Shown here one piece after another: positions 1-64,000 of a stretch of 64,000 nt of DNA. The position numbers and the translations under genes were made by a program. Positions within the stretch are counted from its first letter, which is position 1. The number at the start of each line of letters is the position of its first letter. This stretch comes from Limibacter armeniacum (GTDB lineage Bacteria; Bacteroidota; Bacteroidia; Cytophagales; Flammeovirgaceae): assembly GCF_036880985.1 (NCBI RefSeq), contig NZ_JBAJNO010000009.1:2702501-2766500 (forward strand), read 5' to 3'. The notes under the pieces were generated by a model that saw nothing but the letters and a program-made list of their open reading frames with translations, searched no databases and had not been told where the DNA came from.

Positions 1-267
1 TGTTATTGGTGATTCTAATTGTATTATACTAATAACATTTTACATAAAAATATATTATTAACCTTTACCTCTTCTTCAAAGTCAATTCAAATGATCCATT
101 GTTATTACTCTATTATTTCCATAGAGTAAGTGTCAAATATAAGCCAAGTTTACAATGATTTGAAGAAATGAAAGAAATATTAAGATAAAATTTATAGATA
201 AAGGTAATTCAATATCAATTCCTTGTAAGTATAGAAAGCATACAAAAGGTAATTAACACTGAAGAAA
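1..267. other. AT-rich gene-free left edge
   Basis: This stretch lies downstream of the leftward cysC gene and runs off the window. It is strongly AT-rich and I see no convincing ORF, RNA gene or clear hairpin terminator in it. A short reading frame crossing into cysC on the same strand is only an out-of-frame shadow. Confidence 0.5.
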
Positions 268-861
268 TTAGAGCTTTTTGCTGATAGCTGTCCATAGTTG
301 CTCGATCGCTTCTTCAACAGTATACTGATCGGAAAGAATTTCAACATCAGGATTTTCAGGTGCTTCAAAAGGTGAGGAGATACCTGTGAAGTTGGAGATT
401 TCACCAGCTCTTGCCTTTTTGTAAAGTCCCTTTACGTCTCTTTGTTCACATACTTCCAATGGACAATTCACAAATACTTCTACAAAATTGTCAGCTTCGA
501 CAATATCTCTTACTTTTTGTCTGTCTTTAGCAAATGGAGAAACAAAAGCTGACAGTGTAACTACCCCAGCGTCAACGAAAAGGTTAGCCACTTCACCAAT
601 TCTGCGAATGTTTTCTTCTCTACTTTCGTCCGAGAAATCAAGGTCTTTGTTGAGACCACTTCTCACATTGTCTCCGTCCAAAATATAGGTATGGACTCCG
701 TTTTCGTGTAGTTTAGCTTCTAGCGCATTAGCAATAGTGGATTTTCCAGAACCTGAAAGACCCGTAAACCAAATAACGAAAGAGCGATGCCCGATTTGTT
801 TATTACGGTCTTCTTTACGCACCTTATAATCGTGCGGAATGATATGGAGTTTCTCTGCCAT
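268..861 (-). CDS. cysC: Adenylyl-sulfate kinase (APS kinase)
   Basis: A 197-residue protein that phosphorylates adenosine 5'-phosphosulfate to PAPS, the sulfate donor for sulfotransferases and for PAPS-dependent sulfate reduction. The P-loop GLSGSGKST lies at residues 34-42. It is followed by LDGDNVRSGLNKDL (about 61-74), which is typical of the APS-binding side, and by SPFAKDR (about 108-114). The length matches free-standing CysC rather than a CysN/C fusion. It is the last leftward gene before the window edge and is separated from the rhamnose operon by a terminator at about 1,050-1,077, so it is probably transcribed on its own. No sulfurylase or sulfotransferase gene is visible here. A role in sulfated surface polysaccharide is an inference from the neighbouring sugar genes. 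Confidence 0.95.
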   Translation of the reverse strand: MAEKLHIIPHDYKVRKEDRNKQIGHRSFVIWFTGLSGSGKSTIANALEAKLHENGVHTYILDGDNVRSGLNKDLDFSDESREENIRRIGEVANLFVDAGVVTLSAFVSPFAKDRQKVRDIVEADNFVEVFVNCPLEVCEQRDVKGLYKKARAGEISNFTGISSPFEAPENPDVEILSDQYTVEEAIEQLWTAISKKL

Positions 862-1048
862 CGTATGATAAATCTTAATTTAAGATTGATTAGGTATCCA
901 AATATTCATTAAGTGTTACCTGTGTATAGGAAATTTGCAAGGTAATAAAACATTGTATTTTATAATTAAGTACTAAGACAAAAGATTTAAACTTAGTCTC
1001 TTAACCTCTTGCGGTTAGATTGTATTAACAAATGAAGTAAAAGGCATG

Positions 1049-1077
1049 AAAAAGGCTGCCCAACTAATTGGGCAGCC
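1049..1077 (-). terminator. Rho-independent terminator after the rfb operon
   Basis: On the minus strand a perfect 10-bp stem, GGCTGCCCAA with TTGGGCAGCC and a 4-nt loop, is followed by five T residues. It lies 23 bp past the rfbB stop codon, so it ends the leftward rhamnose operon before cysC. Confidence 0.85.
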
Positions 1078-1099
1078 ATCATTTGGATCAATTTCGTTT

Positions 1100-2125
1100 T
1101 CAGGAAACTGTTTCCTTGTATTTTTCAAGGTACCACTCAATAGTTTTGACAATACCTGTTTCAAAGTTTTCTTCTGCCTTCCAGCCTAATTGAGTCTCGA
1201 TTTTTGTGGCATCAATAGCGTAGCGTCTGTCGTGCCCAGGACGATCTTTTACAAATGTGATAAACTGTTTGTAACTGCCATTTTCCAAAGGTTTGTATTT
1301 GTCCAGTAGTTCACAAATAGTATTGACAATGTAAAGGTTATCTCGCTCATTTCGTCCACCAATATTATATGTCTCACCCGCTTCACCTTTGTGATAAACA
1401 AGGTCAATACCTTTACAGTGATCCATTACATAAAGCCAGTCTCTAATGTTCTGACCATCTCCATAAATTGGAATGGATTGTTTGCCTAATGCCTTTCTGA
1501 TGATGACTGGAATAAGTTTTTCATCATGTTGTTTAGGTCCGTAGTTGTTGGAGCAGTTAGTTGTCACTACTTGCATACCATAAGTATGGAAATAGCTTCT
1601 GACGATCATATCACTGCTAGCTTTTGAGGCACTGTAAGGACTATTTGGGGCATATGGTGTTTCTTCTGTGAAAAGCCCTGTTTTACCCAAGGTACCATAT
1701 ACTTCATCTGTTGATATATGGTGGAATCGACAGTCTTTATAAGCATCTTTATAGGTGAAAGGTGATTCCATCCAATATTTACGAGCAACATCTAAAAGGG
1801 TGAAAGTACCATTCACATTAGTACGAATAAATGCTTCAGGTCCCTCAATGGAGTTATCAACATGTGACTCGGCAGCAAAGTGAATTACGCCTTTTATATT
1901 ATGTTCAGTGAACAATTGCGCTATCAGTTCTCTGTCACAAATATCTCCTTCAACAAATGAGTAGCGTGGATGGTTAGCCGGTATTTCAGCTAGGTTAGCT
2001 AAGTCACCTGCATAAGTCATTTTATCGAGGTTGATTACATAGTAATCTTCATATTTATTCAGGAAGTATGGTACAAAGTTGGACCCAATAAAGCCCGCAC
2101 CTCCAGTTATCAGTATAGATTTCAT
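1100..2125 (-). CDS. rfbB: dTDP-glucose 4,6-dehydratase
   Basis: A 341-residue extended short-chain dehydrogenase that converts dTDP-D-glucose to dTDP-4-keto-6-deoxy-D-glucose, the second step of dTDP-L-rhamnose synthesis. The NAD-binding glycine motif GGAGFIGSN is at residues 8-16, the T-D-E catalytic triplet at 139-141 (ISTDEVYG) and the YxxxK pair at Tyr164/Lys168 (YSASK). The length fits the family. It is the last gene of the leftward rfbA-rfbC-rfbD-rfbB set, 50 bp after rfbD, and a hairpin terminator follows. Its 4-keto product is also the substrate of the FdtA/QdtA-like ketoisomerase encoded at 34.4 kb, so the pathway may branch. Confidence 0.96.
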   Translation of the reverse strand: MKSILITGGAGFIGSNFVPYFLNKYEDYYVINLDKMTYAGDLANLAEIPANHPRYSFVEGDICDRELIAQLFTEHNIKGVIHFAAESHVDNSIEGPEAFIRTNVNGTFTLLDVARKYWMESPFTYKDAYKDCRFHHISTDEVYGTLGKTGLFTEETPYAPNSPYSASKASSDMIVRSYFHTYGMQVVTTNCSNNYGPKQHDEKLIPVIIRKALGKQSIPIYGDGQNIRDWLYVMDHCKGIDLVYHKGEAGETYNIGGRNERDNLYIVNTICELLDKYKPLENGSYKQFITFVKDRPGHDRRYAIDATKIETQLGWKAEENFETGIVKTIEWYLEKYKETVS

Positions 2126-2175
2126 ATTTGTAGACGTAAGTGAGGTATAAGTAGTAAGTTAGATTGTAATAAGGA

Positions 2176-3027
2176 TTATGATTCTAGTTTATCAAGACAA
2201 GCTTTGAGACTGTCACGCCAATAAGGTGTTTCAACTCCTAATTGTTTGATCTTGCTCTTGTCCATCACACTGTAGTGTGGTCTGCGGGCAGGAGTGGGAT
2301 ACTGTTCTGTTGGAATTGCATTTACCTTAACAGGAAGTTGCTTTAGTTCAAAGATAGCTTGGGCAAAGTCATACCAACTAGCTACGCCTTCATTGCTAAA
2401 ATGATAAGTGCCATACTCAGTGGCACCTGATTCAATAATCTGCATGATGGCTTTTGCAAGATCTGCAGCGTAAGTTGGTGTCCCGATTTGGTCAGCGATG
2501 ATGCTCAGTTCATTTCGTGTTTCAGCAAGCCTTAACATCGTCTTGACGAAGTTTCCACCAAAGGTTGAGTACAACCACGAAGTCCGAAGAATAAAGGATT
2601 TATCAGATACATTTCTGACAGCTTCTTCTCCTTGCCATTTGGTTACTCCGTACACACTGATAGGTGCTGCAATATCTGTTTCCTGATAAGGTTTATGATT
2701 TTTACCATCAAAGACAAAATCTGTCGAAATGTGAATCAGTACAGTACCTGACTCATGACATGATTGGGCTAGGAGAGAAGCTCCTGTTACATTGACTTTC
2801 GTTGCCGTATCCTGTTCACTTTCTGCTTTGTCAACAGCAGTATAGGCAGCACAGTTAATGCAATAGTTGTAATGTGACTTCTGGAAATAAGCACTCACTT
2901 CTTGGGCATTTGTAATATCCAGATGAGTGTGATCTGTAAAGTCAAAGTGAAATGGTAAATCGGCAGCTAATAGTTTTAATTCACTACCTAATTGACCATC
3001 TGCTCCAGTTACAAGTATCTTTTTCAT
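2176..3027 (-). CDS. rfbD: dTDP-4-dehydrorhamnose reductase
   Basis: A 283-residue NADPH-dependent short-chain dehydrogenase-type reductase that performs the last step of dTDP-L-rhamnose synthesis. The nucleotide-binding motif GADGQLG is at residues 8-14, STDFVFDG at 101-108, and the catalytic YxxxK at Tyr126/Lys130 (YGVTK). Length and motif order match RfbD/RmlD. It starts 9 bp after the rfbC stop, so translation is probably coupled. Confidence 0.95.
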   Translation of the reverse strand: MKKILVTGADGQLGSELKLLAADLPFHFDFTDHTHLDITNAQEVSAYFQKSHYNYCINCAAYTAVDKAESEQDTATKVNVTGASLLAQSCHESGTVLIHISTDFVFDGKNHKPYQETDIAAPISVYGVTKWQGEEAVRNVSDKSFILRTSWLYSTFGGNFVKTMLRLAETRNELSIIADQIGTPTYAADLAKAIMQIIESGATEYGTYHFSNEGVASWYDFAQAIFELKQLPVKVNAIPTEQYPTPARRPHYSVMDKSKIKQLGVETPYWRDSLKACLDKLES

Positions 3028-3036
3028 ACTAAGGAA

Positions 3037-3597
3037 TTACAATTGAGAGACTGTTTTTAGGTAAGTATCTAGAGTCGGAAGCTTCTGATCTTTTTCAGAT
3101 ATAGTCAGTTTGCTTTCATCAAGTCCCCAATCGATATTCAGTTGAGGGTCGTTGAATATGATACCACTTTCTGCTTGTGGAGCGTAGAAGTTGTCACACT
3201 TATAAAAGAACTCGGCAGACTCGCTTAATACCACAAAGCCATGTGCAAATCCTCTTGGTATAAACATCTGCTTTTTGTTTTCACCACTTAATTTGACTGC
3301 AATATGTTGTCCATAAGTCGGTGATTGTTCCCGTAGGTCTACTGCAACATCTAGGACTTCTCCTGATAGTACAGAAACCAATTTTGCTTGGGCAAATTCA
3401 CCTAATTGTAAGTGAAGACCTCTTAATACTCCAAAAGAGGATTTTGACCTGTTGTCTTGTACAAAATTAGCGGACAGTCCTGTTTCCTTTTCAAAGGTTC
3501 TTTGGTTGAAACTTTCAAAAAAGCACCCCCTTTCATCCCCAAAAACGGTAGGCTCAATGATATAGCAATCCTTAAGATTGGTTTCTTGAATGGTCAT
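3037..3597 (-). CDS. rfbC: dTDP-4-dehydrorhamnose 3,5-epimerase
   Basis: A 186-residue cupin-fold epimerase that acts at C3 and C5 of dTDP-4-keto-6-deoxyglucose. The conserved RGLHLQ motif holds the likely catalytic base His62. The segment VLDVAVDLR (about 81-89) and the later FIPRGFAHGF stretch are family hallmarks. The usual length is about 180 residues. It sits between rfbA (52 bp upstream) and rfbD (9 bp downstream) in the leftward operon. Confidence 0.95.
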   Translation of the reverse strand: MTIQETNLKDCYIIEPTVFGDERGCFFESFNQRTFEKETGLSANFVQDNRSKSSFGVLRGLHLQLGEFAQAKLVSVLSGEVLDVAVDLREQSPTYGQHIAVKLSGENKKQMFIPRGFAHGFVVLSESAEFFYKCDNFYAPQAESGIIFNDPQLNIDWGLDESKLTISEKDQKLPTLDTYLKTVSQL

Positions 3598-3649
3598 TCT
3601 AAGTTCAAAATTATGAGAGCAGATAACTTTAGGTTATCCGATTCTGGTT

Positions 3650-4543
3650 TCAGATTAATAGCTCATTATTTACAGCAACGGGTAGTTGTGCTACTTGCTG
3701 TAGATATTTCCCATAACCACTTTTCAACAATGGTTCTGCAATTTTAGTAAGTTGTTCCTTATCAATAAAGCCCATACGGTAAGCAACTTCTTCAATACAG
3801 CCGATTTTCAAACCTTGCCTTTCTTCAATTACTTTTACAAACTCTCCAGCTTGCATAAGAGAATTGATGGTACCTGTGTCAAGCCATGCAGTACCTCGGT
3901 TCATGACACTGACATTCAGTTTTCCTTTTTCCAAATAAACTTTGTTGACATCGGTAATTTCTAATTCACCACGAGCACTTGGTTTAATGCTTTTGGCAAT
4001 TTCGACAACATCATTATCGTAATAATAGATACCTGGAACAGCGTAATTAGATTTCGGTTTGTTAGGTTTTTCTTCAATAGAAATAACCTTTCCTCCTTCA
4101 TCAAATTCTACGACTCCATAGCGTTCAGGGTCATGAACATGATAAGCATAAACGATTCCTCCATCAGGATCGGTATTCTCCTGAAGTTTTTGAGAGAGTC
4201 CTGTGCCGTAAAATATATTGTCACCAAGTATCAAGGCGACTTTATCATCACCGATAAATTCTTCACCAATGATAAAAGCCTGTGCCAGCCCTTCGGGGTT
4301 TGGTTGTGTTTTGTAAGTAAACTTACATCCAATTCGTGAGCCGTCTCCTAGTAAGCTTTCAAAAAGAGGAAGATGTTCAGGTGTGGAAATGATCAGGATA
4401 TCGTTAATGCCTGAAAGCATTAAAGTGGAAAGTGGATAGTAGATCATTGGTTTGTCATAAACAGGCATTAGCTGTTTACTGATAGCGATAGTAAGCGGAT
4501 GAAGTCTTGTTCCAGACCCACCTGCAAGAATAATCCCTTTCAT
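3650..4543 (-). CDS. rfbA: Glucose-1-phosphate thymidylyltransferase
   Basis: A 297-residue nucleotidyltransferase that makes dTDP-glucose from dTTP and glucose-1-phosphate, the entry step to dTDP-rhamnose. The signature [11 protein letters not shown] is at residues 8-18. [23 protein letters not shown] and the EEKP motif follow in the expected order. It is the first gene of the leftward rfbACDB operon, with about 100 bp to the next gene upstream on the same strand. The length matches RmlA. Confidence 0.96.
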
Positions 4544-4645
4544 GGTATTTTAATGGATTAGAGTTGTTAGAAATAGTTAGGGTATTTAAATCAGTATATT
4601 GAAATGAATATTGATAGTAGTTTATGATGTAATATCTCTTTCATC

Positions 4646-5284
4646 TCAAGTCAAATCTATTAATCTTTTTGCCATTTTCTTAAAATTTCTTACAGTATCT
4701 TTGTCTGTACCGAGCTTCATCAGGGTCTCCTCATAAATCTCTTGAAGAGCGTAGAAGTGAGGATTGTGATTTAGTCGGGCCAAGGTTAGTCCTTTGAAAC
4801 AACGGTGTGATTGATTGTAGATTATATTACAGGGATGCTCAGGATATTTATTGAACTTTATATCCAACATATCAACCCGGCAGTTTTCTTCTAAAAACCT
4901 AATACCTGTCGTATACATAAAGTCTTCTACATCTGAGGCGACAGCACCGATATCTTTAGGAGATCTAATGATATACCTGAAGTATTTTTGATTCCGAATA
5001 CGTCCCAAAGACATGACAACGGTATTACTTTCCAAGGATCTGACATTTGTATGGTACAAATATGGTTGCACGAAATCTTCGACTTTGTCAATGCGGGTGC
5101 CGATACTTACTTCCATAATGTGTTCATCGCCTTCGTAAGTGGTTGTAGTGAAAATCACATTCTGAAAACCATCAGGCGTTAGTTTTCTGTACTGATGTTT
5201 GCTGGGAATGAAACCGAAATCTCGATCATTGAAGAAATCGTACAGTTCAAAGTGCAGGGCAGCCTCGAATTCAGCAGTTGTCAT
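4646..5284 (-). CDS. Conserved-looking protein of unknown function
   Basis: A 212-residue protein with no signal peptide or membrane segment. I do not recognise the family. The N-terminal half reads as a soluble alpha/beta domain. A cysteine-containing stretch occurs in the middle (LEENCRVDML, and later NIIYNQSHRCFKG). The C-terminus is basic and helical (RNFKKMAKRLIDLT). It lies about 100 bp upstream of rfbA on the same strand, so it may be the first gene of that transcript, although nothing in it suggests sugar chemistry. Codon use looks like that of its neighbours. Confidence 0.75.
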   Translation of the reverse strand: MTTAEFEAALHFELYDFFNDRDFGFIPSKHQYRKLTPDGFQNVIFTTTTYEGDEHIMEVSIGTRIDKVEDFVQPYLYHTNVRSLESNTVVMSLGRIRNQKYFRYIIRSPKDIGAVASDVEDFMYTTGIRFLEENCRVDMLDIKFNKYPEHPCNIIYNQSHRCFKGLTLARLNHNPHFYALQEIYEETLMKLGTDKDTVRNFKKMAKRLIDLT

Positions 5285-5459
5285 GGATATAAATGGTTTG
5301 CAGCTCAGCTTGGATGTAAGTTTTTAAAGATAATAATAATAGAATTGATATAATACCTGATTTGACCTTGTTCAAGAAAATTCTGTTTCACCGTCATTGT
5401 TAGTATTGGTGAAAGTATTATGCATATAGGAATTGACAGGTAAGGTAAATGGATGAAGT

Positions 5460-6137
5460 ATGGAAGATAAGAAAATCAAAATAGTTGAGACGGGTGATGG
5501 TTCGAGCACACTTTACAATGAAGAACTCAATGAAACCTATCATTCTTCTCATGGAGCACTAACAGAGTCAAGACATGTGTTTATCAAGGCAGGATTTGCA
5601 CCTGTAAGCGAAAAGACGAAAGAAGTAGCCATCTTGGAAATAGGCTTTGGAACAGGCTTGAATGCAATCTTGACTATTGAAGAAGCCTTGAAAAATCCAG
5701 ACATCCAAATCGTTTATACTACTTTAGAACCATTTCCATTAGATAACGATCTGGTAGAAGGCTTGAATTATAAGCAGTTGATTGATGAATCATTACACCC
5801 TTACTTTGACCAGTTACATCAGGCTACGTGGAATGAAGATGTACAGATTCTGCCAAATTTTATTCTGCATAAAGCAGATAAGAAACTGGAAGAGTTTGAT
5901 GCGAAGAACAGACGCTTTAATCTTGTGTATTATGATGCATTTGCGCCAAGCAAGCAGCCAGATATGTGGACAGAAGATAATCTTGCAAAGTGTTTCGCTT
6001 TGTCACAAGAGGAATGTATGCTTGTGACATACTGTGCAAGCGGACAGTTTAAGCGTAACCTAAAGTCAGCTGGTTTTGCAATAGAGTCTTATCCAGGCCC
6101 TCCAGGTAAGCGAGAAATGACAAGAGGATTGAAGTAA
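5460..6137 (+). CDS. mnmD: tRNA wobble-uridine methyltransferase MnmD
   Basis: A 225-residue SAM-dependent methyltransferase of the DUF752/MnmC2 family. It is the stand-alone form without the FAD oxidoreductase half found in enterobacterial MnmC, and methylates nm5(s2)U34 to mnm5(s2)U34 in tRNA. The SAM-binding motif LEIGFGTGLNA is at residues 59-69 and DAFAPSKQPDMW, characteristic of the family, at 159-170. The C-terminal GPPGKREMTRG is also typical. It is a single rightward gene ending at a strong terminator and facing the hemerythrin gene. MnmA, which supplies the 2-thio group on the same base, is encoded at 13.1-14.4 kb. Confidence 0.9.
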   Translation: MEDKKIKIVETGDGSSTLYNEELNETYHSSHGALTESRHVFIKAGFAPVSEKTKEVAILEIGFGTGLNAILTIEEALKNPDIQIVYTTLEPFPLDNDLVEGLNYKQLIDESLHPYFDQLHQATWNEDVQILPNFILHKADKKLEEFDAKNRRFNLVYYDAFAPSKQPDMWTEDNLAKCFALSQEECMLVTYCASGQFKRNLKSAGFAIESYPGPPGKREMTRGLK

Positions 6138-6145
6138 ATAGATAA

Positions 6146-6172
6146 GCCACCTTAATTACTAGGTGGCTTTTT
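6146..6172 (+). terminator. Rho-independent terminator after mnmD
   Basis: GCCACCT (6,146-6,152) pairs with AGGTGGC (6,161-6,167), followed by TTTTTG. It begins 9 bp after the mnmD stop codon, in the gap between two converging genes. Confidence 0.8.
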
Positions 6173-6178
6173 GATTTA

Positions 6179-6940
6179 TTAGTTCATACGGGCTTTTTGG
6201 GAGAGTCGGAGTTTCATCCTGTTTTGAAGAGCTATGGCTTTTGGAAACAGGATTTCATTTTCTATACAGGCATGTATCATCAAATCCTCTTCGAAATGTT
6301 TTAACTCTGTGTAGATTACTTTTGTGTAAGGAGTTGTACGTTCACATACCTGATATCCGTTGGTTAACTCTCGTAGTCCTGACATTTTATCTTCATCATC
6401 GTGATGTTCTTCAGATAAGTGTTTCAAGTCATGGTTTTTCAAATCACGAAACAGCATATATGGATTGAATATACCCCTATCAGCCTGCATCAGTCTTTCT
6501 ATAAATTTGAAGAGCGTATCTTCTTCTTCATAGATGTGCTTAATAAAGTCTTCTAAAAATACAGGGAAGATTACTTTCATATCTTCAGCTACGGCAGGAT
6601 TGTCAAAAAGTCTGCTGTCAATATCATCAATCAGTTTAGCGATATAGGGAAGTTTGTAACGGATAAACTTCATATGGGCTACCTTGAGGTACTCGATAAC
6701 CAGATCAAGGTCATATTTTTTCAGCTCATTGAAGTCAGGTTGTGGATTAGTTGTTTTACCCGCTTCTTCCAATTCTTTGATAACCTTTCCTTTGTCAAGG
6801 TTTTTCTGTTGACATATTTTGTCAAGTGTTTCTTCAGAATGTTGATAGAAGGGTACTCCAAAAAAGTGGAGTACTGAAGCATAGGCATAGTTTTCAGTAA
6901 CTAGTTCAATAACCTTTTTGTGCAGCAAATCCTGTTGCAT
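6179..6940 (-). CDS. Hemerythrin-domain, RIC/YtfE-like protein
   Basis: A 253-residue cytoplasmic protein. The first 60 residues resemble the ScdA/DUF542 N-terminal helix-turn segment (VTENYAYASVLHFFGV). The rest is an all-helical hemerythrin-like domain with histidines and acidic residues placed for a di-iron site: HMKF, KHIYEEED, SEEHHDDEDKM and MIHACIENEILFPKA. RIC proteins repair iron-sulfur centres damaged by nitric oxide or oxidants. This one lacks the usual cysteine pair of the DUF542 head, so the assignment to the superfamily is firmer than the exact function. It stands alone on the minus strand, convergent with mnmD. Confidence 0.8.
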   Translation of the reverse strand: MQQDLLHKKVIELVTENYAYASVLHFFGVPFYQHSEETLDKICQQKNLDKGKVIKELEEAGKTTNPQPDFNELKKYDLDLVIEYLKVAHMKFIRYKLPYIAKLIDDIDSRLFDNPAVAEDMKVIFPVFLEDFIKHIYEEEDTLFKFIERLMQADRGIFNPYMLFRDLKNHDLKHLSEEHHDDEDKMSGLRELTNGYQVCERTTPYTKVIYTELKHFEEDLMIHACIENEILFPKAIALQNRMKLRLSQKARMN

Positions 6941-7028
6941 ACAATTATATTTTTGGAGTCAGAGTGAGACTTGATATCTGTTAGTTAAGATATAGAAAGT
7001 TAGTGAAAATCAACCAAGCAGCAGATCA

Positions 7029-7060
7029 TTGGGCACAGCCATCATCATTGGTTATCTTTG
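7029..7060 (+). promoter_or_regulatory. Candidate promoter for queG
   Basis: TTG at 7,029-7,031 and TATCTTTG at 7,053-7,060 are separated by 21 bp. They match the Bacteroidota primary-sigma pattern TTG/TTTG plus TAnnTTTG, about 90 bp before the queG start. Confidence 0.45.
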
Positions 7061-7151
7061 CACTGAACAGTAGAATTACTTACCAATATAGGAATTCTGT
7101 TCATGATATGAATAAGTAGGAACAAAAATAGAATGGGCAGGGCTCAAAAAC

Positions 7152-8096
7152 ATGGCAAATGATATTCAAAGGCAACGGTATTCACAAATGATCAAGCAGA
7201 AAGCGGCTGACATGGGATTTGATTACTGTGGGATTGCTCAGGCAGGTTTTCTGGAAGAAGAGGCGAGAGGGCTTGAGAAGTGGCTTTCAGAAGGAATGCA
7301 TGGTGAAATGGGCTATATGGCTAATCATTTTGATAAGCGTTTGGATCCGACAAAGTTGGTACCAGGAGCCAAGTCTGTTGTTGTGTTGATGTATAACTAT
7401 TATCCAGAAAAGGATGTGGCGAAGGATGATAGTTACAAAATTGCAAAGTATGCATACGGAGAAGATTATCACTTTGTCATTAAGCGTAAGCTGAAAGATT
7501 TGGTCAAGTACATTCATGAGGAAATCGGTGAAGTGGAAGGCAGGGTGTTTGTAGATTCGGCTCCCGTGATGGAAAGACAATGGGCACAGAAGGCAGGAGT
7601 CGGTTGGATAGGTAAAAACAGCCTTTTGCTGAATAAGCAGATGGGAAGTTTCTTTTTCCTTTCTGAGCTGATTATTGATCTTGATCTAGTACCTGATGGA
7701 CCAGTAAAAGATTACTGTGGGACATGTACACGCTGCATCGATGCTTGTCCTACAGATGCGATTGTGGATGCTGGAGTTGTGGATGGAAGTAAATGTATCT
7801 CATATTTTACCATAGAACTGAAGGATGCTATTCCGAAAGAAGTAGAAGGGAAGTTTGATAATTGGATATTCGGATGTGATATCTGTCAGGATGTGTGTCC
7901 GTGGAACCGGTTTTCAAAATCTCATCAGGAGCTGGACTTCGCTCCATCACCCAAATTGGATGAAATGAGTAGGGCTGACTGGGAGGAAATTACAGAAGAA
8001 GTATTCAAGGAACTGTTCAGAAAATCAGCAGTGAAACGGACGAAGCTGGCGGGATTGAAACGAAACATAGACTTTGTAAAGCCAAAAGGGCAATAA
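7152..8096 (+). CDS. queG: Epoxyqueuosine reductase QueG
   Basis: A 314-residue cobalamin and iron-sulfur enzyme that reduces epoxyqueuosine to queuosine at tRNA position 34. Two ferredoxin-type 4Fe-4S cysteine clusters are visible: [12 protein letters not shown] near residues 191-202 and [13 protein letters not shown] near 243-255. The upstream segments DYCGIAQAG and [23 protein letters not shown] are hallmarks of the family. It is shorter than E. coli QueG because the C-terminal HEAT-like extension is missing, which seems usual for this phylum. It is a single gene with its own candidate promoter and terminator. Confidence 0.93.
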
Positions 8097-8104
8097 GTGA
8101 TCAA

Positions 8105-8139
8105 TAAAAAAACCGACTCTACAGTCGGTTTATTTTTTT
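8105..8139. terminator. Bidirectional terminator between queG and the small ORF
   Basis: AACCGACT (8,111-8,118) pairs with AGTCGGTT (8,123-8,130). A-runs lie on the left and T-runs on the right, so the hairpin can end the rightward queG transcript and the leftward small gene. Confidence 0.75.
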
Positions 8140-8163
8140 GGATACACTTTTGATTAGAAGTTC

Positions 8164-8361
8164 TTACGCTAAAAGCGTTGCCATTTCAAATGATTCTTCG
8201 AGAGAAAGCTCATTGAAAAAGTCAAATTTCGTTTGGCACCATTTCTTAAGTTTAATTGCTTCGTCCTCAGTGAGTAAGTCAATAGCTTTGCTAAGTTCTT
8301 TCTCAAAGAGCGTTTGATCAAAAGACACCTTCTCGAGGATGGTTTTTGAATATTCTAGCAT
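8164..8361 (-). CDS. Small acidic helical protein, unknown function
   Basis: A 65-residue protein without cysteine clusters or membrane segments. It is nearly all helix-forming and rich in Glu, Leu and Lys (SFDQTLFEKELSKAIDLL). Similar short proteins are common in Bacteroidota, but I know no function for them. It starts with ATG, is followed by a bidirectional terminator, and has a 290-bp gap upstream that would hold its promoter and that of the divergent BatD gene. Confidence 0.65.
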   Translation of the reverse strand: MLEYSKTILEKVSFDQTLFEKELSKAIDLLTEDEAIKLKKWCQTKFDFFNELSLEESFEMATLLA

Positions 8362-8653
8362 GGTGGTTAAACGTTTTAAAAGTTAGTTGATATTTTACTT
8401 GGTTAAGCTTGTACTTAAGCCTGTTAAGCTATGTTAAATCATCTTTTGTCTTGGTCAAGATAAGTATTTTTAGCGTTAGCTATTCCTCCTTTACGAGGGT
8501 TTAGTGTAAAAGTTACCCTGTGTTAACAAATTAAACCTATTTTAACACTATCGCAATATTTTATACTTAAAAAAGTAAAAAACGTTGGATTTTATGTGGG
8601 TAATCACTATCTACTTCATTATTAAGTGTAAGAAAGTATTTATATAATTTAAT

Positions 8654-10132
8654 ATGGTGTATAGCAGAATTCAGTCATGTGATTGCAGTGTTCTAAGATA
8701 CTTGGCTGCAGCTCTACTCATTGTGGTATTGTATTTTTTTGGGGGAGAAGCACAGGCCCAACAAGCTTCCATCGAGTTGGGAAAAACGGAAATAGGCAAA
8801 AACGAAAACTTTCAGATCACACTGAAAGTAACCAATGGGAAACTAAGGGACTATAAAGGCTTCCCTGAGATTTCAGGTTTTAGAAAAGGAAGACCTTCTT
8901 CTTCTTCAAGCACTACGATTATCAATGGGCAAGTTTCAACCTCACAGAGCATTATTCAATATTATTCTCCTACTAAGGAAGGCACTTTTACACTGAAAGC
9001 ATTTTCAATGAAGGTGAATGATGAAACTGTCAGCTCACCTGGTGCACAAATTAAGGTAGGGCCTCCTGTACAAAGAAATGCATATGATCCGTTCGCTGAT
9101 TTTTGGGGAAACCCTTGGGGGAATCGCAAGAATCAGAAGCAAGAGTTTGTTGACGTACCTGATGATGCATTCTTTGCTGTAACTACGGATAAAAATACTG
9201 TATATAGAGGTGAGGGTTTTACCATGGATATCTCTTTCTATGTGGCAGTGAATAACCGTGCCGATATGGATTTCTATAAATTGGGAGAGCAGTTGAATGA
9301 TATCCTGAAAGAGGTAAAACCAAAGAACTGTTGGGAGGAAAACTTCAATATTGAGTCAATCAATCCTGAATATGTGATGATCAACGGGCGGTCATACCGT
9401 CAGTACAAGATTCATGAAGCTACTTATTATCCACTCAATACACAGGACATCAATATACCGAGTGTAGGTCTGAAGATGATTAAGTATAAAGTAGCCAAAC
9501 AGCCTTCTTTCTTTGGCCGTAACCAGCAAAAAGACTTTAAGACATTTTCCTCAAAGACTAAAAGAGTAAAGGTAAAACCACTACCTGAGCATCCGAAAAA
9601 AGGCGAAGTGAGTGTAGGTAATTACCGATTGTCTGAGAACAAGGTTGAGACTACGCATGAGACAGGTAAGAGTTTTCTATACAAGTTCACAATTCGTGGA
9701 GAGGGAAACATCTCAGCGATTCCAGAGCCACAACTGAAGGAAACAGAAGATTTTATCTTCTATCCGCCAAATGTTACTCAGAATATCAATAGAGCGAATG
9801 GAAAGGTTTACGGGACTAAGACTTTCGAATATTATATAGAACCACAGGAACCAGGTAAGTTCAACTTGAAAGACTATATGAGTTGGACATATTTTAACAC
9901 TAGAAAAGGGACATATGAAACATTGGAACCTAGTGTTTCAATAGAAGTGACGGGGAAAAGTCTTCGTGATGCGAATATAGCCCGTACTGATCTTGGTGGC
10001 TTCTATGAAAATATAGATGAACACAACAACAAGTTGTATAGTAGAGAGGATTACGGATGGCAGAAGATCTTAACCAATGCAGTTTTTGGAATTCTTCTGT
10101 TGGTAACTGCTCTAGTAGTTTTTAAAAAATAA
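8654..10132 (+). CDS. batD: BatD-type envelope protein (orphan)
   Basis: A 492-residue exported, membrane-anchored protein. A signal segment (about residues 18-36, ALLIVVLYFFGGEAQA) is followed by tandem beta-sandwich domains; the N-terminal stretch with SIELGKTEIGKNENFQITL and GFRKGRPSSSSS is typical of BatD. A single C-terminal membrane helix (about 473-490) ends in FKK. BatD proteins act with the VWA-domain proteins BatA/BatB, first linked to aerotolerance in Bacteroides. Here no batA, batB, batC, batE or MoxR ATPase gene is nearby, so this is probably a paralogue. A start codon further inside is possible because the first 15 residues are unusual for a signal peptide. Confidence 0.82.
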   Translation: MVYSRIQSCDCSVLRYLAAALLIVVLYFFGGEAQAQQASIELGKTEIGKNENFQITLKVTNGKLRDYKGFPEISGFRKGRPSSSSSTTIINGQVSTSQSIIQYYSPTKEGTFTLKAFSMKVNDETVSSPGAQIKVGPPVQRNAYDPFADFWGNPWGNRKNQKQEFVDVPDDAFFAVTTDKNTVYRGEGFTMDISFYVAVNNRADMDFYKLGEQLNDILKEVKPKNCWEENFNIESINPEYVMINGRSYRQYKIHEATYYPLNTQDINIPSVGLKMIKYKVAKQPSFFGRNQQKDFKTFSSKTKRVKVKPLPEHPKKGEVSVGNYRLSENKVETTHETGKSFLYKFTIRGEGNISAIPEPQLKETEDFIFYPPNVTQNINRANGKVYGTKTFEYYIEPQEPGKFNLKDYMSWTYFNTRKGTYETLEPSVSIEVTGKSLRDANIARTDLGGFYENIDEHNNKLYSREDYGWQKILTNAVFGILLLVTALVVFKK

Positions 10133-10155
10133 ATACAATCTGAAATGGTTGAATG

Positions 10156-10188
10156 ATAATCCCGGGGAAAACTCCGGGATTATTAATT
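10156..10188 (+). terminator. Rho-independent terminator after batD
   Basis: A 10-bp perfect stem: ATAATCCCGG at 10,156-10,165 pairs with CCGGGATTAT at 10,174-10,183, then TAATTTT. It separates batD from the following lipoprotein gene. Confidence 0.7.
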
Positions 10189-10323
10189 TTCAAGGATTTT
10201 GCTTTACTGCTGATTACATTTGTAGTGTCACAATAAAGAGTGTAAACAGGCAGGGCTATCAGAATGTAAATAGGAGTTAGCCATTTAAGATTTAGATGTA
10301 ATATTGCTTTCAAGAATCAGAAA

Positions 10324-11178
10324 TTGATGAAAAAAGTATTGAGGAAAACGTTTTGGGCAGTATGCCTGATGTTGGTATGTCTATCCTGCGATGTGTTCGA
10401 GAGATTTGTAGATACAGAGCCTCCAACCGTAACAGACTTTCAGATCAATAGGAAGACAGAAGATATTTTGATCAGTCGTGATCTGGATACAGATAGTGCC
10501 TTAATCTTTTCTGCATTCTTTATGGATAATTCCCGCATGGGGACATATACGGTTAGTTTTGATCCACTTGATGAAGCGCCTGAAGGATACTTATTTCCGC
10601 CGTTACTTGATATCGATACCACTTTTGATATTGGAGGGGCAGAAACCAAGATATTTAGAAAGTACAGACTTAATTCCAGCCAAGTGGCTACAGGGGATTA
10701 TAATGTAAGACTGAACTTCATGGACTTTGAAGGAAACAGAGGAGAGGAAACATCACTTCCTGTAAGGATTGAAAATCGTGCACCAATGGTGCTTGTAACA
10801 AGTTATCCAACAGGTATGGATAGTATTGCGGTTTCTCGTGGTGATACTGTTCGTTTTGACGGTATCGTATCCGATTTGACAGGAGATGCCCAAACCTTAA
10901 CGATGAACCTTTTCAGGAGGAAGTTTAATTTTACAACCGTCAATCCAAGTGATTTCCTCACTTTTGATACACTAGGGAGTATTAAGGTTGCAATTGATAC
11001 TGCAGGGGGGGATGATTTGTCATTTACTTTTGAGGCATCCTACTTATTTGACAGCTTGTATGATGAGAATCAGCCTATTAATAGTTTTATGGTAGTGGTT
11101 AGTTCTCGGGATGAAACTTCAAGAGAGACCATATTCCCATTAACGGTAGGAATTATAGAACCTATTGCAGGACAGTAG
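10324..11178 (+). CDS. Putative lipoprotein with beta-sandwich repeats
   Basis: A 284-residue protein with a lipoprotein-like leader (LMLVCLSCDVF, acylated Cys near residue 23). The mature part is acidic and beta-rich, with motifs such as DTEPPTVTDFQI and VRIENRAPMVLVTSYP that resemble Ig-like or cadherin-like folds. No enzyme motif is seen. It probably sits on the periplasmic face of the outer membrane. It is separated from batD by a terminator and from pruA by 240 bp that include a good promoter, so it is likely a single-gene unit. I cannot name a family. Confidence 0.7.
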   Translation: MMKKVLRKTFWAVCLMLVCLSCDVFERFVDTEPPTVTDFQINRKTEDILISRDLDTDSALIFSAFFMDNSRMGTYTVSFDPLDEAPEGYLFPPLLDIDTTFDIGGAETKIFRKYRLNSSQVATGDYNVRLNFMDFEGNRGEETSLPVRIENRAPMVLVTSYPTGMDSIAVSRGDTVRFDGIVSDLTGDAQTLTMNLFRRKFNFTTVNPSDFLTFDTLGSIKVAIDTAGGDDLSFTFEASYLFDSLYDENQPINSFMVVVSSRDETSRETIFPLTVGIIEPIAGQ

Positions 11179-11241
11179 GTTAATATCTCTAAACTTATCA
11201 TAGTATAAATTGCGAACATCGATTTGAATGGGAGTCGAGAT

Positions 11242-11271
11242 TTTGCCGTTCAACTCTTTTTCATAGATTTG
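11242..11271 (+). promoter_or_regulatory. Candidate promoter for pruA
   Basis: TTTG at 11,242-11,245 and TAGATTTG at 11,264-11,271 with an 18-bp spacer match the Bacteroidota -33/-7 consensus. The predicted transcript would carry a 5' leader of about 140 nt before the pruA ATG. Confidence 0.55.
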
Positions 11272-11420
11272 CCGTTCATATGATAGGGGAGACAATTATT
11301 TTATAAAAATTCCTGTAAAAAATAGACTCTCCTAACATGTAACCAATATCCGGCACGTGTACTTGTCGGAATTCTAAAACATACAGACGTTTTTTTCAAA
11401 CTTTTAAAACACATAAATCC

Positions 11421-13061
11421 ATGCCGAAAGGATTTTATAATGTACCGAAAGCGACAAACGAGCCTGTAAAAAGCTACGCTCCGGGTACTCCCGAAAGAGC
11501 CGAGCTTAAGGCAATGATTGAGCAGATGCGTTCTGAAGTGATCGAAATTCCAATGTACATTGGTGCAGATGAAGTGAAGACAGAAGATGTAAGAAACTTC
11601 ACTTCTCCTCATGACCACCAAAGAGTGATTGGAAAATACCACTTCGGTGATAAGTCACATGTGGAGCAGGCGATTAATGCAGCACTTGGCGCAAAAGAAA
11701 TGTGGGCAGAGTTGTCATGGGAGCATAGAGCTTCTATCTTCCTGAAAGCGGCTGATCTTGCGGCAGGTCCATACAGAGCAAAACTAAATGCGGCAACGGT
11801 ATTGGGACAGTCAAAAACGGCATTCCAAGCGGAGATCGATTCAGCTTGTGAATTTATTGACTTCCTTCGTTTCAACGTACAATACATGACGGGGATCTAT
11901 AAGGAGCAGCCAGAATCGTCACCAGGTATCTGGAACAGACTGGAGCAGCGTCCTTTGGAAGGCTTTATTTTTGCCTTGACTCCATTCAACTTTACAGCGA
12001 TTGCGGGTAACCTTCCTGCGGCTCCTGCAATGATGGGTAACACTGTAGTTTGGAAACCTTCTGATGACCAAATCTACTCAGCAAATGTACTGATGCAACT
12101 GTTCAAGGAAGCAGGACTTCCTGACGGTGTAATCAACTTAGTATATTCTGATGGCCCTGAGGCGGGTGAAGTAATTTTCAATCACCCAGAGTTTGCAGGT
12201 CTTCACTTCACAGGTTCCACAGGCGTATTCCAGCACCTGTGGAAAACAATTGGTGAAAACATCAGCAAATACAAGTCATATCCTAGAATTGTAGGTGAGA
12301 CAGGTGGTAAGGATTATATCTTGGCACACAAATCAGCAGATGCGAAAGCTTTGGCTACTGCGATTGTTAGAGGTTCATTTGAGTTCCAAGGACAGAAGTG
12401 TTCTGCTGCTTCTAGGGTTTATGTACCTCGTAACCTATGGGCTGAAGTAGAAGGCTATGTGAAAGCAGATATCGAAGATATCATTAGCAATCGCATGGGT
12501 TCTCCTGAGGATTTCAAAAACTTCTTCTCTGCTGTAATCAACGAGCGTTCATTCGACAAGATCGCAGGTTACATTGACAGAGCGAAAGAGTCTGACAAAG
12601 CAGCGGTAATTGCTGGTGGTGGATATGACAAGTCTAAAGGTTACTTTGTTGAGCCAACAGTAATCAAAGCAGAAGATCCATTCTATGAGTCAATGAAAGA
12701 GGAAATCTTCGGTCCAGTTGTAACGGTTTACGTTTATGACGAAGAGTACTTCGATGAGGCAATCTACTTGGTGAACGAGACTTCTCCATATGCCTTGACT
12801 GGTGCTATCTTCTCACAAGACAGATACGCAATTGATTATGCAGCCAAGAAATTGGTGAATACAGCGGGTAACTTCTACATCAATGACAAGCCAACAGGTG
12901 CTGTTGTAGGTCAGCAGCCATTTGGTGGAGGTAGAGGTTCAGGTACTAACGACAAAGCTGGTTCTATGTTGAACCTGTTGCGTTGGGTATCTCCTCGTAC
13001 AATCAAGGAAACATTTGTTCCTCCAACCGATTACAAATATCCATTTATGGATAAAGAGTAG
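11421..13061 (+). CDS. pruA: L-glutamate gamma-semialdehyde dehydrogenase
   Basis: A 546-residue aldehyde dehydrogenase that oxidises glutamate semialdehyde (P5C) to glutamate, the second step of proline breakdown. The catalytic glutamate motif GETGGKD and the cysteine motif FEFQGQKCSAASR are intact. ALTPFNFTAIAGNLP and FGGGRGSGTNDKAG are specific to the 1-pyrroline-5-carboxylate dehydrogenase branch. The length fits the free-standing eukaryote-like form used in Bacteroidota rather than the PutA fusion. No proline dehydrogenase gene is adjacent. It has a predicted own promoter and a strong terminator shared with mnmA. Confidence 0.95.
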   Translation: MPKGFYNVPKATNEPVKSYAPGTPERAELKAMIEQMRSEVIEIPMYIGADEVKTEDVRNFTSPHDHQRVIGKYHFGDKSHVEQAINAALGAKEMWAELSWEHRASIFLKAADLAAGPYRAKLNAATVLGQSKTAFQAEIDSACEFIDFLRFNVQYMTGIYKEQPESSPGIWNRLEQRPLEGFIFALTPFNFTAIAGNLPAAPAMMGNTVVWKPSDDQIYSANVLMQLFKEAGLPDGVINLVYSDGPEAGEVIFNHPEFAGLHFTGSTGVFQHLWKTIGENISKYKSYPRIVGETGGKDYILAHKSADAKALATAIVRGSFEFQGQKCSAASRVYVPRNLWAEVEGYVKADIEDIISNRMGSPEDFKNFFSAVINERSFDKIAGYIDRAKESDKAAVIAGGGYDKSKGYFVEPTVIKAEDPFYESMKEEIFGPVVTVYVYDEEYFDEAIYLVNETSPYALTGAIFSQDRYAIDYAAKKLVNTAGNFYINDKPTGAVVGQQPFGGGRGSGTNDKAGSMLNLLRWVSPRTIKETFVPPTDYKYPFMDKE

Positions 13062-13082
13062 TCTTTGGGTGGACTGATAATA

Positions 13083-13127
13083 AAAAAGCGTGGCGAGTGA
13101 GTTTCACTTGCCACGCTTTTTCTTTTT
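13083..13127. terminator. Bidirectional terminator between pruA and mnmA
   Basis: GCGTGGCGAGTGA (13,088-13,100) pairs with TCACTTGCCACGC (13,104-13,116) with one G-U pair. Flanking A- and T-runs allow it to serve both converging genes. Confidence 0.85.
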
Positions 13128-13144
13128 ATATACTTATCTATTTA

Positions 13145-14350
13145 TCACGAACCAATTACACCAGATCCGATTAGCTCTTCATCCTTATACCAGGCAGCAA
13201 ATTGTCCAGCTGCGATACCTTTTTGAGGGTTGTCAAAGATAATATACAAACCATCCGCCTCTCTGTAGAGCGTTGCCATTTCCAGAGGTTGACGGTAACG
13301 GATTCGGGTCTCAAAGCGCATAGATTCACCTACTTCCAGCTTCATATCTTCCCTTATCCAGTGGATATCTTCTTCAGCGATGTACAGACCGATTCGGTTT
13401 AGTCCCGGATGTTCATCACCTTGACCAGTATAAACCACATTCTGTTTGGTGTCTGTTGCAATGACAAACAAAGGGAGTTTGGTTCCACCGACACCTAGCC
13501 CTTTTCTTTGCCCGATAGTATAGTAATGAGCACCTTGATGTCTACCGACTACTTTGCCATCAGTTGGTTCGTAATCATATGGAGCTGTCATAAATTTCAG
13601 CTTCTGAATACGCTCTTCAAATGGTAGGGTTTCGGGATCGATATATTGATACTTGTCAGCATCTACCGCAACTTCCACAATGTTGCCTTCTACAGGTAAC
13701 AGTTGTTGCTTTAAGAAATCAGGTAGTTTTACCTTTCCGATAAAACACAATCCCTGTGAGTCTTTCTTTTCGGCAGTAACAAGATCAAGTTCCTTGGCAA
13801 TTTCTCTTACTTCAGGTTTCATCAGTTCACCAATCGGGAAAAGTGCTTTGGATAGTTGCTCCTGTGTCAACTGACAAAGGAAATAACTTTGATCCTTGTT
13901 GCCATCCTTGCCTGCTTTCAGTTGGTAAACGGTATTGCCTTCAGCATCCGTGGTTTCGCTTTTGCGGCAATAGTGACCTGTTGCTACATAGTCGGCACCC
14001 AGTTTCATGGCTGCATCCATGAATACATCAAACTTGATTTCCCTGTTACAAAGTACATCAGGGTTTGGCGTACGTCCTTTTTCGTATTCATCGAACATAT
14101 AATCAACAATACGTTCCTTGTACTGCTTGCTTAGATCGATGGTTTGGAATGGAATACCTAGTTTCTGAGCAACAAGCAACGCATCGTTGCTGTCATCAAT
14201 CCAAGGACATTCACCATTGATGGTCACGCTTCCATCATGCCAGTTGATCATGAAAAGACCGATCACTTCATAGCCTTGCTCTTTGAGCAAATAGGCTGAA
14301 ACACTTGAGTCAACTCCTCCTGAGAGACCCACTACTACTCTTTTTGCCAT
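13145..14350 (-). CDS. mnmA: tRNA-specific 2-thiouridylase MnmA
   Basis: An ATP-dependent enzyme that installs the 2-thio group on U34 of Lys, Glu and Gln tRNAs. I place the start at the inner ATG (14,350, 401 residues), because [16 protein letters not shown] is the usual N-terminus; an upstream ATG at 14,395 would add 15 unusual residues. The PP-loop SGGVDSS is near residues 9-15, the catalytic cysteines lie in [12 protein letters not shown] and in GLCFIGK, and the TGHYCR and [13 protein letters not shown] segments are conserved. It partners functionally with mnmD at 5.4 kb. It converges with pruA across a shared terminator and lies about 100 bp downstream of the sulfatase-fold gene on the same strand. 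Confidence 0.94.
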
Positions 14351-14447
14351 AACTTTACTTGAAATTTGAGGAGGTAAAGGCTCCTTTTTCAACAAATATC
14401 AGAACTGAATACAGTTCCTTTTAATCCTGCAAATTTAGCAGGTTATC

Positions 14448-16310
14448 TTATTTCTTTATCAACACTTCGTTGCCTCTATTGTTAAAGTCTGTATAGATGC
14501 TTTGCATATAGGCTTTCGGGATATTGAGTGTATCGCTATTCTCAGTTCCCTTGTTGACAATATATTGTTTACCAACATTGTCATAAATCAATTCAAGAGA
14601 GTCTGAAACAAACCCGTAACCATCATTTAAAGTATAGAATGCAAAGTTGTTTGACTCAGAGGATAGTAGGTTTTTACCGAATTTGTATCGCTTATTGATA
14701 TCCAATTGGTGGAGAACGGTAGTAGCAATATCTGTTTGAGAACCGTATTTACTGACTACAGTGTCCTGAACAGCCAATGCGCCTCCTGTCCAAACCATCG
14801 GGATCTGGTAGCGTTCTCTTGAGTAATATTGGATGTCATCCTTGTATAAGGCGCCATGATCTCCAGTGATAATCACTAACGTATTATCCCACCAAGGTTG
14901 CTTTTTGGCTTCAGAGATAAATTCACCTACACATTTGTCAGTATAGTAATAGGAGTTTAAAAACATGTTTGTTTTATCTTCTCCCGGAAAAGCTTTAGGC
15001 TCTAAAGGAACATCAAATGGTTCGTGGCTACTGATAGTCAAAGTAGTCAAGAAGAAAGGTTTGTCCTGTGGTTTAGTATTCAGCTCATCTAAGATTCTTT
15101 TGAATACATGCTCATCGTGTACGCCCCATTTCGTTGTCCAAAGTTCCTGTGGAAAGTCCAGTTTGTGAATAACCTTTTCAAATCCAGCGATATTGAAATA
15201 GGAATTGAAGTTGGCAAAGTTGACATCATTACCGAAAATAAATTCAGTATCGTAACCATGTTTTCTTAAGTCCATGCTAAGGAAATCCATTGTTTCAAGC
15301 TTGTTGTTAAACTTGATAATGGCTGTTTTAGGCTGACTTGGATAGCTACTCAAAACTCCCGGTATTCCCTTGTCAGTTCGGTCTCCAGTTGCATAGAAAT
15401 TAGAGAACAAGACACCTTCTTTAATTAGTTTGCTTAATTGTGGTGTGACACCTTTTTCAGGCCCCAACTCTTCTACAATCTGTGCGTTCAAACTTTCCCA
15501 GACGATAAGGATGATATTAGGACGGTCAGTCTTAAGCAGTTTGGTCGTTGTTCCATTATCTTTATACAGATCGGTAAATATTTGTTCCGTGTTTTCCTTG
15601 TCAAAGTAATTATTAGGATAGCGAGTCTTGTTGAATTTGGTCAGTGAGTAAAAGGCGTTCCAAACTACATTGATTGCTGAGTGGTTTGGGTATGGCTGTT
15701 TATGAAAGTAGACAAATCCAATATTCATTGGAGCCACATCAAAACTGCTTCGGATTGGGACAATAAGTAGTGCAGTTAGTATGATAAAGGCCAATCCCTT
15801 CACCCAATTGATTGGTGATAGTAGATTGAATTGTTTAGCCACCACTCGCAAATAAAATCTGAATCCTACCCAAACAGTTAATAGAAGAATAGGGATCAAC
15901 TTTAATGTAGTACCTATTGGGGCTACGTTTGTTAGGTTATTGTCCCCTCCTATATAGTTCAGTGGCGTAGCATCTAGTCTGAATCCCCAATGTCGATACA
16001 ATTCCATATCAACTGCTACTAAAAATGCCGAAATCAGCATCCAGAGTAGTGTGTAGAAATTAATGACAGGTCTGATAAAACTCCCTTTAATTCCCACAGT
16101 CAACGCTATAATAAGACCTGGAAGCAATGTAATATATCCCGCCATTGCCATATCCATACGTGCACCGTTTAGCATGGCAAGGAACCAATCTGTTATAGGA
16201 TATTCGATTGTCTTGTCCCAGTTATATGCCATGAACAAGGCTCTTGTACCTAAGAAAAAAACTACCCAAAAAAAGAAGTAGGAAAAGAATATTTTGACTC
16301 TTGCCTTCAT
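14448..16310 (-). CDS. LTA synthase-like sulfatase-fold membrane protein
   Basis: A 620-residue inner-membrane protein. About five hydrophobic helices occupy the first 200 residues and a periplasmic alkaline-phosphatase-superfamily domain (PF00884) follows. The metal and nucleophile region is visible: ILIVWESLNAQIVEELG, then FYATGDRTDKGIPGVLSS with the Thr of TGDRTDKG as probable nucleophile, and VIITGDHGALY near residue 490. Relatives include Gram-positive lipoteichoic acid synthase and the OpgB/MdoB and phosphoethanolamine transferase groups. In a Gram-negative cell a role in transferring phosphoglycerol or phosphoethanolamine to envelope glycans is more likely than true LTA synthesis. The substrate is unknown. 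Confidence 0.85.
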   Translation of the reverse strand: MKARVKIFFSYFFFWVVFFLGTRALFMAYNWDKTIEYPITDWFLAMLNGARMDMAMAGYITLLPGLIIALTVGIKGSFIRPVINFYTLLWMLISAFLVAVDMELYRHWGFRLDATPLNYIGGDNNLTNVAPIGTTLKLIPILLLTVWVGFRFYLRVVAKQFNLLSPINWVKGLAFIILTALLIVPIRSSFDVAPMNIGFVYFHKQPYPNHSAINVVWNAFYSLTKFNKTRYPNNYFDKENTEQIFTDLYKDNGTTTKLLKTDRPNIILIVWESLNAQIVEELGPEKGVTPQLSKLIKEGVLFSNFYATGDRTDKGIPGVLSSYPSQPKTAIIKFNNKLETMDFLSMDLRKHGYDTEFIFGNDVNFANFNSYFNIAGFEKVIHKLDFPQELWTTKWGVHDEHVFKRILDELNTKPQDKPFFLTTLTISSHEPFDVPLEPKAFPGEDKTNMFLNSYYYTDKCVGEFISEAKKQPWWDNTLVIITGDHGALYKDDIQYYSRERYQIPMVWTGGALAVQDTVVSKYGSQTDIATTVLHQLDINKRYKFGKNLLSSESNNFAFYTLNDGYGFVSDSLELIYDNVGKQYIVNKGTENSDTLNIPKAYMQSIYTDFNNRGNEVLIKK

Positions 16311-16579
16311 GAAATTTGTTCCAAATAAGTACTTAAGATAGTTGAGGTAATCTTCATAATCATGTATTGAAAGAAGAAGGTGCCCATTATCAGGACGATG
16401 CGCAAAGGTAGATATTAATTTATTGTGAAGGTATAATCACTTGTTATTTCAACCTTCTTTGCCTGTATCAGTATTCCTGTAATGTAAATGCCCTTTTAAA
16501 CAATAATTCATGATGGTAGTCAGCTAAATTATTGAGTCTTTCTCGATGCTGATTTCAAGACCTATAAAACCCAATTATC

Positions 16580-19500
16580 ATGAAATTGTTGCCACAACTA
16601 GCACTGTTAGGCTGTTTACTTTACCCTTCTGTACTCTTTTCCCAATCAGATGTATTATTAAAAGAAGACTTCTCAACCTCACTTGATACAGCTCCACATG
16701 TATGGCAACAGTATATAACTTCTACAGGTTCTTTGCCTTCAGGCAGTTTTGTTATTAATACTCAACAAACATTACAATCCGATTTTTCAGGTGGTTCGGG
16801 AACACGAAAAGTAGCTTTTTCAAGTAAGGTAGAAGGAATAAGCGCTGAAGCAGATGAATTGGTTTGGGAATTTGATGTGCAGCATAACTTTTCTTTAACA
16901 GTCAATACAGCGAAAACAAACCAATCAAGGATATTTCTTTGGAGTAGTGCTGAAGATCTTAATAGTAGTGTAGAGGGATACTACATTATGGTCAATGATG
17001 GGGTTTCATTATATCGCCAAGATGGAGAAGAGTCTGCAGCTACTTTATTACACCAGACTAGCTTAGTACTTGACCAACCAAGCATTTCTGTAAAAGTAAT
17101 TCGAGAGAAAGGGGGAATCTGGAAGCTGTGGGTAGATAGTATAAGTCAAGGGACAGTGACTGATAATAGCTACCAACCGAATGGGTGGTTTGGCATACAA
17201 GCAAGGTTTAGTGCAGCTTCTCGAGGGACTTCTTTTTACTATGATAATTTTTCCATTACCCAAACTATTCACCCTCAAGCGCCAGATATAGCACCACCAG
17301 CGATCGAGTCAATCAATCCGCAGGCAGATAATTCTATTTCAGTTGTATTTGATGAATCAATAGCTGACGTTAACATCTCACAAGTAGTAATTCAATCAGT
17401 GTCTTTAGCTGATGTGTTTACAGATGGACGTCAATTAAGCATTGAGTCAATCACTGATTTTGAGCAGGACAGTACTTATTTATTGGAGTTGACAAATATC
17501 TCTGATACATCAGGCAACCTTTTATCAATTGATACGGTGTTTGTTTTTCCTGACATTAGATCACCCTCAGTAACTTCATTTAATACAGTTAATAATCAAA
17601 TACTTGAAATTGAATTTTCAGAATTTATATCAGACCTGTCTAGTCACTATTTTCTTTTAGATGGAGTTGAGCCAACATCTGTAGTCAGAAACCAGAATTA
17701 TGATTTGAGATGGTTTTTACTTTTTGATGAAGCATTTAGAGAGAATAAAGCTTTAGAGCTTTCAATTGAACAATTACAAGATGATAGTGGTAACCAGTTG
17801 GATACATTATTAACCTTTACTATTGATACAAAAAGGCCTTCTATAACAGAACTGAAAGTATTAAATGACCATTCCTTAGAATTGCATTTTTCAGAGTCTG
17901 TAGATAGTTCAACAGCAAAGGCCATAAACCATTATGAAATTCAAGAACTAGGTTTATTTCCCGAAACTATAGAAGTAAATGGATCATTAATTCAATTGTT
18001 TTTTAACGGTGTTTTTGAGCAGGAGCAGACCTATGAATTAACTGTACGTTATGTAAAAGACATTGAAGGTAATGTACTAACAACTAAAACATTGTCTTTT
18101 AGCTATGATACTTTACCACCAATCTTAACCACAACTACATTTCTTTATCCTGATGTCATTTCATTGACTTTTTCTGAGATCATCAATTCAAATATTTCTT
18201 TAAATCAGATGAACTTGTCAGAAGTAGGTGAGCCTGATTCGATCTTTACTTATGGAGAGAAATTGTGGTTGTATTATTCTGATTTAGGCCAACAAGACTA
18301 CGAGCTTATACTTTCAAATATAGAGGATGTATTAGGAAATAAACAGCCTCAACTGACGACAACTTTTTCAACAGAAGTGACTGAATTAAGTAAAGTGTGG
18401 GTTACTGGAATGAAAACATTGAGATTGCATTATTCCAATCCAGTGTTAACTAATTCGGTAACAGATTTTGCTCTGAATAATTCAGAAAATCCAATTTCAA
18501 TTACGACGGATGAAAATAACAATGCAATACAAGATTTGACTTTTACTAACTCATTTCTTGAGGTACAGTGGATGGATTTATCCCTTCTACACTTAGATAC
18601 TACTGTCCAGCTACAATACCAATCCTCTGTTACAGAGATTAACGTCATTTCTGCTCAAACAATAGAGGTGAATTTACGGGCTAATCCTTCTCAAATATTA
18701 CCATCAGACTTTACGATTGATGGAATAGAAATTTTTGCAATTCAAAGGGATGTAGGAATCTCGAATCGATATTACCTCTTAACCGAAAACCTCTCACAAA
18801 ATCAATTATATACACTCAGAACGAATAAAATCCACCTTCCTGACAAGGAGTATTTACCAGCTTCCGAAATAAATTTTATTTGGGATCAACAGTATCCGAA
18901 AGTATTGGCAGTAAGGATTACAGCTGAAAATGAACTGACAATAGTATTCGATGAACCTTTAGAAAAAGTTAATTCTGAAATATTTAATCACTATGAAATC
19001 AGTGAAATAGGGATTTCAAATTATGCTGATTTACAAGGAGAGAAGGTTGTGATTCAATTTGATACTTCTCTTGAATTCGGTATCGACTATAATTTAAACC
19101 TGAAAGGGATTGTAGATGAATATGGTAATGTGATTTCAGATACTACTATTCAAATTCGAAGAGATTTTCCACCTAGAGCCGGAGAGTTGTTTTTGAATGA
19201 GCTGATGGTGACACCTACAGAAGGAAATTCTGAATATATAGAGCTTTACAATGCATCGGATAGGTTGTTACAGCTATCAGAAGTTAGGCTTTCGGATAAT
19301 ACAGGTAGTACCTCATTACCATATTTTGAGTTATCAACAGGAGAGTATGTCGTGTTATGTCCTAAGGGATATGAAAAAAGTTATCAACAATCTGGGCATG
19401 TTTTGGGGATAACTAATTGGAGAAGCTTAAATAATAATGTTGATAACATTCAACTTACTAACACAGAGAATGAGCTTATTCACAATGTTGAATACAATAG

Positions 19501-22500
19501 TGAATGGCTCCCAGACAGTGTTGGGATATCTATTGAACTATTTGATTATCAGTATTTTTGCTTGAAAAAAGATGTGTGGATATCATCAAAAGATACATCA
19601 GGAGGTACACCCGGAAAAATTAATAATACTGGTTATTCACAATTTACATTAACACCTTTCAACATAGTTTCACACAATGTTGTGGATAACTATACTCTTC
19701 AGTTAACTTTTTCTAGACCTCTAAATAGAGATACTCCTCCAAATGTTGATAACTTTTTGATTTTTCCAGAATCTGTTATCGACTCCGTTCACATTCTAGG
19801 AGAAAATGAATTAGAAATCCGTTTTTTCAAAAACTTATCAACAGGGGAAAAATATGAACTGACGGTTTTGGGCATAAAAGATTGCTCAAACCGTGAATTG
19901 GCGACAACAAAATTAGAGATCATCAATGGAAAAGTTCCAGACATTGGTGAACTGTTATTTACTGAGATATTTTTTGATCCGCTTCCTAAATATGGTTTAC
20001 CTGAAGGTGAATTTCTTGAAATCTATAATCCGACCGACAAAATTCTAACAACAAAAGAGTGTCAGATTTTGATAGGGAACAGTTCAGCAAATTTACCAAA
20101 TATGGTGATATACCCTAAGCAATTTGTACTTCTTTGTGATGAAAAAAAGGTGGATTTATGGAATAATTATGAAAATGTGGTTGGAATTCCAGATTGGAAA
20201 GGATTAAACAATGATGGAGATACAATTTCAATTATTCATTTGTCTGATACAATTTTCTCGACTTATTATCATCCGAGTATGTTGGGGGATAAAAAAGAAG
20301 GTGGGTTTTCACTTGAAATGGTAAGTCCAAATGCTATTTGTTTAGGTGTTGATAACTGGCGAGTATCGGAGGATCCATCTGGAGGATCGCCTTCATCCAT
20401 TAATTCTGTTGATGGAATTGATTTTTTACCTGAATTCACTGTCTCATCTCTTTCTCTCGTGGATAACTCAATTGTTCACATCGAATTTTCTTCTGAAATC
20501 GATGAATCAACAGCCTTATTTGTTGATAACTTTATCATTTCTAATAAAATCTTACTGGATTCCATCCAAATTGTTGAAAACAATACTGTGGAAGTCTCAT
20601 TTCTCAAAAAGTTATCAACAAAGTCAAGCTATCAATTTAGAATTTCAGGAATTAAAGACTGTCTCGGAAGAAATTTGTCTGATTCAACATTTATCATTAG
20701 GCCATTTTTAAATCCAAAAGAAGGTGAACTGTTGATAACTGAAATATTTTCAGATCCAATCCCTTCATTTGGACTTCCAGAAAGTGAATTTATGGAAGTT
20801 ATCAACATGACAGATCATAACCAGACTTTAAGTGAAGTGAAATTAGAGATTGGTGAATTGTTGATAACTCTTCCTGATTCAGTCATTGGTCCAAATGAAA
20901 GAGTTATTCTATGTGATAAAGGGGATGTTGATAAGTGGAGTGCTTATGGGATTACAATTGGTGTTGATAACTGGAAAAATTTACCTAATTCAGGTAGTAA
21001 AGTATCATTACTTACTGAAAATCAAATAATTAACAGTATTGTTTATAATGTTGAAATGCTTGAAAATCACAGTGATGGAGGATATTCACTAGAGTTGATA
21101 AATTCAGGTTTAACTTGTTTAGGTGTTGATAACTGGAAGGTTTGTGAAAGTTTATCAGGTGGTACTCCTGGAACAATCAATTCTGTGGATAATGTTGAAT
21201 CAATTCCTGATTTTCAAATTATGGAAGTCAAAATTGTTGATAACTCATTGATAAAAATTATTTTTTCTGCAGAAATCAATGAAAAACAACTGTTTAGTGT
21301 TGATAACTTTTCGATTTTTCCACTTAATCCCATATCATCTGTGGATATTGTGGATAAAAATGAATTAGAAATCCGTTTTTTCAACAAGTTATCAACAGGA
21401 ATTGAATATGAAATTACATTGCCCACTTTTCAGGATTGCGCTGGCAGGAATTTACACATTCCTAAAATGATTATCCCCAATGGCAAAATTCCTCATTATG
21501 GTGATTTGTTGATAACTGAAGTATTGCCTGATCCAACTCCATCTGTTGGCATGCCTGAAAGTGAATTCATTGAAATCTATAATCAGACAGATAGTATTCT
21601 AACTACCGAAAATGGTTTTCTTTTAATTGGAGCCAGATTAGCAAAGTTACCAAATATGGTGATTTACCCTAAGCAATTTTTACTTCTTTGTGATGAGTCA
21701 GAGTTAAACTTATGGGAAAACTATGAGAATGTAGTGGGAGTACCTGATTGGAATAGCTTAAACAATGAAGAATCGAGAATTTCTTTATTGCATTTATCAG
21801 ATACAATTTCTTCGATGGTATATGATAGGCGAATTTGGAATTATCAACAATCTGGAGGACATACATTAGAAATGGTAAGTCCACATGCTATTTGTTTAGG
21901 TGTTGATAACTGGCAAATATCAAATGATCCATCAGGAGGATCACCAAATACAGCTGACTTTGTTGATAACATTGATAATTTGCCCGCTTTTTTTGTCAGT
22001 TCTACCAAAATTGTGGATAACTCGACTATTCAGTTAGAATTTTCAGTAAAAATCAATGAAGAAATCGCTGAAAATGTGAATAACTATCGCGTAAGCGAAA
22101 AAATTTTTTTTGACGTAGTCAAAATTATAAATCCAAAGACAGTAGAAATCACTTTTTTACAAAGTTTATCCACAGAACAAGCTTATCAATTAGAAATTTC
22201 AGACCTAGAAGACTGTCTAGGCAGAAAATTACCAACAAAGACGATTGAAATATTGATAGGAAAAGCTCCAAATCCATTGGATTTGTTGATAACTGAAATA
22301 TTTTCTGATCCATTTCCAACAATAGGCTTACCAGAAAGTGAATTTCTTGAACTTATCAACAATTCTGATCATAATATTTCAACACAAGACTGCTATCTAA
22401 AAATAGGTGAGGTAGAAATCAAACTGCCAGAAACCATTATAAAACCTTCCGAACGAATTATTTTATGTGATGCTGATGATCAACATCTGTGGATAACTTT

Positions 22501-23890
22501 TGGAAGAACATTGGGAATTGAGAATTGGAAAGCATTGAATAATGAAGGAACCAAAATTTCCATTTTGGATGTGAATAAAAAAGTGATTTTTCAGGTTAAC
22601 TACGAAACTGGTTGGTGGGAAAAAGAAAAAAGAGATGGGGGATGGTCACTGGAACTAATAGATATCAACAGTAACTGTTTTGGGCGAGAAAATTGGAGAG
22701 CTTCTGTTGATAAAAGTGGAGGTACACCTAGTAGACAAAATTCAATTCAAGGTATGTATCTTGATACAAGCTCGCCTGAGTTAGTTAAGTATGAAATCAT
22801 AGGAAATGATACTATCAAATTAGAGTGGAATGAAAGTATAGATAGCACTTTTATAAAATTAGAAAAATACAATTTTAGTTTATCTGTTAAAGAAGTCTTT
22901 TTAGAAGAAGTAAATCCTGACGAAATATATCTGATTTTATCAGATAGCTTAGAGAAAAATAGAGTCTATAATTTGATTATTAGTGGAATATATGATTGTA
23001 GTGGGAATGAGGTGAAAAATAAAAGAGTGGAATTAGTAAGACCATTAGTTGCTAATTTTGGAGAGGTAAATCTTTCTGAAATACTATTTAATCCAAAAGT
23101 TGGAGGTGTAGATTTTGTTGAGATTTACAATGTTTCAGATAAGCACTTAAGTTTACAGAATTGGCAGTTAGTTAATCACAATCAAGAAGCGCACACATTA
23201 TTGAGCGAAAGTCATGTGTTTTTTCCTAACTCCTTTCTTATTCTTACAGAATCTGCCGAAAAATTTAGGAGTATTTATCCTACTGTACCAGACTCATTAA
23301 TATTGGAAATGGAAATGCCATCATTTCCTAATGAAAAAGGTAGTGTGATTTTGCGTAACCCTAATGGAGAGGAATGGGAAAGGTATGATTATGATGAAGA
23401 CCATCATTTTGAATTACTTAAAAATGTTGAAGGTGTTTCTTTGGAAAGGATTGATTATAGTGCACCAGTGAATGATGCTAACAATTGGAGATCGTCCTCA
23501 GGTCAGTCAGGTTATGCTACTCCGGCAGCTCCTAATTCACAAAGGAGAATTTCGGGTAATCCTAAAATGGAAAATGAATGTTTTGTAATGGATTCAGATA
23601 TTTTTTTTCCAGAAGGAACAGGTTCAGTAAATTTTACCTCCTTACAGTATAAATGTAACTCAGCAGGATATACAGTTACTATTACTATCTTTGATAGATA
23701 TGGTCAGCAGGTTCGAAAATTGGTGGATAATCAGCTATTGACTTCAGAAGGTTTTTATAGATGGGATGGAACCAATCAGTTGGGACGGTTGGTAAAGCAG
23801 GGTGCCTACCTTATCAGAATTGAAATGTTGAATTTAAGTGGAGAAAGTTCAATAGTGATGAAAAAGGTAGTGATAGGAAGACGCTTTTGA
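16580..23890 (+). CDS. Giant secreted lamin-tail/Ig-repeat surface protein
   Basis: A 2436-residue exported protein. A signal peptide (about 1-21, LLPSVLFSQ-like end) is followed by a jelly-roll-like N-domain to about residue 225, then tandem SbsA/Big_5-like Ig domains (PPAIESINPQ, SPSVTSFN, RPSITELKV and others) to about 860. Six lamin-tail domains start near residues 866, 1125, 1381, 1640, 1899 and 2160 with motifs such as GELLITEIFSDP and EFLEIYNPTD. The last 70 residues (ITIFDRYGQQVRKLV, WDGTNQLGRLVKQGAYL) resemble a FlgD_ig/CHU_C-like sorting tail, so type IX secretion is likely. The repeat part (19.2-22.7 kb) carries a dense array of DnaA-box sequences. Its surface role (adhesion or matrix) is inferred from architecture. 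It is unlinked to enzyme genes and followed by rpmE. Confidence 0.88.
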   Translation: MKLLPQLALLGCLLYPSVLFSQSDVLLKEDFSTSLDTAPHVWQQYITSTGSLPSGSFVINTQQTLQSDFSGGSGTRKVAFSSKVEGISAEADELVWEFDVQHNFSLTVNTAKTNQSRIFLWSSAEDLNSSVEGYYIMVNDGVSLYRQDGEESAATLLHQTSLVLDQPSISVKVIREKGGIWKLWVDSISQGTVTDNSYQPNGWFGIQARFSAASRGTSFYYDNFSITQTIHPQAPDIAPPAIESINPQADNSISVVFDESIADVNISQVVIQSVSLADVFTDGRQLSIESITDFEQDSTYLLELTNISDTSGNLLSIDTVFVFPDIRSPSVTSFNTVNNQILEIEFSEFISDLSSHYFLLDGVEPTSVVRNQNYDLRWFLLFDEAFRENKALELSIEQLQDDSGNQLDTLLTFTIDTKRPSITELKVLNDHSLELHFSESVDSSTAKAINHYEIQELGLFPETIEVNGSLIQLFFNGVFEQEQTYELTVRYVKDIEGNVLTTKTLSFSYDTLPPILTTTTFLYPDVISLTFSEIINSNISLNQMNLSEVGEPDSIFTYGEKLWLYYSDLGQQDYELILSNIEDVLGNKQPQLTTTFSTEVTELSKVWVTGMKTLRLHYSNPVLTNSVTDFALNNSENPISITTDENNNAIQDLTFTNSFLEVQWMDLSLLHLDTTVQLQYQSSVTEINVISAQTIEVNLRANPSQILPSDFTIDGIEIFAIQRDVGISNRYYLLTENLSQNQLYTLRTNKIHLPDKEYLPASEINFIWDQQYPKVLAVRITAENELTIVFDEPLEKVNSEIFNHYEISEIGISNYADLQGEKVVIQFDTSLEFGIDYNLNLKGIVDEYGNVISDTTIQIRRDFPPRAGELFLNELMVTPTEGNSEYIELYNASDRLLQLSEVRLSDNTGSTSLPYFELSTGEYVVLCPKGYEKSYQQSGHVLGITNWRSLNNNVDNIQLTNTENELIHNVEYNSEWLPDSVGISIELFDYQYFCLKKDVWISSKDTSGGTPGKINNTGYSQFTLTPFNIVSHNVVDNYTLQLTFSRPLNRDTPPNVDNFLIFPESVIDSVHILGENELEIRFFKNLSTGEKYELTVLGIKDCSNRELATTKLEIINGKVPDIGELLFTEIFFDPLPKYGLPEGEFLEIYNPTDKILTTKECQILIGNSSANLPNMVIYPKQFVLLCDEKKVDLWNNYENVVGIPDWKGLNNDGDTISIIHLSDTIFSTYYHPSMLGDKKEGGFSLEMVSPNAICLGVDNWRVSEDPSGGSPSSINSVDGIDFLPEFTVSSLSLVDNSIVHIEFSSEIDESTALFVDNFIISNKILLDSIQIVENNTVEVSFLKKLSTKSSYQFRISGIKDCLGRNLSDSTFIIRPFLNPKEGELLITEIFSDPIPSFGLPESEFMEVINMTDHNQTLSEVKLEIGELLITLPDSVIGPNERVILCDKGDVDKWSAYGITIGVDNWKNLPNSGSKVSLLTENQIINSIVYNVEMLENHSDGGYSLELINSGLTCLGVDNWKVCESLSGGTPGTINSVDNVESIPDFQIMEVKIVDNSLIKIIFSAEINEKQLFSVDNFSIFPLNPISSVDIVDKNELEIRFFNKLSTGIEYEITLPTFQDCAGRNLHIPKMIIPNGKIPHYGDLLITEVLPDPTPSVGMPESEFIEIYNQTDSILTTENGFLLIGARLAKLPNMVIYPKQFLLLCDESELNLWENYENVVGVPDWNSLNNEESRISLLHLSDTISSMVYDRRIWNYQQSGGHTLEMVSPHAICLGVDNWQISNDPSGGSPNTADFVDNIDNLPAFFVSSTKIVDNSTIQLEFSVKINEEIAENVNNYRVSEKIFFDVVKIINPKTVEITFLQSLSTEQAYQLEISDLEDCLGRKLPTKTIEILIGKAPNPLDLLITEIFSDPFPTIGLPESEFLELINNSDHNISTQDCYLKIGEVEIKLPETIIKPSERIILCDADDQHLWITFGRTLGIENWKALNNEGTKISILDVNKKVIFQVNYETGWWEKEKRDGGWSLELIDINSNCFGRENWRASVDKSGGTPSRQNSIQGMYLDTSSPELVKYEIIGNDTIKLEWNESIDSTFIKLEKYNFSLSVKEVFLEEVNPDEIYLILSDSLEKNRVYNLIISGIYDCSGNEVKNKRVELVRPLVANFGEVNLSEILFNPKVGGVDFVEIYNVSDKHLSLQNWQLVNHNQEAHTLLSESHVFFPNSFLILTESAEKFRSIYPTVPDSLILEMEMPSFPNEKGSVILRNPNGEEWERYDYDEDHHFELLKNVEGVSLERIDYSAPVNDANNWRSSSGQSGYATPAAPNSQRRISGNPKMENECFVMDSDIFFPEGTGSVNFTSLQYKCNSAGYTVTITIFDRYGQQVRKLVDNQLLTSEGFYRWDGTNQLGRLVKQGAYLIRIEMLNLSGESSIVMKKVVIGRRF
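19170..23060 (+). repeat. Tandem 777-bp lamin-tail/Ig repeat units
   Basis: Homologous positions recur at 777-bp steps (259 residues). One column of matching 9-mers starts at 19,744, 20,521, 21,298 and 22,075; another at 19,835, 20,612, 21,389 and 22,166; another at 20,730, 21,507 and 22,284. Units two apart are more alike: a shared stretch reading TGCTATTTGTTTAGGTG occurs near 20,333 and 21,887 (1,554 bp apart), and GAATTAGAAATCCG near 19,809 and 21,362. This suggests duplication of a two-unit block after the first duplication. Confidence 0.85.
19381..22713. promoter_or_regulatory. Dense DnaA-box array inside the coding sequence
   Basis: Exact 9-mers read by eye. TTATCAACA on plus at 19381, 19835, 20612, 20799, 21389, 21841, 22353. 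The same on minus at 19438, 19744, 20347, 20521, 20730, 20859, 20926, 20962, 21124, 21235, 21298, 21507, 21901, 21961, 22284, 22705. TTATCCACA on plus at 22166 and on minus at 19681, 21184, 21349, 22012, 22488. TTATTCACA on plus at 19476 and 19633 and on minus at 22075. That is 32 in 3.3 kb. TTATNCACA is the established DnaA consensus; TTATCAACA differs by one base and dominates here, so it may be the preferred box of this lineage. Elsewhere, outside this gene and its 3' flank, a hand scan found only four exact matches (about 1854, 14456, 38122 and 58220). Origin or DnaA-titration function is inference. Confidence 0.7.
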
Positions 23891-23952
23891 GATGCATTAA
23901 CACATATAGGTTCTTTTTCCAAAGAAAATCAGCAACATATTCTCAATCATAG

Positions 23953-23983
23953 TTGATATGTTGTTGATAATGTTTTAATTTTG
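23953..23983 (+). promoter_or_regulatory. rpmE promoter containing a DnaA box
   Basis: TTG at 23,953-23,955 and TAATTTTG at 23,976-23,983 with a 20-bp spacer match the Bacteroidota promoter pattern. A TGTTGATAA box (23,962-23,970) lies wholly inside the spacer, so a protein bound there would overlap RNA polymerase. Confidence 0.5.
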
Positions 23984-24031
23984 CAATCCGATTTGAGTTC
24001 ACGAAATAGAAAATTTATAATTCATAAGGAC

Positions 24032-24274
24032 ATGAGACAAGGAATCCATCCTGAATATAGAGAGGTTGTATTTCACGACCTGACAAGCGACGAGAAATTT
24101 TTGACTCGTTCAGCTATCGAAACAAAAGAAACAATTGACTTCGAAGGCGAGACTTACCCACTGATCAAAGTGGAAATTAGCTCTGCTTCTCACCCTTACT
24201 ACACAGGTAAGAAGTCAGCTATCAACAAAGCTGGTAGAGTTGAGCGTTTCAACAAGAAATACGGAAGAAGCTAA
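24032..24274 (+). CDS. rpmE2: 50S ribosomal protein L31, type B
   Basis: An 80-residue protein of the large ribosomal subunit. I choose the ATG at 24,032 because [16 protein letters not shown] is the canonical N-terminus; a TTG at 23,981 would add an implausible tail and overlap the promoter. The zinc-binding CxxC of type A L31 is absent, and the C-terminus [13 protein letters not shown] is typical of the type B (zinc-independent) form. It is a single gene with its own promoter and a very strong terminator, just downstream of the DnaA-box array. Confidence 0.95.
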
Positions 24275-24302
24275 GCCAATCTGTTCTTGTAGATTCTAGA
24301 AG

Positions 24303-24336
24303 CGTCACAATCGTCAAGATTGTGACGTTTTTTTTT
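24303..24336 (+). terminator. Rho-independent terminator after rpmE
   Basis: A perfect 10-bp stem, CGTCACAATC (24,303-24,312) with GATTGTGACG (24,318-24,327), a 5-nt loop and a run of nine T residues. Confidence 0.92.
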
Positions 24337-24348
24337 GAATTGGGCTTC

Positions 24349-24464
24349 CTGTATACCCAAAATATACAGAATAATAGCATGAATCAGCTATATTGCATGC
24401 TGTGTACTGAATAACAATAAATTTTAAAGGGGAGTGCTCATAATGTGGGCTTTAGGTAACCCCT
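24349..24464 (+). other. Possible structured leader before the GlmU-like gene
   Basis: Three stem-loops follow one another: CTGTATA/TATACAG (24,349-24,369), AGCATG/CATGCT (24,376-24,401) and AGGGG/CCCCT (24,428-24,464). They lie 75-190 nt before the start codon. They may form a regulatory 5' leader, but I match them to no known riboswitch. Confidence 0.3.
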
Positions 24465-24538
24465 GAGTGTGTACAAATATTACCTAGCTACTATCAACTC
24501 ATTTTATTTTTTAAAGCTATTTGACAATTACAAAGACA

Positions 24539-25726
24539 ATGAATGTAATTCTGTTTGATGATCCTGAGAACAGGGTGAATCTATTGCCATTTACATTTGT
24601 TCGTCCTGTATCAGCATTGAGAGTGGGAATCATGACTCTTGCAGAAAAGTGGGAAAAGGCATTGGGTACGGATGTATCTTACCTTACTCAGGATTATTTG
24701 CAGGAAAAATTCCCTTTGCAGGCAGGCAGTGACAACTTGTATATAAATGCTTCTGTATGTCCGAATTCAGAATTGGTAGATCGGATTCATAAATTGAAGG
24801 AGGGACAATGTCTAATGTGGAAAGATGAACTGCTTGCAGTTCGTACTATGGAACATTTTAGAGATCCTTCGGAGGTTTCGGCTACTAAATACGTACAGAA
24901 GGATATAGTGATAACACCAGTGATTATCAGGTATCCATGGGATATTTTTATTAATACCCGTAATCAGATAATTGCAGACTTTCCTGTTGTGACAGAAGGT
25001 AGAAAAAGTGCTCCAATTGAAGATCGCTTCACAGTAGTATATGGAGAGGAAAACATTTTTGTTGAAGAGGGAGCAAGTATACGAGCTGCTATTCTGAATG
25101 CTGAAAAAGGACCTATCTATATAGGTAAAGGAGCTGAGATCCATGAAGGCTCAGTAATCAGAGGGGCATGTAGTATTGGAGAGGGAACCAAGATCAACAT
25201 GAGTGCAAAAGTTCATGAGGATTGTAGTTTTGGACCTTATTGTAAAGTTGGAGGAGAGGTGAGTAACTCAGTATTTCAAGGTTATAGCAATAAGGGACAT
25301 GATGGTTTCCTAGGAAACTCTGTATTGGCTGAGTGGTGTAATTTAGGTGCAGATACAAATACTTCAAACCTCAAAAACAATTATGGTGAGGTGAAGGTTT
25401 GGAATTATAAAACCCGAAACCTGATTGAAACAGGTCAGATGTTTTGTGGGTTAATGATGGGAGACCATTCAAAAGCAGGTATTAACACGATGTTCAACAC
25501 AGGTACTGTAGTTGGTGTAAGTGCAAATATCTTTGGCGGAGGTTTTCCAGATAAACATATTCCTTCATTTGCGTGGGGAGGGATAGAAGATACAGTAACT
25601 GCAGATTTCGATAAAATGTGCGAGGTGGCAACAGCCGTAATGGGGCGTCGTCATGTAGATTTTACGGAGGTAGATAGGCAGATACTAAAACGTGTGTTTG
25701 AAATAACAGCTCTAGACCGAAATTAG
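24539..25726 (+). CDS. GlmU-like sugar nucleotidyl/acetyltransferase
   Basis: A 395-residue protein with a nucleotidyltransferase-like N-domain (MNVILFDDPENRVNLLPFT) and a left-handed beta-helix of hexapeptide repeats from about residue 165 to 340 (GKGAEIHEGSVIRGACSIGEG and similar). It belongs to the Bacteroidota-type alternative GlmU group, proposed to supply UDP-GlcNAc synthesis where classical GlmU is missing. The usual pyrophosphorylase signature GxGTRM is absent, so the uridylyl activity cannot be read from the sequence. The ATG at 24,539 is preferred over a TTG 18 bp upstream. It begins a compact rightward run with the 2H phosphoesterase gene (26 bp gap) and aguB. Confidence 0.85.
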   Translation: MNVILFDDPENRVNLLPFTFVRPVSALRVGIMTLAEKWEKALGTDVSYLTQDYLQEKFPLQAGSDNLYINASVCPNSELVDRIHKLKEGQCLMWKDELLAVRTMEHFRDPSEVSATKYVQKDIVITPVIIRYPWDIFINTRNQIIADFPVVTEGRKSAPIEDRFTVVYGEENIFVEEGASIRAAILNAEKGPIYIGKGAEIHEGSVIRGACSIGEGTKINMSAKVHEDCSFGPYCKVGGEVSNSVFQGYSNKGHDGFLGNSVLAEWCNLGADTNTSNLKNNYGEVKVWNYKTRNLIETGQMFCGLMMGDHSKAGINTMFNTGTVVGVSANIFGGGFPDKHIPSFAWGGIEDTVTADFDKMCEVATAVMGRRHVDFTEVDRQILKRVFEITALDRN

Positions 25727-25752
25727 CGACATTCAATTGTCGTATTTAGACA

Positions 25753-26334
25753 ATGATCGCATTAGACTTTGCAGTGATTCCGCCTGACAATTTGTTGGAG
25801 GAATCTATTGCGGTAAACCGTCAGCTTGGTGATACCCAGCTTTTGCTGGAAAAAGAGCATACGGTTCCGCATATTTCTGTTTGTATGTGTTTAGCCCGTG
25901 AGGAAGACTTACCTCAAATCACCCATGAATTGTCAGAAGTGGCAAAACAATTTCAAGTGAAAGCCCTGCATGTTGAAAGTATATACAGACATGGAGAGGA
26001 AACTATTGGGTGGAATGTGAAAAAAGAAGCTTGGCTTGAACATCTTCATGATGTGTCAGTGGCAATTATGTCCAAGTACCATCATACAATAGCATTAGAT
26101 GATACTTCATGCTTTGCATGGGTTAGTGAACAGAATCCAACTTCAGGTCTCCGATACTTGAACCATTATTTTACCCAGTATGCCTATGAGCATTTCTATC
26201 CACATATTACGATAGGGAAAGGTTATACGGATATGTTGGAAAGTAAAATTGGGAAAAGTTACGACGGAGGGCACTTAGCTTTGTATCATTTAGGGTCAGG
26301 TTGTACGTGTCAGAAATTGATTCAGCGTTTTTAA
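25753..26334 (+). CDS. 2H phosphoesterase superfamily protein
   Basis: A 193-residue soluble protein with two H-x-[ST] motifs, PHISV near residue 35 and PHITIG near 154, spaced as in 2'-5' RNA ligase/cyclic phosphodiesterase (2H) enzymes. The family acts on 2'-5' or cyclic phosphate bonds of RNA or small nucleotides. The substrate here is unknown. It lies 26 bp after the GlmU-like gene and 42 bp before aguB, consistent with one transcript. Confidence 0.75.
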   Translation: MIALDFAVIPPDNLLEESIAVNRQLGDTQLLLEKEHTVPHISVCMCLAREEDLPQITHELSEVAKQFQVKALHVESIYRHGEETIGWNVKKEAWLEHLHDVSVAIMSKYHHTIALDDTSCFAWVSEQNPTSGLRYLNHYFTQYAYEHFYPHITIGKGYTDMLESKIGKSYDGGHLALYHLGSGCTCQKLIQRF

Positions 26335-26376
26335 GTCAATTTGGCTATTATCAGGTTTATTTGCTAGAGAAGATAT

Positions 26377-27270
26377 ATGGCAAAACAGAATATACTGAAG
26401 GTTGGTTTGGTACAGCAAACTTGTACCAACAACAGGGAAGAAAACGTAGCAAAAAGCATCGCAGGTATTCGTGATTGTGTTGCTAAAGGTGCAGAATTGG
26501 TAGTTTTACAGGAGTTGCATACAGGCATCTACTTCTGTCAGGCAGAAGATGTGGACATGTTTGATTTGGCGGAAAGTATTCCCGGTCCATCCACAGAAGA
26601 GTTCGGAGCAATAGCCAAAGAGTTGGGAATCGTATTGGTAACATCTCTTTTTGAAAAGAGAGCACCAGGTATTTATCATAATACAGCAGTCGTATTGGAA
26701 AAAGACGGAAGTATTGCTGGTACATACCGTAAGATGCATATTCCTGATGATCCTGCATATTATGAGAAATTCTACTTTACACCTGGAGATCTAGGTTTTG
26801 AACCAATTGAAACTTCAGTGGGAACCTTGGGCGTATTGGTATGTTGGGATCAGTGGTATCCTGAAGGTGCAAGAATGATGGCAATGGCAGGTGCTGATAT
26901 GTTGATTTATCCAACAGCTATAGGTTATGAAATGGCTGATACGCAGGATGAAAAAGACAGGCAGCGAAATGCTTGGATCATCTCTCAACGAGGACATGCT
27001 GTAGCTAATGGTTTACCTGTTATCAGTGTAAACAGAACAGGTTTTGAAAAGGATTTTTCAGGAGTAACAGACGGGATTCAGTTTTGGGGTAACAGCTTTG
27101 TGGTTGGTCCTCAAGGGGAATTCTTGTATGAAGCTTCCAATGACAATGAAGAAAATATTGTTGTGGAAGTAGATTTGCAAAGAAGTGAAGATGTTCGCCG
27201 AATCTGGCCATTTTTCAGGGATAGGAGAATTGATGCCTATGGCGACTTGACTAAAAGATTTAGAAAATAA
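26377..27270 (+). CDS. aguB: N-carbamoylputrescine amidase
   Basis: A 297-residue nitrilase-superfamily enzyme that hydrolyses N-carbamoylputrescine to putrescine, CO2 and ammonia in the agmatine route to polyamines. The Glu-Lys-Cys catalytic triad is visible: E in VLQELHTGIYFC (about residue 48), K in YRKMHIPDDP and C in LVCWDQWYPEGAR. FTPGDLGFE and the IGYE segment point to AguB rather than other carbon-nitrogen hydrolases. Agmatine deiminase, the preceding enzyme, is often adjacent but is not seen here. It ends at a hairpin terminator. Confidence 0.93.
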   Translation: MAKQNILKVGLVQQTCTNNREENVAKSIAGIRDCVAKGAELVVLQELHTGIYFCQAEDVDMFDLAESIPGPSTEEFGAIAKELGIVLVTSLFEKRAPGIYHNTAVVLEKDGSIAGTYRKMHIPDDPAYYEKFYFTPGDLGFEPIETSVGTLGVLVCWDQWYPEGARMMAMAGADMLIYPTAIGYEMADTQDEKDRQRNAWIISQRGHAVANGLPVISVNRTGFEKDFSGVTDGIQFWGNSFVVGPQGEFLYEASNDNEENIVVEVDLQRSEDVRRIWPFFRDRRIDAYGDLTKRFRK

Positions 27271-27277
27271 ATAAGAA

Positions 27278-27313
27278 ATCGACATCCGTAATTTTTCGGA
27301 TGTCGATGCTTTT
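27278..27313 (+). terminator. Rho-independent terminator after aguB
   Basis: An 11-bp perfect stem, ATCGACATCCG (27,278-27,288) and CGGATGTCGAT (27,297-27,307), followed by GCTTTTT. The leftward TPR gene ends about 15 bp beyond, so it may act in both directions. Confidence 0.8.
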
Positions 27314-27327
27314 TAACTAAGACTATC

Positions 27328-28461
27328 TTACCAATTCTCTTCCTTATTTACCCTTTCAATGTTTTCCTTTCCAAATAACTCATCATTGGTTTTCCGTTCA
27401 TAATTCTTAGCAAGTGATAGGTTATTTTGGGATTTATAGCAGCGGTAAAGCTCAGAATAAATAAAGGAGGCTACATAATCATTACGGTCCTTGTGATTTT
27501 GAATGAGTTCTTCAGCTTTTAGCAGCTGTTCTTGTCCCGTTTCTTGGTTACCCTTTTTCCAGTCGTAATAGCCATGCATAGCATAAGCAACGGCTTGGTA
27601 AAAAGTATCTTCAGACTGAAATAGCTTGTCCATAAGAGGAAGACCATTTTCAATCTGGTTAGAACGTAAAAGGATAAAAAGATGCGATGTGATAAAAAAG
27701 AGATTATTAGGATATTGTTTTACATTTTCAGATGATAATTCAATCGCCTTATCTAATTGATTTTCATAGTTGGTATAGATTGAAATCAGGTAGCGTCTGG
27801 CTTCTGCCGAAGTAAACATGGCATTGTCCTTAGCGTAATACAGTTGTTTGATACCTTCTTCTTTATCTCCAGATGGTAAGAACATAGCTACCGGCTTGTA
27901 AACAGGATAAGTTTCAGGGTAGGCTTCTCGATAATAATTGTAGATACCAGTCGTAAAGTAAAATTCATTGAATTCTTCTTTTTTATCTACACCAATTCTG
28001 AGTAGTGTATAAACATCTTTAGCTTCACCAATGGCCTTAAAGGTAGCATTGTCACTGCTGAATTGACGCATCTTCATGCTTTTAGCCAGCATCTTGAAAA
28101 AAATACCTTCAGTGTCAGATGAATTTTTCTCTAGTTGTTGGTCTGAAAGCTCAACTGTTTTGGTCAGTAGTTTCATATACTCTTTGGTTTCTGGTTGACC
28201 GTGGGAGAGCGGGACATTCTGCCAATACAAGTTGAGGGCTTTAAGTAAGTAAACAGCTGGGTGTTCGCCAATTTCTTGTTCAAGCTGTGTTATTTCAGCA
28301 ACACCTTGATCAAAGTCCCATTTATAGATACTTTCCAAAGCCCGTGAGATGATAGCTGCATTTTGGGAATTTGTAACGACGTTTTCTGATTGAGGATTTC
28401 CAAATGCAGTGATAGTAAGGAAAAAGAAAAGAAGGATAATGTTCTTTGATCGTGGTAGCAT
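27328..28461 (-). CDS. Secreted TPR-like helical repeat protein
   Basis: A 377-residue protein with a clear signal peptide (NIILLFFFLTITAFG, about residues 7-21). The rest is helical with tetratricopeptide-like pairs (ALESIYKWDFDQGVAEITQLEQ, AIELSSENVKQYPNNLFFI). No catalytic motif is seen. It is probably periplasmic and may act as a scaffold. It is a single leftward gene between aguB (convergent) and rnr (divergent). Confidence 0.75.
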   Translation of the reverse strand: MLPRSKNIILLFFFLTITAFGNPQSENVVTNSQNAAIISRALESIYKWDFDQGVAEITQLEQEIGEHPAVYLLKALNLYWQNVPLSHGQPETKEYMKLLTKTVELSDQQLEKNSSDTEGIFFKMLAKSMKMRQFSSDNATFKAIGEAKDVYTLLRIGVDKKEEFNEFYFTTGIYNYYREAYPETYPVYKPVAMFLPSGDKEEGIKQLYYAKDNAMFTSAEARRYLISIYTNYENQLDKAIELSSENVKQYPNNLFFITSHLFILLRSNQIENGLPLMDKLFQSEDTFYQAVAYAMHGYYDWKKGNQETGQEQLLKAEELIQNHKDRNDYVASFIYSELYRCYKSQNNLSLAKNYERKTNDELFGKENIERVNKEENW

Positions 28462-28983
28462 GTGTGGTTGAATTATGAATATAGTGTAGAGTTGAGATTA
28501 TAGTCTGAATTCAGAAATAGCCTTAATTTAAGATAAGCTAAAGTTGATTTTAAATACTTAAGCTTATCATATCATGTATGCTAAAAGCAATTTTAGAAGA
28601 TAGTGATGGTTTAATCAATACTTTTTCACTTAAAAGTACTTCAATATTCATGATAAAATGCTAATGTCACGACTTAAAATAGTAGCACCTAGAGGATAAA
28701 GTACCTCAAAATACAAAAAAGCATTCATAACCATTTGTTACCATGCTATTTTTGTAGAGTAATCCTATAATTATCCATAAAGATAAGGGTGCTTTAATTA
28801 AATAAATTTTTCTTCAGAGATAGATATTTCTGAAATTTAGGCGCAGCTTCAGCAAGGAGCTGTTAGACCGGATAAAAAGTTAACAACCGGTTATGATGGA
28901 GCCGTACTAAAATTGATTGTTAGATAGTACTAATTTGTTTTTAAGTATTATATGAAGGCTCCTGTTCAACAATAAGATATACA
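28462..28983. other. Intergenic region upstream of rnr
   Basis: A 520-bp gene-free stretch. It contains a TATTTTTG -7 box at 28,747-28,754 without a clear -33 element. Three consecutive hairpins follow between 28,844 and 28,962 (annotated separately). The left 250 bp are AT-rich and featureless to the eye; they should include the promoter of the leftward TPR gene. Confidence 0.45.
28844..28962 (+). ncRNA. Candidate structured rnr leader or small RNA
   Basis: Three stems in 120 nt: CAGCT/AGCTG (28,844-28,862), ACCGG/CCGGT (28,867-28,891), and an outer GGAGCC/GGCTCC (28,898-28,962) enclosing GTACTA/TAGTAC (28,904-28,930). They end 21 nt before the rnr start. RNase R is often regulated by temperature or stress, so a regulatory leader is plausible but unproven. 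I match it to no known RNA family. Confidence 0.3.
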
Positions 28984-31151
28984 ATGAGTAAAAAGAAAAA
29001 AGACAATAAAAACACAGCCAATAAGAAAAAGAGACACAGTAAAAGTGAAGGTACAGAAGGGGCTGCATTGATGGTTAAGAATATCATGACCTTACTGAAC
29101 TCAGCTCCTGAAAAGCCTTTTTCTCATAGGCAGATTACCAAGCAACTTCAGTTGAAAAAGAAGGGACAGAAAGACTTACTGGAGAAGTTGCTAGACAAGT
29201 TGGTTGAAGAACAGCAATTGTTGAAGATAGGTTACAGGTACCAATCGACCAATTCACAAGGTTTGATACGTGGAACAGTAGATCATGTAAACCCTCGCTT
29301 TGGTTATATTGTAACCGGAGAGGATGAGGCTGATATTTGGGTAAGTACTCCCAACTTGAATCGAGCGCTTGATGGCGATACAGTTGAAATTAGAACCTAT
29401 TTTAATGGACGCAAGCGTCGTACAGAGGGAGAAGTTGTTAGGATAGTAGAACGTGCCCGTGATGAATTTATTGGTCACTTAGAGTTATCGGCAAGGTTTG
29501 CCTTTGTCGTGACGATGGGACGTAAAATGCACCAAGATATCTTTATTCCTAAAAATGGTTTGGGCGACGCCAAGCATGGCGATAAAGTGATTGCCAAAAT
29601 TGACCGTTGGAAGGAAGATGATAAAAACCCAATTGGAAAAGTAATCAAAGTATTGGGTAGAGCAGGAGAGAATGAGACAGAGATCCATTCGATCATGTTT
29701 GAATATGGATTGCCATTTAAGTTTCCTGATGAAGTGGAAATGGAAGCGGAAGCGATTCCTGAAGAAATACCAGCTGAGGAAATCAAGAAAAGGAGAGATT
29801 TCCGTACCCGTACCACATTTACGATTGACCCACTTACAGCAAAAGATTTTGATGATGCGCTGTCAATCAGGAAAATGAAAAATGGTCAGTGGGAGATAGG
29901 GGTACACATTGCAGATGTAACTCACTATGTTCGTCCTGATACAATACTGGAAGAAGAAGCTGAAAAGCGAGCAACATCAGTATACTTGGTGGACAGAACG
30001 GTACCGATGCTTCCTGAAAAGCTGTCAAATGGTCTTTGTTCATTGAATCCTAATGTGGATAGATTGGCATTTTCTGCAGTATTCAATATGGATGAAGAGG
30101 GGAAAATCTACAAACAATGGTTTGGTAGAACAGTGATTCACTCTGACAGAAGGTTTACTTATGAAGAAGCGCAGGAAAGAATCGAATCAGGTGAAGGAGA
30201 TTATGCAGAAGAGATCATTACGCTGAATGAAATTGCCAAGAAGATGAAAGATGACCGTTTCCGTAACGGCGCTATTTCATTTGAGTCGGTAGAATTCCGT
30301 TTTGAGTTGGATGAGGATGGCAAACCTTTAGGGCTTTTCCCTAGAATCCGAAAGGATGCCCATAAGATGATCGAGGAGTTTATGTTGCTTGCAAATAAGC
30401 GTGTAGCAGAATATGTTTACCGCAAGAAAAAGAGAATAAGAATGCAACGATGGTTTACAGGGTTCACGACTCTCCAGACCCTGAAAAAGTAATGGCATTC
30501 TCTCTGTTCGCTAAGCGATTCGGTTATGACATAGATATGAAGGAGAATAAGCTTGCTGGTTCGTTGAATGAGTTGTCAGGAAAGCTGGAAGGTAAACCTG
30601 AACAGAATATTTTGGAGCAGCAAGCGATCCGTACAATGGCTAAGGCAAAATATACAACGGAACCTGAAGGACATTACGGATTAGGATTCAGTCACTATAC
30701 ACATTTTACTTCGCCAATTCGTCGATACCCAGATATGATGTCACATAGGTTGTTGCAACATTACCTTGATGGTAAGCAATCTCCTGAGGCGGCAGAATAT
30801 GAAGACAAATGTGTGCATTCCTCACAAATGGAGAAAAGAGCTGCCGATGCTGAACGTGCTTCTGTTAAGTATAAGCAAGTGGAGTTTATGGAGAAGTATG
30901 TGGGGCAAGCGATGGATGGAGTAATCTCAGGTGTAACGGAATGGGGTATCTTTGTAGAGCTTGAAGAAACAAGATGTGAAGGTATGATCCGTATTTCCTC
31001 AATGGAAGATGATTACTATGTCTACGATGATGAGGAAATGGCTATAATAGGTGAGAAGTATAAGGGTACCTACCGTATTGGAGACCGAGTAAGAGTATTG
31101 GTTCTGAATACAAATATCGAGAAAAGAACCATTGATTTTGAAATGCTTTAA
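28984..31151 (+). CDS. rnr: Ribonuclease R, reading frame disrupted near 30,430
   Basis: A 3'-5' exoribonuclease that degrades structured RNA. Together the two frames give about 722 codons, the normal length: a basic head, a winged-helix region, cold-shock domains, the RNB domain with DFDDALSI near residue 288, and a C-terminal S1 domain (GVISGVTEWGIFVELEE). The first frame (from 28,984) runs out of homology at RKKKRIRMQ and stops at 30,492. The next frame holds NATMVYRVHDSPDPEK and continues to 31,151. One missing A in the run GAAAAAG at 30,426-30,432 explains it: with six A residues the protein would read through. This may be a sequencing error, a real inactivating mutation or, less likely, recoding. 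Both halves look under normal coding constraint. Confidence 0.85.
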
Positions 31152-31165
31152 TTCACAACAAATAA

Positions 31166-31199
31166 CTGAAACCAAAGCATTGTCGTACTTTGGTTTCGG
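31166..31199 (+). terminator. Hairpin after rnr
   Basis: CTGAAACCAAAG (31,166-31,177) pairs with CTTTGGTTTCGG (31,188-31,199). The stem is strong but no T-run follows, so it is a weak terminator at best; it may be an mRNA end-protecting or regulatory hairpin before the pyrR-like gene. Confidence 0.4.
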
Positions 31200-31227
31200 T
31201 TGGTAATTATCAATACTAACTAAGACT

Positions 31228-31734
31228 ATGACATCAGCAAACGTTATCCTGACACACAATCAGATAATCCAGAAGATACGTCGGATTGCTTTTGAAATTT
31301 ATGAGCAAAACTTTGATGAAGCCGAAGTGGTTTTTGCAGGTATTGTAGGAACTGGGTATCGCATGGCGCAACTGTTGGAAGAGCAATACAGACAGGTGTC
31401 TACCATGAATACACAATTGGTAAAAGTGACTATTGACAAGAAGGCTCCTCTACAAACCTTTATAGAACTGGATTGTGAACTTGAGTCATTGGAAGGAAAG
31501 GTTATTGTAATGGTGGATGATGTATTGAATACAGGAAAAACCATTGCATACAGTATGAAGCCTTTCTTGAATATCCGTGTAAGTAAACTGCAAGTGGCCG
31601 TGATGGTAGACCGTAGTTACAGAAGGTTCCCTGTATTTGTTGATTACATGGGGTATGAGTTGTCAACTACAGTCAATGAACATGTAGAAGTACAACTGGA
31701 TGATGAAAATAACTATCAGGTAACGCTTACCTAG
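31228..31734 (+). CDS. pyrR: PyrR-like phosphoribosyltransferase
   Basis: A 168-residue type I phosphoribosyltransferase. The PRPP-binding motif VMVDDVLNTGKT is at about residues 94-105. The flanking segments (VFAGIVGTGYRMAQLL and VAVMVDRSYRRFPVFVDYMG) match the PyrR family, which in Gram-positives regulates pyrimidine operons and has weak uracil phosphoribosyltransferase activity. No pyr genes are near, so the name reflects family and not proven regulation. It lies 76 bp after rnr on the same strand. Confidence 0.8.
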   Translation: MTSANVILTHNQIIQKIRRIAFEIYEQNFDEAEVVFAGIVGTGYRMAQLLEEQYRQVSTMNTQLVKVTIDKKAPLQTFIELDCELESLEGKVIVMVDDVLNTGKTIAYSMKPFLNIRVSKLQVAVMVDRSYRRFPVFVDYMGYELSTTVNEHVEVQLDDENNYQVTLT

Positions 31735-31935
31735 GACTCAATTTTACAAAAAAGACATAAGAGCAAGTTGATAACCTTTCATCTTGGGGCTTAAATCTTT
31801 TGTCTGATGGTTTTGCTTTCTGAATTATGAAATGAAATCATTAAATTTGCTTCGTTTCATAAAAAATTGAACTTAAAGAAGTAGCAGGAGAACAGGATAT
31901 TAGCTTGTTTCGATTGCTTAAAAATAATCATAACT

Positions 31936-32955
31936 ATGCTTGAGCAGGTAGAAAAGATAGCGAAGGAAATAGAAAACACCGAAGTAAAGCTGAAAGAGGA
32001 ACTGGAAGCTTTCCGTTTGAAATTTGTAAGCAACAAAGGTGTGATCGGAGAACTTTTTGGTAAGATGAAGGAAATTGAACCTGATCAGCGAAAAGAATTC
32101 GGTCAGCAAATCAATGCCTTGAAAAACGCTGCTCAAGCCAAGTTCAAGGAGTTGCAGGATACGTTCGAAAATCAGGCAATGCAGAACATCAAGCATGATG
32201 ACTTGACGCTTCCAAGCATTCCAAACGAATTGGGTACGATCCATCCACTTACAAAAGTAAGAGAGGATATCATTAGAATCTTTGAAAGAATTGGCTTCAA
32301 CCTTTCAGAGGGACCTGAAATCGAGGATGATTGGCACAACTTCTCAGCATTGAACTTCCCGCCGAACCACCCGGCAAGAGAAATGCAGGATACGTTCTTT
32401 GTAGAAAAAGATCCTGATATTGCTTTGCGTACACACACTTCGTCTGTACAGGTACGTGTAATGGAGAATCAAGAGCCTCCAATCAGAACACTATCACCAG
32501 GACGTGTATACCGTAACGAAACTATTTCGGCAAGAGCGCACTGTATGTTCCACCAGATTGAGGGACTTTATATCAATGAGAATGTAAGCTTCAAGGATAT
32601 GAAGGATACATTGTACTACTTTGCCAAAGAGTTTTTCGGAGCAGATACAAAAATCCGTTTGCGTCCTTCTTACTTCCCATTTACTGAGCCAAGTGCTGAA
32701 ATTGATATCAGCTGTTCAGTATGTCATGGCAAAGGCTGTAACATCTGTAAGTACTCAGGTTGGGTAGAAATTGGAGGTTGTGGTATGGTAGACCCTAACG
32801 TATTGAAAGCCTCAGGCATTGATCCTGAAAAATATACAGGTTTTGCATTTGGTATGGGAGTGGAGCGTATGGCACTTCTGAAATATGGAATTAACGACTT
32901 ACGTCTGTTTACAGAGAATGATGTACGATTCTTACGTCAGTTCTCATCTATATAA
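31936..32955 (+). CDS. pheS: Phenylalanine-tRNA ligase alpha subunit
   Basis: A 339-residue class II aminoacyl-tRNA synthetase subunit that charges tRNA-Phe together with PheT. An N-terminal coiled coil (about residues 1-85) precedes the catalytic core. Class II motif 2 is visible around RVYRNETISARAHCMFHQIEG and motif 3 in GFAFGMGVERMALLKYGI. pheT is not adjacent, as is common in this phylum. It is preceded by a TAAATTTG -7-like box at 31,842-31,849 and followed by a strong terminator. Confidence 0.96.
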   Translation: MLEQVEKIAKEIENTEVKLKEELEAFRLKFVSNKGVIGELFGKMKEIEPDQRKEFGQQINALKNAAQAKFKELQDTFENQAMQNIKHDDLTLPSIPNELGTIHPLTKVREDIIRIFERIGFNLSEGPEIEDDWHNFSALNFPPNHPAREMQDTFFVEKDPDIALRTHTSSVQVRVMENQEPPIRTLSPGRVYRNETISARAHCMFHQIEGLYINENVSFKDMKDTLYYFAKEFFGADTKIRLRPSYFPFTEPSAEIDISCSVCHGKGCNICKYSGWVEIGGCGMVDPNVLKASGIDPEKYTGFAFGMGVERMALLKYGINDLRLFTENDVRFLRQFSSI

Positions 32956-32978
32956 CGCAGATGAAAAACATAATAAAG

Positions 32979-33011
32979 AAGCCGGAGGATCAATAATCCT
33001 TCGGCTTTTTT
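32979..33011 (+). terminator. Rho-independent terminator after pheS
   Basis: AAGCCGGAGGAT (32,979-32,990) pairs with ATCCTTCGGCTT (32,996-33,007) with one G-U pair, followed by TTTTT. Confidence 0.85.
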
Positions 33012-33160
33012 ATGTTTAAAGAGAAAGGAATCCTTTATAGTGAGTAATCAATCACTTAACCTTGTTCATAAAGTGTACATTTTATTAAATTGCCCCGCTA
33101 ACCAAATTCCGGCTGCTGTACGGCTTCCGGATTTCGATGATAACATAAGTGACTTTTTGG

Positions 33161-34381
33161 ATGAAACTTATTGAGATAACTAACAAAGAACTGATCAAGG
33201 AATTTCTGGAATTTCCAGTAAGACTGTACAAAGACGATCCTAACTATATACGTCCATTGGATAAAGATGTAGAATCGGTCTTTGACCTTGAACAGAATAA
33301 ATTATTTAAAAGGGGTGGTAAGGCAATCAGATGGATACTTAAGAATGGTACAGGCAAGACAATAGGTAGAGTAGCTGCCTATATCAACCCAATGACAGTG
33401 AATAAGGATGAGTCATTGCCCACCGGAAGTATGGGATTTTTTGACTGTATCAATGACCAGCAAGCAGCGAATATGTTGTTTGATACCTGCAAGAACTGGC
33501 TAATGGAACAGGGAGTTGAAGCGATGGATGGTCCTGTTAATTTAGGAGACCGTGACAAATGGTGGGGGTGTTTGGCTGAAGGCTACACAGAACCTAACTA
33601 CTGTATGCATTATAACTTTCCATACTATAATGACCTGTATCAGAACTATGGGTTTGGTGTATTCTTCAAACAATACACTTATCACCGTCTAGTACCAGAT
33701 ACATTGGATGAAAAGCTCATCAATAAAGGGGAGGTTATCTATAATAACCCTGATTATCACTTTGAACATATGAAGATCAGTAACCTGATGAAGTATGCAA
33801 AAGACTTTTCAGTGATATATACCAAGGCATGGACAAAGCATGAAGGTGTAAAGGGAATTGATGAGAAACAGGCTGCCAAGATTTTCAAAACGATGAAGCC
33901 TATCCTAGATGAAGAGATTGCATGGTTTGGATACTACAAAGACGAACCAGTAGCATTTTATCTTCAGATTCCTGAAATGAACCAGATTATTCGAAATATC
34001 AAGGATGGTAAGTTTGGGGTCTGGAATAAGCTGAAAATGTTTTACCATGTAAAAAGGAAGACGAGCAGAAAGCTTTTCGGACTTGTGTTTGGTGTAGTAC
34101 CTGAGCATCAGCGTAAAGGAGTTGAAGCAGGAATTATTTTGGCCTACTCAAATTTCATTCAGGAAAAGCTGAAAAAGCAAGGGAAAGCAAGTGATGATCC
34201 AGCTTTTGTACACAAAGGCTATCATTACAATGAATTGGAGATGAACTGGATTGGAGACTTTAATCCTAAAATGATGCGAACAGCAGAGTTAATTGGTGGG
34301 AAAATCTTCAAGACACATATTACATACCGCAAACTCTTCGATGAAACGAGAGAGTTTAAGAGAATGACCATTATCGATTAA
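33161..34381 (+). CDS. GNAT-like acyltransferase family protein
   Basis: A 406-residue cytoplasmic protein. It begins MKLIEITNKELIKEFLEFP, and the ATG at 33,161 is preferred over a GTG 12 bp upstream. The C-terminal half has the GNAT-like acyl-CoA loop region (GLVFGVVPEHQRKGVEAGII). The N-terminal half reads as a second, degenerate acyltransferase-like domain. Proteins of this form are common in Bacteroidota; the substrate is unknown. It is a single gene after the pheS terminator. Confidence 0.75.
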   Translation: MKLIEITNKELIKEFLEFPVRLYKDDPNYIRPLDKDVESVFDLEQNKLFKRGGKAIRWILKNGTGKTIGRVAAYINPMTVNKDESLPTGSMGFFDCINDQQAANMLFDTCKNWLMEQGVEAMDGPVNLGDRDKWWGCLAEGYTEPNYCMHYNFPYYNDLYQNYGFGVFFKQYTYHRLVPDTLDEKLINKGEVIYNNPDYHFEHMKISNLMKYAKDFSVIYTKAWTKHEGVKGIDEKQAAKIFKTMKPILDEEIAWFGYYKDEPVAFYLQIPEMNQIIRNIKDGKFGVWNKLKMFYHVKRKTSRKLFGLVFGVVPEHQRKGVEAGIILAYSNFIQEKLKKQGKASDDPAFVHKGYHYNELEMNWIGDFNPKMMRTAELIGGKIFKTHITYRKLFDETREFKRMTIID

Positions 34382-34414
34382 GGTAATACTGAATCAAGAT
34401 ATATGGCTGAGGGA

Positions 34415-34849
34415 TTATCCTTCAGCCATTTGTTTTTCAGCAGTATAATAGGCTAACCACTTTTTCTGATTCATAAGGTAGTCAGATTTGTCATAAACAG
34501 TGGAAGCCATTACTAGAAGTACTGCACCGTTTGAATATCGGATAGTTCTCCATACAAAAGGAGGTAAGTAGAGTGCCTTTTGGGGATTGTCCAAAACAAA
34601 AGAGACGGTATTGCCTTCTGTGTTACTGGTTTCAACAGTAATACTGCCATTTACACAGACTAGTAATTCCTGAGTCGTTTTGTGGGCGTGGTTGCCACGC
34701 GTATGTGATTCGGGGGTATTATATGTCCAAAAAGTGCGCTTCACCTCAAACGGAATAAGTTCGTGATGTTCAGCAATAGTAACATAACCTGTTTCAGGCT
34801 CGCCTTTTTCGCAGAGTGAAATGATATAGGGCTGGTCAAATCCTTTCAT
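34415..34849 (-). CDS. fdtA: FdtA/QdtA-like sugar 3,4-ketoisomerase
   Basis: A 144-residue cupin of the WxcM/FdtA family. The conserved metal-free active-site motif RGNHAHKTTQELLVCVNG is intact with its paired histidines. The characterised members convert dTDP-4-keto-6-deoxyglucose to the 3-keto sugar, leading to dTDP-Fuc3NAc or Qui3NAc. Its substrate is the product of RfbB, encoded 32 kb away at 1.1 kb. The partner aminotransferase and acetyltransferase are not visible here. It is a lone leftward gene convergent with the GNAT-like gene. Confidence 0.85.
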   Translation of the reverse strand: MKGFDQPYIISLCEKGEPETGYVTIAEHHELIPFEVKRTFWTYNTPESHTRGNHAHKTTQELLVCVNGSITVETSNTEGNTVSFVLDNPQKALYLPPFVWRTIRYSNGAVLLVMASTVYDKSDYLMNQKKWLAYYTAEKQMAEG

Positions 34850-34916
34850 ACTTTCAATATATCAATAGATTGGCGAAGATAACGATTCTTTTATTACGGT
34901 CTTATCACACCCTGAT

Positions 34917-34937
34917 GTCTAATATCTAATATCTTAA
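34917..34937 (+). repeat. Short 7-bp periodic repeat
   Basis: Three consecutive heptamers, GTCTAAT ATCTAAT ATCTTAA, share the pattern of the longer heptad arrays in the atpD-atpC gap and around the four-helix-bundle gene. It lies between the divergent fdtA-like and polX genes, directly before the polX -7 box TACCTTTG (34,941-34,948). Confidence 0.45.
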
Positions 34938-34999
34938 ATGTACCTTTGTAAATAAGCAAAACTAATAGATTAACATACCCTTCTGAATACAAATAAACT

Positions 35000-36697
35000 A
35001 TGGTTTCAAATAAAGAAATAGCAAAAGTTATCAAGTCAGCAGCTTCTTTGATGGAAGTACATGGTGCTAATGCTTTCAAAACGCGTGCATATTCCTCTGC
35101 CGTATTTAATATTGAAAAATCAGAAGAAGCATTGGGTGGAAAATCTTCTGATGAGCTTCAGGAATTGGGCTTTTCCAAAAGCATGGCAGAGAAAATTGTA
35201 GAAATATCTGGCACAGGATCGTTTGCTGATTTTGATAAACTATTGGAAGAAACTCCAGAAGGGGTTGTCAAAATGCTTGAGATCAAAGGTATTGGAGGTA
35301 AGAAAATTGCCACAATCTGGAAAGAACTTGAGATCGAAACCATAGAGGCTTTGGAGAAGGCTTGCCGTGAAAATAAGGTGCAGGCTTTAAAAGGATTTGG
35401 TGCCAAGACTGAACAGACAATTCTTGAGCAGATCCAATTTCTGGAAGAAAACAAAGGGAAGCTGTACTATGCTGAAGCTGAACCTTTAGCCCAAAGCTTT
35501 GTGGAATATTTGCAGCAGGCAGGTTTTTCATTAGTAGAGGCAAGCGGTGAAGTACGACGAAAGATGGAAATTGTAGAGACTCTTCAGTGGGTCGTGGCAA
35601 CGGATGATTTTTCAAAACTTAAAAATGAATTGGTGAATATCCCTGATTGGGAATATCACGAGAAGGACTCAGGACCTAATGTTTGGAGAGGTGAGATTAC
35701 GGATTTAGGAATGCCTGTTGAGGTGAAAATTGCCAAGGAACAGGATTTTGCTAAAACATTATTGCTTAATTCTTGCGATGGAAAACACCTTTCATTGGTT
35801 GGAGAAAAAGGAAAAATACTTTCTGAAATAGTGAGAACAACTTCCCAATCAAGTGAGGAGGCTTACTATGAAGTGGCTGGGTTGCCATTCTTTCCTCCTG
35901 AGATGAGAGATGGTTTTTTTGAAAGAGAATTACTCCAAAATGGAGGAGTACCTGAGCTGGTTAAGATGGAAGACTTGAAAGGAATCTTGCATAACCACTC
36001 TACTTACTCTGATGGAAAACACACATTAGAGGAAATGGCACGCCACTGTAAGGAGTTAGGTTATGATTACTTAGGTATTACGGATCACTCCAAATCAGCA
36101 TTTTATGCTAATGGCTTGAATGAAGATCGTATTAGGCAACAACATGCTGAAATTGATGAACTGAACAAGCAACTGGCTCCATTTAAAATCTTTAAGGGGA
36201 TTGAATCTGATATTTTGAATGATGGGAGTTTGGACTATTCAGATGATGTCTTGGCAAGCTTTGATTTTATCATAGCCTCAATTCATTCTAATCTGAAGAT
36301 GGATAAAAAGAAGGCAACAGACCGATTACTTAAAGCTATTGCCAATCCATATACCACAATGCTGGGACATCCGACGGGAAGACTTTTATTAAAACGAGAA
36401 GGCTATCCAATAGATCATAAAATGGTAATAGATGCCTGTGCAGAACACAATGTAATGATTGAGATCAATGCTCACCCTTGGAGATTGGATCTAGATTGGA
36501 GATGGGTTCGCTATGCATTGTCTAAAGGGGTTATGATCAGTGTGAATCCAGATGCGCATGAGATGGAAGGTTATCAGTATATGCGATTTGGTTTACTAGT
36601 GGGGAGAAAAGCAGGACTAACAAAAGAAATGACCTTGAATGCGATGAGTACCGAAGAGGTAGCCAAGCGTTTTGCAGAGAAGAATAACAAGCAATAA
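35000..36697 (+). CDS. polX: DNA polymerase/3'-5' exonuclease PolX
   Basis: A 565-residue family X DNA polymerase fused to a PHP nuclease domain, used in base-excision repair. The N-terminal helix-hairpin-helix region is visible (LEIKGIGGKKIATIWKELEI, about residues 93-112). The polymerase palm follows, and the PHP domain starts near residue 325 with GILHNHSTYSDGKHTLEE. Later motifs, YLGITDHSKSA and IMLGHPTGRLL-like, carry the metal-binding histidines. The catalytic palm aspartates are less clear in this sequence (ASGEVRRKMEIVETLQWVV lacks the usual D-D pair), so nuclease activity is better supported than polymerase activity. It is followed by a terminator shared with atpC. Confidence 0.9.
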   Translation: MVSNKEIAKVIKSAASLMEVHGANAFKTRAYSSAVFNIEKSEEALGGKSSDELQELGFSKSMAEKIVEISGTGSFADFDKLLEETPEGVVKMLEIKGIGGKKIATIWKELEIETIEALEKACRENKVQALKGFGAKTEQTILEQIQFLEENKGKLYYAEAEPLAQSFVEYLQQAGFSLVEASGEVRRKMEIVETLQWVVATDDFSKLKNELVNIPDWEYHEKDSGPNVWRGEITDLGMPVEVKIAKEQDFAKTLLLNSCDGKHLSLVGEKGKILSEIVRTTSQSSEEAYYEVAGLPFFPPEMRDGFFERELLQNGGVPELVKMEDLKGILHNHSTYSDGKHTLEEMARHCKELGYDYLGITDHSKSAFYANGLNEDRIRQQHAEIDELNKQLAPFKIFKGIESDILNDGSLDYSDDVLASFDFIIASIHSNLKMDKKKATDRLLKAIANPYTTMLGHPTGRLLLKREGYPIDHKMVIDACAEHNVMIEINAHPWRLDLDWRWVRYALSKGVMISVNPDAHEMEGYQYMRFGLLVGRKAGLTKEMTLNAMSTEEVAKRFAEKNNKQ

Positions 36698-36700
36698 AAT

Positions 36701-36732
36701 AAAAGGGGACGTACTGATACGTCCCCTTTTTT
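36701..36732. terminator. Bidirectional terminator between polX and atpC
   Basis: A perfect 13-bp stem, AAAAGGGGACGTA (36,701-36,713) with TACGTCCCCTTTT (36,718-36,730), and a 4-nt loop. The A- and T-runs serve both converging transcripts. Confidence 0.92.
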
Positions 36733-36765
36733 ATGAATTTTTTCTATCAGAATACAATCATTCGA

Positions 36766-37014
36766 TTACCCAATAATTGCTTCAGCCAGAATTGTGATCT
36801 TGTTGTTCAGCAGTTCAACCGTACCGCCATCAATCATGAAGTTTTTAGTTTCTCCACCCTTGATTGTGATACGAACGTTACCTTTTGTCAAGGCACTGAT
36901 GATGTCTGCGTGCTTGTTCAGCATTTCGAACTCACCATTGATGCCAGGTACCTTTACTGCTTGTACCTCACCTTCAAAGGCTTTTGCATCAGGTGTGATT
37001 AGTTCCAGGTACAT
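36766..37014 (-). CDS. atpC: F1F0 ATP synthase epsilon subunit
   Basis: An 82-residue protein, the beta-sandwich part of the epsilon subunit (LELITPDAKAFEGEVQAVKVPGINGEFEMLNKHA region). The C-terminal helical hairpin of E. coli epsilon is absent, which is common in Bacteroidota. It is co-transcribed after atpD on the minus strand. The 100-bp gap between them holds a large inverted heptad repeat. Confidence 0.93.
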   Translation of the reverse strand: MYLELITPDAKAFEGEVQAVKVPGINGEFEMLNKHADIISALTKGNVRITIKGGETKNFMIDGGTVELLNNKITILAEAIIG

Positions 37015-37023
37015 GTCTTAGTC

Positions 37024-37114
37024 TTTATTAGTTAGTAATTAGTATTCAGTATTTAGTAGTTAGTTGTGAGAAATACTTCTTCTGACTACTAACTACTAAA
37101 TACTAACTACTGAC
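37024..37114. repeat. Inverted 7-bp periodic repeat in the atpD-atpC gap
   Basis: AGTATTTAGTAGTTAGT (37,048-37,064) is perfectly inverted at 37,088-37,104, 23 nt apart. Both arms extend outwards as imperfect heptamers: read on one strand they are ACTAACT, ACTAAAT, ACTGAAT, ACTAATT. The mRNA would form a long hairpin between the two genes. The same heptamer pattern occurs at 34,917 and at 47,771/48,190. Confidence 0.75.
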
Positions 37115-37120
37115 CTTTTA

Positions 37121-38653
<1,533 letters not shown>

Positions 38654-38722
38654 TTACTTCTTTTTAGAAAAAATTAAGTGTATTCTGACAATTTAATTTT
38701 TGCCTCGAGTCCACTCGCACCG

Positions 38723-38753
38723 CAAAACTATATATATATCCCTATTTTCCAAA
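38723..38753 (-). promoter_or_regulatory. Promoter of atpDC
   Basis: On the minus strand TTTG (38,753-38,750) and TAGTTTTG (38,730-38,723) are separated by exactly 19 bp, the consensus Bacteroidota promoter. It predicts a 5' leader of about 90 nt before atpD. Confidence 0.65.
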
Positions 38754-39141
38754 AGAGTTCTTAACAAAGTTAAACTCTTTAGTAGCCTTATTTCCCTTGA
38801 TTTATGAATGTTGGCACAATAAAAACACTATAATTTCTTTAAATAATTAAGTAAATATTTGTCCCGATGGCAAGATTTATTTATCATCACCCTGAGAATG
38901 TCTATAGTACCGAAGAAGGTGAAAGTATAAGCAATTAGGTGTAAGGTTTAGAAAGAGGGAAAAAATTTTTAGCAAAAATGTAAAAAATCTCTCCACACTA
39001 TTACATAATGATGCACAATTGGAAAATAGCTTGTAAACTGTCTTCTAACTTTTTTGCATTTAATGTATTAAAGGCTTCTTTTGCCTTTGATCTCTCTAGG
39101 ACTTTTTAAAATGATATTTGAGCTCAAGACAAAAACTGAAT
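38754..39141. other. AT-rich intergenic region
   Basis: Between the atpD promoter and the next rightward gene I see no ORF, RNA gene or strong hairpin. The region is AT-rich, with several A/T tracts (for example around 38,960 and 39,045), and should contain the promoter of the following gene. Confidence 0.4.
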
Positions 39142-39813
39142 ATGCATATCCGTATACATTGTCTTCTGAAAAATTGTTCGGTTGCACTGATGCTGGTGAT
39201 CACATTACTTGTTGATCTCCAAGCTTTCGCTTCCGTTATCTCAGATCCTTTGGAGAAACCGCAGCTTTGGCAAAAGCTAAAGGAGGCACCAACAGATTCG
39301 TTGCTTTGGTCTTCCTATATCGGTAAACCATGGGTTGCTATGACAATCCAAGAAAAAGAAAAGGTAGAGGAATGGAAGAGCCAACTGACAGAAGAGTTAA
39401 TTAGTAACTCCAAAGAAGTTTATGCAGGTGAGACAAAAGCCAAGGCTGTTGATGATTCGCCTGAAGCATGGGAGGGCATGCCTTCTCAGGAACAGATTAC
39501 AGCAAGTGAACAAATACAAATAGGCAAGGAGCTGAAAGAGCATTTCAAGGCAATTGAATCAGCAATGCTTTCAGAGCCTGACTATATCGCTGAGCTAAAG
39601 AGAAACCTGACCGTAAATTTTGTAATTCTGGATGCAACCTACCGTGAAGAGTTTGAGGCTTATGGTGTCAACTACCGTGGCTACTATGAGGTATACCCAG
39701 AAGGCAATTATCCACAGGAAAAATGGATTGCAGAAAAGTCGAGTCAGTTGAGGCTATATAAGAAGAGCGAGTTTGAAAAAATGAAAGCTGAAATGCTCAG
39801 GACAGCAAATTAA
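39142..39813 (+). CDS. Exported protein of unknown function
   Basis: A 223-residue protein with a signal peptide (VALMLVITLLVDLQAFAS). The ATG at 39,142 gives a normal signal peptide and is preferred over a TTG 24 bp upstream. The mature part is acidic and helical (WQKLKEAPTDSLLWSSYIGKPW, then a Glu/Lys-rich region) and ends in a mixed domain with several tyrosines (YGVNYRGYYEVYPEGNYPQ). I do not recognise the family. It has its own terminator. Confidence 0.7.
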   Translation: MHIRIHCLLKNCSVALMLVITLLVDLQAFASVISDPLEKPQLWQKLKEAPTDSLLWSSYIGKPWVAMTIQEKEKVEEWKSQLTEELISNSKEVYAGETKAKAVDDSPEAWEGMPSQEQITASEQIQIGKELKEHFKAIESAMLSEPDYIAELKRNLTVNFVILDATYREEFEAYGVNYRGYYEVYPEGNYPQEKWIAEKSSQLRLYKKSEFEKMKAEMLRTAN

Positions 39814-39841
39814 GTGTACCGTTAGGTAATAAATGATAAAG

Positions 39842-39877
39842 GAGTTCTAAGACTACGGTTACTTAGAACTCTTTTTT
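39842..39877 (+). terminator. Rho-independent terminator
   Basis: GAGTTCTAAG (39,842-39,851) pairs with CTTAGAACTC (39,862-39,871), followed by TTTTTT. It ends the exported-protein transcript. Confidence 0.8.
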
Positions 39878-39969
39878 GTATGTGGGTGTTGAAGTTCCGG
39901 AAGGGAGAAAAATGTTAAATATTGGAGGAGGATAGCGAAAGGAGTATTTTTCCTTTGTAAATTACAAAT

Positions 39970-40617
39970 ATGATAACTAAGAATATACCATTAAAAAATA
40001 TAATATTTCTGAGCCTGCTACTTACCTGTTTATTACCCTTAACTGTATTAGCTCAAGGTGAAAGAAGAACACTTCAACTATCAGGAATTGTTGTAGATGG
40101 AGCCGAAGATTATGGCGTTCCTGGTGTAAGTGTCTTTATTAAAGGAGCCAATAAAGGTGTAGCAACCAACGCAGTTGGTTTTTTTACATTACCAACTATT
40201 GCTGGTGATACGGTTGTAATCAGAGCGGTAGGTTATGAACAACAACAACTTGTAGTCCCTGATAAAGGAGAAGAATTAGGGATGACAATTCTAGTAGATT
40301 TACAGTCCGACACTACTTTACTACCCTTGGTAGAGGTCTTTCCATATCCAACAAAAGAACTTTTTGAAGAAGCATTTATGGCTTTAGGGGAGCATAGAGA
40401 TGAAAGGATTGAAAATATGGAACGGAATTTGAATGAAAGAGCGCTGTATAATATGGCTATGTCCTTGCCAATGGATGGAGCTGCCAATTACAGAAACTTC
40501 ATCAACCAACGGGCTAATGCACAAGCCAACAAATTTATGGCATCGCCTTCTAACCCGTTGTTAAATCCATTTGCTTGGGCAGAATTTATTCGATCTTTGA
40601 AGAAAAAGAAAAAATAG
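39970..40617 (+). CDS. Exported CarboxypepD_reg-like protein
   Basis: A 215-residue protein with a signal peptide ending near LTVLAQ (about residue 29). A CarboxypepD_reg-like beta-sandwich follows (SGIVVDGAEDYGVPGVSVFIKGANKGVATNAVGFF, then AVGYEQQQLVV), like the N-terminal domain of SusC proteins but without plug or barrel. The C-terminal half is helical and ends in a lysine run. Such stand-alone proteins are common in Bacteroidota, with unknown function. A terminator follows at about 40,688. Confidence 0.8.
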   Translation: MITKNIPLKNIIFLSLLLTCLLPLTVLAQGERRTLQLSGIVVDGAEDYGVPGVSVFIKGANKGVATNAVGFFTLPTIAGDTVVIRAVGYEQQQLVVPDKGEELGMTILVDLQSDTTLLPLVEVFPYPTKELFEEAFMALGEHRDERIENMERNLNERALYNMAMSLPMDGAANYRNFINQRANAQANKFMASPSNPLLNPFAWAEFIRSLKKKKK

Positions 40618-40633
40618 AGGAGTATTAGCATTT

Positions 40634-40649
40634 ACATTGTGAACAATGT
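40634..40649. promoter_or_regulatory. Perfect 7-2-7 dyad upstream of mreB
   Basis: ACATTGT GA ACAATGT is a perfect inverted repeat, 17 bp past the preceding stop and about 170 bp before mreB. Its size suits a dimeric DNA-binding protein, but there is no direct evidence for one. Confidence 0.25.
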
Positions 40650-40687
40650 CGCAGGACAAACGGGAAGTTACTTCGACTTACTACGGC

Positions 40688-40720
40688 AAGCTTGCATCTG
40701 ACTAAGGTGGAAGCTTTTTT
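40688..40720 (+). terminator. Rho-independent terminator before mreB
   Basis: AAGCTTGCATCT (40,688-40,699) pairs with AGGTGGAAGCTT (40,705-40,716) with one mismatch and one G-U pair, then TTTT. It separates the exported-protein gene from mreB. Confidence 0.6.
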
Positions 40721-40821
40721 ATTATCTTAGAATAAAAATATTAATATTTATATAAGAAAGTTTGAATATTTCAAGTTTATACAATATATAGGCTAGAAAC
40801 ATTATCTATAACCTGAATAAA

Positions 40822-41850
40822 ATGGGCCTCTTCGATTTTTTTACTTCTGAACTCGCTATCGATTTGGGAACTGCCAACACGCTGATTCTAAACAAGGACC
40901 AGATCGTGGTGGAAGAACCTTCTATTATTGCGCTTGACAGAGCTACCGGAAAAGTGATCGCGATCGGTAAGCAGGCAATGCAGATGCATGAGAAAACGCA
41001 TGATAACATCAAGACAATCCGTCCATTGAAAGATGGTGTGATTGCTGATTTCCATGCTGCCGAGCAGATGATCAGAGCGATGATCAAAATGTCAAAAGTG
41101 AACAATAAGTTCTTTGCTACCTCACACCGAATGGTTATATGTATACCTTCAGGTATTACAGAGGTGGAGAAGAGAGCGGTTCGAGATTCAGCGGAACACG
41201 CTGGTGCTAAAGAAGTATTTATGATTCCAGAACCTGTTGCAGCTGCAATCGGTATCGGTATCGAAATTGATGAGCCTATGGGTTCAATGGTTGTAGATAT
41301 TGGAGGTGGAACAACCGAAATTGCTATTATAGCCCTTTCTGGTATTGTCTGTGATGAGTCTATTCGTATTGCAGGTGATATATTTAACCGAGATATTCTT
41401 GATTATATGCGTAGGCAACACAACCTGTTGATAGGTGAGCGTACAGCCGAAATGATCAAGATTCAAACAGGAGCAGCCGTGACCGAGTTGGATGGTGACG
41501 CACCTGCTGACTTTGAGGTAAGAGGAAGAGACTTGGTTACAGGTATTCCAAAAATCATTAGTGTATCTTATCAGGAAGTAGCTTTTGCCTTGGATAAGTC
41601 ATTAGCCAAAATTGAGGATGCAGTACTGAAAGCCCTAGAGACAGCGCCACCTGAGTTGGCTGGCGATATCTATGATAGAGGTATTCACCTGACGGGTGGT
41701 GGAGCTCTGTTAAGAGGGTTGGATAAAAGAATTTCATTGAAGACAAAGCTACCTGTACATGTAGCAGAAGATCCTTTGAGAGCTGTGGTAAGAGGTACAG
41801 GCATTGCACTGAAACATATTGATCAATACAAACCTATTCTTATGCAGTAA
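40822..41850 (+). CDS. mreB: Rod shape-determining protein MreB
   Basis: A 342-residue bacterial actin that organises lateral wall synthesis. The phosphate-1 motif IDLGTANTLI is at about residues 13-22. VVDIGGGTTEIAII (phosphate-2) and the adenosine-binding HLTGGGALLRGLD segment are intact. It is the first gene of mreB-mreC-mreD; a 204-bp gap with a branched hairpin separates it from mreC, so mreB may be expressed at a higher level. Confidence 0.97.
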   Translation: MGLFDFFTSELAIDLGTANTLILNKDQIVVEEPSIIALDRATGKVIAIGKQAMQMHEKTHDNIKTIRPLKDGVIADFHAAEQMIRAMIKMSKVNNKFFATSHRMVICIPSGITEVEKRAVRDSAEHAGAKEVFMIPEPVAAAIGIGIEIDEPMGSMVVDIGGGTTEIAIIALSGIVCDESIRIAGDIFNRDILDYMRRQHNLLIGERTAEMIKIQTGAAVTELDGDAPADFEVRGRDLVTGIPKIISVSYQEVAFALDKSLAKIEDAVLKALETAPPELAGDIYDRGIHLTGGGALLRGLDKRISLKTKLPVHVAEDPLRAVVRGTGIALKHIDQYKPILMQ

Positions 41851-41893
41851 CCTTTACTACTTTAAGAGGAAAACAAATAGATAATGTATTGAG

Positions 41894-41966
41894 AAAAGGT
41901 CAGAGAATTGAATAGCTGGAAGTCAAGGATTTTTTGACGGTAAAGCGTTCAGCCTTCTGACCTTTT
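41894..41966 (+). other. Branched hairpin between mreB and mreC
   Basis: AAAAGGTCAGA (41,894-41,904) pairs perfectly with TCTGACCTTTT (41,956-41,966). The enclosed 50 nt contain a second stem, GTCAA/TTGAC. The right arm is itself T-rich, so it may act as a partial terminator or a processing site that sets the mreB to mreC ratio. Confidence 0.5.
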
Positions 41967-42054
41967 ATTATATTTGAGCACTTTCTAATAATTAGAAGGA
42001 TCAACCAAAAGAAAACATTTAGCAAGTTTTTGGGCGCGGATAACAGGAAGAGAA

Positions 42055-42927
42055 ATGCAGGAATTATTTGCTTTTATATACCGATTCAGGGTTATGCTAG
42101 TTTTTGTGCTGTTAGAGGGGCTCTGTACAGTACTGATCATTAACAACAACAGCTACCAGAGGGCGGTATTTTTTACTTCAGCTAACCGAGTTGTAGGAGG
42201 GTTATTCCAGACAACTACCAATGTGAAAGAGTATTTTACATTGAGAGAGGTTAATACAGAACTGATGGATGAAAATGCCAGACTCAGACGTTTGCTTTCA
42301 GACCTGAACGAACATAATACAATGGCTGCTTTGGAAAAGGACAGCTTGCTTGTAACGGACAGTTTGTTTGTAAAAGCTGATGATTCGTTGAATACAGTAG
42401 AAAACTTTGATTTTATCCCAGCTGAGATTATCAATAACTCAGTATTGAGGACTAATAACTATATCACAATTAACCGTGGTCGTAAAGACGGGGTAAGACC
42501 TGGAATGGGTATTATTACTTCGGATGGGGTTGTTGGACAGGTAAAGGCCGCTTCTAACCATTTTGCGACTTGCTACTCTATTTTGCATTCCAGCATGGCA
42601 GTTTCTGCTCAAGTGAAGAAAAATGGGGCGTTGTGTACGACTATTTGGAATGCTGAACAACCTGATAAGGCAGATGTGAAGTATGTTGCTCGCCATTTGG
42701 ATGTGGTAGAGGGTGATACAATCATTACATCAGGTTATAATGCGGTCTATCCTGAAGGTATAGTAGTAGGTGTTGTGAGTAAAGTGGAAAAACTACCTTC
42801 AGAACGTTTTCTTCAGGTAGAAATGAAGCTTTCGGTTGATTTCACTAAGCTTTCTTATGTGTATGTGGTGAACTCACTTTTCAGGAATGAAAAAGATTCT
42901 CTTGAAGAGGAGAGCATGGTAGAGTAA
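42055..42927 (+). CDS. mreC: Rod shape-determining protein MreC
   Basis: A 290-residue bitopic inner-membrane protein with one N-terminal membrane helix (about residues 12-28), a periplasmic coiled coil (about 60-105) and beta-barrel domains with the conserved NRGRKDGVRPGMGIITSDGVVG stretch (about residue 141 onwards). It links MreB to the wall-synthesis enzymes. It lies 47 bp before mreD. Confidence 0.93.
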   Translation: MQELFAFIYRFRVMLVFVLLEGLCTVLIINNNSYQRAVFFTSANRVVGGLFQTTTNVKEYFTLREVNTELMDENARLRRLLSDLNEHNTMAALEKDSLLVTDSLFVKADDSLNTVENFDFIPAEIINNSVLRTNNYITINRGRKDGVRPGMGIITSDGVVGQVKAASNHFATCYSILHSSMAVSAQVKKNGALCTTIWNAEQPDKADVKYVARHLDVVEGDTIITSGYNAVYPEGIVVGVVSKVEKLPSERFLQVEMKLSVDFTKLSYVYVVNSLFRNEKDSLEEESMVE

Positions 42928-42974
42928 GTGAAAACGTTGAATTATTTATCAAGACCTTTTTAAGTTAAAAATAT

Positions 42975-43499
42975 ATGGGAAATACAGCGATTGCAAAGCT
43001 GGTAGTAAGGTTCTTCCTTTATGTGTTGTTACAAGGGGTATTATTAAGAAATGCGTCCTTGTTTGATTATGCACTTTGCTATCCTTATGTATCTTACCTG
43101 ATTTTGTTGCCATTCAGTTTTAGCCCGTTGGGCAGTTTGCTGTTAGGTTTTGCTTTGGGTATTTCTGTGGATATTTTCTATGACACGCTAGGTATTCATG
43201 CAGCAGCTTGTGTGTTAATGGCATTTGCGAGAATTCAGTTACTGAATGTATTGAGTCCTAGTGGAGGTTTTGAAGCCAATATGTCTCCGACTATTGCCTC
43301 AATGGGTTTTAACTGGTTTGTCTCCTTCAGTGCAGCCTTGATCGCAATTCATCATATATCATTATTCTTGATTGATGCTAGCAATATGTCAAAAGTAGGG
43401 GGAGCTTTGTTACAGTCATTGGCAAGTGGAGCATTTACCTTGGTAATGGTTGTGGCAATTCAGTACCTGTTTTTCCCGTCAAAAAGAAAGTTATTCTGA
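42975..43499 (+). CDS. mreD: Rod shape-determining protein MreD
   Basis: A 174-residue hydrophobic protein with about five membrane helices (for example VVRFFLYVLLQGVLL and FSPLGSLLLGFALGISVDIFYD). Position and topology identify it as MreD. In many Bacteroidota the genes for PBP2 and RodA follow; here a terminator follows immediately and those genes are absent. Confidence 0.88.
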   Translation: MGNTAIAKLVVRFFLYVLLQGVLLRNASLFDYALCYPYVSYLILLPFSFSPLGSLLLGFALGISVDIFYDTLGIHAAACVLMAFARIQLLNVLSPSGGFEANMSPTIASMGFNWFVSFSAALIAIHHISLFLIDASNMSKVGGALLQSLASGAFTLVMVVAIQYLFFPSKRKLF

Positions 43500-43525
43500 T
43501 CAAATCCATGTAGCAGAAATGATAA

Positions 43526-43572
43526 GGCAGGAAGCAAGAAGTTTTTCTTTATTGCTTCCTGCCTTCTTTTTT
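43526..43572 (+). terminator. Rho-independent terminator after mreD
   Basis: A perfect 12-bp stem, GGCAGGAAGCAA (43,526-43,537) with TTGCTTCCTGCC (43,552-43,563), followed by TTCTTTTTT. Confidence 0.88.
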
Positions 43573-43618
43573 GGAGCATGTTTATATTTAGGTAAAAGTA
43601 AGGACCAATTACATGTAA

Positions 43619-44491
43619 ATGATGAGCTATACAATTGAAAATGGAGAGTTAAAAGCCATAATTAATACAAAAGGTGCTGAGCTTAGCAGCCTTAAAGATG
43701 AAGATGGTAAAGAATATATTTGGCATGGAGACCCTGAGCATTGGGGTAGACATTCACCTGTACTTTTTCCAATTGTCGGAAAGTTAAAAGACAATACTTT
43801 TATAGTAGATGGAGTGTCATATCAGATGTCGCAGCATGGTTTTGCGAGAGATATGGACTTTGAGTTGATCAAGCAGGAAAAAGGGAGTTTACTGTTTGAG
43901 CTTCAAAGCAACAGTGAGACTTTAAAGCTTTATCCATTTGAGTTTGTATTGAGAATAGGTTACACGCTTAAAGGAAAGAGTTTGGAAGTAAGCTATCAAG
44001 TAAGTAACCCAAGCGACAAAGAGCTGTTCTTTTCAATAGGTGCGCACCCTGCGTTTAACTGTCCAATTGAAAAGGGAACGCAGCGTGATGATTACTTCCT
44101 GAAGTTTGACAAGAAAATATCTGCTGACATATGCTTAATAGAAGGAGGCTTGCAGAATGGTAAAAAGGTAGAGCTTTTGGATAATCAAGGCAGTTTATGG
44201 ATAAAAGACGATCTATTCAAGCGTGATGCGTTGGTATTTAAGCAGTTTCCAAGCAGTAAAGTAAGTTTGGCTGATGAAAACCTAAATCCGTACGTGACAG
44301 TAGACTTCAAAGGATTCCCATACTTAGGTATTTGGTCACCTTCAGAAGAGGCTCCTTTTGTTTGTATAGAGCCATGGTTTGGTATCGCAGACCATCAGAA
44401 AACTACGCAGATTCTTCAAGATAAAGAAGGTATAATGAGCCTTGAACCGGATGAGAAGTTCAAAGCATCTTATTGGATTACCATCAATTAA
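43619..44491 (+). CDS. Aldose 1-epimerase family protein
   Basis: A 290-residue galactose-mutarotase-fold protein. It starts MMSYTIENGELKAIINTKGAELSSL, and either of two adjacent ATGs could be used. The conserved HGFARD motif (about residue 75) and the later FSIGAHPAFNCP and PFVCIEPWFGIADH segments match the LacX/YeaD-like branch, which mutarotates sugars or sugar phosphates. It is a single gene with a strong terminator. Confidence 0.88.
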   Translation: MMSYTIENGELKAIINTKGAELSSLKDEDGKEYIWHGDPEHWGRHSPVLFPIVGKLKDNTFIVDGVSYQMSQHGFARDMDFELIKQEKGSLLFELQSNSETLKLYPFEFVLRIGYTLKGKSLEVSYQVSNPSDKELFFSIGAHPAFNCPIEKGTQRDDYFLKFDKKISADICLIEGGLQNGKKVELLDNQGSLWIKDDLFKRDALVFKQFPSSKVSLADENLNPYVTVDFKGFPYLGIWSPSEEAPFVCIEPWFGIADHQKTTQILQDKEGIMSLEPDEKFKASYWITIN

Positions 44492-44514
44492 AATCCTCAG
44501 ATTCATCATAATTC

Positions 44515-44548
44515 AACGCCGCTTTTCTGAAAAGAGCGGCGTTTTTTT
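44515..44548 (+). terminator. Rho-independent terminator after the epimerase gene
   Basis: AACGCCGCT (44,515-44,523) pairs with AGCGGCGTT (44,535-44,543), with inner T/A pairs, then TTTTT. Confidence 0.88.
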
Positions 44549-44670
44549 GTCTAGGCCTGAAGGATTTCTTGTTAAAGCCAAATATTAACTTGATCAATTG
44601 TTATATAAGTATAATGATATAATGTGATTTGTATTAATACTGAAATTATCAATCAATATAATTTTTATAT

Positions 44671-44690
44671 TTGTTATGCATGCATAACAA
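44671..44690. promoter_or_regulatory. 20-bp perfect palindrome, probable MarR operator
   Basis: TTGTTATGCATGCATAACAA is a perfect 20-bp palindrome about 60 bp before the marR start. It lies just upstream of a TATATTTG -7 box (44,698-44,705) and includes the only nearby TTTG/TTG -33 candidate (44,670-44,673). Binding by the MarR dimer would block the promoter, so autoregulation of the marR-fad operon is likely. Confidence 0.65.
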
Positions 44691-44750
44691 TTTTTTATAT
44701 ATTTGGACAGCACAACACAAGTATAATTACCAGAAACACTAGCAGGACGC

Positions 44751-45269
44751 ATGGAAGAATTTAAGAAGAGTACAGACAAGAGACATTTGTCTGTAGACTT
44801 TAGTATCAAGGCGACCTGGCTTGCGATATCAAAGATGTATAACCTGTTGGGGTCAAATTATGACATAACCCATTCAACAGGTTTTGTATTGCTGAATATC
44901 GATAAAGACCATGGGACCCCTGCCACTAAAATTGCTCCTCTAATGGGAATGGAGGCAAGAAGCTTAACGCGGATGCTGAAGACTATGGAGGAGAAGGGCT
45001 TTATAGAGCGGGTAGCTGATCCAGGTGACCGTCGTAAAGTGATTATTAAACTAACTGAACTCGGACAACGCAAAAGAGAAATGTCCAAACAGACTGTTAA
45101 GGTGTTTTTGAATCGCGTTTATTCTGTGATTACACAAGAGGAACTGGAAGTGTTTTTTGGTGTAATGGATAAGATTCATGATGTGATCAACGACCCTGAA
45201 AACGGTATGTTGGAAGAAATCAAGGAACGCCTTGAGGATATGGGTATTACCGAAGACAATGCCCACTAA
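44751..45269 (+). CDS. MarR family transcriptional regulator
   Basis: A 172-residue winged-helix regulator. The recognition region TPATKIAPLMGMEARSLTRML and the wing tip DPGDRRKV (about residues 92-99) are clear. It heads a rightward run with fadB and fadA, and a perfect palindrome lies upstream, so it probably represses its own operon and responds to an acyl-CoA or fatty acid. The ligand is an inference from context. Confidence 0.92.
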   Translation: MEEFKKSTDKRHLSVDFSIKATWLAISKMYNLLGSNYDITHSTGFVLLNIDKDHGTPATKIAPLMGMEARSLTRMLKTMEEKGFIERVADPGDRRKVIIKLTELGQRKREMSKQTVKVFLNRVYSVITQEELEVFFGVMDKIHDVINDPENGMLEEIKERLEDMGITEDNAH

Positions 45270-45364
45270 GCATGTATTTTTTGAAGAAAGCATTTCAGCC
45301 AATATGAAGTGACCAAAAAAATGGCTGATTGCCTAACACAATAAATAACCAATAAACTCCAAAA

Positions 45365-47773
45365 ATGAAAAACAGAACTATCAAGAAGGTAGCCGTATTG
45401 GGCTCTGGCGTGATGGGTTCCCGCATCGCATGCCACTTTGCCAATATCGGAGTGGAAGTTGTTCTGCTGGACATTGTGCCAAGAGAACTAACGGAAAAAG
45501 AGCAGAAAGCTGGTCTGACACTGGAGCACAAAAGTGTTAGAAACCGCATTGTAAATGACGCACTGACTACAGCAATCAAATCAAAACCATCTCCGGTATT
45601 TGATAAGAAAGTAGCTGGCCTAATTACGACAGGTAACTTTGATGATGACATGAAGCGCATCTCAGAGTGTGATTGGGTAATTGAGGTAGTAGTTGAAAAA
45701 CTTGAGATCAAGAAGATTGTATTTGAGCAAGTGGAGAAATTCCGTAAGCCAGGTACACTGATTACTTCCAATACTTCAGGTATTCCAATGAAGTTTATGG
45801 TAGAAGGTAGAAGTGATGACTTCCGTAAGCATTTCTGTGGTTCGCACTTCTTCAACCCTCCACGTTACCTGAGATTATTGGAAATCATCCCAGCACCAGA
45901 AACAGATCCTGAAATCGTTGATTTCTTGATGCACTACGGTGATAAGTTCTTGGGAAAAGAAACGGTACTTTGTAAAGATACTCCTGCATTTATAGCTAAC
46001 CGTATTGGTGTTTATTCTATGATGTCTGCTATGAAAGTAGTAGAAGAAATGGGATTAACAGTAGGGGAAGTTGACAAACTGACAGGTCCTGTATTGGGTC
46101 GTCCTAAGTCTGCTACTTTCCGTACGACAGACGTAGTTGGTTTGGATACGATGGTAAACGTAGCCAACAACCTGTATGCGGGCTTACCAGAAGACGAGTC
46201 AAGAGATGCCTTTAAGTTGCCAGGTATCGTAAAAGAAGTTTACGACAAAGGCTGGTGGGGAGATAAGTCCAAACAAGGTTACTACAAAAAGTCTAAAGAC
46301 GAGAATGGTAAGAAAGTAATCTTGGAGCTGGACCTTAAAACCATGGAATATGGTGACAAGACAAGAGCCAAGTTCAAGGCACTTGAGGCAACTAAGGAAA
46401 TAGATAACCTGAAAAAGAGAATTCCTGTACTGGTTAACTTTGAGGATAAGGCAGGGGAATTCTACCGCAAAACATTCTACGACGTATTCCGTTATTGCTC
46501 GAATCGTATTCCTGAGATTTCAGATGAAACTTACCGATTGGATCAGGCTGTATGTGCTGGTTTTGGTTGGGAAATTGGACCATTTGAAACTTGGGATTTA
46601 CTAGGCGTAAAAGAGACAGTAGCTAAAATGGAAGCTGCTGATCAAAAGCCTGCGGAATGGGTTTACGAAATGCTTGAGTCAGGAGCAGAAAACTTCTATA
46701 AATCTGAAAATGGAAAACGCCTTTATTACGATATCTCATCTAAATCATATAAAGTAATTCCAGGAACAGAAGACCTGATCTTATTGGACAGCTTGCGTGC
46801 TACCAATGTAGTTTGGGGAAATGCTGGCGCTACTCTGTTTGATATCGGAGATGGTGTATTGAATCTTGAGTTCCATTCAAAAATGAACTCATTAGGTCCT
46901 GAAGTTATCGAAGGTATCCATACAGCAATCTCAAAAGCAGAGGAAGAAGGCTGGAATGGTCTGGTAATCGGTAACGAAGGACAGCAGTTCTCAGCTGGTG
47001 CTAACCTTGCCATGCTATTTATGTATGCAGGTGAGCAAGAGTGGGATGAGGTAAACATGATGATTGCTCAGTTCCAAAAAACGATGATGAGAGCAAGATA
47101 CTCATCTATCCCAGTAGTAGCTGCAACATCAGGTCTGGCACTTGGTGGTGGCTGTGAGCTTTCAATGCACTGTGATGCTATTCAAGCACATGCAGAAACT
47201 TATATGGGACTGGTAGAAGTTGGCGTAGGTCTGATTCCTGCTGGTGGCGGTACAAAAGAACTGACACTTAGAGTATCGGATTCGTACAAAAACGGAGACG
47301 TTGAGTTTAACGCCTTGCAAGATGCATTCATGGCGATCGCGACAGCAAAGGTTGCAACTTCCGCAAATGAAATGCGTGAGATGCGTTTCATGAATGATAT
47401 CTCTGAAGTGACATTGAACCGTAGTCGCCTGATTGCTGATGCGAAGCGTAAAGTACTTGAGCTACAGGCGGCAGGTTACCAGCAGCAAGCTGAGCGTAAA
47501 GATATCAAGGTTCAAGGTAGAGCAGGCATGGCATTGTTCGAGGCAGGTGTAACCGGTATGCAATACGGGCATTGGGCTTCAGAACACGATGCGAAAATTG
47601 CTCGTAAACTGAACTATGTGATGAATGGTGGTGACTTGTCACAGCCTACATTGGTTTCAGAGCAGTATCTGTTGGATTTGGAAAGAGAGGCATTCCTGTC
47701 ACTTTGTGGTGAGAAGAAAACACTCGAAAGAATTCACAGCATCTTGTTCAAAGGGAAGCCGCTAAGAAACTAG
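45365..47773 (+). CDS. fadB: 3-hydroxyacyl-CoA dehydrogenase/enoyl-CoA hydratase
   Basis: An 802-residue bifunctional beta-oxidation enzyme. The N-terminal NAD-binding fold starts VAVLGSGVMGSRIACHFANIG (about residue 9), and the dehydrogenase C-terminal domains follow (GSHFFNPPRYL, RPKSATFRTTDVVGLD). The crotonase domain is at the C-terminal end (about 505-700, with QFSAGANLAML and SGLALGGGCELSMHCDA). This is the reverse order of E. coli FadB, as is usual in this phylum. Its stop codon lies at the first bases of the inverted repeat flanking the next ORF. It works with the thiolase gene downstream. Confidence 0.95.
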   Translation: MKNRTIKKVAVLGSGVMGSRIACHFANIGVEVVLLDIVPRELTEKEQKAGLTLEHKSVRNRIVNDALTTAIKSKPSPVFDKKVAGLITTGNFDDDMKRISECDWVIEVVVEKLEIKKIVFEQVEKFRKPGTLITSNTSGIPMKFMVEGRSDDFRKHFCGSHFFNPPRYLRLLEIIPAPETDPEIVDFLMHYGDKFLGKETVLCKDTPAFIANRIGVYSMMSAMKVVEEMGLTVGEVDKLTGPVLGRPKSATFRTTDVVGLDTMVNVANNLYAGLPEDESRDAFKLPGIVKEVYDKGWWGDKSKQGYYKKSKDENGKKVILELDLKTMEYGDKTRAKFKALEATKEIDNLKKRIPVLVNFEDKAGEFYRKTFYDVFRYCSNRIPEISDETYRLDQAVCAGFGWEIGPFETWDLLGVKETVAKMEAADQKPAEWVYEMLESGAENFYKSENGKRLYYDISSKSYKVIPGTEDLILLDSLRATNVVWGNAGATLFDIGDGVLNLEFHSKMNSLGPEVIEGIHTAISKAEEEGWNGLVIGNEGQQFSAGANLAMLFMYAGEQEWDEVNMMIAQFQKTMMRARYSSIPVVAATSGLALGGGCELSMHCDAIQAHAETYMGLVEVGVGLIPAGGGTKELTLRVSDSYKNGDVEFNALQDAFMAIATAKVATSANEMREMRFMNDISEVTLNRSRLIADAKRKVLELQAAGYQQQAERKDIKVQGRAGMALFEAGVTGMQYGHWASEHDAKIARKLNYVMNGGDLSQPTLVSEQYLLDLEREAFLSLCGEKKTLERIHSILFKGKPLRN

Positions 47774-47802
47774 AAGCTGGAACCTAGAGTCTAGAAACTA
47801 GA
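47771..47802 (+). repeat. Left inverted repeat of the four-helix-bundle element
   Basis: This 32-nt arm pairs with 48,190-48,221 at 25 of 32 positions; the 12 nt nearest the ORF (CTAGAAACTAGA) match exactly. It begins at the T of the fadB stop codon and ends at the A of the next ORF's ATG. It is built of imperfect heptamers (TAGAAGC, TGGAACC, TAGAGTC, TAGAAAC). Confidence 0.75.
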
Positions 47803-48164
47803 TGAAACACAATTTCAAAAACTTGTTGGTTTGGCAGAAATCAATGGATTTGGTAACAGAAGTGTATCAGCTGACCAGGAATTTCCCAGAAAGCGAACGC
47901 TATAACTTGGTTTCTCAAATCAACCGTTCAGCCGTTTCAGTTCCTTCCAATATTGCGGAAGGTTCTGGAAGAAATACCAACAAAGATTTCGCTAGATTTC
48001 TAGGTAATGCTTTAGGTTCTTTATATGAGCTGGAAACTCAACTCATCTTGGCAGAAAGATTAAAGTTTATATCTCAAGAAGATTCAACTATCCTGATGCC
48101 TAAGGTGAATGAGATACAAAGAATGCTCAACAAGTTTACACAAAGTATAAATTCAAAAAGTTGA
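47802..48164 (+). CDS. Four-helix bundle protein (23S IVS-type)
   Basis: A 120-residue helical protein of the TIGR02436/S23 family, known from intervening sequences of 23S rRNA and related in fold to the Avd protein of diversity-generating retroelements. Typical motifs are NLLVWQKSMDLVTEVYQLT, YNLVSQINRSAVSVPSNIAEGSGR and FLGNALGSLYELETQL. The molecular function is unknown; the pentameric bundle is thought to bind nucleic acid. It separates fadB from fadA and is enclosed by inverted repeats, so it looks like an inserted element and not part of fatty-acid metabolism. Confidence 0.9.
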   Translation: MKHNFKNLLVWQKSMDLVTEVYQLTRNFPESERYNLVSQINRSAVSVPSNIAEGSGRNTNKDFARFLGNALGSLYELETQLILAERLKFISQEDSTILMPKVNEIQRMLNKFTQSINSKS

Positions 48165-48189
48165 ATTGAAAGTTAGCAGGTTGGCAAAG

Positions 48190-48221
48190 TCTAGTTTCTA
48201 GCTTCTGACTTCTAACTTCTA
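48190..48221 (+). repeat. Right inverted repeat of the four-helix-bundle element
   Basis: The mate of 47,771-47,802. It reads as heptamers TCTAGTT, TCTAGCT, TCTGACT, TCTAACT, TCTA and ends 12 bp before the fadA ATG. In RNA the two arms would form a stem enclosing the ORF. Confidence 0.75.
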
Positions 48222-48233
48222 AAAAATAAAACT

Positions 48234-49412
48234 ATGGAAGCTTATATCGTAGCAGGCTACCGTTCGGCGGTAGGCAGAGCGAAAAAAGGCGGATTCCGTT
48301 TCACTCGTCCGGATGACCTTGCCGCTGACGTAATCAAGCATCTGGTAGCTTCAGTGCCAGGCTTGGATCCAAAAAGAATAGATGACCTGATTGTGGGTAA
48401 CGCAATCCCTGAAGCAGAGCAAGGTATGCAGATGGGACGTATGATCTCACTGCTGGCTTTTCCTGGAATAATCGATGTTCCTGGTGTGACAGTTAACCGC
48501 TATTGTGGTTCAGGTGTGGAGACAATCTCTATGGCAACTGCTAAAATTAAGGCAGGGATGGCTGATTGTATCATCGCAGGTGGTACGGAGTCTATGTCAT
48601 TGGTTCCGATGATGGGCTATAAAACTGCTCTGAACTGGAAAATAGCAAGCGAAACACCTCAGTATTACTTGAGCATGGGTCTGACTGCTGAAGAAGTAGC
48701 TAAGGACTATGGTATTACACGTGAGGAAGCAGATACTTTTGCTGTGCAGTCACATGACAGGGCAATTGCAGCGATTCAGGCAGGTAAGTTCAAGGATGAG
48801 ATTGTTCCAATTACTGTGGAAGAAACTTATCTGGATGAGAATAATAAGAAAAAGACTCGCAGCTACGTGGTTGATACTGATGAGGGACCACGTAAGTCAA
48901 CTGTAGAAGGTTTGTCAGGATTAAGAGCAGCCTTCAAAAACGGTGGACAGGTAACAGCGGGTAACTCTTCTCAAACTTCTGATGGTGCTGCCTTCGTAAT
49001 GGTCATGTCTGAAAGAATGGTGAAGGAGCTGAACCTTGAACCAATTGCGAGAATGGTGACATATGCAGCAGCAGGTGTTGACCCTCGTATTATGGGTATT
49101 GGACCAGTTGCAGCTATTCCAAAAGCACTGAAGCAAGCAGGTCTGTCTATGAACCAGATCGAGCAGTTTGAATTGAATGAGGCATTTGCAGCACAATCAT
49201 TAGCAGTATTGAAGGAATTAGATATTGATCCTTCAATTGTTAACGTGAATGGTGGTGCTATTGCATTAGGACACCCACTAGGATGTACAGGTGCGAAACT
49301 GTCTGTTCAGTTGTTCAATGAAATGAGACGAAGAAACCAGAAATACGGAATGGTTACTGCCTGTGTAGGTGGTGGTCAAGGTGTAGCTGGTATCTACGAA
49401 CTTCTGAAGTAA
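48234..49412 (+). CDS. fadA: Acetyl-CoA C-acyltransferase (thiolase)
   Basis: A 392-residue thiolase for the last step of beta-oxidation. The nucleophilic cysteine is in NRYCGSGVETISMA (about residue 90), and the catalytic His and Cys lie in NEAFAAQSLA, GGAIALGHPLGCTGAK and CVGGGQGVAG. It is the last gene of the marR-fadB-fadA run and ends at a strong terminator. Confidence 0.95.
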   Translation: MEAYIVAGYRSAVGRAKKGGFRFTRPDDLAADVIKHLVASVPGLDPKRIDDLIVGNAIPEAEQGMQMGRMISLLAFPGIIDVPGVTVNRYCGSGVETISMATAKIKAGMADCIIAGGTESMSLVPMMGYKTALNWKIASETPQYYLSMGLTAEEVAKDYGITREEADTFAVQSHDRAIAAIQAGKFKDEIVPITVEETYLDENNKKKTRSYVVDTDEGPRKSTVEGLSGLRAAFKNGGQVTAGNSSQTSDGAAFVMVMSERMVKELNLEPIARMVTYAAAGVDPRIMGIGPVAAIPKALKQAGLSMNQIEQFELNEAFAAQSLAVLKELDIDPSIVNVNGGAIALGHPLGCTGAKLSVQLFNEMRRRNQKYGMVTACVGGGQGVAGIYELLK

Positions 49413-49438
49413 TAATTCAGAATAACCTATAAACTATA

Positions 49439-49471
49439 AAGCCCTGATCCTTCAAATGGACAGGGCTTTTT
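49439..49471. terminator. Terminator between fadA and the monooxygenase
   Basis: AAGCCCTG (49,439-49,446) pairs with CAGGGCTT (49,461-49,468), then TTT. It lies between converging genes. Confidence 0.8.
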
Positions 49472-49490
49472 CATTATATCAGTTTCAGTT

Positions 49491-51074
49491 TTATACAATA
49501 GGGTTGGATACTTTTTCATCAAGTAAACTAACCAGCTGAATTAGAGATGGATCATTCAATGATTCTGCTACCATCCTTAAACCACCAATTTCTTCAGGGC
49601 TTAACGGAGATGTGAAGTTATTGCCAAATGCCTTGATAGCTTGTTCATATTCTTTCAGTGCTCCATCAATCTTTCCATGTCCTTCAATACGGAATTGTTG
49701 CGGAATCAGTGGTCCGAAGAGAAATGCTTTAGCTAAGTGAGGATACTGTTCCAAATTAGGGGCAGCACCAATTTCTTGGGCAAAAAGCAGCGCCATATCA
49801 TGAAAAGCTGTATTAACCCGAATTTTTAATAACTCTCTATTAGTAATGATAAACTGTTCCATTTCTTCTTTCGAAGGAAGTGACAGAAGACCTTTCCAGA
49901 TCATACTGATCCAACGTCCCTGTAGTTCAAGTACAGGAAAGTAAGGACCTATTTGACCAAACTGTCCTGTAAATGCCATGTTTGGCAAAGAAGGATGAAA
50001 GGTATATTGATAGAGATCAATAAAGTCAGGGTTAGCATTAAGCGTCTTGAGTGTTTTATCATCAAGAAAAGGCAGGTGTATATCATACCCTGTAGCAAGT
50101 ATTAGCACATCAATAGTCTCTTCGCTACCATCATCAAAAACAACGGTATTCCCTTTTATGTGAGATACATTTGGACGTGGAAGTATCTTTCCTTCTGATA
50201 CATAATTGAGATAGTATTGGCATAAGGAGACATCTGCTTCCAAAATGTTTTCAGATGGAGTGGGTGCTCCATACTGATTTGGATGGCCACAGTGTTTTAT
50301 GATAAGATCTTTCAATCCTTGGGCAGCGGCTTCTGGAGGAAGTACTTTTCCAATCAATGAGGCAAACCTTGAGAAAGCAGCACAATCTGCAGGTATACCT
50401 GCTAGGGTTTTGGTAATGTAGTAGCGAGGTTTTCTACAGGAAGAAAATACAGTAATACTTGGATCTGTTGCCATTTCGCTTGCGATCTCTGGTCCACTGA
50501 TACTATTGCCAATAACTAAGACCCGTTTATTTTGAAATGGTTGATTGTCTTTGTAGTCAAACGAATGGATAATCTCTCCTGTAAATGAGTCTAATCCATT
50601 CAGGTTTGGAAATTTAGGTTTGTTGTACCTTCCGGAAGCTACAACTACATAGTCAAATACTTCTTCTTCTACTTGTCCATCTTGTAAACTAGCTACTTGA
50701 TACTTACCATTCTCAAGAGTCGAAACCTGTTGTACTTTACAGTTCAGCCTTATATAAGGTGTAAGCTTGAAATGAGTTGCATAAAGGGTAAGGTATTCCA
50801 GTATTTGATTGTGTTTTGGAAACATGGGAATTCCCTCTTTATGAGGGAAGTCTGAAAAGCATAACGTCAACCAGCTGGTATTTGTCCGGAGACTATTCCA
50901 TACTCCACTGTGAGGCGCTTTTGCATTCCATTGCCCTCCAATATGGCTACTTAGTTCCATAATAATAGGAGTAAAGCCTTCTTCCAGGAGTGATTTTGCT
51001 GTAGTAAGTCCAGATGGACCACCACCGATTATAGCAACTTTGGGAGGAGTGTTACCAACATTTTTCATTCTCAT
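49491..51074 (-). CDS. Flavin-containing monooxygenase-like protein
   Basis: A 527-residue FAD/NADPH enzyme. The FAD-binding motif VAIIGGGPSGLTTAKSLLEEG starts near residue 13, and the NADPH-binding motif VLVIGNSISGPEIASE lies near 185. The FMO/BVMO fingerprint FxGxxxHS is seen as FTGEIIHSFDYKDNQPF (about 164-180), and LILATGYDIHLPFL follows. It could oxidise N- or S-containing compounds; the substrate is unknown. An inner Met (residue 3) is an alternative start. It is a single leftward gene. Confidence 0.9.
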   Translation of the reverse strand: MRMKNVGNTPPKVAIIGGGPSGLTTAKSLLEEGFTPIIMELSSHIGGQWNAKAPHSGVWNSLRTNTSWLTLCFSDFPHKEGIPMFPKHNQILEYLTLYATHFKLTPYIRLNCKVQQVSTLENGKYQVASLQDGQVEEEVFDYVVVASGRYNKPKFPNLNGLDSFTGEIIHSFDYKDNQPFQNKRVLVIGNSISGPEIASEMATDPSITVFSSCRKPRYYITKTLAGIPADCAAFSRFASLIGKVLPPEAAAQGLKDLIIKHCGHPNQYGAPTPSENILEADVSLCQYYLNYVSEGKILPRPNVSHIKGNTVVFDDGSEETIDVLILATGYDIHLPFLDDKTLKTLNANPDFIDLYQYTFHPSLPNMAFTGQFGQIGPYFPVLELQGRWISMIWKGLLSLPSKEEMEQFIITNRELLKIRVNTAFHDMALLFAQEIGAAPNLEQYPHLAKAFLFGPLIPQQFRIEGHGKIDGALKEYEQAIKAFGNNFTSPLSPEEIGGLRMVAESLNDPSLIQLVSLLDEKVSNPIV

Positions 51075-51324
51075 TTGGGTTATTTTGATAGTTATAAATG
51101 TTGAGTTAAAACGATTTGTGTAGCCTGAGTTAGTAAAGGTTAATTACGAGGGTAAAATGATTTTATAATAGAAAACCTGTTTTTATTAGGTAGGACTACT
51201 ACAGATCGTAAGATAAAATAGAGGATAATAATGGTAGATAAAAGTGAAAGCGCTGTATTCTGTGGAGAAAGGAAGGAAAACAGAAGGTCAATGCTTGAAA
51301 TGGTAGACCTTCTGTTTAAGGGAA

Positions 51325-51930
51325 TTAATGGTGTTTGTATTTCTTGACACCAACAGGAATGGCAATGTCCAAATGATTTTCCTTTGGAGGAATTGGACAA
51401 GAATAACGACCACTATAAGCACAGTAAGGGTTGTAAGCTTGGTTGAAGTCAATAGTGACTTCATTACCCTCAGGAATTCTTAAATCCAAAAACCTGCCAC
51501 CACCATAACTTTCTTCACCATTAGTTAAGTCTGTGAAAGGAAGGAACAAATAGTCCTTGTATTCTTCTTTAGTCATTAACCCATAGCTCTGATAGATAGG
51601 AAGCATTAGTAGCTTGCCGTCAATTTCGAAATGTAATTCTCCATACTGGCGGTAAATAGGTTTACGGTCAGTAGTGGTAGCCATCTTAAAAGGCTTGGTG
51701 AATTCAGTTCTGACAAGTTTGGCTTTTACCCGATATTTCAAGTCAACAGGAAAGAACTCCAACTCTTTGAAGCTTTTGAGATCTTCTTTGGTAAGAGGAC
51801 TTTCCTCAGGATTGGCAAACTCCTCATTCAAATGTTTTTGAAAAGCCTTAATTTCCTCTTCTGGTGTTTGTTGTACTAAGGCAGTGATGCTAGCAAGTAG
51901 CAGCAGAAATGTTGTAAGTAGTTTAGTCAT
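51325..51930 (-). CDS. DUF1684 family exported protein
   Basis: About 201 residues from the ATG at 51,930, which starts a normal signal peptide (TKLLTTFLLLLASITALVQQ); an upstream ATG at 52,002 would precede it with an extra hydrophobic stretch. The motifs RQYGELHFEIDGK, DYLFLPFTDLTNGEESYGGGRF and AYNPYCAYSGRYSCPIPP are hallmarks of DUF1684. The function is unknown. It is probably periplasmic and is a single leftward gene. Confidence 0.88.
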   Translation of the reverse strand: MTKLLTTFLLLLASITALVQQTPEEEIKAFQKHLNEEFANPEESPLTKEDLKSFKELEFFPVDLKYRVKAKLVRTEFTKPFKMATTTDRKPIYRQYGELHFEIDGKLLMLPIYQSYGLMTKEEYKDYLFLPFTDLTNGEESYGGGRFLDLRIPEGNEVTIDFNQAYNPYCAYSGRYSCPIPPKENHLDIAIPVGVKKYKHH

Positions 51931-52048
51931 TAGTAAGTAAGTGTTGAAGAATGTAAAACACAAGTCTGTAAAAATATACAATATAGAAATCAAGAGAAAC
52001 AAAAAAGCCTCAGTTCTTAATAACCAAGGCTTGAGTTGAAGAGGTGAA

Positions 52049-52261
52049 TTACCCTTCTAATAACATCTTTTCAATTACCCAGAAGGAAGCAGCAATACCA
52101 CTTAAAAATGTGATGCTCCACCTGATAGGTTTTTCCCAATGATTAAAGAGTAGGTTCAATGTTTTAAAGATTGATGCCAGCACTAAAAGGACTTGTTGGG
52201 TGCTTAAGCTGAGGCAAAGGATAAACAGGCATAGACAGCCATGGAATAGGTGATCGTTCAT
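52049..52261 (-). CDS. Small putative membrane protein
   Basis: A 70-residue hydrophobic peptide with two likely membrane helices (LFILCLSLSTQQVLLVLASIF and WSITFLSGIAASFWVIEK). It starts with ATG and keeps a hydrophobic pattern throughout. No family is recognised and no second copy is known to me, so it could be a chance ORF. Confidence 0.4.
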   Translation of the reverse strand: MNDHLFHGCLCLFILCLSLSTQQVLLVLASIFKTLNLLFNHWEKPIRWSITFLSGIAASFWVIEKMLLEG

Positions 52262-52590
52262 TGCTTAGTTTGGTTTAAGTCAGGTTGTTTGAGTGAATTG
52301 GTATCAGTTGCTCTGGGTAGTCGTTAGGGCATTGGTTGTCAGGCTAGGAGCAATGGGTTGTAGTGCAGTAATACGTCAATTGCTCCTGATTGGTTTGACA
52401 TAGGCTACTACAGAATTCTTAATAATTGCTGACCATTTTTATGCCAATTATTGCTTTCGTATAACACTGATAAAAAGTTAATAAGCTTTTATGTCAGTTG
52501 TTTTCTTCTTGCTTAAAAAAGAGGATAGTACAGGTCAATGAAAAAGTATAACTTTGGGTATTGTGATTTGTAACTTAAAAAGTAAATACG
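52262..52590. other. Intergenic region with an inverted repeat
   Basis: This gap between divergent genes holds AGGAGCAAT (52,345-52,353) inverted at 52,378-52,386, and a TAACTTTG -7-like box (52,549-52,556) that probably serves the DUF423 gene. No ORF is convincing. Confidence 0.45.
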
Positions 52591-52965
52591 ATGCAAAAGA
52601 AAATACTGATGAGTGGGGCACTGCTAGGTGCTTTAGCTGTAGGGATAGGGGCATTTGGGGCGCATGGACTGAAACCCTTATTGACTGAATATGGTAGACT
52701 TGATACATTTGAAACAGGGGTAAAGTACCATTTCTATCATTCGTTGGCGCTGATTCTGATTGGGCTTTTACAGTTTCACATTAAAAGTAAAAAACTGGAA
52801 TGGGCTGGAATATTGATGATAGCGGGCATTTTCATTTTTTCAGGTAGCTTATATGTATTGTGCTTGACCAATATTGGGATTTTAGGAGCAATAACTCCAA
52901 TTGGTGGTGTAGGGTTTATTGTTGGATGGCTTATGCTATTATTTGCTGTGAGTAAGGAACTATAA
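52591..52965 (+). CDS. DUF423 family membrane protein
   Basis: A 124-residue protein with four membrane helices. The N-terminal motif GALAVGIGAFGAHGLKP and the following FETGVKYHFYHSLALI are the signature of the DUF423/YgdD family. The function is unknown. It is a single rightward gene just before the sensor kinase. Confidence 0.92.
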   Translation: MQKKILMSGALLGALAVGIGAFGAHGLKPLLTEYGRLDTFETGVKYHFYHSLALILIGLLQFHIKSKKLEWAGILMIAGIFIFSGSLYVLCLTNIGILGAITPIGGVGFIVGWLMLLFAVSKEL

Positions 52966-53067
52966 AGTCATTTAGCTCATTTTGATATAGATGCATTTAG
53001 AAATTTTAGATTTTAAGTGAAAAAATTTGTACAATGCATTGATATCAAATGTATTTAATACAAGTAA

Positions 53068-56000
53068 ATGAGCTGGAATAGGGAAGGAGGCAATCATAGG
53101 TTCAGACGCACAGAAGCGCTGACAACATTGCAAGCCACTTACAAACACTTTAGGTTAAATCCTGCGCAAAATGCAGGGATCATTTTGGTTAGAGGTGATA
53201 AAGGAACAGGCAAAAGCAGGTTGGTAAACCAGTTTGCTGATGACTTGCTTTCTGATCACCATAGCGATTGGCATGTTATTCATAAAGTGAATAATGTCTT
53301 CAACCAAAATATCCCTTATTATGCCCTGAAATCCTTTGTTGCTACTTTTACTAATGACTTCCTTTCCAATGCCTCTTCCAAGGAACTAGCAGAATTAAGA
53401 AAAGAGCTTCGTGAAAGACTTGGTGCTGGTTTCTTTCTTTTGGTAAGTTATGTGCCTGAGCTTGGAGTACTGATGGATAAGCATGGGGAAGAATCACTGG
53501 GGATGCCTTCGCATGTCAGTACCGAAAATCAGCTACCGGATCTTTTTCTCTTGTATATTGAAGCAATTCTTTCTGTACGTGAGCAGCCTGTATTACTGAT
53601 AGAAGACGATTTCCATTACATTGATATTTCCAGCCTTTACCTTTTCAAACATATTATTCATCACCTTGGTGTTGGTAAATTTCTGATAGCAGCTGTTTGT
53701 GACCGTGATAGGGAGATTTCTTACTCTGCCTTGTCGCAGTTTTTGGAGGAGTTGCGTCGTCAGGATGGTGTCTATGAAGAGATAGAGTTACACCCTCTCA
53801 TCCAAGAAGAAGTCAAGACCTTCGCTGAACAATGGTTTGGGGAAGGAGTTGTCAGTGAACCACTTGTTGAGTTGTTCTATACCCTGACTCAAGGTTATAT
53901 ACATCAATTAGACAACCTTTTACCTCAATTACTGAAGAGTAATATTGTATGGCTTGAAAATGGGCTTTGGCATGCAGACAGACATGCTGCAAAAGCTTAC
54001 TTAAAGAAGCATATCAATAAACCTTCTCTCCTTAAACTCTTCGAGACACTCTCAGAAGATACAAAACGACTTTTGTTATTGATGTCCTGTATGGGGCGCT
54101 TCAGTTTGAAAGTACTGAGTGAGTACCTTCAGACTAGCAAGGAGGATGTGAGGTCTATGCTGAAAATATCAGTCAGTAAAGGCATCTTATCTCAGGATAG
54201 TGATAAATTTCACTTTACAGAAGCCAACTATGGAGACATTTTTTACCGAAGTATGCCAGAGGCGCAGCGTAATGAACTCCATTACTTTGTAGGTCATGCA
54301 TATTTGAAGAGGGGAATTGAGCAGTTGACTTTTACACAATTCATATTTGCTTTAGAGCAGTTGAACAAGTCAGCGATGCTGTCCATGAAGAAGGGAGAGA
54401 CAGAGCTGTTAGCATCATTGAACCTGAGAGCAGGAGATATTGCCCGCAGTAATGATGCCTTTATGATGGCAATGGACTTTTATGAGCAGGGGTTGTCATT
54501 GTTGACTTGGTCTAAGGAGCAAAATCAAGAGTTGTCTTATAAGCTAGAGTTGGCAAAGGCGCTGTGTGAGTATTATTTAGGAAATCACGACTTGGCAGAA
54601 GTGGACCTAGATAATTTGCTTAGTAAAGTCACGGAGCAAGCTCAACGGATGACTATCTATAAGCAAAAAATCACCATCAATATTCACCTTGGTAGGCTAA
54701 GTCAGGCAAGGGGCATATTGGGTTTGGCTTTGGCTGAGTTGGGAGTAAGGCTGCCTGTCTCGGTGGAAGAGGTATCAACTCAAGTGGCTGAAGAGAAAGC
54801 TACTTTTAGAAACTTTCTCTCCAAAAATGAGCCAATAGATGTTTTGTTGTTACCTCCTGTTCGTCCACTTACCGAACAGGAAACCTACTTGCTGGAGCTG
54901 TTGCATACAGGAGGTATTGCCTTGCATTATACTTCTACTCGTTTGATGATGCTTCAGTGTTTGAAGATTATTAATGTCTCACAGGCTTCTACACCCAACC
55001 GTATTACGGCATTAGCTTATGCTACTTATGGTCGAATGCTGATAGCCTCTTTGGAAGATATTGAATTGGGGTATCAACTGGGGAAGATAGCAGTTGGGTT
55101 GAATGATAAACTGGAGGACTTTTCCTTGAGAGGACGGGTGTATGGGGTATATGCCTTTTATATTCATGGATGGAAACACCATTTGAGGGAAAGTATTCCA
55201 ATGCTTGAAAAGGGTTGGGAGGCAAGTATCAAATCAGGTGATATGTATGGGGCATATATCCTCAGTACCCACATCTTGAATGTGCAACTAATATATGGAC
55301 ATCAGTTAGAGCACTTGCAGGCATTTGGTGCAGATAGTGATGCTTCAGCAAATGGGTTTACTTCTTATATTCCGGAGTATCAGAAGGTATTGGTAAACCT
55401 ACTCAGAGGGGAAATGTCAACTTTTTATCTTCCAGAGAAGATGAATAACCCACTTTCTGTCCGCTACAATTTGCATGAGGAGCTTTTTTACAGGCATTAT
55501 GTGACAGGGCGTTATGCATATCACTTTGGTTTTTATGATTGGGCAGTAACCGAGCTGGAAGAAGCACATCACTATAGCACCATTCAAGAAGGATCATTAT
55601 TATATCCTGAGGTGATATTTTACCTGAGCCTTTCAATACTTTCAAATCTGGTCAATTACGATGAAGAAAAAAGGCAAAGTTGTTTGGCACAACTGGATCA
55701 GTATGTAGCGTTATTCAAAGTTTGGGAAGAACACGCCCAAGAGAACTTCTCGCATAAATATTGGCTGATTCAAGCTGAGTTGATGGCATTTAGGGGAGAC
55801 GAAAAAGCAGGAGAAGCTTTTGAAAAGGCAATTGCCTTTGCGGTTAAGTTTGACTTTGCTCATGTGCAGGCAATGGCTCATGAACATTACCTACGTTGGT
55901 TACTGAAGCGTGGAGCAGCTAAAGAGGTATTGCAATATCATTATACATTGTCAGCAGAGTGCTTTCGGGCATGGGGAGCTGTAGCGCTCGAAAGGCAGTT

Positions 56001-57237
56001 ACATAGGCAGTTTGGTTTTCTGGATAAGCAGGGTGTCATGCCATTGCGTTCGGAGAACCTAATGGAAGAAGCCCAGTACCTGTTGGGGAACAGCTTGAAT
56101 TTGAGAATGCTGATTCGTAGGATGCTAAAGATGTTCTTGGAAACATCAGGTGCCTATCGGTGTGTATTGCTTCAGCAGGATGATGAAAGCTTGAAAGTAA
56201 TAGGAGAAGGAAGGTTCCCAGATAATTATCTCAAGTACTTTGAAGAAGGCTTGCCTTTAGAAGAAGTCAGTTTGGAGCGGGCTGCTGTTATGTATGCTTT
56301 CAGAAGGAAAGAAACACTCAATACGGATTTGAATAAAGAGATCATGCAAGTTAGTAAAGGGCTATTGTCGGTTTTCTGTAGTCCATTTCAAATGCCAGAT
56401 GGAAGTATGGTGTTACTTTATTTGGAGAATAAATATGTCAACAACCTGTTTGATGACCGGAAGAGTGCCAATTTGGGTATGGTTGGCAAAATTGGAGTGC
56501 TTAACCTGCATAATGCGATTGTCCACGAAGAAGCGATCCGTTTGAATGAGGCTTTGCGTAAGGAAGTAGCAGAAAAGGAGCGGTTAAATAAGGCAATTGA
56601 GTTTCAAAAGAATGAGCATATTGAGCAAATAATCCTGACACAGGAAAATGAGCGCAAGCGGATAGCGGAGGATCTTCATGATAGTGTAGGCGGAATGCTT
56701 TCATCTGTTCGGATGCAGTTCAAGAACTTCAGTAACCGAATAGAAGGCAAAGGTGCGGAAAAGTATGCGGGAGCAATAGACTTGCTGGACCGAACCTGTG
56801 AAGAGGTAAGAAGGCTCTCACATAATATGATGCCAGGAGCACTTACCAAGTTTGGTTTGGTACCAGCACTGCAAGATATGGCTGAGCAAGTGATGGAGGC
56901 TACCCAAATCAAAATCAATGTTTATACTTGGGGAATGGATGATGAGCGATTGGATAGCAAGAAGGAGGTTGCACTTTACCGTATCTGTCAAGAATTGTTA
57001 CAGAATATGGTTAAGCATGCAAAAGCCACCAAGGCGGATATTCAGCTGATGCGCCATGAAAATGCTTTGAACCTAATGTTTGAGGATAATGGAGTTGGGT
57101 TTGACATGAGTACGAAGAAGAAAGGAATAGGGCTGGAAAATATAGCCTCAAGAGTAAACTCAATGAAAGGAACACTCAACGTGGACAGCTTTCCTGAAAG
57201 GGGAACGACATTTATAATCGATATACCATTGGTATAA
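53068..57237 (+). CDS. AAA-ATPase/TPR/GAF hybrid sensor histidine kinase
   Basis: A 1389-residue soluble sensor. An N-terminal AAA/STAND-like ATPase has Walker A GDKGTGKS at residues 43-50 and Walker B VLLIEDDFHYID near 175. A long helical TPR-like region spans about 430-1000. A GAF-like domain lies at about 1010-1165 and a coiled coil at about 1160-1195. A HisKA_3 dimerisation domain has the phospho-accepting His in IAEDLHDSVGGML (about 1203). The HATPase_c domain has NMVKHAKAT and FEDNGVGFDMSTKKKGIGLENI. There is no membrane segment, so the signal is probably internal. The downstream NarL-type regulator (35 bp away) is its likely partner. The architecture resembles multidomain ATPase-kinase sensors but lacks a Ser/Thr kinase head. 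Confidence 0.92.
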   Translation: MSWNREGGNHRFRRTEALTTLQATYKHFRLNPAQNAGIILVRGDKGTGKSRLVNQFADDLLSDHHSDWHVIHKVNNVFNQNIPYYALKSFVATFTNDFLSNASSKELAELRKELRERLGAGFFLLVSYVPELGVLMDKHGEESLGMPSHVSTENQLPDLFLLYIEAILSVREQPVLLIEDDFHYIDISSLYLFKHIIHHLGVGKFLIAAVCDRDREISYSALSQFLEELRRQDGVYEEIELHPLIQEEVKTFAEQWFGEGVVSEPLVELFYTLTQGYIHQLDNLLPQLLKSNIVWLENGLWHADRHAAKAYLKKHINKPSLLKLFETLSEDTKRLLLLMSCMGRFSLKVLSEYLQTSKEDVRSMLKISVSKGILSQDSDKFHFTEANYGDIFYRSMPEAQRNELHYFVGHAYLKRGIEQLTFTQFIFALEQLNKSAMLSMKKGETELLASLNLRAGDIARSNDAFMMAMDFYEQGLSLLTWSKEQNQELSYKLELAKALCEYYLGNHDLAEVDLDNLLSKVTEQAQRMTIYKQKITINIHLGRLSQARGILGLALAELGVRLPVSVEEVSTQVAEEKATFRNFLSKNEPIDVLLLPPVRPLTEQETYLLELLHTGGIALHYTSTRLMMLQCLKIINVSQASTPNRITALAYATYGRMLIASLEDIELGYQLGKIAVGLNDKLEDFSLRGRVYGVYAFYIHGWKHHLRESIPMLEKGWEASIKSGDMYGAYILSTHILNVQLIYGHQLEHLQAFGADSDASANGFTSYIPEYQKVLVNLLRGEMSTFYLPEKMNNPLSVRYNLHEELFYRHYVTGRYAYHFGFYDWAVTELEEAHHYSTIQEGSLLYPEVIFYLSLSILSNLVNYDEEKRQSCLAQLDQYVALFKVWEEHAQENFSHKYWLIQAELMAFRGDEKAGEAFEKAIAFAVKFDFAHVQAMAHEHYLRWLLKRGAAKEVLQYHYTLSAECFRAWGAVALERQLHRQFGFLDKQGVMPLRSENLMEEAQYLLGNSLNLRMLIRRMLKMFLETSGAYRCVLLQQDDESLKVIGEGRFPDNYLKYFEEGLPLEEVSLERAAVMYAFRRKETLNTDLNKEIMQVSKGLLSVFCSPFQMPDGSMVLLYLENKYVNNLFDDRKSANLGMVGKIGVLNLHNAIVHEEAIRLNEALRKEVAEKERLNKAIEFQKNEHIEQIILTQENERKRIAEDLHDSVGGMLSSVRMQFKNFSNRIEGKGAEKYAGAIDLLDRTCEEVRRLSHNMMPGALTKFGLVPALQDMAEQVMEATQIKINVYTWGMDDERLDSKKEVALYRICQELLQNMVKHAKATKADIQLMRHENALNLMFEDNGVGFDMSTKKKGIGLENIASRVNSMKGTLNVDSFPERGTTFIIDIPLV

Positions 57238-57272
57238 GCCAAACTAGTGTATAACTGCATAAAACGACAGAG

Positions 57273-57926
57273 ATGACTGACAATTACAAAACTATCAAGG
57301 TAATGATTGCGGATGATCACCGCATGTTTATTCAGGGCTTAAGGTCTTTGCTGGAAGAGGAAGTGTCTATTGAAATAGTGGGAGAAGCATACAATGGCAA
57401 GCATACCTTGGATCAGGTCGGAAAAACGGATTTCGATGTACTGATTGTAGATATTAGCATGCCTGATATGGACGGTATCGAAGTAACCCGAAAGGCTTTG
57501 GAAATAAAGCCTGATATCAAGATCTTAGGACTTTCAATGCATAATGAGAAGCGATTTATTTCTAACTTGCTAAAAACCGGTGCTTTGGGGTATGTCTTGA
57601 AAAATACGGACAAGGAGGAGCTGGTTTATGCCATCAATCAAACCTTTAATGGAGAAAACTACCTTAGCGATGACGCCTCCAAGACACTGGTTAACTCATT
57701 TATAAAGACCAGAAGTAAAGAATACTTGAATGATTCACTTTCGGAAAGAGAGATGGACGTACTCAAGGACATTGCTAATGGATATACTACTCAGCAGATT
57801 GCCGAAAGACTTTTTATCAGCAAGAATACAGTAGAAACCCATCGAAAGAATTTATTGTTGAAAATGAAGGCAAAGAATACTGCGGAGCTGGTGAATGTCG
57901 CTTTTAAAGAAGGTATAATCAACTAA
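57273..57926 (+). CDS. NarL/LuxR-type response regulator
   Basis: A 217-residue regulator. The receiver domain has the acidic pair IADDHRMF (about residues 12-14), the phospho-acceptor Asp in DVLIVDISMPDMDG (about residue 60) and a conserved Lys in YVLKNTDKEE. The C-terminal LuxR helix-turn-helix (LSEREMDVLKDIANGYTTQQ, then RLFISKNTVETHRK) binds DNA. It forms a two-gene unit with the preceding kinase. Targets are unknown. Confidence 0.95.
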   Translation: MTDNYKTIKVMIADDHRMFIQGLRSLLEEEVSIEIVGEAYNGKHTLDQVGKTDFDVLIVDISMPDMDGIEVTRKALEIKPDIKILGLSMHNEKRFISNLLKTGALGYVLKNTDKEELVYAINQTFNGENYLSDDASKTLVNSFIKTRSKEYLNDSLSEREMDVLKDIANGYTTQQIAERLFISKNTVETHRKNLLLKMKAKNTAELVNVAFKEGIIN

Positions 57927-58172
57927 CTTACTGTGACAGAAAAAAAGGGGATTTTTGAAATCACTTTTTTCAGTGATCATTTGCTATCTGATTATACAAA
58001 TCTTTGTAATGCAGAGTGACATCGCACGGCAAGAGTAAAAGAATACTTTTTTACTTACTGAAAGATGAATGGTTTGTGACAAGGAAAAAGATGGGTAGCA
58101 CTGCCGGAGTTATGTTCACAAGAGAGTGAATCAATCACAAACCAATAGACAACTTGTATAATTTAATAGCTT

Positions 58173-59036
58173 ATGATGCTGATAGCAGACAGCGGTTCAA
58201 CCAAAACAGATTGGGTATGTGTGGATAAAGGAAAGGTGGTTATGAACTACAAAACCTGTGGACTTAACCCATACTTCCTGTCTTTAGATGAAATGGTAGC
58301 GCTGATTCAAAAGGAATTGCTGGCTGGTGGCAATGTGGATACTCCCGAAGCTATTCACTTTTATGGAGCAGGGTGTGGAGCGAAGGAAAAAGAACTACTG
58401 GTTCATAGTGCCTTACAGCAAGCTATTCCACAGGCTCGATATATTGAGGTATCTGGAGATATGCTGGGTGCCGCAAGAAGTTTGTTTGGAATGACAGATG
58501 GCATTGCTTGTATCTTGGGTACGGGCGCCAATTCGTGTGTATATAAAGAAGGTAAGATCATTTCCAATGTACCTTCATTAGGATATATTCTGGCTGATTG
58601 GGGCAGTGGAGCTGTATTGGGTAAGGATTTGGTTGCAGCACTACTTCAAGAGCAACTTCCCAGCGAAGTGTTGGAAGACTTCTATGATACCTATCAGATG
58701 ACACGTCCATATATTCTGGATCGTGTTTACCGCTCACCTATGCCAAACAGGTTCTTGGCATCTTTTGTACCATTTCTACTGAAGCATCAGGCACATCCAA
58801 TTCTTCAGGCATTGATTAGAGACAACTTCTCCCGCTTTTTTGATTACTATGTATTACAATACAAAGAAGCAGGCGAAGGACTTGAAGTAAGATGTGTGGG
58901 CTCTGTTGCTTATTATTTTCAGGATCTTTTCCGTCAAGTAGCAGATGAGAAAGGAATTAATTTGGCAGGAGTAGAGCAGACACCTATCCAAAGTCTTGTC
59001 AGGTATCATGGTGTACAATCTAAGCAGGTCAGCTAA
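58173..59036 (+). CDS. BadF/BadG-type N-acetylglucosamine kinase
   Basis: A 287-residue ASKHA-fold kinase. Phosphate-1 is seen in LIADSGSTKTDWVC (about residues 3-16), phosphate-2 in CILGTGANSCVY and the adenosine motif later. The segment LGYILADWGSGAVLGKDLV is typical of the GlcNAc kinase/BadF group in Bacteroidota. It probably phosphorylates an amino sugar released by the NagZ-like enzyme downstream. It heads a rightward run with GNAT and AmpG-like genes (gaps 65-78 bp). Confidence 0.88.
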   Translation: MMLIADSGSTKTDWVCVDKGKVVMNYKTCGLNPYFLSLDEMVALIQKELLAGGNVDTPEAIHFYGAGCGAKEKELLVHSALQQAIPQARYIEVSGDMLGAARSLFGMTDGIACILGTGANSCVYKEGKIISNVPSLGYILADWGSGAVLGKDLVAALLQEQLPSEVLEDFYDTYQMTRPYILDRVYRSPMPNRFLASFVPFLLKHQAHPILQALIRDNFSRFFDYYVLQYKEAGEGLEVRCVGSVAYYFQDLFRQVADEKGINLAGVEQTPIQSLVRYHGVQSKQVS

Positions 59037-59101
59037 TGGATCGAGTGCTGGCCTGTTACACTACAGTGATATTATTTCAAGTCGATAACTTTGTATAAAC
59101 T

Positions 59102-59578
59102 ATGGATATGCTGGTTAGGCTTTATGACCTTCCTTCAGAAGGAAATCGCCTATCTCTAAAAGCAACACTTCAAGCAGAAGGAATTGAAGTAAGAAGGGCT
59201 ATTGCTCCGGAAATGCACTTGGTGGTAGAGTGGGTCAACAAGAATTTCAACCCTCATTGGGGGAGTGAAGTTATGGCAGCTTTTGCTAATAATCCAACTA
59301 CATGCCTGATTGCCATTGAAAAGGGAGAAATACAGGGCTTCGCTTGTTATGAGGCGACAGCTAAAGCTTTTTTTGGACCAACAGGTGTTTCTGAAAAAGC
59401 AAGAGGTAAAGGAATAGGCAAGCTTTTGCTGTTGGAAGCTTTAAATGGGTTGAAAGCATTAGGTTATGCATATGGCATTATTGGAGGGGTTGGTCCTGTT
59501 GAGTTTTACCAAAAAGCAGTAGGGGCAATACTGATAGAAGGATCGACACCAGGGATTTATAAAAACATGCTACGATAG
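59102..59578 (+). CDS. GNAT family N-acetyltransferase
   Basis: A 158-residue acetyltransferase. The acetyl-CoA-binding motif VSEKARGKGIGKLLLLEAL (about residues 97-115) is intact, and IIGGVGPVEFYQKAVGA follows. The substrate is unknown; its place among amino-sugar genes suggests an amino-sugar or muropeptide substrate, but this is only contextual. Confidence 0.87.
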   Translation: MDMLVRLYDLPSEGNRLSLKATLQAEGIEVRRAIAPEMHLVVEWVNKNFNPHWGSEVMAAFANNPTTCLIAIEKGEIQGFACYEATAKAFFGPTGVSEKARGKGIGKLLLLEALNGLKALGYAYGIIGGVGPVEFYQKAVGAILIEGSTPGIYKNMLR

Positions 59579-59656
59579 ATACTACTAAACCAGCAAAATT
59601 TAGCTACTTTCTGACCATTCAGAGCCATGTAGCGTACAGAACTACACAAAACAGAC

Positions 59657-60958
59657 ATGATTGAAACAAAAATACCGAAGCAAAAAGCTTCCACTAACCT
59701 AAACCCATGGTCATGGGTACCTTCCTTATACTTCATTCAGGGGATTCCTTACATCGTAGTAATGAGTGTTGCTGTAACGATGTACAAGACCCTTAATATT
59801 TCCAATACTGAGATAGCACTTTATACTTCTTGGCTGTATTTGCCTTGGGTCATTAAACCCCTTTGGAGCCCAATGGTTGATGTGTTACGTACCAAACGTT
59901 GGTGGACATGGACAATGCAGTTGTTAATAGGAGGAGCTTTTGCGGGTGTAGCTTTTACCTTGCCAATGGATAGCTTCTTTCAATATTCCTTGGCTATGCT
60001 TTGGTTAGTCGCATTTAGTTCTGCTACACATGATATTGCTGCGGATGGTTTTTATATGTTAGGGTTGAGGGATGATCAACAGGCATTTTTTGTAGGAATC
60101 AGAAGTACCTTTTATCGTTTAGCCATGTTGACAGGTCAAGGAGCTGTAGTGTATATAGCAGGTACATTAGCTACTAATATGGGAGATAACTTCATTCAGG
60201 CTTGGGCTTTAACTTTTGGTGGAATAGCAGTTGTTTTAATTGGTTTTAGTTTATATCACGCATGGATATTACCTAAGCCTGAGAAAGAAGAGGTTGAGCA
60301 GAAAAATATAGCTCAGGTGATGAGTGAGTTTGGAGACACTTTTATCAGCTTCTTTCAAAAACCTGGTGTTTGGATCGGTGTAGCATTTATACTATTGTAT
60401 CGCTTGGGAGAAGCACAGTTGGTAAAGTTAGCTACACCATTTCTTTTGGATGAAAGAGCTGTGGGTGGCTTAGAAATTACAGCTCAAGAACAAGGTATTA
60501 TTTATGGAACGGTAGGAGTGGCATTTTTGACTGCAGGGGGGATTCTTGGAGGATATATGGTTTCTCAAAAAGGACTCAAATTTTGGCTTTGGTGGATGTT
60601 ATTGTCCTTAAACTTACCAAATGGTCTCTATATCTTGTTGTCGCTGTTTCAACCTGAAAGCCTTTATATAATTGGAGCTGCTGTTGCAATAGAACAATTC
60701 TTCTATGGATTTGGCTTTACAGCCTTGATGATGTATATGATCTACATTTCAGATGGAGAGCATAAAACAGCGCATTATGCTTTGTGTACTGGTTTTATGG
60801 CATTAGGCATGATGCTTCCTGGAATGGCGAGTGGATGGATACAAGAGGCGGTAGGTTATACAAGCTTTTTCACCATTGTCTTGGTATTGGCCTTGCCGGG
60901 ATTTGTAGTAGCTAGATATGTTAAAGTAGATCCAGCTTTTGGTCGAAAAGATAAATAA
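59657..60958 (+). CDS. AmpG-like major facilitator transporter
   Basis: A 433-residue inner-membrane protein with about 12 helices. It begins with a polar segment and then SLYFIQGIPYIVVMSVAVTMY. The motifs WVIKPLWSPMVDVLRTKRWW and SATHDIAADGFYML are characteristic of the AmpG/PAT group, which imports anhydro-muropeptides. It sits between an amino-sugar kinase and NagZ, which supports a wall-recycling role. A terminator follows. Confidence 0.85.
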   Translation: MIETKIPKQKASTNLNPWSWVPSLYFIQGIPYIVVMSVAVTMYKTLNISNTEIALYTSWLYLPWVIKPLWSPMVDVLRTKRWWTWTMQLLIGGAFAGVAFTLPMDSFFQYSLAMLWLVAFSSATHDIAADGFYMLGLRDDQQAFFVGIRSTFYRLAMLTGQGAVVYIAGTLATNMGDNFIQAWALTFGGIAVVLIGFSLYHAWILPKPEKEEVEQKNIAQVMSEFGDTFISFFQKPGVWIGVAFILLYRLGEAQLVKLATPFLLDERAVGGLEITAQEQGIIYGTVGVAFLTAGGILGGYMVSQKGLKFWLWWMLLSLNLPNGLYILLSLFQPESLYIIGAAVAIEQFFYGFGFTALMMYMIYISDGEHKTAHYALCTGFMALGMMLPGMASGWIQEAVGYTSFFTIVLVLALPGFVVARYVKVDPAFGRKDK

Positions 60959-60968
60959 CGATAATAAC

Positions 60969-60996
60969 AAGGCTGTCATCAATGGCAGCCTTTTTA
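60969..60996 (+). terminator. Terminator between the AmpG-like gene and nagZ
   Basis: AAGGCTGTCA (60,969-60,978) pairs with TGGCAGCCTT (60,983-60,992) with one G-U pair, then TTTT. It suggests that nagZ is transcribed partly or wholly from its own promoter. Confidence 0.7.
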
Positions 60997-61009
60997 GTAT
61001 ACTAACTAA

Positions 61010-62725
61010 ATGCTTTCAATCGCAATGAAGCAACCACCATTTTTAAGATACTACAATAGCGAATGGGTAAGCAGTATCCTTTCCAATATGACTTTGGAAG
61101 AGAAAATAGGACAACTGTTTCAAGTCGCTGCTTTTTCCAACAGAGATAAGACTCATGAGGATCATATCCTTGAATTGATACGTAACTATCATTTAGGAGG
61201 TGTGACCTTTTTTCAGGATAACCCCGAAAAGCAAGCAGAGCTGACAAACCTTTATCAGGACCATTCCAAGGTTCCAATGTTTATCAATATTGATGCAGAA
61301 TGGGGTTTGGCAATGCGCCTTAAAAATACAGTTCAGTTCCCTTACCAAATGGCTTTGGGAGCAATAAAAGATGACCAATTAATCTACCAAATGGCATCCA
61401 AGATTGGAGAGCACTGTAAAAGGTTAGGCATTCATAGTGCTTTAGCGCCTGTTGTGGATGTCAATAACAATCCCGAAAACCCTGTGATCAACTATCGGTC
61501 ATTTGGGGAAAACAAGAAAAAGGTAGCGGCAAAAGGAATTGCTTATATGAAAGGCCTACAGGATAATCAGATTCTGGATAATGCCAAACACTTCCCAGGA
61601 CATGGTGATACTGCTGTAGATTCACATTTGGCGCTGCCTGAGCTATTACACAGTAATGAAAGGCTACATTCGCTGGAACTGTACCCATTTAAGAAAATGA
61701 TGGCTGAAGGCTTAAGCAGCGTTATGACAGCTCATTTGAGTATTCCTGCTTGGGACGACCGTGTCAATATGCCAGCAACGCTTTCTCAGAAAATATCGGA
61801 TGAACTATTGAGAAAAGAGTTGGGGTTTGAAGGGTTGGCAATTACAGATGCATTGGATATGAAAGGCATAACCAATCATTATACAGCTGGTATTGCAGAT
61901 AAGATGGCAATTTTGGCAGGGAATGATATCATAACCAACAGTGAAAGTGTACCGAATGGTGTAGCTGAAATCAAGGCAGCCTTAGAGCGTGGAGAGATGT
62001 CTGAAGAATTGCTGGATCATAAGGTAAGGCGTATTTTGGCAATGAAACAATGGGTTGGCTTGGATAAGTATAAGCCGATCCAATTGGAAGGCCTGTTGGA
62101 GGACTTGAATGATCAGGACTCTGTAGAGCTTAACAAAGTATTGGCTGAAGCTTCTCTTACATTGCTAAAAAATGAAGGAGGTATTTTGCCGTTAGCTGCA
62201 GAACAGAAAGTGGCTTGTTTGCATATCAGTAATTCAGGTGTTACGGTGTCTGCTCGTGATCAGCTTGCACATCACTTGCAAGATATGGAAGCCAAAAAAG
62301 TGCAGAACAAATTTGCTGACTATATGCAGGAATATGGAAACACAGACCATTTCTATTGGGAAGCAGAAGAAGGGAAAGAAGCACTTGAAGCCATAGCTGA
62401 AAAACTTGAGGCTTATCACACTGTAGTGATAAGTATACATGGTGTCAATATCAAGCCCTTCAACTATTTTGATATACCTATGGAGGCTATCCCTGTCATA
62501 GAAAAATTGGCAGAAGTACAGGATGTGGTATTTGTTTTATTGGGCAATGCATATGCACTGAATGTTTTTCAGGGAATTGAAAAGGCTAAAGCAATTATTG
62601 TTACTTATCAGGAGAGTGAATATACACAGGAAACGGCTGCAAGGTTAATTGCAAAAGGATTTGAGACCAGTGGGACACTACCGGTTACCATTAATGAACA
62701 TTATAGGGAAGGTGCAGGTCTGTAA
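61010..62725 (+). CDS. nagZ: GH3 beta-N-acetylglucosaminidase (NagZ-like)
   Basis: A 571-residue glycoside hydrolase family 3 enzyme. The NagZ-type catalytic His-Asp loop KHFPGHGDTAVDSH is near residue 197, and the nucleophile Asp lies in AITDALDMKGI near residue 283. The protein is longer than E. coli NagZ because it carries a C-terminal GH3_C-like domain (about 385-570). No clear signal peptide is seen, consistent with a cytoplasmic enzyme that removes GlcNAc from muropeptides imported by the AmpG-like protein. An alternative ATG lies 15 bp inside. Confidence 0.92.
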   Translation: MLSIAMKQPPFLRYYNSEWVSSILSNMTLEEKIGQLFQVAAFSNRDKTHEDHILELIRNYHLGGVTFFQDNPEKQAELTNLYQDHSKVPMFINIDAEWGLAMRLKNTVQFPYQMALGAIKDDQLIYQMASKIGEHCKRLGIHSALAPVVDVNNNPENPVINYRSFGENKKKVAAKGIAYMKGLQDNQILDNAKHFPGHGDTAVDSHLALPELLHSNERLHSLELYPFKKMMAEGLSSVMTAHLSIPAWDDRVNMPATLSQKISDELLRKELGFEGLAITDALDMKGITNHYTAGIADKMAILAGNDIITNSESVPNGVAEIKAALERGEMSEELLDHKVRRILAMKQWVGLDKYKPIQLEGLLEDLNDQDSVELNKVLAEASLTLLKNEGGILPLAAEQKVACLHISNSGVTVSARDQLAHHLQDMEAKKVQNKFADYMQEYGNTDHFYWEAEEGKEALEAIAEKLEAYHTVVISIHGVNIKPFNYFDIPMEAIPVIEKLAEVQDVVFVLLGNAYALNVFQGIEKAKAIIVTYQESEYTQETAARLIAKGFETSGTLPVTINEHYREGAGL

Positions 62726-62750
62726 ATATGGTTGTCCATTAAATCTGGCT

Positions 62751-62790
62751 AAAAGCCCGATAGTACAAAAAGTGCTATCGGGCTTTTTTT
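62751..62790 (+). terminator. Rho-independent terminator after nagZ
   Basis: A 16-bp stem, AAAAGCCCGATAGTAC (62,751-62,766) with GTGCTATCGGGCTTTT (62,772-62,787), one G-U pair, followed by more T residues. Confidence 0.92.
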
Positions 62791-63174
62791 GTGTCTAACA
62801 ATGAGTTTAACTCTTATGTGTTTTAATTAAATGTCAATTATACATATAATTTGATTCTTTAATAAAGTTCTTGTCTTAGAAATACTTAAGGACGTGATAC
62901 CAATTAAATAATGTTGAGTGATTAGTGTTATGGGTAATTTCAATGATGGTTTTATTTTTCAATTGATAAATGTGTTACTAATGTTTTTAATAATAGTGTT
63001 TGTTGTACGCTTAATTAAATGAAGATACATTTCATGGTTTTCGGGGATGTGTTAATGGTGGTTAACGAGCAATTTGTCACTTGAAAGGTTATTACAAACT
63101 CAAGCGGTATGGTCAAAGGGAACATTTACACAGCTTAAAACCATACGAATTTACCTAAAACAAAATCATATAAT
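62791..63174. other. Intergenic region upstream of susC-like gene
   Basis: About 385 bp without a gene. It is AT-rich and G-rich relative to C on the plus strand. I see no clear -33/-7 pair or operator; it must hold the promoter of the SusC-like gene. Confidence 0.4.
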
Positions 63175-64000
63175 ATGAAAATGAGAAAAGCTACTCTGTT
63201 TGTGTTGCTGCTATCTCTATGGAGCATGGCAGCTTGGGCACAGGAGCGAAGCATTTCTGGTGTTATCAAAGATGCATCAGATGGAAGTCCGGTGATTGGT
63301 GCGAACGTACTGATTAAGGGAACCACAAAGGGAACTATTACGGACTTCGATGGAAAATTTAAGCTCAATGTGCCGAGTGGAACCCAGGTACTGACAGTAA
63401 CTTTTGTTGGTTATAAGCAGCAAGAGGTACAGTTAGGAAACAAATCAATTATTGAGGTTTTTATGGAGCTGGATGCAGAACAGCTTGAAGAAGTGGTAGT
63501 TACTGCATTTGGTGTAAAACAAGAGAAGAAATCGTTGAACTATGCAGTACAGGAAGTAAATGCAGCTGAACTAGCAGAGTCTCAACAGAGTAATATGGTC
63601 AATGCCCTTCAGGGTAAAGTGGCAGGTGTACAGATTACTTCTTCAGGTGGTATGCCAGGTGCTTCTTCCCAAATCCTGATCCGTGGTGCTAATTCCCTGT
63701 CAGGTAACAACCAACCTCTGTTTGTCATTGATGGTATTCCAGTAGACAACTCATCTAATGATGGTGGTGTTAACCGTGCAGCAGATATTAACTCTGCTGA
63801 TATTGAAAGTATGACTATCCTAAAAGGTCCCGCAGCTGCGGCGCTTTACGGTATGGATGGTGCTAATGGTGCTATTATTATCACTACTAAAAGTGGTAAG
63901 GCAGGCAAAACCATGGTCTCTTTCAATAGTACTGTAGCGATCGATCAGGTAGGTAAGTTACCGGAACAGCAAAACATGTTTACAAGAGGTAGTAGCGGAC
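63175..64000 (+). CDS. SusC/RagA TonB-linked outer membrane protein (partial)
   Basis: The first 275 codons of an outer-membrane active transporter; the gene runs off the window. A signal peptide (residues 1-22, ending SMAAWA) precedes a CarboxypepD_reg domain (about 24-100, ISGVIKDASDGSPVIGANVL). The plug domain begins near 105 (EEVVVTAFGVKQEKKSL), with LQGKVAGVQIT, LFVIDGIPVDN and ALYGMDGANGAIIITTKSG, all hallmarks of the SusC/RagA family. The partner SusD gene would be expected downstream. The substrate is probably a glycan or peptide and cannot be told from this part. Confidence 0.95.
   Translation, partial: MKMRKATLFVLLLSLWSMAAWAQERSISGVIKDASDGSPVIGANVLIKGTTKGTITDFDGKFKLNVPSGTQVLTVTFVGYKQQEVQLGNKSIIEVFMELDAEQLEEVVVTAFGVKQEKKSLNYAVQEVNAAELAESQQSNMVNALQGKVAGVQITSSGGMPGASSQILIRGANSLSGNNQPLFVIDGIPVDNSSNDGGVNRAADINSADIESMTILKGPAAAALYGMDGANGAIIITTKSGKAGKTMVSFNSTVAIDQVGKLPEQQNMFTRGSSG

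Follow-up and report, generated by a model that had tools for sequence, protein, structure and literature searches.

Why should a long open reading frame for a putative secreted protein of Limibacter armeniacum carry dozens of exact matches to the 9-mers bound by the replication initiator DnaA? The window, the whole stretch of 64,000 nucleotides analysed here, corresponds to C9:2702501-2766500 of an assembly (G000) of 8.04 Mb in 9 contigs, and the features discussed below are collected in table 1. The ORF of the host gene is intact across the array, and the array is coding. Its protein matches the Pfam families LTD (6.6e-42), Big_5 (1e-30) and FlgD_ig (5.7e-5), the C-terminal FlgD_ig-like stretch scoring 23.5 bits, which is below the cut-off of 27; secretion is a putative assignment, read by eye from the N-terminus. 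NCBIfam gave no match for the host gene, and Rfam gave none across 16000-26000.

Table 1. Features of the host gene and the predicted DnaA-box array (window positions).
Feature	Position	Strand	Description
Host gene	16580..23890	+	ORF, 2436 aa, putative secreted protein with Big_5 Ig-like and LTD (lamin-tail) domains
Predicted DnaA-box array	19331..22713	.	34 exact TTATC[AC]ACA/TTATTCACA boxes, median spacing 67 bp
Box block 1	19331..19843	.	8 boxes
Box block 2	20347..21515	.	15 boxes
Box block 3	21841..22713	.	11 boxes
LTD+Ig repeat unit 1	19184..19948	+	8 boxes
LTD+Ig repeat unit 2	19949..20725	+	3 boxes
LTD+Ig repeat unit 3	20726..21502	+	11 boxes
LTD+Ig repeat unit 4	21503..22279	+	7 boxes
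LTD+Ig repeat unit 5	22280..23062	+	5 boxes

We counted as a box any exact match, on either strand, to the 9-mers TTATCAACA, TTATCCACA or TTATTCACA. An earlier, sequence-only reading of the locus had placed 32 boxes in 19381-22713; the array is real and the exact count is 33 starts (23, 6 and 4 of the three 9-mers, respectively), with one more at 19331 bringing the host gene to 34. The whole window holds 41 boxes, eight of them outside that interval and seven outside the host gene, where a hand scan beyond the gene and its 3' flank had found about four. The recount agrees that the boxes use five of the six strand and phase combinations (reverse phase 2, 18 boxes; forward 0 and reverse 1, five each; forward 1 and forward 2, three each), and the absent combination, TGT TGA TAA, is indeed the one that would place TGA in frame. 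The spacing of the boxes gives no clear signal of helical phasing (resultant 0.29 at 10.5 bp, calculated from 75 dependent distances).

The array far exceeds what the composition of the gene would provide. Synonymous codon shuffles of the host gene (n = 500) yield a mean of 6.29 boxes (sd 2.07), and codon-order shuffles (n = 200) a mean of 0.69 (maximum 4); set against the 34 observed, these means indicate that peptide content raises the expected number of boxes about ninefold and codon choice a further fivefold. The sequence-only reading had named two outcomes that would undo its claim, a similar count after codon-preserving shuffling and many other genes of equal box density: the former reached at most 14, and among 723 ORFs of at least 120 aa, sampled from 53 stretches of the same genome (958.8 kb unique), one carries 34 boxes and the next two carry three each. 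Across the 8.04 Mb, TTATCAACA occurs 236 times, 24 of them inside the host gene (106 for the backwards-word control), and TTATCCACA 128 times (control 85), and the extended site AGTTATCAACA is found 32 times, 17 of them in the array (control 5). Selection also appears to reach the base adjoining the 9-mer: flanking Asn codons are AAC or AAT in a ratio of 13:1 at boxes of the own gene versus 37:136 elsewhere (p = 1e-7), and the same flanking codon in the orthologues gives 33:3 at boxes versus 226:1089 elsewhere.

Close same-strand pairs of TTATCAACA were found in 20 of 148 genomes in an order-wide scan (four for the backwards control), comprising 8 of the 11 sampled genomes of the family, the own genome included, and 12 of the 137 others; 11 of these 12 have a single match and one has three. 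Four of the five pairs in the own genome lie in the array and the fifth in a cluster on contig C8 that is described below. Separately, a triplet of TTATCAACA with identical spacing is present in three copies (G000, C8:23328-23561, C8:2830476-2830709 and C9:11765-11998); the one copy inspected has no ORF of at least 250 aa around it and perhaps belongs to an rRNA operon. In a genome from another family of the order, four boxes fall within 44 bp (G075:C77:8650-8693), perhaps the oriC of that genome.

The host gene is repetitive, and its boxes might be a by-product of duplicated LTD/Ig units whose peptides VDN, LST and LLIT happen to be written in box-like codons. The five units share 26-54% mutual identity and their boxes fall into 19 alignment columns, of which seven (21 of the 34 boxes) repeat with strand and phase unchanged across two to four units, one has boxes on opposite strands in two units and eleven are private to a single unit, so that some boxes were multiplied by duplication and others arose or stayed singly. 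The number of boxes is therefore not driven by DNA alone, the LTD/Ig units having been duplicated, and both the recurring columns and the rise in expected boxes from 0.7 to 6.3 by peptide content speak for the by-product explanation. As a full account of the array, however, a protein-repeat artefact is rejected by the synonymous shuffles, by the homologues and by the conservation of box codons (below); the use of five strand and phase combinations also tells against it, and we regard it as very unlikely.

A profile of the C-terminal part of the host gene found an orthologue in all 18 genomes of the family that were searched, the relatives all coming from outside the window's own genus, and in 12 of the 18 the orthologue carries at least five boxes: 34 in G000, 15 in G004, nine each in G012 and G016, seven in G002, six each in G001, G008, G010, G015 and G017, and five each in G013 and G014. 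It is boxless in G003, G005, G007, G009 and G011, and in G006, where it is split over two contig pieces, these carry 0 and 1. Relative to 300 shuffles, the excess is large in G000 and G004 and modest in the other ten, of which the g3 genes of G013, G015 and G017 equal the shuffle maximum and the other seven exceed it. Outside the family, the best 80 of 577 confirmed homologues from a separate named collection (none named as a member of the family, although the set includes unplaced MAGs and ORFs truncated at contig ends) carry at most two boxes each; hence the boxes track lineage and not protein fold, and the LTD fold was rejected as their cause. In G004, moreover, the 15 boxes occupy about 675 bp, and for 14 of them the start precedes that of the LTD domain, within a segment where no LTD or Ig unit is recognised by eye, which likewise tells against the by-product explanation. 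The boxed segment of G004 has no in-frame stops, whereas the two remaining forward frames have 15 and 24, and the peptide ahead of the LTD domain may owe its existence chiefly to the boxes in its DNA.

Codon usage within the boxes separates selection on DNA from selection on protein. Among nine orthologues of group g3, which is probably Flammeovirga, 1164 directed comparisons of box codons with an unchanged residue give 1025 identical codons (88%), where the behaviour of those codons outside boxes predicts 607 (52%); these counts are not independent because the sequences are related. The codon AAC within these boxes is kept in 175 of 178 cases (48.5 expected); codon identity in the main-cluster region is 562/639 in boxes versus 910/1384 beside them, and g3 pairs at 30-35% protein identity still give 100/116 in boxes versus 146/233. 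No synonymous excess is seen at the g3 boxes 3' of the main cluster (50/87, 57%, versus 56%), and these boxes may therefore have arisen by chance or recently. The earlier view that selection on DNA is likely has thus been borne out by the shuffles, the 12 of 18 family genomes, the flanking base and the identity of box codons, which together strongly support the conclusion that selection acts on the DNA of the host gene and not on the protein alone.

The presumed binder of these sites is DnaA. Among the 16 TTATNNACA words, the array contains 24 CA, 6 CC and 4 TC variants (3.75, 1.90 and 0.47 expected), and the same three are the commonest in the oriC intergenic stretches of 12 genomes (CA 49, CC 21, TC 28; 0.60, 0.22 and 0.46 expected). 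TTATAAACA occurs 18 times in these oriC stretches and once in the array. The 11 other box-bearing genes are enriched in TTATCAACA (68 versus 15.1 expected) and TTATTCACA (7 versus 1.7) and show no excess of TTATCCACA (5 versus 5.5). Another protein that shares the motif, of a nucleoid or segregation type, could be proposed as the binder on the strength of this missing excess and of the G that precedes the 9-mer in 24 of 34 array boxes versus 29 of 98 oriC boxes; yet all three of the variants common at oriC exceed expectation in the host gene, a coincidence hardly to be expected of an unrelated factor, and we hold such a protein to be highly improbable. The array boxes belong to an extended type whose affinity is probably high. 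The only PF00308 match in the genome is dnaA itself, which is identified as DnaA by TIGR00362 and has solved DnaA proteins among its relatives, so no Hda-like paralogue was found in the genome.

An array of this kind could be the chromosomal oriC, here inside a coding sequence, and this was one of the two functions that had been put forward for it. The array is the largest box cluster that we found, and the GC-skew switch is no more than about 77 kb away. Third-position GC skew in 5-kb bins turns positive at C9:2645-2650 kb, about 72-77 kb upstream of the array (C9:2722-2725 kb), and it is already positive throughout (23/23 bins; overall skew 20/23) between C9:2650 kb and the window's final complete bin, which weighs against an origin at the array. 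Samples of 20 kb on C9 agree, being negative in 16/16 cases up to 2630 kb (-0.025 to -0.144) and positive in 5/5 from 2780 kb (+0.045 to +0.105). Just past the switch, on the far side of mnmG and an additional ORF, an intergenic stretch of 986 bp with 73% AT contains six boxes (C9:2656402-2656850), and this cluster is likely the oriC of G000. The gene dnaA, at G000:C9:2403898, and the likely oriC, at C9:2656402, are some 250 kb apart, so that dnaA is no origin marker in this genome.

A boxed intergenic region beyond mnmG recurs in 14 of the 16 family genomes with an mnmG match, and in G008 and G012, as in G000, it lies near a skew switch. Overall skew in G008 changes sign near 3430 kb, becoming positive, with eight boxes at 3440.5-3441.3 kb beyond mnmG; third-position skew is noisier there to either side, and a single remote sample (2600 kb) runs against the trend. 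Third-position skew in G012 (20-kb bins) is negative in 7/7 bins between 2980 and 3120 kb, then about zero in the bin with the boxed region past mnmG, and then positive in 8/8, although the overall skew of the positive side is weak. Relative to the region matching the likely oriC, the orthologue of the host gene is 185 kb to the right in G008 and 137 kb to the left in G012; in G000 the gene is on the right arm. The array resembles oriC in its dense boxes and shared variants, but it is coding, has no skew switch and sits within an arm; the conserved box-rich intergenic region by which oriC would be recognised is the one beyond mnmG, not the array. With the switch and the conserved mnmG cluster 65-77 kb away, and the gene on either arm in relatives, the proposal that the array is the chromosomal origin has to be given up as extremely unlikely.

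Contig C8 shows positive third-position skew in 18 of 19 samples between 60 kb and 2.26 Mb and negative skew in both samples beyond 2.5 Mb, and we infer that C8 joined to C9 would give arms of about 3.2 and 3.1 Mb. An intergenic cluster on this contig (G000:C8:1108563-1108770) packs six predicted boxes, three of them AGTTATCAACA, into about 200 bp, some 2.0 Mb from the likely oriC if the two contigs are joined. It was considered as the origin of a second replicon and rejected, skew being positive on both sides, and is possibly a DARS-like locus or a second sink.

Titration is the remaining one of the two functions first suggested, and in our judgement the best reading of the sequence. We propose that the 3' half of the host gene probably has a dual use, encoding LTD/Ig repeats and serving as an oriC-proximal sink of DnaA boxes, with occupancy by DnaA and a limiting effect on initiation as its predicted consequences. 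The array lies about 65 kb from the likely oriC on the right arm, about 1% of a 6.35-Mb chromosome if C9 and C8 form one replicon, and at this proximity each initiation would quickly be followed by its duplication; free DnaA would be taken up by the newly made boxes, and re-initiation would thereby be delayed (initiator titration). The box array would have expanded together with the protein repeats.

Position is conserved in keeping with this model. In all seven of the 18 genomes in which both genes lie on one contig, the nearest gene-mnmG distance is about 71-200 kb and transcription of the orthologue points away from mnmG; six of the seven are box-bearing, G005 is boxless and G014 assumes a circular contig. 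Distance to the oriC region, but not the arm, is thus conserved among the seven, and because the boxless gene of G005 lies at a similar distance, position alone proves nothing. G003 and G007, whose gene has 0-1 boxes, still have a boxed region beyond mnmG, and with 6 of 18 family genomes at 0-1 boxes the sink would be dispensable or replaced there. Three g3 genomes have further origin-proximal clusters about 75-80 kb from mnmG (G008:C1:3512055-3512421, G012:C1:3213465-3213939 and G010:C98:127510-128845), the last with nine boxes within an ORF of 445 aa (1.64 on average and at most 4 in 100 synonymous shuffles); they suggest that origin-proximal sinks form a broader group, with the host gene as its extreme member. 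Around the likely oriC, boxes in the mnmG region of G004 and at three g3 loci extend several kilobases into coding genes, and a 648-aa ORF near the likely oriC of G012 has six (shuffle mean 0.55, maximum 3).

The array might instead act on the nucleotide state of DnaA, by datA-like ATP hydrolysis or DARS-like reactivation, and so go beyond titration. Passages of one study describe E. coli datA as working mainly via ATP hydrolysis (PMC5835720), and the array contains three matches to the IHF consensus (0.65 expected; three or more in 3 of 500 synonymous shuffles), from which datA-like action may be envisaged. Two of the three matches, however, overlap a box, and the boxes thus account for part of the excess; the array is irregular and extends over 3.4 kb, whereas datA is described in another paper as about 1 kb with five boxes (PMC5295017). 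Action on the nucleotide state is accordingly unlikely in our estimation. Returning to the titrating sink, it is possible, and we advance this only tentatively, that the lineage has co-opted a coding gene as its principal device for initiator titration, with DnaA boxes shaping the codons of that gene and even the duplication of its domains.

If the sink is real, replication timing would be set by a multi-box sponge within a gene for a secreted protein, a clear case of regulatory DNA dictating codon choice and perhaps also peptide content and domain number. Since no Hda-like paralogue was found and 17 of the 32 extended sites lie in one gene, the locus would offer a clean natural test of titration, in which synonymous recoding removes the sites and keeps the protein. 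Initiator titration in E. coli has been in dispute for decades. Among listed titles and opening lines of abstracts (few subscription journals, no bioRxiv), neither an in-gene DnaA-box array nor titration in Bacteroidota was found, and the passages of Flammeovirga literature covered describe no DnaA boxes. According to the abstract of a 2025 paper, experimental evidence for titration was lacking before its own work (PMC12371093).

Three known systems invite comparison, and a sink in this gene would operate much as the first two do. E. coli datA is portrayed in passages of three papers as a DnaA-box cluster outside oriC that keeps a conserved relative distance and lowers initiation (PMC5835720, PMC4585315, PMC5295017); the array is likewise a chromosomal cluster outside oriC, of 34 boxes, at a distance from the oriC region conserved in seven genomes. 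However, datA is non-coding, with about five boxes, an essential IHF site and an action exerted chiefly by ATP hydrolysis, and since the array lies within an intact 2436-aa ORF we do not class it as a member of datA. The DnaA-box clusters of B. subtilis also lie outside the origin; passages of one paper report that deleting all six leads to early initiation, with a strong effect only when all six are removed, and state elsewhere that they have no significant role (PMC5295017). Those are six separate clusters, whereas here the main array is in one gene. Finally, passages on E. coli describe boxes gathering near oriC and a chromosome that titrates DnaA, with 72 motifs around oriC in 10-centisome windows and enrichment in E. 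coli strains and Salmonella (PMC12371093); that enrichment is broad, and what we find in L. armeniacum is one dense array within an ORF.
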